Virus record (IMG/VR): IMGVR_UViG_3300028840_004060
Span: 1 to 36,661 of that record
Strand: one strand, 5' to 3'
DNA from: a virus
Length of the DNA stretch: 36,661 bases
In this document: positions 1 through 36,661 of the stretch, piece after piece
Numbering within the stretch: position 1 is the stretch's first letter
How the letters are laid out: each line of letters begins with the position of its first letter
Position numbers and translations under genes: made by a program
Notes under the pieces: generated by a model
Told to the model about the DNA's origin: nothing
The model's database searches: none
Seen by the model: the letters and a program-made list of their open reading frames with translations, nothing else

Positions 1-1
1 A

Positions 2-346
2 ATGGGACAACCTCAGCAATCGACAGGTCTTGAATTGCCAGAAGAGATAAGATCTATTGCGTTGAGGCAGCTACAACAACAAGGAGACCCATTACAAGCA
101 TCCCAAATAACAGCGGCAGAAGTTCTTCGCGGTCCCCCTTTAAGAGATCTTGGCAGAACGATTGAGCAGAAAGCTGGAAAAAATCTTGAGGATGTGGTGT
201 TAGAGTTTTTGAGTGGTCAGGTACAAGGTCAAGATATTGATATTGGAATGGCACAGCAGGCAATGCCACCACAACAGTCTGGAGGGATACGATCTATGCC
301 AGACGATCAGTTAATGGCGCTGATGAAACAACGTGGATTGTTATGA
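2..346 (+). CDS. C-terminal part of putative DNA-ejection/internal virion protein (copy A, cut by window edge)
   Basis: The reading frame is open to the left edge, and the start codon is not in the window. The same protein in copy B begins at 34379, where the MGQPQQS segment is internal (residue 162), so the ATG at 2 is not the true start. The visible 114 residues are Gln-rich and end with MPDDQLMALMKQRGLL. The stop overlaps the next gene's start (ATGA), which indicates translational coupling with the KTSC gene. By position and by the Gly/Ala/Gln-rich composition of the full-length copy, it is inferred to be an ejected internal virion protein of a short-tailed phage. Copy A keeps the intact C-terminus that copy B has lost. 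Confidence 0.65.
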   Translation: MGQPQQSTGLELPEEIRSIALRQLQQQGDPLQASQITAAEVLRGPPLRDLGRTIEQKAGKNLEDVVLEFLSGQVQGQDIDIGMAQQAMPPQQSGGIRSMPDDQLMALMKQRGLL

Positions 347-924
347 CACTATCTCAAACACTTTTAGGATCAGCAGTAGGTTTAGGTGCAAGAGTTCTTG
401 AAGGCTTTCAACGCAGAAAAGCTAATAAAGATCGTAGAGATAATAATTCTTTTTCTAAACAGCTAATAACAGAGCTTGATAGAAGGCTACAACAAGAGGC
501 TAACAGAAGAGCGCAGGAAGAATCTGCAATTGAAGAAGAATTTAATCGCAGGTTAATCGAGGAATACCAGAGAAGACTAGCTGAACAACAAATACAAGCT
601 CCTACACCTACTCCAATACATACAGAAGAAATACCGGAAGCACCATATCCAAGTTCAAACATAGCTGGTTTTAAATACGATCCAAAAAACAAACGGATGT
701 TTGTGCAATTTTTAGACAAATATCCAAACAGGAATGGTCCTAAATATGTTTATGAAAATGTAGACCCTTTCATATATGATGTCATAAAGAAGGGTGCAGT
801 TGCTCCAAAAACTTCTGGATCGAATAAATATCATACTTGGTATAAGGATATTTCACCAAGTTTGGGAGCCTCTGTTTATCACCTTCTTAAAATGGGAAAT
901 TATCGTTATCAAAGAATTGGCTAG
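343..924 (+). CDS. KTSC-domain virion-associated protein (copy A)
   Basis: This protein has 193 residues in two parts. Residues about 20-85 are a highly charged Arg/Glu/Gln-rich helix, probably a coiled coil. A Pro/Thr linker (about 86-100) leads to a C-terminal KTSC domain (about 104-185), recognisable by SSNIAGFKYDP near its start, the hydrophobic strand MFVQFLDKY, the YVYENVDPFIYDVI segment and a conserved SLGASVYHLLK end. KTSC is a short domain of unknown function named from lysyl-tRNA synthetase C-termini and is common in phage proteins. The gene overlaps the upstream ejection-protein gene by 4 bases and precedes the fibre locus, so a virion or tail-assembly role is inferred. Copy B (35111-35690) is the same gene with a frameshift. 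Confidence 0.75.
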   Translation: MTLSQTLLGSAVGLGARVLEGFQRRKANKDRRDNNSFSKQLITELDRRLQQEANRRAQEESAIEEEFNRRLIEEYQRRLAEQQIQAPTPTPIHTEEIPEAPYPSSNIAGFKYDPKNKRMFVQFLDKYPNRNGPKYVYENVDPFIYDVIKKGAVAPKTSGSNKYHTWYKDISPSLGASVYHLLKMGNYRYQRIG

Positions 925-1020
925 CTAATCTTTATTTGAAAAGCGACTCAATCTAAAAGCGATTAAGCCACCTATAGAACCACCGACAATTGATAGCAGT
1001 AAAAGACATAATATTTTCAC
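925..1020 (-). CDS. Small glycine-zipper membrane peptide downstream of HTH gene
   Basis: This 31-residue peptide has a GTG start overlapping the HTH stop (GTGA) and a purine-rich ribosome site (GGAGGAAG) just upstream inside the HTH gene. Its sequence is one hydrophobic segment containing VGGSIGGLIAF followed by a basic tail, FRLSRFSNKD, so a single-pass membrane peptide is likely. Copy B of the locus has an unrelated 92-residue gene in exactly this position (35687-35965). The call rests on coupling, ribosome site and composition only, and the function is unknown. A toxin-like, holin-like or superinfection-exclusion peptide cannot be told apart from sequence. Confidence 0.45.
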   Translation of the reverse strand: MKILCLLLLSIVGGSIGGLIAFRLSRFSNKD

Positions 1021-1283
1021 TCTTCCTCCAAGCTATCGTAAACAGTTCTCAAATCCACATGGACAATTCTCTCTATCTCAGTAACAGGAATCCTAAAGAC
1101 AGCATTCTTGCCGGCGGTCAATCGTAGCGCCAATATTTTACCATCTTTAATACCTTTATACACTGTATTATAGTGTACCCCAAGTTCTTCTGCAAACTCC
1201 TTAACTGTGTAAAATCGTTTCAAACTGTAACCTGCCTTGCAATTATGTTTTATTCTGTTATCTGCATTCCCATTCTTTGACAC
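1017..1283 (-). CDS. Excisionase/MerR-type helix-turn-helix DNA-binding protein (copy A)
   Basis: This 88-residue protein contains the winged HTH seen in excisionase and HTH_17 proteins: YTVKEFAEELGVHYNTVYKGI (about 25-45) followed by a wing, DGKILALRLTAGKN, and a short FRIPVTEIERIV end. The start is GTG, while copy B uses ATG. It is transcribed divergently from the fibre gene at 1324, only 40 bases away. This suggests that it controls fibre or late expression, or its own cassette. Excisionase is the family look-alike, but no integrase is present in the window, so a transcriptional role is preferred. The 91-residue copy B (35962-36237) is clearly homologous. Confidence 0.8.
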   Translation of the reverse strand: MSKNGNADNRIKHNCKAGYSLKRFYTVKEFAEELGVHYNTVYKGIKDGKILALRLTAGKNAVFRIPVTEIERIVHVDLRTVYDSLEEE

Positions 1284-1323
1284 TCAATGATATTTTGAAA
1301 GAAAAAAAACTTGAGGTTTAAAA

Positions 1324-3771
1324 ATGGCAAAGGCAATTGGATTAAATGGATTGGTAAACGTTGCACCTGGTGCGATTCAAGGTCACGGAGCACCACCAAG
1401 CAGTGCAAGAGGTGGGTTAGGACAAGATTATTTCGATATTGATACTTCTCCTCCTACTCAGTATATCTATAATGGTTCAACATGGGCACAAGGTGGTAAT
1501 GAACTAGCAACCACAACGTCTCCTGGTATCGTTCTCATCAATACAGATGGTACGCTAGCAGGTGCAGATAATACTACAGTACCAACGTCTTTGGCTGTTA
1601 AAACCTATGCTGATGCTCTAGCGATTGCCGGAGCGCCTATTGCGACAGATTCAACCAATGGTATTGGTAAAACGGTAACAGATGCAAATGCAATAGCAAG
1701 AATTGCAAATTCAGCAACTGAGGCATATTTTGTTAGTCCTGAAAATTTAGATGCTATTCTAGCATCTCCATCAGCTATTGGTGGAACCTCAGCAGATGCT
1801 GGTACATTTACAGATTTAACAGCAGATGGAACAGGTGCCGTTACACTAGATGGAAATGCAGCTTCTCAGTTCACGACATCAGCTGGTGATATCACAATTG
1901 ATTCTAATGCTGGGTCTGTCATTATCGATGGTGGTGAAGCTGTTGCAGATGCTATTTTACTCGACGCATCAAATGCAGCTGGAGGAATCGACATCGATGC
2001 AGGTACAGGTGGAATTACTGTAGATTCTGGCGATGCTATCTCATTAGATGCCGCAGCCGCTTCTAACTTTACAACTAGTGCTGGAGATATCTCAATTATC
2101 GCAAGTGCGGCGTCCGTAAATATTACCGGTGCTGAGAATGCAGCTGATGCAATTGTCCTAAATGCAAGCGCTGGTGGTATTGATATTACTGCAGCCGGCG
2201 CAGCAGGTGAGGATATTGATCTCGTCAACACAGCAGGATCTATTAATCTAAATGCAGGGGAAGGAGCATCCGACGCTATCAATATAGATTCATCAGGCGG
2301 CTTTGATTTAGATGCAGCTGGACAGGTCAATATAGCATCTTCTCAAAATGCAGCTGATTCAATCATCGTTACTTCATCAGCCGGAGGTATTGATATCCTG
2401 GCAAACTCAGCGGCGGCAGGTGAAGACATTGATATTCAGGCCAGTTCGTCTATCAATCTTGTTAGTACAGAAGATGCAGCGCAATCCATTTACCTTCGAG
2501 CAAATGGAGGAACATCAGAAACAGTTGACATCCACTCAGACCAAGGAACAGGTGTAGCATCTATTAACGTTCACTCAGATGTGGGTGGAGTAACGATAGC
2601 CTCTGGTCTAGCATCCGCTGATGCAATTAATATTACAGCCTCAGATGCAGCAGGAGGCATTGACATTGATGCAGGAACAAATGGTGTAATTGTTGATTCT
2701 ACAGGTGCCATTTCATTAGATGGTGCGGCAGCTTCAAACTTTTCAGTATCAGGGGCTGGTATCGACCTAGACTTAGCCTCAGCGGCTGGACGTGTTATTG
2801 TCACAGCCGGAGAAGACGCAGCTGATGCAATTTACCTACATGCTGATGCTGGAACTAGTGAAAAGATTCGTATTCATTCCGATCAGGGAACAAGTGCCGA
2901 TTCTGTAGCTCTTGATTCTGATGTCGGAGGAATTACCCTAACATCAGGTCTGGCAAGCGCTGACGCAATTAACATTGTTGCAAGTGATGCTGCTGGTGGA
3001 ATAGATGTCGATTCAGGAACAGGTGGAGTTATTGTAGATTCAACAGGCGCTATTTCCTTAGATGCGGCTGCTGCTTCTAACTTCAGTGTATCTGGAGCTG
3101 GAGTTGATCTAGACCTAGCCTCAGCAGCAGGAAGAATTATTTTGACCGCTGGTGAAGATGCAGCCGATGCAATCTACTTACATGCTGACGCTGGAACTAG
3201 TGAGAAAATTAGAATCCACAGTGACCAGGGTACTGGTGCCGATTCTGTCGAATTAGAATCAGATGTCGGAGGTATTACCTTGACAAGTGGACTAGCTTCT
3301 GCCGATGCGATCAACCTTTCAGCGTCTGCTGGTGGTGTAGATATTGACGGTGCACTGCAAGTGAATATTGCTTCTTCACAGGCGGCCACAGGTGCTCTTA
3401 CTTTAGCGGCGTCCGATGCTGCTGGTAACATAACTCTTACAGGTGCAGTTGCTTGCACTCCTGACAGTATAACATCAGATAATGCCGGCGTTGCCGCTTC
3501 TATCAACACTGGGGCTACTTTGATCACGACAGATGGTGATAGCAACCTAGATAACGTGACATTGGCCGACGGATTGATTGCGGGTCAAATTAAGCATTTT
3601 GCAATTATCGCAGCAGGGAATGTGGCTGATAGTGTGAAAATCACCCCTGCGAATATGGCAGGCGGAACACAAATTACTTTCAGCGCAGATCCAACAGGAT
3701 TGGGATGCAGCATGATTTTTGACGGTACAAACTGGACCGTATTTGCCAATAATGGCGGTGTAATTGCTTAA
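1324..3771 (+). CDS. Large repetitive tail-fibre/adhesin protein (copy A, complete)
   Basis: This is an 815-residue, strongly Ala/Asp/Gly/Ser-rich protein. The N-terminal about 125 residues (IDTSPPTQYIYNGSTWAQGG, SLAVKTYADALAIAG) are conserved with copy B and resemble virion-attachment modules of phage fibres. The middle (about 150-690) is built from short repeats around GGIDIDAGTGGI and ASADAINI, and includes a near-perfect 114-residue tandem repeat. This is expected for an elongated beta-solenoid fibre. The C-terminus (about 730-815) contains VKITPANMAGG, SMIFDGTNWTVFANNGG and VIA, probably the trimerising or receptor tip. A good ribosome site (TTGAGG) precedes the ATG. Long antisense ORFs here are by-products of the repeats. 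The role in host adsorption is inferred from architecture and neighbours. Confidence 0.8.
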   Translation: MAKAIGLNGLVNVAPGAIQGHGAPPSSARGGLGQDYFDIDTSPPTQYIYNGSTWAQGGNELATTTSPGIVLINTDGTLAGADNTTVPTSLAVKTYADALAIAGAPIATDSTNGIGKTVTDANAIARIANSATEAYFVSPENLDAILASPSAIGGTSADAGTFTDLTADGTGAVTLDGNAASQFTTSAGDITIDSNAGSVIIDGGEAVADAILLDASNAAGGIDIDAGTGGITVDSGDAISLDAAAASNFTTSAGDISIIASAASVNITGAENAADAIVLNASAGGIDITAAGAAGEDIDLVNTAGSINLNAGEGASDAINIDSSGGFDLDAAGQVNIASSQNAADSIIVTSSAGGIDILANSAAAGEDIDIQASSSINLVSTEDAAQSIYLRANGGTSETVDIHSDQGTGVASINVHSDVGGVTIASGLASADAINITASDAAGGIDIDAGTNGVIVDSTGAISLDGAAASNFSVSGAGIDLDLASAAGRVIVTAGEDAADAIYLHADAGTSEKIRIHSDQGTSADSVALDSDVGGITLTSGLASADAINIVASDAAGGIDVDSGTGGVIVDSTGAISLDAAAASNFSVSGAGVDLDLASAAGRIILTAGEDAADAIYLHADAGTSEKIRIHSDQGTGADSVELESDVGGITLTSGLASADAINLSASAGGVDIDGALQVNIASSQAATGALTLAASDAAGNITLTGAVACTPDSITSDNAGVAASINTGATLITTDGDSNLDNVTLADGLIAGQIKHFAIIAAGNVADSVKITPANMAGGTQITFSADPTGLGCSMIFDGTNWTVFANNGGVIA
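2605..3288 (+). repeat. Tandem 342-bp (114-residue) repeat inside the fibre gene
   Basis: Units begin at 2605 and 2947, each with Gly-Leu-Ala-Ser-Ala-Asp-Ala-Ile-Asn, and a third truncated unit begins at 3289. The spacing is exactly 342 bases each time. The encoded units are almost identical (GAISLD.AAASNFSVSGAG, AGEDAADAIYLHADAGTSEK), but the DNA differs at many third positions. The duplication is therefore old and the protein repeat has been conserved. Confidence 0.85.
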
Positions 3772-3800
3772 AACACATCATTGTTAAGTAAAATATATAC

Positions 3801-3836
3801 AGTTATAGTGGGTCATATCAAAAATCCACTATAACT
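3801..3836 (+). other. Intergenic 11-bp perfect hairpin before the next gene
   Basis: AGTTATAGTGG (3801-3811) pairs perfectly with CCACTATAACT (3826-3836) across a 14-base loop. No U-tract follows. Instead the ribosome site AAGAGG and the ATG at 3848 follow within 12 bases. It is more likely an RNA-processing or stability hairpin, or a translation-control element, than a terminator. Confidence 0.6.
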
Positions 3837-3847
3837 CAAGAGGTATC

Positions 3848-4099
3848 ATGTTTGAAATTGAAGCAGTTCTAAAAGTAAAAAACGAAAACAATAACAGCAT
3901 CCATTCCTACCATTGCCCACAAAACACCTCACTGATCGAAGCTCACCAGGTTTTACGTCACATGACTAAAATAGTAGGTGATAAGATTGAGGCTGTAAAA
4001 AAGGATCAGGAAGAGGACAAATGTAATGAATCGCATGAAGAATGTCCTGAGCAAGCAAAAGAGGCGCTAAGTGAGAAAAAAGAGCCAGTCAAAGAGTAA
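3848..4099 (+). CDS. Small acidic hypothetical protein
   Basis: This 83-residue protein has a ribosome site (AAGAGG) 7 bases before the ATG. The N-terminal half (VKNENNNSIHSYHC, SLIEAHQVLRHMTKIVGDKI) looks like a small folded domain. The C-terminal half is a charged Glu/Lys tail with CNESHEECPEQ. No family is recognised. It lies between the large fibre gene and a coupled string of virion genes, and its end overlaps the next gene by 29 bases, so co-translation with it is likely. A chaperone or assembly factor for fibre proteins is possible but unsupported. Confidence 0.6.
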   Translation: MFEIEAVLKVKNENNNSIHSYHCPQNTSLIEAHQVLRHMTKIVGDKIEAVKKDQEEDKCNESHEECPEQAKEALSEKKEPVKE

Positions 4100-4259
4100 A
4101 TATGTCAATGATGACAAAAGAGAAGACAAGGTTATTAAAAAGGTCCAGAAATCAGCTAAGGTTCCTAAAGGAAATGCTATTGCAATTTTAAAAAGCAAAG
4201 GTGTCCTGAAACAGAAGAAAGGCGGAGGATTGGCCATTAAAAGAGCGAGAGGTAAATAA
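4071..4259 (+). CDS. Small lysine-rich protein (GTG start)
   Basis: This 62-residue protein is extremely basic (KKSQSKSKYVNDDKREDK, LKQKKGGGLAIKRARGK). The GTG start at 4071 lies inside the previous gene, with GAGG six bases upstream, and the stop shares bases with the next ATG (TAATG), so it sits in a coupled operon. A segment resembling VPKGNAIAILKSKGVL may be the only ordered part. Basic small proteins in virion operons sometimes bind DNA or fill heads, but nothing here proves this. No family is recognised. Confidence 0.6.
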   Translation: MRKKSQSKSKYVNDDKREDKVIKKVQKSAKVPKGNAIAILKSKGVLKQKKGGGLAIKRARGK

Positions 4260-4597
4260 TGCCAGCTACAAAAGATTTAGTAAGGGCGGGGAACCAACCG
4301 TTACGAACCTATAATACTTCGGGAGGCGATTCTTCTTGGCAAGCAGTTGGCGATCCCCTCAGTTCTCCGACAAGAATAGTAAAGTTTAAGAATGACAGTA
4401 ATATCAATGTTGAGATTAGCTATGATGCAGTTGATTCTCATGACATCATTTTGTCTGGAGATCGGGAAATTGAGGATCTTTGCGCTAACAAAACAATCGA
4501 TTCAGGGATGATGAGAGGTCAATCAATTCAAATCTATGCACGAAGTTCTGCCGGAATTGGAAATCTTTACATCACAACGATCCACACGGAGAAGTAA
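4259..4597 (+). CDS. Putative virion structural protein, beta-rich
   Basis: This 112-residue protein has its start coupled to the preceding stop (TAATG) and GAGAGGT upstream. The composition is beta-strand-like with few Lys residues: TRIVKFKNDSNINVEISYDA, then DHDII-type turns and SIQIYARSSAGIGNLYITTI near the end. This resembles small phage proteins that decorate heads or form baseplate or collar parts. It lies directly upstream of another beta-rich protein and is coupled to it. The assignment as a structural protein is inferred from context and composition, and the exact position in the particle is unknown. Confidence 0.6.
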   Translation: MPATKDLVRAGNQPLRTYNTSGGDSSWQAVGDPLSSPTRIVKFKNDSNINVEISYDAVDSHDIILSGDREIEDLCANKTIDSGMMRGQSIQIYARSSAGIGNLYITTIHTEK

Positions 4598-5133
4598 TGA
4601 GTCAGATTAGCGCAACACTAAAAAGCACACCTAGCGTTCCCACGTCTTTTATCACAGATGATGGAACAGCTATACCGGTAGCTAACACTCTTAATCTTCT
4701 TGCTAGGGATACAACGGACAATAACGTCAATGGTTTAAGAACGAAAGCTGATCCATCGGGTGGTGATGATCTCTATGTTGAGTTGACAAATAGAGTTAGG
4801 GGAACAGCTACTGTATCAGGTGCCACAACAGGCGATATTATTACATTGGATCTTGGCGCAAGCGCAGCAGTATACCGATTCCATCTGCATGTAACTGGAC
4901 GAGATACTGGAACAGGCGATGGCCTTGGATACTCAGTATTCGGATCGATTAAAACCGATGGAGCTACAGCCACAGTGATTAAAACAGCATTTACTGATGG
5001 GGATGAAGATGTATCTCTTGAAGATGCACAGATGGATTTTATAGCATCGGGAAACAACATGATTCTTAGAGCTACAGGAGTTGCAGCACAAACAATTTCT
5101 TATGCAGCTTATGGATATTACATAGTGGTATAA
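4597..5133 (+). CDS. Putative virion surface/fibre protein
   Basis: This 178-residue protein is Thr/Gly/Ala-rich and low in Lys, with alternating hydrophobic strands. It starts with MSQISATLKSTPSVPTS and carries a lectin- or jelly-roll-like C-terminal part (GDIITLDLGASAAVYRFHLH, VTGRDTGTGDGLGYSVFGSI, ISYAAYGYYIVV). The N-terminal stretch GTAIPVANTLNLLARDTTDNN resembles the head of phage fibre proteins. The start shares bases with the previous stop (TAATG) after GGAGAAG. A receptor-binding or decoration role is inferred, and no exact family is recognised. Confidence 0.6.
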   Translation: MSQISATLKSTPSVPTSFITDDGTAIPVANTLNLLARDTTDNNVNGLRTKADPSGGDDLYVELTNRVRGTATVSGATTGDIITLDLGASAAVYRFHLHVTGRDTGTGDGLGYSVFGSIKTDGATATVIKTAFTDGDEDVSLEDAQMDFIASGNNMILRATGVAAQTISYAAYGYYIVV

Positions 5134-5134
5134 G

Positions 5135-5455
5135 ATGAGTGGCTTTGATAATGAAATCTGCAACGCTAATGGATATAGAGGAGCTAGAAGATCTATAGCC
5201 TCTAGTGATAGCATCACACGAGATGATTTTTACATTGGATGTAATCATAATGTTGCAATTACATTAGATTTGCCTACCAATCCTGGTGAAAGTCAAATGT
5301 TTATCATAAAAGATGAAAGCGGATCTGCATCGTCATATCCAATAACTATTCAAGTTTCTGGTGGTGCAATTGACGGTCAAAGCAGTTTTATCATTAATGT
5401 AGACTATGGAGCAATAAATCTTATGTCTAATGGCTTGGAGTATTATATTTTTTAA
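5135..5455 (+). CDS. Short fibre-like protein with MSGFDNE start
   Basis: This 106-residue protein begins MSGFDNEICNANGYRG, almost the same as the start of the tailspike at 6480 (MSGFDNEVLFAENWDFRG) and of the short orphan start at 6245. The rest contains CNHNVAITLDLPTNPGESQM, an IIKDESGSASSYPITI strand-turn and a Gly-rich end. Such IKD-x-G segments are common in phage fibre domains that follow capsid- or tail-attachment tags. It starts one base after the preceding stop and is followed by an overlapping gene, so it is one of a coupled series. It is probably a small appendage subunit using the same docking tag as the tailspike. Confidence 0.6.
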   Translation: MSGFDNEICNANGYRGARRSIASSDSITRDDFYIGCNHNVAITLDLPTNPGESQMFIIKDESGSASSYPITIQVSGGAIDGQSSFIINVDYGAINLMSNGLEYYIF

Positions 5456-6243
5456 TGGCTTATTTTAATCTCACAGAACCAGTTGATGTCAATGTCCAAG
5501 GAGTAGTAAAAAACTTTCCTAGCGGAACAGAAATAGCGGTTGGTGATATTGATGGATATCGTGTTTTCAATAAATTTGCTGAATCTACAGTCATAAGCAC
5601 TAGCTACGTTGATATTTGGCCGAACGCCTCAATCTTATCTTACCTAAGTTCAGCTGAAACAATGCATCTTTCTTCTACTTCAGGCAATGACACATCTGGT
5701 GGAACAGGCGCACAACAAGTAAGAGTTTACGGATTAGATAATGATTATTATGAAATAGATGAGATCGTAAACCTTGCAGGAACGGGAAACTCCACAACAT
5801 CAAAAAGTTTTCTGCGAATTTATAGAATGGTAGTTATCCAGGCAGGTTCCGGAAGTGCAAACGCAGGAATAATAACAGCAACAGCCACAAGCGCAGGAAC
5901 TGTTCAAGCCTATATAGGCGTAGGTATTAATCAGACTCTTCAATCTCAATATACTGTCCCGGCAAATTATTACTTATCTTTGACCGGATTCGAAATTACT
6001 GTGCAAAAAGGAGACCAGGCAAATATTCGTGGCGTAGTACGTCCTTTTGGGCAGACATTTCAGGTAAAAAGGGTATACAATATTTATCAAAGTGCGAATA
6101 GTTTTGCTTTTGAACCACCTATTTTAATTCCTCCAAAATCAGACATATCATTGCGTGCAATCAAAATTTCAGGTGCAGGGAATGTTACAGCTTCCTGTTC
6201 TTATGATGGTTATTTAATCAATTCAAGTTTAGTAAAGGTATAG
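5455..6243 (+). CDS. Putative virion structural protein (phage beta-sandwich family)
   Basis: This 262-residue protein contains a segment typical of a structural family found in many environmental short-tailed phages: YVDIWPNASILSYLSSAETM, then SSTSGNDTSGGTGAQQVRVY, GLDNDYYEIDEIVNLAGTGN, FLRIYRMVVIQAGSGSANAG and YTVPANYYLSLTGFE. It is beta-strand-rich throughout. The start overlaps the previous stop (TAATGG). It probably forms part of the tail appendages or head surface. Family membership is recalled from sequence pattern and was not checked by a search. Confidence 0.65.
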   Translation: MAYFNLTEPVDVNVQGVVKNFPSGTEIAVGDIDGYRVFNKFAESTVISTSYVDIWPNASILSYLSSAETMHLSSTSGNDTSGGTGAQQVRVYGLDNDYYEIDEIVNLAGTGNSTTSKSFLRIYRMVVIQAGSGSANAGIITATATSAGTVQAYIGVGINQTLQSQYTVPANYYLSLTGFEITVQKGDQANIRGVVRPFGQTFQVKRVYNIYQSANSFAFEPPILIPPKSDISLRAIKISGAGNVTASCSYDGYLINSSLVKV

Positions 6244-6244
6244 A

Positions 6245-6479
6245 ATGAGCGGATTTGACAACGAAATTCTAAAAAGACAATTTAAGAGACTCTACTGAAA
6301 GGCAGAGATAGCTTGTAGGTGAAAGATCGCATTTTTCTAAATTAACAGAAGATCAGGTAAAAAAAATATTATATTCAAAAGAAAAGCAAATATGTCTTGC
6401 AAAAAGATATAAATTTTGCAAAAACACTATTAACAATATAAAGAAAGGACGACATTGGAGACATGTCGTAAGTGATTGA
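6245..6479 (+). pseudogene. Orphan MSGFDNE start followed by remnant of an HNH homing endonuclease
   Basis: At 6245 an ORF starts MSGFDNEIL but stops after 17 codons (6298). Further on, in another frame, 6318-6479 encodes about 53 residues reading GERSHFSKLTEDQVKKIL, then LAKRYKFCKNTINNIKKG, RHWRHV and a stop. This is the classic C-terminal DNA-binding tail of phage HNH endonucleases (SKLTEEQVKEI...IA..F.VS..TI..IK.G..W.HV). No HNH catalytic part is visible and no start codon precedes it in frame. The piece is interpreted as the leftover of a homing endonuclease that inserted at, or carried off part of, an MSGFDNE gene. The intact MSGFDNE gene starts directly after it at 6480. Confidence 0.65.
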
Positions 6480-8126
6480 ATGTCAGGTTTCGATAATGAG
6501 GTGCTTTTCGCGGAAAACTGGGATTTTAGGGGAACATCTCCAGTCTCAGGACAGGCAACATCAGGAGGGGATCTTCCCATTGGAACAGGAGGAACGCCTG
6601 CAATTAAAGTAGGACAGCTAGTTTCATCAGATGGAACTGTGTCGATCAACTATATCGATCCTAATCTGGATTTATCAGCAGGTGCTTCCGTGGCGACTAC
6701 TTATGTCGGTGATACAGGATCTGCAACACCTGTAGCGAATAGCCTCAATGTCGATGGTATTGAAGAAACTAGTATAAGAGCTTCTGGAAATACATTAAGT
6801 GTATTTAGCCCTCGCCTTGCACGTTTTGTAGTCGACCCAACAACTGATAGAGGGACTCATACAACTATAGCTAGTGCAGTTGCAGCAGCAAGCTCTGGCG
6901 ATTCAATTATGATTCGTCCAGGGACATACACAGAAGATTACACAGATCCCGGTGGTTTAAACTTTTTTGCAGCTCCAAACACAAATATCAACGGAAACGT
7001 AACAATTGTCGGAAAAATAACGCAGACAGCAGCAGGAAACTCGACATATTCAGGAATACAATTTCAGACCAATGGAGATGTGATATTAGAATTTGCTGGG
7101 TCCGGATCTATTCAAACAAACTTTTTCAATTGTAGTTTCTTTTTTAGTGACGGTGATTGTTTCACAGTAAATAATGCAAGCTGTTCTCCGAATTTCAACA
7201 ACTGCAACTTCCACCAAACAGCAGATTCTCTTGATCTATATAACATCACCTTATGTGGAACAGCTAAGTTTATCAATTGTAGGTTATTCAACAGCTCATC
7301 AGTGCCAGGAATTGCAAATATTGCAGCAGGAAATGTAAGCATTATTAATTCATCATTTCAGGAACATCGTTTTACTGCTGGAACGACATCTATTTTTCAA
7401 GCTTTTGATTCCACTTTTGATGGAGATGGAAATAATATAGTATTGGTCACGACATCTGGAACAGGAGCCAGTCATGAAATAAACGGTTGTTCATTTACAT
7501 CAGGATCCGCAGCTTCTATTTCGATTGGATCTGGTACGACTTGTAAAATAGGTGAGATAGAGGTCAACTCAACAAATGCAAATCCTGTCACAGGTGCTGG
7601 ATCGATCAACTATGGTGAAATTGTTTTCTCAAATACTGGGAACGGAATCAATGTCACTTCATCTACTGCAAGAAGCGTAGCAACTGGTCAAATTTCATTT
7701 GATGATGGAACAAATTATCTTGATTATTACGAAGAAGGGACATGGACCCCTGAATTGACAGGATCAACGGGTGCGCCAACGATTGCATATACGTCTCAGA
7801 TAGGACGATATACTAGAATAGGGAACATGGTTTATGTTAAGGCTCTTGTTATCGTAAATACTATTTCTGGAGGTTCTGGCAGTGTTAGAATAACAAATCT
7901 TCCTTTTACCTCGGCTAATGATGGATGTCAAAATCCGACAGGCGGTGTTATACCAAACGGAGTTGACTATGATAATGCAGCTACATTTTTGACAGCAGCC
8001 GTCCCTGCTAATGTTGCTTATGCAGTTGTTTACGAAGCAAAAGATGCGGCTACAGGAAGCGCAGTCAGCATTACAGACTTTTCAGCTTCTGATAATATTA
8101 CTATTGGAATAACTTACAGGGTTTAA
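6480..8126 (+). CDS. Tailspike/fibre with right-handed beta-helix
   Basis: This 548-residue protein has a short N-terminal docking tag, MSGFDNEVLFAENWDFRG, followed by a linker with GDTGSATPVANSLNV. From about residue 120 a pectate-lyase-like beta-helix begins (HTTIASAVAAASSGDSIMI, RPGTYTEDYTDPGG) and continues with repeated N-rich coils (FFNCSFFFSDGDCF, NNCNFHQ, INSSFQEH). The C-terminal about 140 residues contain YLDYYEEGTWTPELTGSTG and QIGRYTRIGNMVYVKALVIV, a domain often found at the end of phage tailspikes. Beta-helix spikes usually bind or cleave surface polysaccharide, but no catalytic residues can be assigned by eye. It is the last large gene of the plus-strand appendage operon. Confidence 0.8.
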   Translation: MSGFDNEVLFAENWDFRGTSPVSGQATSGGDLPIGTGGTPAIKVGQLVSSDGTVSINYIDPNLDLSAGASVATTYVGDTGSATPVANSLNVDGIEETSIRASGNTLSVFSPRLARFVVDPTTDRGTHTTIASAVAAASSGDSIMIRPGTYTEDYTDPGGLNFFAAPNTNINGNVTIVGKITQTAAGNSTYSGIQFQTNGDVILEFAGSGSIQTNFFNCSFFFSDGDCFTVNNASCSPNFNNCNFHQTADSLDLYNITLCGTAKFINCRLFNSSSVPGIANIAAGNVSIINSSFQEHRFTAGTTSIFQAFDSTFDGDGNNIVLVTTSGTGASHEINGCSFTSGSAASISIGSGTTCKIGEIEVNSTNANPVTGAGSINYGEIVFSNTGNGINVTSSTARSVATGQISFDDGTNYLDYYEEGTWTPELTGSTGAPTIAYTSQIGRYTRIGNMVYVKALVIVNTISGGSGSVRITNLPFTSANDGCQNPTGGVIPNGVDYDNAATFLTAAVPANVAYAVVYEAKDAATGSAVSITDFSASDNITIGITYRV

Positions 8127-8127
8127 A

Positions 8128-8352
8128 ATGACTTTAGAAAAAAAGAAGAAATTACGACGAATTGAGTTAACTTTTACTGACGACTGCGTGCATCCGGATT
8201 GTCATTGTGTCTATGAAATTGCGGTCGAAGAAGATGGGCAAGAGATTGCAAAAAGAGTTCACAGAGAGGTGCACAAAGCAACAGATATTATTGAAAATTT
8301 GCCGTTGAAGAAGTTGTATGTAAGCAAAGATTTGATAGATGTTCAACGATGA
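8128..8352 (+). CDS. Small hypothetical protein with Cys/His cluster
   Basis: This 74-residue protein starts immediately after the tailspike stop and is probably translated from the same mRNA. A basic N-terminus (MTLEKKKKLRRIELTF) is followed by DDCVHPDCHCVYEIAVEEDG, whose three Cys and one His in 11 residues could hold a metal. The rest is charged and helical. No family is recognised. The position after the spike gene suggests a spike-maturation factor or a late accessory, which is inference. Confidence 0.55.
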   Translation: MTLEKKKKLRRIELTFTDDCVHPDCHCVYEIAVEEDGQEIAKRVHREVHKATDIIENLPLKKLYVSKDLIDVQR

Positions 8353-8389
8353 TTTTTTAACAAAACTCTATATCTGGAAGGAATTTCTT

Positions 8390-8560
8390 ATGGGTATTTG
8401 CTTAGTAGTAATTCTTTTGTGTTCGTATTTCACAGGCTGTTCTCATATCAATGAAAAGACCGGATTGAAAAATGACAACATTTTTGAGCAAAGCGTTGAA
8501 AAACTTATCGAATCTGAATTTGGTATCGAAGTAGATTTGACTCCGAATGACGATATTTAG
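8390..8560 (+). CDS. Small membrane/lipoprotein-like protein
   Basis: The best start is ATG 8390, preceded by GGAAGGA with about 7 bases spacing. The longer frame from 8339 overlaps the previous gene and has no ribosome site. The 56-residue product begins MGICLVVILLCSYFTGCS, a hydrophobic segment ending at a Cys in an imperfect lipobox (F-T-G-C), then a polar tail with INEKTGLKNDN and an acidic end. It could be an outer-membrane lipoprotein such as a small o-spanin, which would make this the only visible lysis candidate near the spike. The evidence is weak. Confidence 0.5.
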   Translation: MGICLVVILLCSYFTGCSHINEKTGLKNDNIFEQSVEKLIESEFGIEVDLTPNDDI

Positions 8561-8590
8561 TCAAAAAAACCTGGACCCGAAGATCCAGGT
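8561..8590 (-). terminator. Rho-independent terminator of the exo-ERF operon
   Basis: ACCTGGA (8569-8575) pairs with TCCAGGT (8584-8590) over an 8-base loop. On the minus strand the stem is followed by seven T (plus-strand A-tract 8563-8569). It lies 18 bases past the ERF stop. It gives no T-run for the plus-strand genes. Confidence 0.85.
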
Positions 8591-8608
8591 AGAGACTAAA
8601 ACGCTAGG

Positions 8609-9232
8609 TTATTGCTTGGAATAACTACTTTTAGTAAGCCATTGTGACAGATTGTTTTCAAACTTTTTCTGGTCTTTCTTCAATTCAAAGATTGATTCAT
8701 CTTCTGAACATTTATAATGCTTGCTGTGGGCCTGTACGAAAACCTTAACATCTTCTATTGAAAATCTAGGGTCATTTTCAAATTGCTTATAAAAATCTTC
8801 TTTTTGGACACTGACATTTTTTGAAACCTTTTTAATCGATTTAACAGCCCTGTTTCCATCGTCATCATCTTCTGCAACAATGCCTAGAGAGGCTGCTAAA
8901 GAATAACGTTTTGCATAAGACAGAGCAGAACCAACAGCTTGAGCATCATTTTTAGAGACCGGCATTATTAATGGTCCGAACTCCATAAACTCACCGGAAC
9001 TATGTTGCAGACGTGTTGTAACAGAAACACCTTCGGGAAGCGTTTGAGCATCTTGTACGACACAAAGTTCATTATTTTGCAGTTCTTCCCGTATAGCTGC
9101 CCATATGCTTGGCAGATCAGCATATTTGCTTTTGAAAAAAGGGTTAATGTTACCTTTCTTAACAGCGGCCATATTACCCTGCAAAGCTATCAAAGAACTA
9201 GAAATTTTAGTAATGGTTTCGCTCGTTTTCAT
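8609..9232 (-). CDS. erf: ERF-family single-strand annealing recombinase
   Basis: This 207-residue protein has the conserved ERF pattern: NPFFKSKYADLPSIW (residues 30-44), TRLQHSSGEF (73-82), the AQAVGSALSYAKRYSLA stretch (97-113) and the acidic LGIVAEDDDDGN (116-127). ERF proteins bind and anneal single-stranded DNA in phage recombination, often for circularisation or recombination-dependent replication. The C-terminal about 80 residues are charged and variable, as in other members. A ribosome site (GAGAGG) precedes the ATG, and the start lies 2 bases past the exonuclease stop. With that nuclease it forms a Red-like pair. A terminator follows at 8561-8590. Confidence 0.9.
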   Translation of the reverse strand: MKTSETITKISSSLIALQGNMAAVKKGNINPFFKSKYADLPSIWAAIREELQNNELCVVQDAQTLPEGVSVTTRLQHSSGEFMEFGPLIMPVSKNDAQAVGSALSYAKRYSLAASLGIVAEDDDDGNRAVKSIKKVSKNVSVQKEDFYKQFENDPRFSIEDVKVFVQAHSKHYKCSEDESIFELKKDQKKFENNLSQWLTKSSYSKQ

Positions 9233-9234
9233 GT

Positions 9235-9804
9235 TTAACCTCTCGTTTTATTCATTTCAAAATATTTGTATATTTCTAAGCATTTTAAAAACATGATGAT
9301 AGACTCATCAAATTTAGTCCGAATCAGAGAGGGTTTTTTCCCATCTTTTTTTAAATGCACAGCAATTGCAGTAATTTCCTTCCCTTCATATAGTGAAGTG
9401 GCCATCATTTGATAAGCAGCCAGTTGTAAATTCCAAGACTTTTGTTTTCTGGATGATGTTTTCCAGTCGTACAAAATGACGTTATTGTCAAACTCACAGA
9501 TTAAATCTGCCTGACCGGTAATCATTAAATCATCATCAAACATACGTAATTCAGTCCGAAAACCCACACATTGTTGAAGATTCAAATCATTTTTAATTTT
9601 TTCATAGCTTTTGATATATCCTTGGATATCTTCATCATTAGAATGACCTAAACCTAATATGTCAGCTTCAATTGAAAGATGAGCGCGAGTACCACGATCA
9701 GCTGCCGGCTCCAAGTAACACAGTGGGACGAACTCGACGCCGCTGAAAGGCTTTAAAATACTTGTGACACGTGTATAGTCATTGATATTTTTTTCTTTTA
9801 TCAT
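9235..9804 (-). CDS. PD-(D/E)XK exonuclease partner of ERF
   Basis: This 189-residue protein shows the active-site pattern of the RecB/Cas4-like PD-(D/E)XK nucleases: RGTRAH (38-42, with the motif His), ITGQAD ending in the metal-binding Asp (100), ILYDWKT (Asp113, Lys115) and the downstream QLAAYQM (127-133). Such small nucleases resect double-stranded ends so that ERF can load on the single strand. The ATG has AAGGAAG upstream and is expressed from a divergent promoter at 9847-9875 that overlaps a palindromic operator. It is the first gene of a two-gene operon ending at the 8561 terminator. Confidence 0.85.
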   Translation of the reverse strand: MIKEKNINDYTRVTSILKPFSGVEFVPLCYLEPAADRGTRAHLSIEADILGLGHSNDEDIQGYIKSYEKIKNDLNLQQCVGFRTELRMFDDDLMITGQADLICEFDNNVILYDWKTSSRKQKSWNLQLAAYQMMATSLYEGKEITAIAVHLKKDGKKPSLIRTKFDESIIMFLKCLEIYKYFEMNKTRG

Positions 9805-9843
9805 AACTTCCTTGTTTTTTTAAGGTTTCTCATATATAATACC

Positions 9844-9875
9844 TTGAATATACAACATTATTGCATTATATGCAA
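9844..9875. promoter_or_regulatory. Overlapping divergent promoters with palindromic operator
   Basis: The minus promoter for exo-ERF reads TTGCAT (-35; plus 9870-9875), a 17-base spacer, then TATATT (-10; plus 9847-9852). The plus promoter for the HTH gene reads TTGAAT (9844-9849), 17 bases, then TATATG (9867-9872). The perfect palindrome TTGCATTATATGCAA (9861-9875) covers the minus -35 and the plus -10, so a bound repressor would block both. The HTH protein encoded at 9891 is the obvious candidate ligand (inferred). Confidence 0.65.
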
Positions 9876-9890
9876 ATAAAAGGTGACAAC

Positions 9891-10130
9891 ATGGAAAAAA
9901 AACCACTTACTTTTCGTGAGTTTTATGAGAAATATCGGGTGCCGTTAACTAAAGTTGCTGAAGAGTGCAATTTGAATTATCACAAAGTTTATCGATTGCT
10001 TGAGCTAAAGCATATGCCTACATTAAGGACAGCTGTTTTAATTGAAAAGTACACTAAAGGTGAGGTTCCTTGTGAGATGCTTTTACCAAAATCTGTGAGA
10101 GAATCCCTTGAAAAAGGGGAGATGAGCTAA
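9891..10130 (+). CDS. Small Cro/CI-like helix-turn-helix regulator
   Basis: ATG 9891 is chosen because AAAGGTGA lies 5 bases upstream and the frame further left runs into the promoter. The 79-residue product contains a phage-repressor-like HTH: LTKVAEECNLNYHKVYRLLE (about 19-38), followed by a helix with TLRTAVLIEKYTKGEVP. That arrangement is typical of minimal Cro-like or YdaS-like proteins, which bind operators as dimers. It is transcribed divergently from exo-ERF across the palindrome at 9861-9875, so autoregulation and control of the recombination operon are likely. A second similar element at 18822-18837 may also be a target. Confidence 0.75.
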   Translation: MEKKPLTFREFYEKYRVPLTKVAEECNLNYHKVYRLLELKHMPTLRTAVLIEKYTKGEVPCEMLLPKSVRESLEKGEMS

Positions 10131-10361
10131 AAAAAATGCCGACCCGAAAGCCGGCAAAAACAAATAATCGAAACATGATTCATAAAGATATGATCGAGTT
10201 CAGTAAAAATGTTAATGAATTTTATCTTTGATGGGAACAAAAAAACCCCTCAAAAAGAGGGGCCAATAGAAAAAGCACAAAAGGTAAAACCTTTGTCTCC
10301 ATGAAAAATGAGATAATTTCATAATGTAAAAATAGACCATTAAACGCAACAAAGTATAAAA
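10131..10361 (-). other. 231-base gene-free stretch with three hairpins, two of them minus-strand terminators
   Basis: The first hairpin has stem 10137-10143 with 10150-10156, containing TGCCGGC on the minus strand and followed there by T6-T8 (plus A-tract 10129-10136). The second is CCCCTC 10246-10251 with GAGGGG 10257-10262, followed on minus by T7 (10239-10245). A third, weaker one is ACAAAAGGT 10277-10285 with ACCTTTGT 10289-10296. Both terminators act on leftward transcripts, yet no minus gene ends here. They may stop antisense transcription, or end a small minus-strand RNA made from the 10300-10361 area. No coding sequence is convincing in this stretch. Confidence 0.6.
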
Positions 10362-10547
10362 ATGACAGATATCAGTAAGTGCGTGGGAGAAGGATGTCCT
10401 AAAAAAGAGCGGTGCTATCGGTATACGGCTAAGTGTCATCCGACCTGGCAGTCGTATATAGATGCTCCAAGGTTGGAGGACGGTTCATGCGGCATGTTTT
10501 GGGATAATAGCCGAAAAGAAAAAAAGAAACGTACCCATGACAAGTAA
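10362..10547 (+). CDS. Small Cys-rich protein of a phage-associated family
   Basis: This 61-residue protein has a compact Cys pattern: KCVGEGCPKKERCYRYTAKC (residues 6-25) and later GSCGMFWDN. The CxGxxCPxKxxCyRYtA pattern is familiar from short conserved hypothetical proteins of many phages and environmental bacteria, and four or more Cys suggest a small zinc-binding fold. No clear ribosome site precedes the ATG, so translation may be leaderless or weak. The stop overlaps the following membrane-protein gene. It opens the replication-side plus-strand genes, and its function is unknown. Confidence 0.65.
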   Translation: MTDISKCVGEGCPKKERCYRYTAKCHPTWQSYIDAPRLEDGSCGMFWDNSRKEKKKRTHDK

Positions 10548-10710
10548 AAAAGAGATCATCATCATATCAATTATTTTCTTTACACTCTTCTTTCTAAAAA
10601 TGACGATCTGCCCTATCATGTCGTTGTGGTTTATCTTCTTGCCATTGTATGTTCCGGCTGCTGTATTGGCATACTGGTTGGTTTTCTATCTGTTAGTGAG
10701 GATTCGTTAA
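10537..10710 (+). CDS. Small two-helix membrane protein
   Basis: The likely start is ATG 10537, inside the end of the previous gene. The longer frame from 10462 overlaps that gene by 86 bases and would add an unrelated N-terminus. The 57-residue product has a basic start (MTSKKE) and two hydrophobic segments, IIIISIIFFTLFFLKM and IMSLWFIFLPLYVPAAVLAYWLVFYLLV, with a short loop holding Cys-Pro. It is an inner-membrane peptide, and holin-like or superinfection-exclusion roles are possible. There is no catalytic or family signature. Confidence 0.5.
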   Translation: MTSKKEIIIISIIFFTLFFLKMTICPIMSLWFIFLPLYVPAAVLAYWLVFYLLVRIR

Positions 10711-10725
10711 AAAAAGACAAGATTG

Positions 10726-10989
10726 TCATTGATCCCAGTCTATATACACCTCTTTTAATATATAGTCTTGCTCAGTAGTGCCAGATCTTATAATTTTCAT
10801 GGATTTTCTATCCACTATCTGGAACCATTGCCGGTTATGATTACCATATTTTATGATACAAAACTTTTCTGCTTCATCTAATGATTTAAACGAATCTTGA
10901 AAATCTTCTGCACCGCCAATAGGGTAAAACGCCTCACCACCAAAAACTAAGTATTTATTAATTTCAAAGGTTGCGATTGGATTGTCCAT
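10726..10989 (-). CDS. Small hypothetical protein with FYPxGG motif
   Basis: The start is ATG 10989, since AAGGAG lies 8 bases upstream; the frame extends to 11037 but would run through the terminator hairpin. The 87-residue product contains INKYLVFGGEAFYPIGGAED followed by FKSLDEAEKF and RQWFQIVDRKSMKII. The KYLxF...FYPxGG...D pattern recurs in the protein at 35687-35965. Proteins of this pattern are frequent as isolated small genes in phage and bacterial genomes, with no known function. It stands alone on minus between two plus genes and has its own hairpin-rich leader, in the style of a moron. Confidence 0.65.
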   Translation of the reverse strand: MDNPIATFEINKYLVFGGEAFYPIGGAEDFQDSFKSLDEAEKFCIIKYGNHNRQWFQIVDRKSMKIIRSGTTEQDYILKEVYIDWDQ

Positions 10990-11007
10990 TTGTGAATCTC
11001 CTTGAAC

Positions 11008-11045
11008 AAAAAAAAAAGACGTACTACAGTTTAGCACGTCTTTTT
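11008..11045. terminator. Bidirectional terminator / attenuator-like hairpin in the leader of the 10989 gene
   Basis: AAAAAGACGT (11013-11022) pairs with ACGTCTTTTT (11036-11045). There is a T-run on both strands (T5 on plus, about T10 on minus). For the plus strand it ends transcripts coming from 10362-10710. For the minus strand it sits directly before the ribosome site of the 10989 gene, so a transcript starting further right would meet it first, as in attenuation. Confidence 0.7.
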
Positions 11046-11255
11046 ACAAGATTTCCCAACTTAGCCTTTGGGAAAAAATGGAGGAAATAAGGGTTCCTCA
11101 GTCTCGTTACAGTATATCATAACTGTAACTTTCTGAAAGCTTTTTCTCCTTAATAGTATTAACCAGTTTTAAGGAAATTGTGATGCAATCAGGCAAATAT
11201 ACTACAACATATCCCTATTTTATTACAATCCTTAAAGAAAATTATAAGGAAAGTA
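11041..11255. other. Hairpin-rich intergenic region before the primase-helicase gene
   Basis: No gene is visible. It holds TTTCCCAA (about 11052-11059) with TTGGGAAA about 8 bases on, GAGGAA (11082-11087) with TTCCTC (11095-11100), and the perfect 8-bp inverted repeat GTTACAGT (11106-11113) with ACTGTAAC (11122-11129). The last looks like a protein operator. TATACT with TTTCAG upstream on the minus strand overlaps it and could start the 10989 leader. The primase-helicase gene has its own ribosome site (AAGGAAAG) at the right end. Confidence 0.5.
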
Positions 11256-12974
11256 ATGTCTACTATCAAAAAAATGCACTTAGAAGACAGAATTAAAGAA
11301 TTTATATATAATTCAGGGTATGAATCACCAGAAATAATTTACTTCGATTCAGAGTTGCACAGGTTTTCCGGAAGGTCTAGTAAGCCAAGTGACAAAGACG
11401 AATGGTATGTAGCGCACGAGTGGGAGTACCAAGAAAAGGTCTACCAAAAAGTCATTCTTGGATCCTGGAGGCATCCAGACCAAAAACATGTCTGGAACTC
11501 ATGGGGAGAAAGCAAACTGGACCATGATAATTACCAGATCTACAAAGAAAAAGAGAAGCAAGCTAGAGAGGCGTTAGAAGTAGAACGCAAGAAAAGCGAA
11601 GAGGGTGCAGTTAAGTTTTATTATGAATTGCCAGATTTAGAAACAACCCATCCCTATTTACTCGCAAAAGGCTTTGACATTACGTTTGATGGATTAAAGG
11701 TTTATAAAGACCGTCTGGTGATACCAAAAACAGATGAGACTGGAAAGATACGATCGTATGAGATCATCGATCCTGACGGGTCTAAACGATGCGCAAAGGG
11801 ATGTGTGTCTAAAAACACATTCTATAAGCTAACCGGAACCAACAAGAAAATCTATATAGCAGAAGGTTTTGCAACAGCAGCTAGTGTTCATCTTGCAACA
11901 GGAGCAACGGTTTATTGCGCCTTTTCTGCTAATAACTGCAAAAATGTTGCAGCAATCGCAATGTACCACAACAAGAACACACCAGTAACATTATGCCAAG
12001 ATCTAGGTCAATCAGGCGATAAGACTGCGGAGGAGTGCGCAAAGCTTGGCATAGAGAGCATTAAACCTGTCTGTGAAGGCGATGGTACCGACTTCAATGA
12101 TATGTACATGCAATCAGGTGAGGAAGCTGTTAAGAGGCTGTTGTGTGGATCGCTTCCGGAAATGCTAGATATCTTTGACATATTATCACAAGATCCAAAA
12201 GAAACAGAGTGGTACTTCGAGAACCTGATACAAAAAAACGGACGAATACTTATTTCCGCCCTAACAGGTGTAGGTAAGTCTTACTTTGCCTTAGAAATGG
12301 CAATGAGAATGGCTTTGGGTAAAAAGTTCATGAAGTGGAATTGTAAAAACACAGCAAGAGTTTTGTACCTTGAGAATGAAATGGGGTTTAATGAAGTTCA
12401 AAAAAGATTGCATTCAATAGCAAAAGACTTATCTGGAGGAAGGGAACTGCCTTTCATGGACTTTAAAATAATCACTTCTGATCAGTTTGATGAAGGTCCA
12501 GATGTAAATCTTTACTGTAAAAATACAAGGGATATCATTGATGAAATGTCTGAAAAGTTTGATGTCATTTTTATCGACAATTTTTTCTGTATGGCATCTC
12601 TCACAACTAAAGACGGTAAAGAAAATCATCATCAGGCAAGTTCTATCCAAGATGTCCAGAAGTGGATGAAAGAGATGCAAAAAAAAGGTAAGACTATAAT
12701 AGTCTTGCACCATTCAAATAAAGATGGAACAGTCCGTGGCACTCAAAACTTAGAGTATGAGTTTGAAACGCATATCCAGTTAAAGGGAGAAGATCCGGAA
12801 AACATACCAGAAGAGTATGGCAGTATTATCAAGATTTCTTTTCCGAAGATGCGTGGAGGTCTTGCTAAGGAGAAAAAGCCGTTAACCGTCGGTTATAACC
12901 CTAATCTTAAATATTCCAGTAAATGGGAAATATTGCAGGTTAAAAACGGTCAGTATCAAAAATGGATACCCTAA
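11256..12974 (+). CDS. Bifunctional Toprim primase / RepA-like AAA helicase
   Basis: This 572-residue replication protein has a Toprim domain in its N-terminal half: KIYIAEGFATAASVH (198-212, with the catalytic-type Glu203), VTLCQDLG (Asp249) and GTDFND (277-282). The C-terminal half is a RecA/RepA-type ATPase (AAA_25) with Walker A SALTGVGKS (334-342), Walker B DVIFIDN (436-442) and an IIVLHHSN motif (481-488). The N-terminal about 100 residues (RFSGRSSKPSDKDEWYVAHE) resemble the domain that precedes Toprim in plasmid and phage primase-helicases; no zinc-finger Cys set is seen. It should unwind and prime the phage genome for the host polymerase, since no phage polymerase is present. A structured non-coding block follows directly. 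Confidence 0.9.
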   Translation: MSTIKKMHLEDRIKEFIYNSGYESPEIIYFDSELHRFSGRSSKPSDKDEWYVAHEWEYQEKVYQKVILGSWRHPDQKHVWNSWGESKLDHDNYQIYKEKEKQAREALEVERKKSEEGAVKFYYELPDLETTHPYLLAKGFDITFDGLKVYKDRLVIPKTDETGKIRSYEIIDPDGSKRCAKGCVSKNTFYKLTGTNKKIYIAEGFATAASVHLATGATVYCAFSANNCKNVAAIAMYHNKNTPVTLCQDLGQSGDKTAEECAKLGIESIKPVCEGDGTDFNDMYMQSGEEAVKRLLCGSLPEMLDIFDILSQDPKETEWYFENLIQKNGRILISALTGVGKSYFALEMAMRMALGKKFMKWNCKNTARVLYLENEMGFNEVQKRLHSIAKDLSGGRELPFMDFKIITSDQFDEGPDVNLYCKNTRDIIDEMSEKFDVIFIDNFFCMASLTTKDGKENHHQASSIQDVQKWMKEMQKKGKTIIVLHHSNKDGTVRGTQNLEYEFETHIQLKGEDPENIPEEYGSIIKISFPKMRGGLAKEKKPLTVGYNPNLKYSSKWEILQVKNGQYQKWIP

Positions 12975-12998
12975 CCACAACAAACAGTTAATCCAACC

Positions 12999-13245
12999 GT
13001 TACGTGGCGTAACACGATGCCAGTGAAAAATAGTAATTATAGTTTAAAAAAAGTTCTTTATCAGCTGAGAAGGCAAAAGCCCGAAGGGACCACCGTGGTG
13101 TGTTGGCGTAAGCCGGAACACAACCAAAGGTTGGGGGGGTTTAAAATGGGTGATTTCGGCAGGGCAAAGCCTTGCCCGTCCCCACCCCCCAATCCTCTTG
13201 GCTCACGCCAGATCGGGGGGCGGAATCCCCCATTTTACCCCCTTT
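12999..13245 (+). ncRNA. Highly structured G/C-rich non-coding element (candidate structured RNA or replication origin)
   Basis: A chain of hairpins fills the 315-base gap after the primase-helicase. GTTACG 12999-13004 pairs with CGTAAC 13008-13013. GGC-AAAA-GCC lies at 13072-13081. GTGTTGGC 13100-13107 is closed by a GTAA (GNRA) tetraloop and pairs with GCC 13112-13114 and AACAC 13117-13121. CAACC-AAA-GGTTG lies at 13121-13133. A long imperfect stem pairs 13135-13160 with 13220-13242 and encloses GGGCAA-AGCC-TTGCCC (13162-13177) and CCCCCC...TGGC-TCAC-GCCA...GGGGGG (13185-13220). The G/C-rich runs contrast sharply with the AT-rich neighbours. No known RNA class was recognised. The orientation is assumed from the GNRA loop and flanking genes. 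Confidence 0.55.
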
Positions 13246-13288
13246 GTGCCCAGCTGTCAAGAAGAAAATAACCAAGAGGGAGTAAATC

Positions 13289-19119: not shown

Positions 19120-19343
19120 AAAAGACATTTGCAGTATTCACAATACTAATAACATCTTTCTGCAATGCCACACCTTCATTGCACAAGGTGACATTTGAAA
19201 AACACACATACATTTGCATGGCAAAATTTGGAAGACCAGCAGCAGGAAGCTATTTTTCTCATGATCCGGAATGTGAGCAATGCAAGCGTAATGCCGATCC
19301 AAAATATGGAAAGCACCAAGTGAGCGAGTGGTTTACTAGGTAA
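19116..19343 (+). CDS. Small exported Cys-containing protein
   Basis: This 75-residue protein begins MKKTFAVFTILITSFCNATP, a Sec signal peptide with likely cleavage after C-N-A. The mature part of about 57 residues contains four Cys (YICMAKFG, DPECEQCKRNAD) that could form disulfides in the periplasm. It is translationally coupled to the preceding gene (ATGA). Its end overlaps the last late gene on the opposite strand by 8 bases. It is a moron-like accessory of unknown function. Confidence 0.65.
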   Translation: MKKTFAVFTILITSFCNATPSLHKVTFEKHTYICMAKFGRPAAGSYFSHDPECEQCKRNADPKYGKHQVSEWFTR

Positions 19344-19788
19344 TTTTTGTGTATTCCAGGACTACAATCCCATCATACGTCGAATAATTAGCAGTTGTTG
19401 TAATTACAACATTGGACGCAGTCAACGAAATATCAATTGTTGGGGAAGGTATAGAGATGGCAAGCTTGTTTGTTGAGTCTGTAGCCGCACCGTAGATCTT
19501 TAAGAATCTTACCTCATCTGTAAAAGAAATACCATGTGGAGCAGTATTCATTGCAGAGTTAGGTAAACTCCCAAAATCTACAACAGTTCTAAAGACGGGA
19601 GCATTGTTTCTTGCACCACCAAACATAGTCTGAGACGTATTGATCTCACCTAGACGATATTCTCCTGTCGTCTTCCGATTCAAAACTTCTTGAACCTTTT
19701 GCACACGCTCTATTAAAGGCTGCCTAGCTCTTTCATAAGAATTTGGAAGATAGAACGTGGTTCCTAAAACCGGTGCGCCTTGGCTCAA
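19336..19788 (-). CDS. Tail-associated structural protein (last late gene)
   Basis: This 150-residue protein uses a TTG start that overlaps the preceding stop (TTGA), with GGGAGG 8 bases upstream. Its N-terminal half (GTTFYLPNSYERARQPLIER, RTVVDFGSLPNSAMNTAPHG) and beta-rich C-terminal half (IYGAATDSTNKLAISI, TYDGIVVLEYTKIT) resemble small virion proteins encoded after tail nozzle genes in environmental podoviruses. It is the 3'-most gene of the long minus-strand late operon. No terminator is obvious after it. A tail-tip or fibre-attachment role is inferred. Confidence 0.6.
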   Translation of the reverse strand: MSQGAPVLGTTFYLPNSYERARQPLIERVQKVQEVLNRKTTGEYRLGEINTSQTMFGGARNNAPVFRTVVDFGSLPNSAMNTAPHGISFTDEVRFLKIYGAATDSTNKLAISIPSPTIDISLTASNVVITTTANYSTYDGIVVLEYTKIT

Positions 19789-22001
19789 TTTGCAAGCCTC
19801 CCTGACTTTCTGACATAGAGAACAACACTATCCAATTGAAAATACATTCCAGGTGGTTGAAGAGGCATATTCTGATTATTGATTGTAATCTCAAATTGTA
19901 CAAAGTTTCCGATCTGCCCTACCCAAAACTTTCGAAATATTTTAGTTTGATCAGGAGTATCGATAATGTTTTCTTCCGGCTGGATCTGTGTGGACCAAAA
20001 TGAGCTTCTATTTAAAGGGTCGCTTTTGTAGTCAAGATATAGGTTCAGATTAAAGATTGCATCAGGATCGCTTTCAAGTAGAAGGTCAATATATCCCAAA
20101 AGAATCTTTTTCCCTTCTTCAATCATATTGAACTTTTTAGAAAGTATTCTAAAATTCGGAATAATAGCGCATTGACCGCCTCCCAAATAAGTTCCTGCTG
20201 TCAGTTCTACAGGATCAAAGTTCCCTGATCCATCCAATTCAAAAAGAGAGACGTTATCTGCATCTACATATCCGATTTGATAGGTGTTTCCATTCAACGC
20301 TGTATAATCGCCAATGGTCCCTGTTACATTGATAAATTCGCCATCTTCAAGATTATGATTAAGTATCTCAAGCTGTACCTGACCACCGACAATGTTGATT
20401 GCAGAGATGTACATCGAAACATCATCAAGCGTTTGCTTGCCGATATTCATAATGTACCCTTGCTGGTTACCCGCAACGATGTCAGGATACTTAGACTGGT
20501 TACTACCTTCTCCCCATGTCTGCGTCCACTCTGCCCATGTCCAGGTTACATCTGCCCATGTTGTATCGTTAGTTGGCTGAAAGGTTCCAAAGCATGTCAA
20601 ATTATCCCGGAAGAACTGCCACGAATTGTCAATATAGTTCCAAACTAGCACTCTGTTAGGGTAAGTGCCATTTTCATCCGCTCTTGGGTATGTCCAATAA
20701 GCCAATCGGTTGTTGTAATCTCGTGATCCATGGACACGTCTACGTCCATCATTTCCATTATGAACGGTAAATGCAAAGTCAGGGATATCATTATTGATTG
20801 GAAAGGCATTGATTGAATCAGAAGAAACGACAAACTTATCTCCTATTCCCACAACTTTATCGTCAAAGTTTAGCACTGAAAAAGTGCTTTCAATTCCAAG
20901 ATCAGTATTTTCCCTTTGATCAATCACAGGAACCACGCTATCACCTGTCCAGCTCAAAAGCCATGATGATCTTTCTGTGAATATGACAAGACTATCACGT
21001 ACGAATCCAAATGATTTGATATGCTCATTGGTTGGCAAGTCAAAGAAAAATCCTCTTCCTGGTATGTCATCTTTCCAAGCATCGGCTTCTAATGGATCAC
21101 CGATCTGCGATCCCCTGACTCTTTGGGGATATTGTACTGAAGCACCTAAACTTGTTCCTTCAAAGGTATTCATGGCTAAAAGCAATCCACGGAAAGGGAC
21201 TAAGAGGAGTGCTTTATAAAGCTGGTTTGTACCTGCGTCATCTAGATCCGGATTGAAGTTAGTCCAGGAAACACCATTATAGTAGCGGATAGGATCATTT
21301 GATGAAAAATTAGTTACCCAGAAAAGATCACGATTCAGACTATCCTGATAGTAATTTGTGGAATAGAAAAAATCACTGTCAGTTCCAGTCCACGTTGTTC
21401 CTGCTGCTAGCTCTTCAAAGAACCCAGATCCAGAGTTGAAAGTATAAGCGTATGTCGTATCAAAAAAAACGGTTTCTTCATCATTAATACTGGATTGTTC
21501 GTATGTACGAATACCCATTGATGGAAGATTTGGAAAGTAGCAAAAGTCAATTGAAACAGCCTCACTTCCATAGTTGCCGGCTGAAAGCTCAATTGTAATT
21601 GCTCCTGTTGCATAATTGATGGAACTGTTTGCGTTATCTAGCGTTGCAGTCCCACCTGTTTGCGTGAAACCACCGGCCCCGTCATCAGTCACAGTAATCA
21701 ATGCACCAATGGTAATAGTTACAGTAGAAACATGAATAGATGCTGTGGATTCCAGAGACAAAGTTGTAATGATATTATCAGTAAGAGTTGTGCCAGCTGC
21801 TGGTGCATTGTTCAAAGCTTGTGCAGTGAGGCAACGTCTTAATCTTCCCAGCAGTCTATTGCCTCTTCTCCTTAGAATACGATCACGCCATTGATAACAA
21901 TTTAAAAGATCAGCAAACGCATTGTTATCGATCTTAAATGCCTCTTTGCTAAGATCGACACCTTTGTCAAACTTATCATTGCGTATAGGCGTAAAGCTCA
22001 A
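19785..22001 (-). CDS. Tail nozzle/stabilisation-type protein
   Basis: This is a 738-residue protein. The N-terminus has MSFTPIRNDKFDKGVDLSKE and ADLLNCYQWRDRILRRRGNR, the lead-in typical of tail-tube or nozzle proteins of short-tailed phages. The middle has repeated W/Y-rich blades (GFVRDSLVIFTERSSWLLSW, RLAYWTYPRADENG, VLVWNYIDNSWQFFRDNLTC) consistent with a beta-propeller such as in T7 gp12 or P22 gp10. Near 560-640 an E1-FCCH-like insert occurs (HNLEDGEFINVTGTIGDYTA). The start is TTG 22001 with AGGAGG 5 bases upstream, overlapping the previous stop. It should form the tail below the connector. Confidence 0.7.
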   Translation of the reverse strand: MSFTPIRNDKFDKGVDLSKEAFKIDNNAFADLLNCYQWRDRILRRRGNRLLGRLRRCLTAQALNNAPAAGTTLTDNIITTLSLESTASIHVSTVTITIGALITVTDDGAGGFTQTGGTATLDNANSSINYATGAITIELSAGNYGSEAVSIDFCYFPNLPSMGIRTYEQSSINDEETVFFDTTYAYTFNSGSGFFEELAAGTTWTGTDSDFFYSTNYYQDSLNRDLFWVTNFSSNDPIRYYNGVSWTNFNPDLDDAGTNQLYKALLLVPFRGLLLAMNTFEGTSLGASVQYPQRVRGSQIGDPLEADAWKDDIPGRGFFFDLPTNEHIKSFGFVRDSLVIFTERSSWLLSWTGDSVVPVIDQRENTDLGIESTFSVLNFDDKVVGIGDKFVVSSDSINAFPINNDIPDFAFTVHNGNDGRRRVHGSRDYNNRLAYWTYPRADENGTYPNRVLVWNYIDNSWQFFRDNLTCFGTFQPTNDTTWADVTWTWAEWTQTWGEGSNQSKYPDIVAGNQQGYIMNIGKQTLDDVSMYISAINIVGGQVQLEILNHNLEDGEFINVTGTIGDYTALNGNTYQIGYVDADNVSLFELDGSGNFDPVELTAGTYLGGGQCAIIPNFRILSKKFNMIEEGKKILLGYIDLLLESDPDAIFNLNLYLDYKSDPLNRSSFWSTQIQPEENIIDTPDQTKIFRKFWVGQIGNFVQFEITINNQNMPLQPPGMYFQLDSVVLYVRKSGRLAN

Positions 22002-22633
22002 CCGATCCTCCTAAATATGATTACAGAACCTCGAATAGGATCAACTAAAGACCCTGTTTGAGCATTAACAAACTGAACTTTGATAAAATTGGTATTTACT
22101 GAATTATTATAAGTTGCATTGGGTAATATACTTGCATAAATAATATCGCTTCCTATTCCTTGTATACTCCATTCATAATCATTGTTTGGAAGAGGTGTAT
22201 CAAATGTAATCGTGTATTTTCCTGTAGAGTCTCTTACTACTGTTGAAGCGTTGAAATTAGATTGCGCAACCGGTCCAACACCTCCAGTAAAATTGATTGC
22301 AGCTGCTGGAAACAACCCTGTGAAAAGCAGCCCATCCTTGGTAAGTTGATAGACTGTTCCGTTAGAGGGTCTTCTCACAAACAATTCAATATTGCTGTCA
22401 TCATCTTGTTTTGCAAATAAAGCAAACTCATCAGAAGCAGTTGTTGGATCACCATCAGCAGTTTGATCTTTGAATCGTGGAGTTTTGTGTTTTCCTCGAT
22501 CATTTACAGTAGAAGAAAACATGTAGTGATCGATTCCAAAAATATCATCGATTCCATCATTGTTTGCCAAAAGCTTTGGTTGTGAAGTAAGACCTTGGTC
22601 ATCTCTGTTTGGTTCACCTCTCGTATACGTCAT
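21998..22633 (-). CDS. Tail fibre-like protein, paralogue 2
   Basis: This 211-residue protein starts MTYTRGEPNRDDQGL and carries DDIFGIDHYMFSSTVNDRGK, then HKTPRF, DEFALFAKQDDDSNIELFVR and RPSNGTVYQLT. The same signature pattern occurs in the neighbour at 22630 (MAYTRGIPSANQPTS, DDVIGEDHYPPSDPENGGKH, DEYALYTKEDTGIQSIYGRE). The C-terminal half is diverged and beta-rich. It is coupled to neighbours on both sides (ATGA, TTGA). The N-terminal block probably docks to the tail and the C-terminal half makes the variable contact. Confidence 0.65.
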   Translation of the reverse strand: MTYTRGEPNRDDQGLTSQPKLLANNDGIDDIFGIDHYMFSSTVNDRGKHKTPRFKDQTADGDPTTASDEFALFAKQDDDSNIELFVRRPSNGTVYQLTKDGLLFTGLFPAAAINFTGGVGPVAQSNFNASTVVRDSTGKYTITFDTPLPNNDYEWSIQGIGSDIIYASILPNATYNNSVNTNFIKVQFVNAQTGSLVDPIRGSVIIFRRIG

Positions 22634-23295
22634 GCTACCATCCAGATTTTTACGTTGAATTTGTTTCTAGGTTGCGTAACCCCTTGCAGAGAATTAAACG
22701 CAGTGAATTTAATGAATTGATCTGTAACAGATGACGCATAAGTTGCGCCGGACACATAGATACCTGACAATAGAAATGTATTTGGAGCATTTCCAGGACT
22801 GTTAAAGACCTCTACTGTCCAAAAATAGTCGTCTGTCGGCAGTGTATTTGTGAAATTAACTTGATATGTAATGAATGCTGGAGGAGCAGGAGTAGTAATT
22901 GTAATATTCGATACATTATAGGAATTAAAAACATTTCCTTTGGTATCAATCAAACAAGAAGCACCCAGGACAATGCTCCCCATCTTCTGCACAGATCCAA
23001 AGGTATCATCACTAATTAATGCAGCGACTGTTCCACTAGATGGTTCTCTTCCATAAATAGATTGAATACCGGTATCTTCTTTTGTATAGAGCGCATATTC
23101 ATCTGTTAATGTCGTTGGATCACTTGATTCATTAGGGAGAGTAAACTTTCTGTGCTTACCACCATTCTCTGGATCAGAAGGCGGATAATGATCTTCGCCT
23201 ATCACATCATCACGCACAAATCCATTTCTACGTTCCTGTTTTTGCCAAAGAGAAGTTGGTTGGTTAGCGGAAGGGATACCTCTAGTATATGCCAT
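22630..23295 (-). CDS. Tail fibre-like protein, paralogue 1
   Basis: This 221-residue protein is a paralogue of the next gene: a common block of about 95 residues (MAYTRG...DDVIGEDHY...GGKHRKFTLPN...DEYALYTKED...REPSSGTV) and a different C-terminal beta-rich half (VNFTNTLPTDDYFWTVEVFN). Repeated D-E-Y-A-L-Y and K-H motifs are typical of phage tail-associated proteins that trimerise. It overlaps the connector gene by 14 bases and the following gene by 4. It is either a second fibre or a tail plug; evidence is by pattern only. Confidence 0.65.
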   Translation of the reverse strand: MAYTRGIPSANQPTSLWQKQERRNGFVRDDVIGEDHYPPSDPENGGKHRKFTLPNESSDPTTLTDEYALYTKEDTGIQSIYGREPSSGTVAALISDDTFGSVQKMGSIVLGASCLIDTKGNVFNSYNVSNITITTPAPPAFITYQVNFTNTLPTDDYFWTVEVFNSPGNAPNTFLLSGIYVSGATYASSVTDQFIKFTAFNSLQGVTQPRNKFNVKIWMVA

Positions 23296-24235
23296 CGTAG
23301 TAATTGCCTCTGTTGTAAGGAGAATTGTTTACATAGATGGTATTTGATCTCATATTCTCATCTTGTATCGCTGTCTGTTCAACAATGATCGTCTCTTTCT
23401 CTTTAAATGTAGGCATCAAAACTGCCAAGCTATCTACGTCTTGCCTGTCCTGTAAAATCTTGATCGCAGCGCCATAGGCTATGTACTCCCACCAGTAGTT
23501 AAGTTTAGGACTTTGGTTCGTCGCTATAAATGCAGTAGGAATAATATAAGCATCATATTCAACTTTGTACGTTGCATCAGGAACAGGCCTGAGTATGATT
23601 TCATTATTTCGGAAAAAAACAGCATTGGGCTGGTTCTGTTGTACGGGAACATATTGAAAAGTGATGTTTGCTCCACTATCGATAGTATTCCCAAAGGTGA
23701 CTGAAACCGTAGCACTCGCATAGTCTACTGTTCCAGTTCCTGTGCTTCCGGATACTTGACTGACCATTGTTCCAGAGCCATCATCTTGAAAAACTTCCTG
23801 AACATTATCGCTTCTGACAGCAGAAACAACAACTTCACTTCTTAAAAGTGGCAATGAGCTAACAGTGAGAGAATAAGCTCCGGCAGTTCCATCACCAGAG
23901 CTTGTCATGCTTTCATAAGATTTTGGAAAAAGAGCATTAAACTGGTTAAAATCTTGGAACCAATCCGCAGATTTACCTGAAACAATCGCTGGCATTTTCA
24001 GAGTACGGACTGTATTGATATCAACTGTATAGCGATCTATACCTTGTTGTGTATAGAAACTGCGCCTTTCAATGAATTCATTAATACGCAGAGAATAAGG
24101 AAAATCCTGTTCAATAAACGTATTGATTTGTCTTTCAATTTCGGAGTCGGATAATACAGAAGCATCACCTGACATCGTCAATCGTCTAACTTTTTGCTTG
24201 ATCTGATCTAGTGTACTGTCAGCTTGCGTAACCAT
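23282..24235 (-). CDS. Head-tail connector/adaptor-type protein
   Basis: This 317-residue protein has an N-terminus, LDQIKQKVRRLTMSGDASVL followed by SDSEIERQINTFIEQDFPYS, that reads like the helical opening of head-tail adaptors (gp4- or gp6-like). An inserted beta domain lies in the middle (SYESMTSSGDGTAGAYSLTV, ATVSVTFGNTIDSGANITFQ) and there is a helical end (YWWEYIAYGAAIKILQDRQD). It sits between capsid-region genes and tail genes, as expected. Its start overlaps the preceding stop (TAATG). Confidence 0.65.
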   Translation of the reverse strand: MVTQADSTLDQIKQKVRRLTMSGDASVLSDSEIERQINTFIEQDFPYSLRINEFIERRSFYTQQGIDRYTVDINTVRTLKMPAIVSGKSADWFQDFNQFNALFPKSYESMTSSGDGTAGAYSLTVSSLPLLRSEVVVSAVRSDNVQEVFQDDGSGTMVSQVSGSTGTGTVDYASATVSVTFGNTIDSGANITFQYVPVQQNQPNAVFFRNNEIILRPVPDATYKVEYDAYIIPTAFIATNQSPKLNYWWEYIAYGAAIKILQDRQDVDSLAVLMPTFKEKETIIVEQTAIQDENMRSNTIYVNNSPYNRGNYYDGIY

Positions 24236-24633
24236 TAGCTAAACGTTACCGGAATAAATTCTTGAAGCTGCTCAATAACAACATCCGGTTTTCCATTAGC
24301 TTTATTCAGCGTATTGTGGGATTTTTTGCATGTTTCATTTACATACTCCGCCAGTCCCATTGGAATTGTATAGGTGTCATTATCTTTGAATCTCCAGGTT
24401 TGTAGTGGTTCACAGCCATACTTTTTATAGTGAAGCACATGATCGGCTCCTTTAGGCTCAAAATTTCTAAACCTTGCTTTAACAGGCGTACTATCGTATT
24501 TCAATTCTTCCATATACTTTTTTTTACGCTCGTCTTTCATGCTTTTCAAGTTTTTCTCACCATTATTCGTGGGCCAAACTTCATTGATTAGACCATATTT
24601 TTTGTCTGTATCATCTTGCACTTGTTGGGACAT
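24235..24633 (-). CDS. Small late protein, head region
   Basis: This is a 132-residue charged protein: KKYGLINEVWPTNNGEKNLK, KARFRNFEPKGADHVLHYKK, DTYTIPMGLAEYVNETCKKS. Phages with the N4-gp56 capsid often carry a gene of this size just after the capsid and decoration genes, though its role is not known. The ribosome site AAAAAGGAG precedes the ATG. The gene is separated from the previous one by a strong hairpin (24651-24677) and coupled to the connector gene by TAATG. Confidence 0.6.
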   Translation of the reverse strand: MSQQVQDDTDKKYGLINEVWPTNNGEKNLKSMKDERKKKYMEELKYDSTPVKARFRNFEPKGADHVLHYKKYGCEPLQTWRFKDNDTYTIPMGLAEYVNETCKKSHNTLNKANGKPDVVIEQLQEFIPVTFS

Positions 24634-24650
24634 AGAAACTCCTTTTTAAG

Positions 24651-24677
24651 TTCCCCCCTAGATTAACTAAGGGGGAA
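24651..24677 (-). other. Strong intergenic hairpin in the late operon
   Basis: On the minus strand TTCCCCC, then TTAG, pairs with CTA and GGGGGGAA (plus 24651-24677) around a 5-base loop, giving a stem of about 11 pairs. No U-tract follows; the ribosome site of the 24633 gene comes next. It is probably an mRNA-stability or processing element that sets the ratio between the capsid-associated and connector genes. Confidence 0.6.
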
Positions 24678-24693
24678 CACGGAATCAAGTTAT

Positions 24694-25665
24694 TTATTCT
24701 GAGCGATACGCTTTCCAATAGATAACATCGTTAATGCTTCCCGCAGGAGATTGAGCACCGGCAGGAAGATACATATAGGGAACAAAGGAACCGCTTTGAT
24801 AAGCAATTGCCATGTTATATCCAGCATTTGGTGAACCGGCAGGAGGGTTAACTCCGTTTTGTCCAACAGGAGATGCAATAGGAAAGCTGTCAGGATATCC
24901 TGAGCTTGCAGGAAATGCAAAAGCACTGAAAGCACTGGAATCAACATCTAGTGTTACTGTGTTATTTGCAGAACTGATAGCTACAACTTTTCCGACAACA
25001 TTATCAGCTTCAACCATGCCGAACGGAGCAGGAACATTCAATTGAATTTTCTGACCAACAACATAATTGTGATCAACAGAAAATGTGACCACAGCTTGTG
25101 AAGCTTGTGAAATGTTTGTAATGTATCGTACAGCAGGATTGATTACGTCTTCTTTTGCCAAACGTCTTACTGATAGTGCAGTTGCAGCGGCAGCAAAACC
25201 TGAGGAGTCAAGAAACTCTAATTCAAATGTGTTTGTAGCAACATTTGAAATTGTGAAATCCATACCTGAAATTTGTAACATTCCAGTAGATCCGTAAATC
25301 CGTACACGATCACCGTTAGAATAACCATGCCCAGCAGCAGTCACTTGTGCCGGACTTGCAGCAGTAATTGCTGTGCCTGTTACAGCAGCTTCTGGCTGTG
25401 GCAAAGCTGTCACATAAGTAAAACCACCAGATGTTTCAATGGTATGCTCTACGGTGTCAGCATTGTCTTCTTTGGTAATAGCGTGCATAGCTGCATCAGC
25501 AAATCCGCTTTGCCACTCAGCTTTTACAAGTCTACCGGTCGTTTGTGTCGTTGCCATCTGTGTGTAGTTTAAAACTTCGAAGAAGTCAGCACCAGCAGGC
25601 AAATTAATCTTTTTTGCATTTCCGTCAGAGGTAAAGCTGTCGGAATCAATTAATGTTAAAACCAT
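24694..25665 (-). CDS. Capsid decoration/head-fibre candidate with E1-FCCH-like domain
   Basis: This 323-residue protein directly follows the capsid gene (16-base gap). It is Ala/Thr/Ser-rich and beta-rich, with an inserted segment, QVTAAGHGYSNGDRVRIYGS, then MDFTISNVATNTFELE, which matches the E1-FCCH-type domain seen in phage structural proteins. The opening (LTLIDSDSFTSDGNAKKINL) and the end (FVPYMYLPAGAQSPAGSIND) are structural-protein-like. The position immediately 3' of the capsid gene is normal for a decoration or head protein. A tail role cannot be excluded. Confidence 0.65.
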   Translation of the reverse strand: MVLTLIDSDSFTSDGNAKKINLPAGADFFEVLNYTQMATTQTTGRLVKAEWQSGFADAAMHAITKEDNADTVEHTIETSGGFTYVTALPQPEAAVTGTAITAASPAQVTAAGHGYSNGDRVRIYGSTGMLQISGMDFTISNVATNTFELEFLDSSGFAAAATALSVRRLAKEDVINPAVRYITNISQASQAVVTFSVDHNYVVGQKIQLNVPAPFGMVEADNVVGKVVAISSANNTVTLDVDSSAFSAFAFPASSGYPDSFPIASPVGQNGVNPPAGSPNAGYNMAIAYQSGSFVPYMYLPAGAQSPAGSINDVIYWKAYRSE

Positions 25666-25681
25666 TTTTCATTCCTTTATT

Positions 25682-26638
25682 TTAAGCTGACTTAGTGCAA
25701 CGTAGGTTAATAATCCACGCTTGGTTAGAAATCGCTCTAGCTAAGCTAAAACGTCCAGCAAGCGTTGCATTTTGCTCAACAGTAGAAACAACATAAGGAT
25801 CACGATAAATAACACGTGCAGTATCCAAGTTGTTCTCCAATTTAGCAACAGATTCCATACCTTTACAGGTGATGTTATACACATTAGAACCATTGTTCGA
25901 TGCGTTTGGCACAACAGATCCTCCAGACGACACGAAAAATGTGAATCTCCCGTAGAATCCGTACTCTTCTTTACGGAAATTGTCTTTATCACCAGCAAAA
26001 TTAGACCTCACTTTGAAATCTTCAATTTGCCTCAGATCTTTAACAAGATCAGTAGAGCAAAGAGCAACAAAAGAATCCATGTTTCCAGAAGTTGAAAACT
26101 GATCCGTTGCTTGCACGCTATCTAAAATAGTTTTTGCGTCCTGTCCAAGTAGCGCAACCTCGATATCATCAAGATCATCGCCTGTTGGCTCTGTAGGGTT
26201 ATCACCATTTAAACCACCTGTAGCATTCACAAATGAGCTAGCGCCCTCGTGAACTTCTTTCATTAGGCGGTCTTCCTTCTCCACAAGCCACTGGCCTAAA
26301 AGAAGTGTGAATTTGTTAAGCACTCTGTCATTTTGATACATGGTCACTTGATCGTTAACCACTAGGACTTTAGCGAAATGCTCCATCTTAGCGTCAACGT
26401 CTGTGAACTGCACAATTTCAGGTGCTGGGTCAAGACCAGAGCCATCAAGCTCACCGCCATCAGTGCTTAGTCTTTCATAACGTCGCATACGAGTGTTTTG
26501 ACCCATATGATTTTCTGGGTCGTGTTCATCTACACCGATGGAATAGATAAGATTGCGACGTGGTGTTGCCAGAAACTTCTCGCTGTAGTGCAGCTGAAGC
26601 TCTGGCGACATTGAAGTATTTGTTATAATTCCTGTCAT
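25682..26638 (-). CDS. Major capsid protein, N4-gp56 family
   Basis: This 318-residue protein contains the family's typical parts: MSPELQLHYSEKFLATPRRN at the start, the MRRYERL strand, FAKVLVVNDQVTMYQNDRVL, then STDLVKDLRQIEDFKVRSNF and a late beta strand, GFYGRFTFFVSSGG. N4-gp56-type proteins build HK97-fold icosahedral shells. The ribosome site lies just before ATG 26638, after an unusually structured leader (26672-26755). Scaffold-like and small helical genes come before it in the operon, as in other short-tailed phages. Confidence 0.85.
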   Translation of the reverse strand: MTGIITNTSMSPELQLHYSEKFLATPRRNLIYSIGVDEHDPENHMGQNTRMRRYERLSTDGGELDGSGLDPAPEIVQFTDVDAKMEHFAKVLVVNDQVTMYQNDRVLNKFTLLLGQWLVEKEDRLMKEVHEGASSFVNATGGLNGDNPTEPTGDDLDDIEVALLGQDAKTILDSVQATDQFSTSGNMDSFVALCSTDLVKDLRQIEDFKVRSNFAGDKDNFRKEEYGFYGRFTFFVSSGGSVVPNASNNGSNVYNITCKGMESVAKLENNLDTARVIYRDPYVVSTVEQNATLAGRFSLARAISNQAWIINLRCTKSA

Positions 26639-26818
26639 AGGAAAACTCCATAAGTTAAATTACGATGTTTTCCCTTGGGCGAAAGGGTTTACTGCCCTGG
26701 GTTGACGAAACCCGTGTACGGTCGAAGGTAGGCGAAACCTGAGATACAGCCAACCATTAAAATATCAAATTTACAAAAATCAATCTACTTTTTCGTAACA
26801 ATTGGTTTTTTTCTGTAT
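26639..26818 (-). promoter_or_regulatory. Structured 5' leader of the capsid gene with three similar hairpins
   Basis: In the capsid-sense (minus) RNA, three hairpins follow each other: AGGU-UUCGCCU-ACCU (plus 26726-26740), GGGUU-UCGUC-AACCC (plus 26699-26713) and CCCUU-UCGCCC-AAGGG (plus 26672-26687). Each stem closes on a U-run so that UUUCGYC is repeated. GGUU and CUG near 26747-26755 can pair with CAG and AACC near 26686-26697, enclosing the last two. No known RNA family was recognised. It may boost capsid expression, mark an mRNA cleavage site, or be bound by a protein. No gene is visible in these 180 bases. Confidence 0.6.
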
Positions 26819-27040
26819 TTAGCCACGAGATTGTATTCCTATTTTTAATTCATGAAGCTTCCATAATTTCTTGACTCGTAATTGATGAAGAATTTCATAT
26901 CTTTCATTCAATTTGTGGGATTTAAAGATATTTTCTATTGTTGAATCATCAGAAAGGTTCACAATTTCATGTGACATATCTTTTATCCATTCTTCAATCA
27001 AATCTATATCTCTCTGAATTTTTTCGATATTATCTTGCAT
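26819..27040 (-). CDS. Small helical protein before the capsid gene
   Basis: ATG 27040 is chosen because AGAGG lies 8 bases upstream; the frame is open to 27058. The 73-residue product (MQDNIEKIQRDIDLIEEWIK, HKLNERYEILHQLRVKKLWK) is almost wholly helical with heptad spacing. It overlaps the end of the scaffold gene by 11 bases, so the two are co-translated. It may be a head-assembly helper. Confidence 0.6.
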   Translation of the reverse strand: MQDNIEKIQRDIDLIEEWIKDMSHEIVNLSDDSTIENIFKSHKLNERYEILHQLRVKKLWKLHELKIGIQSRG

Positions 27041-27770
27041 AACGTCTAGCCTCTGCATATAGCTCTGCTTTTCTATCTTTGCTCAATCTTCCACCAGAAT
27101 AACCTTCGCCATGAGGATTAACCCCAACACCTGCTTGTGATGGAGACTTTGGCATTTGCTGATTTCTCTCGATCTTTTCTTTGTCAGCTTGCGTCATTGG
27201 AGGAACAAACTTTTTAATGCTTTTATAAGCGTTGGCAAGGGATAAATAAGGATCTTGTATATTTTGTATGCCGGCAGCAATCTCAGGTTCGTGGTACTCT
27301 AGGTAAGCAAGATTTTCTTTTGATAAGACTTCTTGATAATCGGGATAACGAGCAGCCATTTGCTTCAAAGATTCTTGCTGCATACGTTCTTGCTCTCGCT
27401 TTCGATCCTCTTCTTCTTTCTTTTTCTTGTCTTTTTCCAGAAACTCCTTCAATTGCTTACCGGTAATCCAATCTTTATCGTCTATATCATAACCGGAAGA
27501 ATTGGTTTGAGGAGCAGGTTGAGGCGCTTGTGTTTGCTGAGGCTGGCCAGATTTTAAAGCCTCTTGCAAAGCTGCAATCATTTGATCACGCTCTTCAATT
27601 TTTCGCTGTTGCTCTTTTTCTAAACGTTCACGCTCTTTCTGCTTCTCTCGAACAGCACGCCAGTTTTTTTCTACAACGTCCTCTTCTTTAGGATCAATTT
27701 TAGCTTCTGGCTCTTGATTTTGTATTTCTTCTGTTTTATCTTCTTCTTTTATTTCATTGGTATCACTCAT
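27030..27770 (-). CDS. Scaffold-like head assembly protein
   Basis: ATG 27770 follows GAGGTG by 9 bases; the frame is open to 27779. The 246-residue product is dominated by Glu/Lys/Gln/Arg helices (REKQKERERLEKEQQRKIEE, EFLEKDKKKKEEEDRKREQE), with a Pro/Gln linker (QPQQTQAPQPAPQTN) and a basic C-terminus (GGRLSKDRKAELYAEARRYA). A long charged helix plus basic C-terminus, placed between portal and capsid genes, is the standard profile of phage scaffolds. The alpha-CTD-like ORF on the opposite strand begins within the bases of its start codon. Confidence 0.75.
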   Translation of the reverse strand: MSDTNEIKEEDKTEEIQNQEPEAKIDPKEEDVVEKNWRAVREKQKERERLEKEQQRKIEERDQMIAALQEALKSGQPQQTQAPQPAPQTNSSGYDIDDKDWITGKQLKEFLEKDKKKKEEEDRKREQERMQQESLKQMAARYPDYQEVLSKENLAYLEYHEPEIAAGIQNIQDPYLSLANAYKSIKKFVPPMTQADKEKIERNQQMPKSPSQAGVGVNPHGEGYSGGRLSKDRKAELYAEARRYAR

Positions 27771-28008
27771 GACAAACAAAGCACCTCACATTGATAGAAA
27801 AAATTATATTAAAGCTTTACGGAAAATGACTACCGACCTTCCGATAGAATGTATGTGCCTCCCAGAAAAAATTGAAAGCATTCTACTCAAAAATGAAATT
27901 TATACAATTTATGACGTAATAAATACAGATTTAAAGTTAATTAAGGGAATTGGACGTAAAAGTCTTGATATAATCATCGAAAGCTCTCGTCAATTCCTCA
28001 CTATGTGA
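27769..28008 (+). CDS. Antisense ORF resembling RNA polymerase alpha C-terminal domain
   Basis: This is a 79-residue plus-strand ORF inside the minus-strand late operon. Residues 31-70 (LPEKIESILLKNEIYTIYDV, then LKLIKGIGRKSLDIIIE) follow the alpha-CTD pattern: a first helix, the I-x-T-I-x-D-V turn, then the helix-hairpin-helix IKGIGRKS. Such modules bind DNA or contact RNA polymerase. It fills the 166-base gap between the scaffold and 28482 genes and overlaps the latter's last 72 bases. ATG 27769 has only a weak ribosome site, and its promoter would lie in the scaffold gene. The conserved pattern makes a chance ORF unlikely, but expression is unproven. Confidence 0.6.
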   Translation: MTNKAPHIDRKNYIKALRKMTTDLPIECMCLPEKIESILLKNEIYTIYDVINTDLKLIKGIGRKSLDIIIESSRQFLTM

Positions 28009-28482
28009 TTGTAAATATTCTTTTTCCGTTTCCAAAAAAACTTTAGTCTCTTTGCGTCTTTGATCAATCAATTCCTGTGGATTTTTGTACAAACTTTTGC
28101 ACCAATCAGCAGTTCTTTTCCAATTTTTATCAACGCTAATGAGAGCAGAAAGCATCGCTGCACATTCACGGTCCGGAATGCTCCACATGAACGTGCATTT
28201 GTCTGAGCGTCTATCATAAATCCAAACTGCCTGGTCAAATGTAGGTTTAGGAAGAAAAGCACTATAGAGGAATATTCGTTTGATTCCGTTTTGAAAAAAA
28301 CGATCCTTCTTTAAGATCTGAACAATGGCAAAAGAGGGATCGCTAAGATTTTTTTTCCCTCTCTCAATACAGTCGATTAACTCCTGATCAAGAGATTCAA
28401 CCATCGCTTCACCGACTTCCATTGTATCTACTTTCGTAGGATCTAGCAGGGAGCGTTTGACAAGTTGTGTGGGAGTTTCCAT
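27937..28482 (-). CDS. Late protein following the portal gene, unknown function
   Basis: This 181-residue protein starts in overlap with the previous stop. It carries LVKRSLLDPTKVDTMEVGEA, FQNGIKRIFLYSAFLPKPTF, WIYDRRSDKCTFMWSIPDRE and a long C-terminal charged helix. The W-x-Y-D...C-x-F-x-W-S-I-P-D block is a pattern remembered from hypothetical proteins next to portal genes in short-tailed phages. Its role is unknown, and head assembly is the natural guess. Its 3' end is overlapped by the antisense alpha-CTD-like ORF. Confidence 0.65.
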   Translation of the reverse strand: METPTQLVKRSLLDPTKVDTMEVGEAMVESLDQELIDCIERGKKNLSDPSFAIVQILKKDRFFQNGIKRIFLYSAFLPKPTFDQAVWIYDRRSDKCTFMWSIPDRECAAMLSALISVDKNWKRTADWCKSLYKNPQELIDQRRKETKVFLETEKEYLQSHSEELTRAFDDYIKTFTSNSLN

Positions 28483-28664
28483 TAGTAATCCTTTGAATGA
28501 GGATTTGCTTTTTTCTTTACGTAGTTTGCTAGACTGTCAGCATTCATACGCTCTTGCTTTCCACCATCTTCTGGCAGACGCAAATTATCTGACTTTAAGC
28601 AATTAAACTGTTTTTCCATTCTGCCTTTAGGAAGAGCAGCGCCTTTTTTTGGCTTCATGTCCAT
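28482..28664 (-). CDS. Small basic protein between portal and the 181-residue gene
   Basis: This 60-residue protein starts after GGAGGTCTAAAA. It is rich in Lys/Arg/Gly at the start (MDMKPKKGAALPKGRMEKQF) and polar at the end (MNADSLANYVKKKANPHSKD). It sits 2 bases after the portal stop and overlaps the next ATG by one base, so it is part of the late operon. Function unknown; it may bind DNA or the portal. Confidence 0.6.
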   Translation of the reverse strand: MDMKPKKGAALPKGRMEKQFNCLKSDNLRLPEDGGKQERMNADSLANYVKKKANPHSKDY

Positions 28665-28666
28665 TT

Positions 28667-30562
28667 TTAGACCTCCATTGTATAGGGTTGATTGACCATG
28701 TTATTGATTTCTTGCAACAATTTCAAAGTATTTGCAGCACTTTCATCAGCTTCAGCCTCTTCTTTTTCAATTTTAGATTCAACTTCTATAGATTGAGCTT
28801 CTTTTAATTGAGTACTGGCCATTTTCTCAGCTGTCTGACTCATCTTATACTGGTTTTCTGTCTGTGCACTTTGCATTTCAATTTGCGCCGTCATCTGTTG
28901 TTGTTGCATAGCCTGCTGTTGTTGCTGAGCAATATATTGTTTGATTTCTGCTTTATCGCTAATGCTTGCTTTATCAATAAAGAATTCATCAGGAACAGGA
29001 ATTTTTAGTGTTTCACGGAAGTATGCGGCTTGTCTGAGTGCTAATTGTCTTTGTGTGGTTGAGTAGATGCCATCTTCAATTTCAATACCAAAACGGGAAG
29101 TATCGGGATCAAAAAACGTCGGACTTGGAGGTCTTCCTAAAATGCTGGTGATTTTTGAAGTCGTGTAATTTTTTTGTATAGATTCTACTAAAATCTCACC
29201 AATCAGTTTTTGCGTTAAATCAGCACGATCGAAAATCGTTTGAAGTGTGATCAGCCCTGCGCCTTGTCTCAATTGTGCTAAAATGCCGGACTTATCATCA
29301 TCAGCTGCTCCAAGCAATTCTTCATTGATACCGCTAATTTGCATCATGTCTGCGGAAAGTTGTCTGCTAAGTTCAACCACAGATTGTGGAATAGAAGGTG
29401 CTTCAATTCGCTGTAAGCTGGTTTGATCAGCTTGCTCTTTTAGTCCGATCCCTTGGCCTTGTCCTGTTTTGAAGACATCTTTCGGATTAACTAGATGTTT
29501 AGGTTTGTAGATCCATCCAGAATTAGGCTGAGACTCAAGCAGGTCAAACTCAATGATCTTCCTGCGATTGTATAGATATTGAGCATCTCTTAAGCCTCGA
29601 ACAATTCCTTGGACTCGCCAGCTATAAGCAGAAATATCCGGCTCGTAATAACAGATATATGGTGCAAAAGGGTAACGGTCGATTCCAAGCTGGTTTTCTC
29701 CATCGTAAAATTCATGCCCGTTGATGGAAATATTTAGTTTAACAGTAGGAATATCGACTTCTTGAACCATGATCCAAGGATTGAACATCGCCTGTTCTTC
29801 CGCTTCTTTTAAACTCCCTTTGTATTCACGAGTAACACCTGTCATCATATTAGTAACCATCACAGCTTTTCTAAAGTCTCGATAGTAAAATTCATCGACA
29901 TAAAGAAGCTGTTCAATATTTCTTCCCATCGCTTGTGCTTGCATGGGAAATTTACCATCACGAGTTCCAGCTGGTCGCATCTTATCAATTTCAGCAGAAG
30001 CTAAAGGCATAATCATTTTAGCGCCCGATTTGCTTGTCCAACGTCTGCGCCAGATGAATCCGCAGTCGCTCAAATCCTGCTTACGGAAATTCGCATCGAC
30101 TAAAACGTTTTGGAACCCAACATGATCAGCTTGCAGGTCCCCTACTAGCGGATCGCTAACAGTGTCTTTGTAGATGTGAACCCAATCCATGCCGGATGTT
30201 ACGCCCCCCTCGAAAGAAGTAGAGTTAATCTCATGAATTTTTGCTTTGTTATATGTGTGCATAACCACTTGTGTCATGTCGTCAGCATCAACATCAGCAC
30301 CTTCTCTTTGAGGAATACAAATAGTAGATTTCCTGTGCTGTCTTTGATATCCACATAGCATATTGACCTGCCTGCGAATGAAATTGAAAAAGAATTGATA
30401 TTTCGATCGGTATTTTGCAGTGCCGATTAAATCGTTCCACAAATCTTGATCGTTAGCCTTGAATCGTTGGTCTATTCTGCCTTGTGCCCAGTAAGCAGAG
30501 TTTTGAGGATAATTTAATCGATAACATTCCTCACGGTATTTCTTTATATCAGTATCCTTCAT
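28667..30562 (-). CDS. Portal protein, P22-like
   Basis: This 631-residue protein shows portal hallmarks: an N-terminal helical part (YREECYRLNYPQNSAYWAQG, FFFNFIRRQVNMLCGYQRQH), GVTSGMDWVHIYKDT, and a central clip region leading to a long C-terminal Gln-rich helix (QQQQQAMQQQQMTAQIEMQS), the counterpart of the P22 barrel. The size and the Gln-rich barrel fit the P22-like rather than the lambda-like type. It forms the 12-fold ring for DNA entry. Its start overlaps the terminase end by 14 bases. Confidence 0.85.
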   Translation of the reverse strand: MKDTDIKKYREECYRLNYPQNSAYWAQGRIDQRFKANDQDLWNDLIGTAKYRSKYQFFFNFIRRQVNMLCGYQRQHRKSTICIPQREGADVDADDMTQVVMHTYNKAKIHEINSTSFEGGVTSGMDWVHIYKDTVSDPLVGDLQADHVGFQNVLVDANFRKQDLSDCGFIWRRRWTSKSGAKMIMPLASAEIDKMRPAGTRDGKFPMQAQAMGRNIEQLLYVDEFYYRDFRKAVMVTNMMTGVTREYKGSLKEAEEQAMFNPWIMVQEVDIPTVKLNISINGHEFYDGENQLGIDRYPFAPYICYYEPDISAYSWRVQGIVRGLRDAQYLYNRRKIIEFDLLESQPNSGWIYKPKHLVNPKDVFKTGQGQGIGLKEQADQTSLQRIEAPSIPQSVVELSRQLSADMMQISGINEELLGAADDDKSGILAQLRQGAGLITLQTIFDRADLTQKLIGEILVESIQKNYTTSKITSILGRPPSPTFFDPDTSRFGIEIEDGIYSTTQRQLALRQAAYFRETLKIPVPDEFFIDKASISDKAEIKQYIAQQQQQAMQQQQMTAQIEMQSAQTENQYKMSQTAEKMASTQLKEAQSIEVESKIEKEEAEADESAANTLKLLQEINNMVNQPYTMEV

Positions 30563-31808
30563 TCATTTCCCTCATAGCTTCCTTGTAAAGCGATTCAAGT
30601 TTTTCCGCATCATAGAAATCTTCAAGCTCCCCATTAGGGAAGTGACTGAAACAGAGATATTTAAATGCGTCTGCTGCATGATCCTCCTTCTTGATCGGAG
30701 CGTCAATACCCTTGTCTGTCATCTTTGGGTCCCAAGAATAACTTTGAAGTTGCTTGATCAAATTCTTGCATCCTCGGTTAATCACTATATTAAGCTGACT
30801 CAAAAACTTGTTGCAATGTTTTATTCCAGTTAAAACGTCGTTTTTAGCATTGATAACAGGTAAATCCTTTCTTTGCAGTTCTAACTTTAAGCTAGCAGCC
30901 GCAGGGTCTACGTAAAGCGCCTCAATATTTTCCCCTTTCAAAAAATCGAAGATAGCGTCTGCTTGTTCACCATCGGTCATGGTGAAACCCTTAACAGCCG
31001 GATCAAAGTAAAATTCTTTCTCAATGTATATCTGCGGCCACTCGTTTACTTTAATATCCGCTACCAAAACACACGTCGGATTAGTAGTTCCATAGTCACA
31101 TCCGGCAATTTTTATTCCTCGTGTCCTTTTGATTTCATCGACAACATTAATGGCTGGATCAAACCCATCGAATACAACTCCCTCAGCTCTTGTCCATTGA
31201 CCCAAGATATATCTGTCATACCAAACTCCAGAATACTCCTTAGTCAGCTCGTCTTTATAGCTTTGACTCAAACTAGGGTTGTCCTCTAGCCCGAAGTAGA
31301 AAACAGTCAGATTAATATCCGGATTATCAATGACCTTTTCTTTTAGCCAATGAGTGGGTGACTCAGGGTTCGTCGTAGCAATCAGTTTTGCATCGTCCAC
31401 AGACAGCCTGGACAGGATCATCTTGTAGAAAGGCTCTGGAATATCGGTCAGCTCGTCCAAATAAGCCAAAGCCAACGTAGCACCTTTAATCCTTCTCACA
31501 GCAGATTCGTCAGGAGCACCAAGTAAATGCACACGACGACCCAATAGCATCATCGTATTAGATTTGCTTGTAGGCAAAGGAATATTGCATAGCTCACATA
31601 GCGAAGGCAAAATATTTCTTTGAACAGTATCCCGACTCACACCACAGATCAAAGCATCCCCTTTAGGTAATGTCTGACATAAGCTGATAAAGCGCAAGAT
31701 GCTACTAAACGTCTTCCCGGAGCGAACAGAACCGCACCATAACGACTGACGTCCAGTGCTATTCTGGATAGATTCAATCTGTTTAGGGGAAAGGGTAAAT
31801 TCTTTCAT
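30549..31808 (-). CDS. terL: Terminase large subunit
   Basis: This 419-residue protein has Walker A GSVRSGKT (26-33), Walker B LALAYLDE (112-119) and the coupling motif ATTNP (144-148). The RNase-H-like nuclease domain has DYGTTNP (Asp238), YVDPAAAS (Asp301) and KKEDHAADAF (Asp376/Asp380). It pumps DNA into the prohead and cuts concatemers. The length is usual for short-tailed phages. No convincing ribosome site precedes the ATG, and a strong promoter lies only about 30 bases upstream. It is the first gene of the late operon. Confidence 0.92.
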   Translation of the reverse strand: MKEFTLSPKQIESIQNSTGRQSLWCGSVRSGKTFSSILRFISLCQTLPKGDALICGVSRDTVQRNILPSLCELCNIPLPTSKSNTMMLLGRRVHLLGAPDESAVRRIKGATLALAYLDELTDIPEPFYKMILSRLSVDDAKLIATTNPESPTHWLKEKVIDNPDINLTVFYFGLEDNPSLSQSYKDELTKEYSGVWYDRYILGQWTRAEGVVFDGFDPAINVVDEIKRTRGIKIAGCDYGTTNPTCVLVADIKVNEWPQIYIEKEFYFDPAVKGFTMTDGEQADAIFDFLKGENIEALYVDPAAASLKLELQRKDLPVINAKNDVLTGIKHCNKFLSQLNIVINRGCKNLIKQLQSYSWDPKMTDKGIDAPIKKEDHAADAFKYLCFSHFPNGELEDFYDAEKLESLYKEAMREMNEGY

Positions 31809-31835
31809 AAAGAAACACGTGAAAACATGATACTT

Positions 31836-31864
31836 AATATCACTCGAAAATATTTACTTGTCAA
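31836..31864 (-). promoter_or_regulatory. Late operon promoter
   Basis: On the minus strand, consensus -35 TTGACA (plus 31859-31864) is followed after 17 bases by GATATT (plus 31836-31841), with TATTAA two bases further as an alternative -10. Transcription would start about 20 bases before the terminase ATG. The remaining divergent region up to 31950 shows no second promoter of this quality for the plus-strand genes. The whole 19336-31808 operon could be read from it by host sigma70 polymerase. Confidence 0.65.
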
Positions 31865-31949
31865 CTGTTTGCCTTTTGTTCGCTAAAAACGGTAGTGTAA
31901 AACAAATTAAGAATTTAATATAGTGAGGAAAACTAACGAAGGATACGAA

Positions 31950-32372
31950 ATGTCATTAGGTAGACCCAGAACAAATTGTCCAGAAGATGAAGAGTTGATT
32001 GAGCTTGGGAAAGAACTAGTAGAATGGTCCAAAAATGATAATCCAGAAGATTTGCGCTGGTGCAACTGGCATTCCCCAAAAGGTATACTAAGAAAAACTT
32101 GGGAGCAAATGATTCAGAAAGAGGCGTTTCGGATATATTATGAGGAAGCACAACATAATTTAGCTCGAAAATGGTTAAGATGTGATGTCCATCATAGCAT
32201 TGCTCATCGGTTCTTGTGGATGTATTGTCCAGACCTGAAAAAGGATGAAGTTGAGAAGATGGAGATAGAGGCAAACGTCAAAAAAACTAAAGATGAGTCA
32301 GAGGCGCATAATATCGCAAATGCGATCAATAACTTAGTGGACTCTAAGAAGGAAGAAAAAAATGAGCTTTAA
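31950..32372 (+). CDS. Terminase small subunit candidate
   Basis: ATG 31950 follows AAGGA with good spacing; the frame is open to 31923. The 140-residue product (MSLGRPRTNCPEDEELIELG, LRWCNWHSPKGILRKTWEQM, LARKWLRCDVHHSIAHRFLW) has an HTH-like N-terminus (GRP start), a Trp-rich middle and a highly charged C-terminal helix (EIEANVKKTKDESEAHNIAN), as small terminases often do. It is divergent from the large terminase, an unusual split, and overlaps the first ejection-protein gene. The assignment rests on position and profile. Confidence 0.6.
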   Translation: MSLGRPRTNCPEDEELIELGKELVEWSKNDNPEDLRWCNWHSPKGILRKTWEQMIQKEAFRIYYEEAQHNLARKWLRCDVHHSIAHRFLWMYCPDLKKDEVEKMEIEANVKKTKDESEAHNIANAINNLVDSKKEEKNEL

Positions 32373-32886
32373 CTTATTCGATTTTTTGATGGGAACTGGA
32401 GCACAAGAAAAGCAATTGCAAACGTTGACTCCAGAGCAACAACAATTGTTTCAAATGATTCAAGGTGCTTTGTCTGGACAAGATCAATCCAGTCCTATGG
32501 GACAAGCTTTTCAATATCTCAGCAGTTTAGCACAAGGCGATCCGGAGACAATGCAACAGTTTACAGCTCCGATGCAAAGGCAATTTTCTGAGCAGACTAT
32601 TCCGGACTTAGCGGCAAAGTTTGCAGGGATGGGATCAGGGGGAGCTTTTAAGGGGTCTGGATTTAGACAAGCTGCTCTTAGAGAAGGGAGCAATCTTGCG
32701 GAGAAAATGCAGGCGTTGACATCGGGGATGCAAATGCAAGCAGCCGGTCAGTTGCCAAGCTATTTTAGTCAAGCAACACAACCGATGTTCCAACCGGCAC
32801 TGACAGAGCCGACAACAGGATTATTACCTGGTATGGCAGTAGGTTTTGCACAAGGTGCAGGTAAATCTTTTGGAGGAGGATTTTAA
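32362..32886 (+). CDS. Putative DNA-ejection (internal virion) protein 1
   Basis: This 174-residue protein is Gln/Gly/Ala/Met-rich: MSFNLFDFLMGTGAQEKQLQ, QQLFQMIQGALSGQDQSSPM, FAGMGSGGAFKGSGFRQAAL, AVGFAQGAGKSFGGGF. Such low-complexity amphipathic sequence without charge clusters is typical of ejected proteins of P22- or T7-like phages, which form a trans-envelope channel. It overlaps the small-terminase candidate by 11 bases and the next gene by one base. Three proteins of this type follow one another here. Confidence 0.6.
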   Translation: MSFNLFDFLMGTGAQEKQLQTLTPEQQQLFQMIQGALSGQDQSSPMGQAFQYLSSLAQGDPETMQQFTAPMQRQFSEQTIPDLAAKFAGMGSGGAFKGSGFRQAALREGSNLAEKMQALTSGMQMQAAGQLPSYFSQATQPMFQPALTEPTTGLLPGMAVGFAQGAGKSFGGGF

Positions 32887-34379
32887 TGGTTGTACGTATA
32901 CCAACAATAGACGTAGGCGGACAGATCGGACAAGGACTAGGACAGGCAGGCGCTGGATTTGCAGAAAACATGTACTTGAAAAGTCAGTTGGAAGGTCTGC
33001 AAAGTGAATTAAAAGATTCACCTAATAGAACTGGAATTGACCTTTATAATATGCTCAATCAAAGGCTTGGCAATACCCCAAAAGGAAGAGCGTTAGCAGA
33101 CAAATTATTTCCTATTTTACAAGAAAGTGCTGCACAGATGCCTATGCCACAGCAAGGAAGTCCAGGTGGTATGACATCTCAAGGATTTACAGGAGGTGCG
33201 CAACCTGTACCTGTCACCGGACAAACCACAGAACAGCCACTAGTCAATCCACTAGCTCCACCTCCGGTTCAAGGAGCTGCTCAAGAACAGGTGCGTCAGG
33301 ACAACGCTGTTTTACCTGAGACAAAGAAAGCAAGACCCTCTTTTGATGATCTTGTTTATGAGCCAGAATCCTTAGTTACAGGGGATAGAGGCGATTTAAA
33401 GCAATACTATAGCGCTCCCCCAGTCCTTGACCAAGCAAGAAGACAGTCAAGAGTACAAGCGCTTTTAAGCTCAGGTAGGGCTAAAACATTTGAGTCGGCA
33501 AATGCTATTGCGGAAAAAGAGTTTGAAAGCGATCTTGCAGAGTTTAACCGCAAGCGAGATCAATTTAATCAGCAAGAAGTGAGATTAAATGATACTCTTT
33601 CTCAGTTTACTCCAAGATTTGAGTCTGTAGCAGGAGATCTTTATGGTGGAACAGATGAAGAGTTTGCTAATGGGAGCAGGCTGATTGCTCAATATTACGC
33701 ATTGCAAGAAGATGCTAATGGGAATCCGGTCCATTCACCAAGGGAAGCGGCCGAGCTTGCGATGAAAGATGTAAGACAGATGTCTAATGCTTTAAAAAAG
33801 GTGCAGGCTATCAATCCACTTTCACTTCCAGAGGTTTCATCTGAAAACATTAAGAAACGCAAGTTTGATGCTCTAAAGCCAGTTGTTGCAATGGCAAAAA
33901 AATTTGGTATGCAGGACTACTTGCGCAATCAGATTGTAGCTAATCATATCCTTTCGCCATCAGAAGCATCAGCACAATTATTTAAACCATCAAAAGAACT
34001 GATCAAAGGTATCGATTCAATAAAGGAAAAAAAGCCGAAAAGTTTTAATGAATGGATGGATGTAGGTCAAGGTGGAATACTTTCAGCAGATCAGGAGCAA
34101 ATTCGTCAAGCGGCGGAAGTGATTAAAAACATGGGACCGAATCAAAGTTTGGTCGTCGCACGTGCTTTGCTTCATGATAAAGGTTTTGATGAAGGTTCAT
34201 TCAACAGTGCTTATGAGCAAGCAATTGACTTAGGTTGGGAACCATCTAAGTTTCAAGAAAGGGAATACTTAAATCATCTTGGAAGACCAGTGCGTTACAG
34301 TCTTAGCGACTACTGGAGTGGAAGGACAAGAGGCTTCAGAGATTTCTTAAATAACTATATCTTTAGGGAGAAAAACTAA
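32886..34379 (+). CDS. Putative DNA-ejection (internal virion) protein 2
   Basis: This 497-residue protein has a Gly/Ala/Gln opening (IDVGGQIGQGLGQAGAGFAE), a Pro/Gln-rich segment (about 85-150) and helical, charged remaining parts (ALLSSGRAKTFESANAIAEK, DLAEFNRKRDQFNQQEVRLN). The composition fits internal head proteins ejected with DNA; no lytic transglycosylase motif was found. Its stop overlaps the start of the next gene (TAATGG), so all three proteins are made from one mRNA. Confidence 0.6.
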   Translation: MVVRIPTIDVGGQIGQGLGQAGAGFAENMYLKSQLEGLQSELKDSPNRTGIDLYNMLNQRLGNTPKGRALADKLFPILQESAAQMPMPQQGSPGGMTSQGFTGGAQPVPVTGQTTEQPLVNPLAPPPVQGAAQEQVRQDNAVLPETKKARPSFDDLVYEPESLVTGDRGDLKQYYSAPPVLDQARRQSRVQALLSSGRAKTFESANAIAEKEFESDLAEFNRKRDQFNQQEVRLNDTLSQFTPRFESVAGDLYGGTDEEFANGSRLIAQYYALQEDANGNPVHSPREAAELAMKDVRQMSNALKKVQAINPLSLPEVSSENIKKRKFDALKPVVAMAKKFGMQDYLRNQIVANHILSPSEASAQLFKPSKELIKGIDSIKEKKPKSFNEWMDVGQGGILSADQEQIRQAAEVIKNMGPNQSLVVARALLHDKGFDEGSFNSAYEQAIDLGWEPSKFQEREYLNHLGRPVRYSLSDYWSGRTRGFRDFLNNYIFREKN

Positions 34380-35071
34380 TGGTCAGCGCAGCACAATTCT
34401 TGGAAAGATCTATGACAGGGGGATACAGTGCAGATGAGATACGAAACTTTCTGGAAACAGCTGCAAAACGAGATCCCAAACAAAAGGAAGCCTTGAAGCT
34501 TTTAGACACTGCAACAGATACGATGGCTAAGGAGGAAAAATCCTCTACGTCACTAGGGGATGTGGTTGGTAAAGCGGCTAAAACAGCAGCCGGAGTTGCT
34601 GTACCAGCAGCCTTAACGTATGCAGCAGCTGGACCCATAGCAGGCGCAATAGGAGGAATGGGAGCAGAAGCAGCAGGTGCATTAGGTGCCGGCGAAGCAA
34701 TGGCAGGAGCGGAAGGTGCAGGAGCAGGACTTTCACAAATGCTAAAAAATATGAATCCTAAAGACTTAATGAATCTCTGGAATACATACCAAAAGCAAGG
34801 CGCAGGCGCAACACTGGCACAGTTTGCACAAAGTCAGATGAAAGGACAAGCAGGCGGTGCAATGGGACAACCTCAGCAATCGACAGGTCTTGAATTGCCA
34901 GAAGAGATAAGATCTATTGCGTTGAGGCAGCTACAACAACAAGGAGACCCATTACAAGCATCCCAAATAACAGCGGCAGAAGTTCTTCGCGGTCCCCCTT
35001 TAAGTGTCGCAAGCTATGCCACAGCAGACAATGCCACCACAACAGTCTGGAGGGATACGATCTATGCCTGA
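34379..35071 (+). CDS. Putative DNA-ejection (internal virion) protein 3, with altered C-terminus
   Basis: This 230-residue protein has a long hydrophobic Ala/Gly segment (about 64-118: AGVAVPAALTYAAAGPIAGA, GGMGAEAAGALGAGEAMAGA), likely membrane-active during DNA injection, and a Gln-rich part (LRQLQQQGDPLQASQITAAE). After base 35004 the frame is displaced relative to copy A (2-346): the end reads SVASYATADNATTTVWRDTI instead of the copy A ending MPDDQLMALMKQRGLL. In another frame the copy A ending is still encoded (35005-35113). The intact protein would therefore have about 60 more or different residues. Confidence 0.65.
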   Translation: MVSAAQFLERSMTGGYSADEIRNFLETAAKRDPKQKEALKLLDTATDTMAKEEKSSTSLGDVVGKAAKTAAGVAVPAALTYAAAGPIAGAIGGMGAEAAGALGAGEAMAGAEGAGAGLSQMLKNMNPKDLMNLWNTYQKQGAGATLAQFAQSQMKGQAGGAMGQPQQSTGLELPEEIRSIALRQLQQQGDPLQASQITAAEVLRGPPLSVASYATADNATTTVWRDTIYA

Positions 35072-35110
35072 CGATCAGTTAATGGCGCTAATGAAACAAA
35101 GAGGACTATT

Positions 35111-35690
35111 GTGACACTTAGTCAAACTCTTTTAGGTTCATCACTTGGAATAGGCGCAAGAGTACTTGAAGGATTTAACAGGCGCAAAAGGAACAAGTAC
35201 CAGAGAGATGAAAACCTTTTTTCTAAACAGATAACTAAAGAGTTTGATAGAAGGCTACAACAAGAGGCTAACAGGAGAGCATCAGAAGAAACATCTATTG
35301 ATGAAGAGTTTAACCGTCGGTTAATGGATGAGTACAAGCGACGATTGGCAGAGGGACAGGTGCAAGCGCCTACACCTTCACCTCTTCCAGATACAGACAT
35401 CCCAACTGCACCTTCCAAGTTCAAACATATCAGGATTTAAATACGACCCAAAAAGCAAACAAATGTTTGTACAATTTTTAGACAAATATCCGAATCGTAA
35501 TGGACCAAAATATGTATATGAAAATGTGGACCCGTTTATATACGAAGTGATCAAAAGGGGAGCTGTAGCACCAAAAACGTCCGGTAAAAACAAGTATCAC
35601 ACTTGGTATAAGGATGTGTCTCCCAGCTTAGGAGCTTCTGTTTACCACCTGCTTAAAATGGGCAATTACTCGTATAAAAAAATTGGTTAG
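35111..35690 (+). pseudogene. KTSC-domain protein, copy B, frameshifted
   Basis: The GTG start overlaps the stop of the displaced ejection-protein ending (GTGA), as ATGA does in copy A. The first part (MTLSQTLLGSSLGIGARVLE, then the charged helix) ends at 35440; the KTSC part is open in another frame from 35328 and ends at 35690 (SNISGFKYDPKSKQMFVQFL...SLGASVYHLLKMGNY). Copy A has 582 bases, this copy 580: two bases are missing around 35419-35424, at GCACCTTCCAAG versus GCACCATATCCAAG. It is either a damaged gene or a sequence error near the contig end. Confidence 0.7.
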
Positions 35691-35965
35691 TCAATATCTC
35701 TTAGATATAATTTATCTATAAAAGTTGTATTTTCATAGAAATCCCATTCCCATTCAACTTTTCTAGTTTTGAGATTGTATTCACCATTTCCTTCCAATAC
35801 CTTTTTGAAGTTCTTTGATGTTATAACCTGAACAAACACATCTTCTGTAAACTCTTTTTTCAGATAATTATTATATATTTTATTTAAATTATCCCCAGTA
35901 CCTGCAAGATCATTCCATCCACCACTAGGATAAAACCTAAGAAACTCGAATATTAGGTATTTCAT
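35687..35965 (-). CDS. Small protein with FYPSGGW motif (passenger gene of copy B)
   Basis: This 92-residue protein starts MKYLIFEFLRFYPSGGWNDL, then AGTGDNLNKIYNNYLKKEFT and VFVQVITSKNFKKVLEGNGE. It shares the KYLxF...FYPxGG...D opening with the gene at 10726-10989, while the rest is very different. Its ATG overlaps the HTH stop (ATGA). In copy A the same place is taken by the 31-residue membrane peptide. Function unknown. Confidence 0.7.
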   Translation of the reverse strand: MKYLIFEFLRFYPSGGWNDLAGTGDNLNKIYNNYLKKEFTEDVFVQVITSKNFKKVLEGNGEYNLKTRKVEWEWDFYENTTFIDKLYLRDID

Positions 35966-36237
35966 TCCTCATCCTCATTCATGCTATTGTAAACATCTTT
36001 TAAATCCACGTGGGCGATCCTGTGTATTTCTGTCACGGGTATGCGATAATTGGCATTTTTTCCCTGTGTTAAACGAAGTGCTATGATCTTTCCGTCCCTA
36101 ATACCCTTATACACAGTATTATAATGTACACCAAGTTCTTCCGCAAACTCTTTCACTTTATAAAACCGTTTCAAACTGTCACCTGCCTTGCAATTGTATT
36201 TAACACTGTTACCTGCATCACCATTGTTTGACAGCAT
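35962..36237 (-). CDS. Excisionase/MerR-type HTH protein (copy B)
   Basis: This 91-residue protein is homologous over its whole length with 1017-1283: FYKVKEFAEELGVHYNTVYK in the HTH and DGKIIALRLTQGKNANYRIP in the wing. It starts with ATG (copy A has GTG) and differs mainly in the first 20 and last 15 residues. It is divergent from the fibre gene at 36273 by 35 bases, the same arrangement as in copy A, so its regulatory link to the fibre or to its passenger gene is probably conserved. Confidence 0.8.
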   Translation of the reverse strand: MLSNNGDAGNSVKYNCKAGDSLKRFYKVKEFAEELGVHYNTVYKGIRDGKIIALRLTQGKNANYRIPVTEIHRIAHVDLKDVYNSMNEDEE

Positions 36238-36272
36238 AGTTTATTTTGAAAGAAAAAACTTTGAGGTTAAAA

Positions 36273-36661
36273 ATGACAAAGGCAATTGGGTTAAGTGGAT
36301 TGGTAAATGTTGCACCTGGTGCAATTCAGGGACATGGTGCGCCACCTAGTTCTGCTTCCGGAAATCTTGGACAATCATACTTCGATATTGATACATCTCC
36401 ACCAACACAATACATTTATAATGGTTCTACTTGGGCACAAGGTGGTAATGAACTAGCAACAACAACTTCTCCAGGTATTGTCCTTATCAATACAGATGGG
36501 ACGCTTGCAGGAGCAGATGATACCACAGTTCCCACATCTCTTGCGGTCAAAACCTATGCGGATGCCTTGGCAATTGCCGGTGCTCCTGTTTCAACAGAAG
36601 CTGTTCAAGGGATTGGTGAGCTTGCAACAGATGCTGAAGCAATTGCAGGAACAGCCTCTAC
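36273..36661 (+). CDS. Tail-fibre protein N-terminus (copy B, cut by window edge)
   Basis: This is the first 129 residues of a fibre homologous to 1324-3771: MTKAIGLSGLVNVAPGAIQG, GQSYFDIDTSPPTQYIYNGS and LAVKTYADALAIAGAP are nearly the same, while from about residue 112 onward (STEAVQGIGELATDAEAIAG) it differs from copy A. The ribosome site TTGAGG is conserved. Divergence begins where the receptor-specific part would start. The rest is beyond the window. Confidence 0.8.
   Translation, partial: MTKAIGLSGLVNVAPGAIQGHGAPPSSASGNLGQSYFDIDTSPPTQYIYNGSTWAQGGNELATTTSPGIVLINTDGTLAGADDTTVPTSLAVKTYADALAIAGAPVSTEAVQGIGELATDAEAIAGTAS

Follow-up and report, generated by a model that had tools for sequence, protein, structure and literature searches.

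A hairpin-packed structure is present directly after the primase-helicase gene of a 36.7-kb phage genome (IMG/VR record IMGVR_UViG_3300028840_004060, positions 1 to 36,661; this whole stretch of 36,661 nucleotides is the window analysed here), and we consider it somewhat probable that the intergenic region at 12975-13288, the core of which is the hairpin element, serves as replication origin region of the phage and forms a module with the upstream Toprim_3 + AAA_25 gene. The element probably marks the start of replication because an origin-like cluster built of repeats usually occupies this place beside relatives of the primase-helicase gene. The observations behind this reading are the position, fold and dyad of the element, its inverted units, the family-wide placement of clusters, and the absence of both an HTH domain and an iteron cluster; from these we infer origin function, a site of opening and recognition of hairpins by the primase.

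The intergenic region and its folded element

The intergenic region extends from the primase-helicase stop at 12974 to the start of the next gene at 13289 and holds, in this order, a small inverted repeat, an AT-rich run and the G/C-rich element (Table 1). The original prediction had drawn a single interval, 12999-13245, of which the stems are confirmed and the bounds are not: the element is better placed at 13054-13264, and 12999-13053 consists of the separate inverted repeat and AT-rich run. Within 13054-13264, 15 helices of at least 3 bp are found in each of the MFE and centroid structures, with mean pair probabilities of 0.73-1.00, so that the density of stems proposed earlier (at least seven within 250 bases) is borne out; the centroid closely tracks the MFE structure and pair probabilities are high. 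The GNRA-capped hairpin of that proposal corresponds to GGC-GTAA-GCC at 13105-13114, and its long outer stem, placed at 13135-13160 with 13220-13242, is recovered with slightly narrower arms (Table 1).

Table 1 Features of the primase-helicase gene and the region 3' of it
Feature	Position	Strand	Basis or remark
Primase-helicase gene	11256-12974	+	Toprim_3 + AAA_25 domain matches
Small inverted repeat GTTACG-TGG-CGTAAC	12999-13013	.	24 nt past primase stop; direct sequence reading
AT-rich run, ~87% A+T, candidate unwinding element	13024-13061	.	Direct reading and inference
G/C-rich multi-hairpin element, imperfect dyad	13054-13264	.	Fold energy, GC, self-complement scores
Outer arm CAGCTG, pairs with 13251-13256	13062-13067	.	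Mean pair probability 1.00
Mini-hairpin TGGCGTAAGCC, GTAA loop	13104-13114	+	Top-strand copy of repeated unit TGGCGTRAGCC
Long imperfect stem, left arm	13137-13158	.	82% complementary to right arm
8-bp hairpin GGCAGGGC/GCCTTGCC	13158-13176	.	From predicted fold
CCCCCC...GGGGGG hairpin around 13199-13210	13185-13220	.	
Mini-hairpin TGGCGTGAGCC	13200-13210	-	Bottom-strand copy of repeated unit TGGCGTRAGCC
Long imperfect stem, right arm	13221-13242	.	Pairs with 13137-13158
Sigma-70-like near-consensus promoter TTGACA-17-TAAAAT, leftward	13232-13260	-	May be chance
Next gene, 162 aa	13289-13777	+	No family match

The compositional break that had been noted in this AT-rich genome is real, as the element contains the most GC-rich stretch of the genome (0.597 over 196 nt; next best 0.566; genome 0.395). 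The plus strand of 12980-13290 has an MFE of -111.4 kcal/mol (z -3.7), a value as low as which was reached in 0 of 100 dinucleotide shuffles, and the minus strand one of -115.4 kcal/mol (z -3.4 against dinucleotide shuffles). On each strand the genome minimum of fold energy lies at this site, and the three lowest-energy 200-nt windows of the genome all fall at the element (-89.6, -82.2 and -70.4; next -64.3; n=730 windows). It stands out by absolute stability and not by z, because several other genome windows have a lower z, the lowest being -5.8 at 11051. That lowest value belongs to a distinct minus-strand region at 11000-11269. There, a promoter close to consensus (11269-11241) precedes several leader hairpins and a strong terminator (11045-11013), upstream of a minus-strand gene (phrog_1411) that starts near 10990, an arrangement that looks like an attenuated leader.

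Cumulative GC skew, proposed earlier as a check, follows gene strand and orientation and marks no origin. The element is spanned by an 84-aa ORF (13017-13271), which does not look coding: its score of -0.114 per codon resembles that of spurious ORFs and not that of the primase (+0.145), and 5.6% of shuffles contain an ORF of this length.

Dyad and repeated units

Taken as a whole, the element forms an imperfect dyad with its centre near 13159, and CAGCTG, TGGCGTRAGCC and TTGGGGGG are found inverted on its two sides. Under one scoring scheme its self-complement score was reached by 0.2-0.4% of shuffles and by 3-6 of 365 genome windows; the gapped local self-complement score under a heavier-penalty scheme was not significant. 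TGGCGTRA occurs three times in the intergenic region (at 13005, 13104 and 13203), a level of three or more degenerate 8-mer copies that is matched in 4% of shuffles. The starts of these copies lie exactly 99 and 99 nt apart, which may be chance. No iteron cluster is present in 12975-13288, where no 7-mer exceeds two copies and the best degenerate 8-mer has three, and no clusters resembling those of the relatives described below were found elsewhere in the phage genome.

The primase-helicase gene and its relatives

Pfam matches place Toprim_3 at residues 199-289 (6e-12) and the AAA_25 hexameric-helicase-like domain at residues 309-491 (5e-23) of the gene product. The helicase part also weakly matches RSF1010 RepA (1g8y; E 0.004); as four designed proteins score better, this likeness is only a hint. 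Among the neighbours, the replication genes encode an Erf-like annealing protein, an exonuclease, an HTH protein, the primase-helicase and a RusA resolvase, in a layout resembling that of Idiomarinaceae, Salicola and Alteromonas phages. Single-sequence AlphaFold models were unusable (pLDDT 45 for the downstream 162-aa protein and 35 for the primase).

Single-protein scans of viral contigs with the primase, the downstream gene and the terminase gave no close homologues, nor did a scan of bacterial genomes with RusA, and tetranucleotide comparison gave no clear match for the host. Alignment-based and whole-genome searches recovered terminases of up to 42% identity and, for the primase, full-length relatives sharing about 23-32% (higher over short segments). 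The 97 non-redundant relatives compared here, mostly of 23-32% identity, come from phages, bacterial genomes and viral contigs, and a cluster was scored wherever one 7-mer occurred at least 5 times in the 400 nt 3' of the primase gene. Such a cluster lies directly 3' of the primase in 52 of the 97, and in 46 relatives this cluster is denser than every other window of its own locus. The 45 relatives that miss the five-copy level are mostly distant ones, the share with a cluster being greater among the best-scoring relatives. The motifs vary by lineage (GGTACA, GGGACA, GGTTCA, GGTAACA, CGTAAC, GGACCA), and since they occur in both orientations the post-primase regions of the relatives fold back. 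In several relatives (L009, L065 and L087) the iterons are CGTAAC-type motifs, which may be compared with the small inverted repeat of the phage.

Folding at this position is not confined to the phage. In the best-scoring viral relative (L010) the lowest 200-nt fold, -91.3, lies 50 nt past the primase stop (next best -65.4), and the GC content of this strongest-fold region is 0.50 vs 0.41 for its own genome; the equivalent post-primase fold of the phage is -87.6 vs -53.4. Among the closest prophage relatives examined, the majority (L298-L300, L304-L308, L314 and L315) carry two inverted iterons shortly past the primase stop that together form a stem-loop of 18-20 bp, imperfect in a few of them. 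Larger iteron clusters are found in L301, L309 and L310 and a weaker, more scattered set in L311-L313, while L293 and L302 are more distant prophage relatives. Five aligned prophage stem-loops show paired changes, with C-to-A in one arm and G-to-T in the other, and the resulting changes from GTCCC to GTACC preserve pairing. Because the arms are inverted protein sites, these paired changes indicate that the inverted arrangement is kept, rather than RNA folding. The stem-loop-bearing prophages all belong to one bacterial order, and the recurrent stem-loop after their primase-HTH gene is a candidate origin type in itself. The primase genes of L312 and L313 each carry a single in-frame TAG codon and are otherwise intact.

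Among these relatives the phage is an odd member. Its primase-helicase ends before the C-terminal HTH that is present in L010 (where it matches Pfam only below cutoffs) and in most of L298-L315, and no iteron cluster follows the gene. Both parts of the usual recognition pair, HTH and iterons, are therefore missing, and a large folded dyad remains, which could not be aligned with the origin of any relative. Judging from this one genome, loss of the HTH may be linked to loss of the iteron cluster. The original prediction of an origin recognised by the neighbouring primase-helicase accordingly is supported in its first part, by position, as the relatives' iteron or inverted-repeat clusters often lie 3' of the gene, and is not supported for direct recognition, the C-terminal HTH being absent.

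Comparison with known replication systems

The phage resembles the iteron origin of the P4 alpha primase-helicase type in having a Toprim primase fused to a helicase, with the gene adjacent to a noncoding region rich in inverted repeats. It differs in lacking an iteron cluster as well as a C-terminal winged-helix/HTH origin-binding domain on the primase-helicase, and its helicase is AAA_25/RepA-like.

Replication of the Sulfolobus plasmid pRN1 requires a stem-loop that lies some 54 nt past the end of the primase-helicase gene, and the same arrangement was proposed by the pRN1 authors for Bordetella phage BIP-1 (PMC4234260). Shared with the phage are a large foldback 3' of the gene (about 80 nt past the stop, vs 54 nt in pRN1) and the absence of iterons. 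In contrast, pRN1 encodes an archaeo-eukaryotic primase (AEP) with an SF3 helicase and a winged helix where the phage has Toprim_3 + AAA_25, and its stem-loop of about 100 nt is simpler than the phage element, which is multi-branched and not one stem.

RSF1010 possesses one ssi hairpin per strand, recognised by the primase after the helicase has opened the DNA (PMC4434180, PMC4234260). Its oriV (ssiA/ssiB, with RepA, RepB' and RepC) may have a counterpart in a possible inverted hairpin pair, one per strand, of the phage: the two TGGCGTRAGCC hairpins, inverted relative to each other at 13104 (+) and 13210 (-), are candidate ssi-like units with putative recognition by the primase, possibly resembling ssiA/ssiB in arrangement. 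The phage helicase domain is weakly similar to RSF1010 RepA; differences are that the Toprim_3 primase is not RepB', that no RepC homologue was identified and that iterons are lacking. Since the primase type differs from those of both pRN1 and RSF1010, we take the relation to these two systems to be a likeness of mechanism and not membership.

Alternative explanations

The main rival to the origin reading, although a rather unlikely one, is an RNA with no part in an origin: either a structured non-coding RNA encoded by the phage or a structured intercistronic RNA of the plus-strand operon. The genome's lowest fold energy, the 15 well-defined helices of high probability and the GNRA-type loop would all suit such an RNA, and the element sits between co-directional genes and hence is transcribed if the operon is. 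Selection on an RNA usually leads to accumulation of G-U pairs on its own strand. Here the plus and minus strands of the element fold similarly (-98.8 and -104.6), with 2 and 5 G-T pairs, respectively, out of 76. There is thus no sign from folding of the transcript rather than the DNA as the folded molecule; few G-T pairs and near-equal folding of the strands are as expected of DNA palindromes, and the high pair probabilities fit a structured RNA equally. Known RNA families offer only a general likeness in their compact multi-helix fold: Rfam gave 0 matches in the phage genome at the gathering threshold and only sub-threshold ones at a permissive threshold (best RAGATH-5, 16 bits vs a cutoff of 50), in agreement with the earlier statement that no described RNA class was recognised, and no tRNA or tmRNA was found. 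DNA relatives of the element were absent from the public phages, plasmids, viral contigs and gathered loci searched, and element DNA patterns gave none, or two matches judged to be chance. Further points against an RNA are that the position matches that of the relatives' repeat clusters and that the only near-consensus promoter in the element, which could be chance, is on the minus strand.

An improbable alternative is a cis-acting leader controlling translation of the gene at 13289, the start codon of which lies 25 nt past the element. In this case the apical CCTCTTGG (13194-13201) would pair with its perfect 8-nt complement CCAAGAGG (13272-13279), which overlaps the Shine-Dalgarno region. 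However, that region is at most about half paired in the ensemble (0.01-0.52), a CCTCTT-like sequence complements any Shine-Dalgarno sequence by chance, and the partner bases lie partly within a strong hairpin.

Comparably slim is the chance that a mobile palindrome, MITE- or REP-like, was inserted here, although its foreign composition (GC 0.60 in a 0.395 genome) and terminal inverted repeats TTCTT..CAGCTG would fit. No second copy exists in the phage genome, none was found in the phages or plasmids searched or in 274 sampled genomes of one bacterial class (which may not be that of the host), no target-site duplication is seen, and again the position is that of the relatives' repeat clusters.

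Least probable is an origin in which an antisense RNA from the minus-strand TTGACA-17-TAAAAT promoter in the right arm primes or controls replication, or in which one strand, once folded, works as a single-strand promoter of the F Frpo/M13 type, as this site, one of just two genome-wide scoring at least 11/12 and located within the dyad arms, compares to 0.85 such sites expected per shuffled genome, its two boxes are not within one continuous duplex of the fold, and such a transcript would have no clear terminator.

Proposed mechanism and implications

If the preferred reading, a replication origin with the folded dyad as its core, is correct, initiation may proceed as follows. The AT-rich run would open and the hexameric helicase enter there, after which the GC-rich dyad would fold into hairpins within the exposed strands. 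The inverted TGGCGTRAGCC copies, one per strand, could then serve as single-strand initiation sites for the primase, the two sites giving one leading-strand start in each direction. With the HTH missing, recognition of the duplex would require another protein, for which the 162-aa product of the gene at 13289 and the HTH protein encoded at 9861 are candidates. A more novel but rather unlikely reading is that this is an iteron-free origin at which an HTH-less primase-helicase is guided by a large folded DNA dyad, each strand of which carries an initiation hairpin (or, instead of the dyad, by a novel structured RNA transcribed there), which would represent a switch from a sequence-read to a structure-read origin within one module family.

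The relatives and the phage form a series, from HTH with iterons (most close relatives) and iteron stem-loops (the prophage set) to the present case, which has neither but carries a large folded dyad. If the element is an origin, recognition in the primase-helicase module can shift from sequence to structure, and one gene together with one 300-bp region would provide a small two-part test system. For finding origins in unannotated phages and prophages, the repeat cluster that follows the gene across the family is useful in itself.

Elsewhere in the genome, positions 1-144 are identical to 34861-35004, and beyond them the two ends stay similar, at about 75-85% identity, for a further ~1650 bases (1-1802 and 34861-36661). 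The record may wrap, with two diverged versions of one region (strain variants) joined, or the ends may represent a real duplication.
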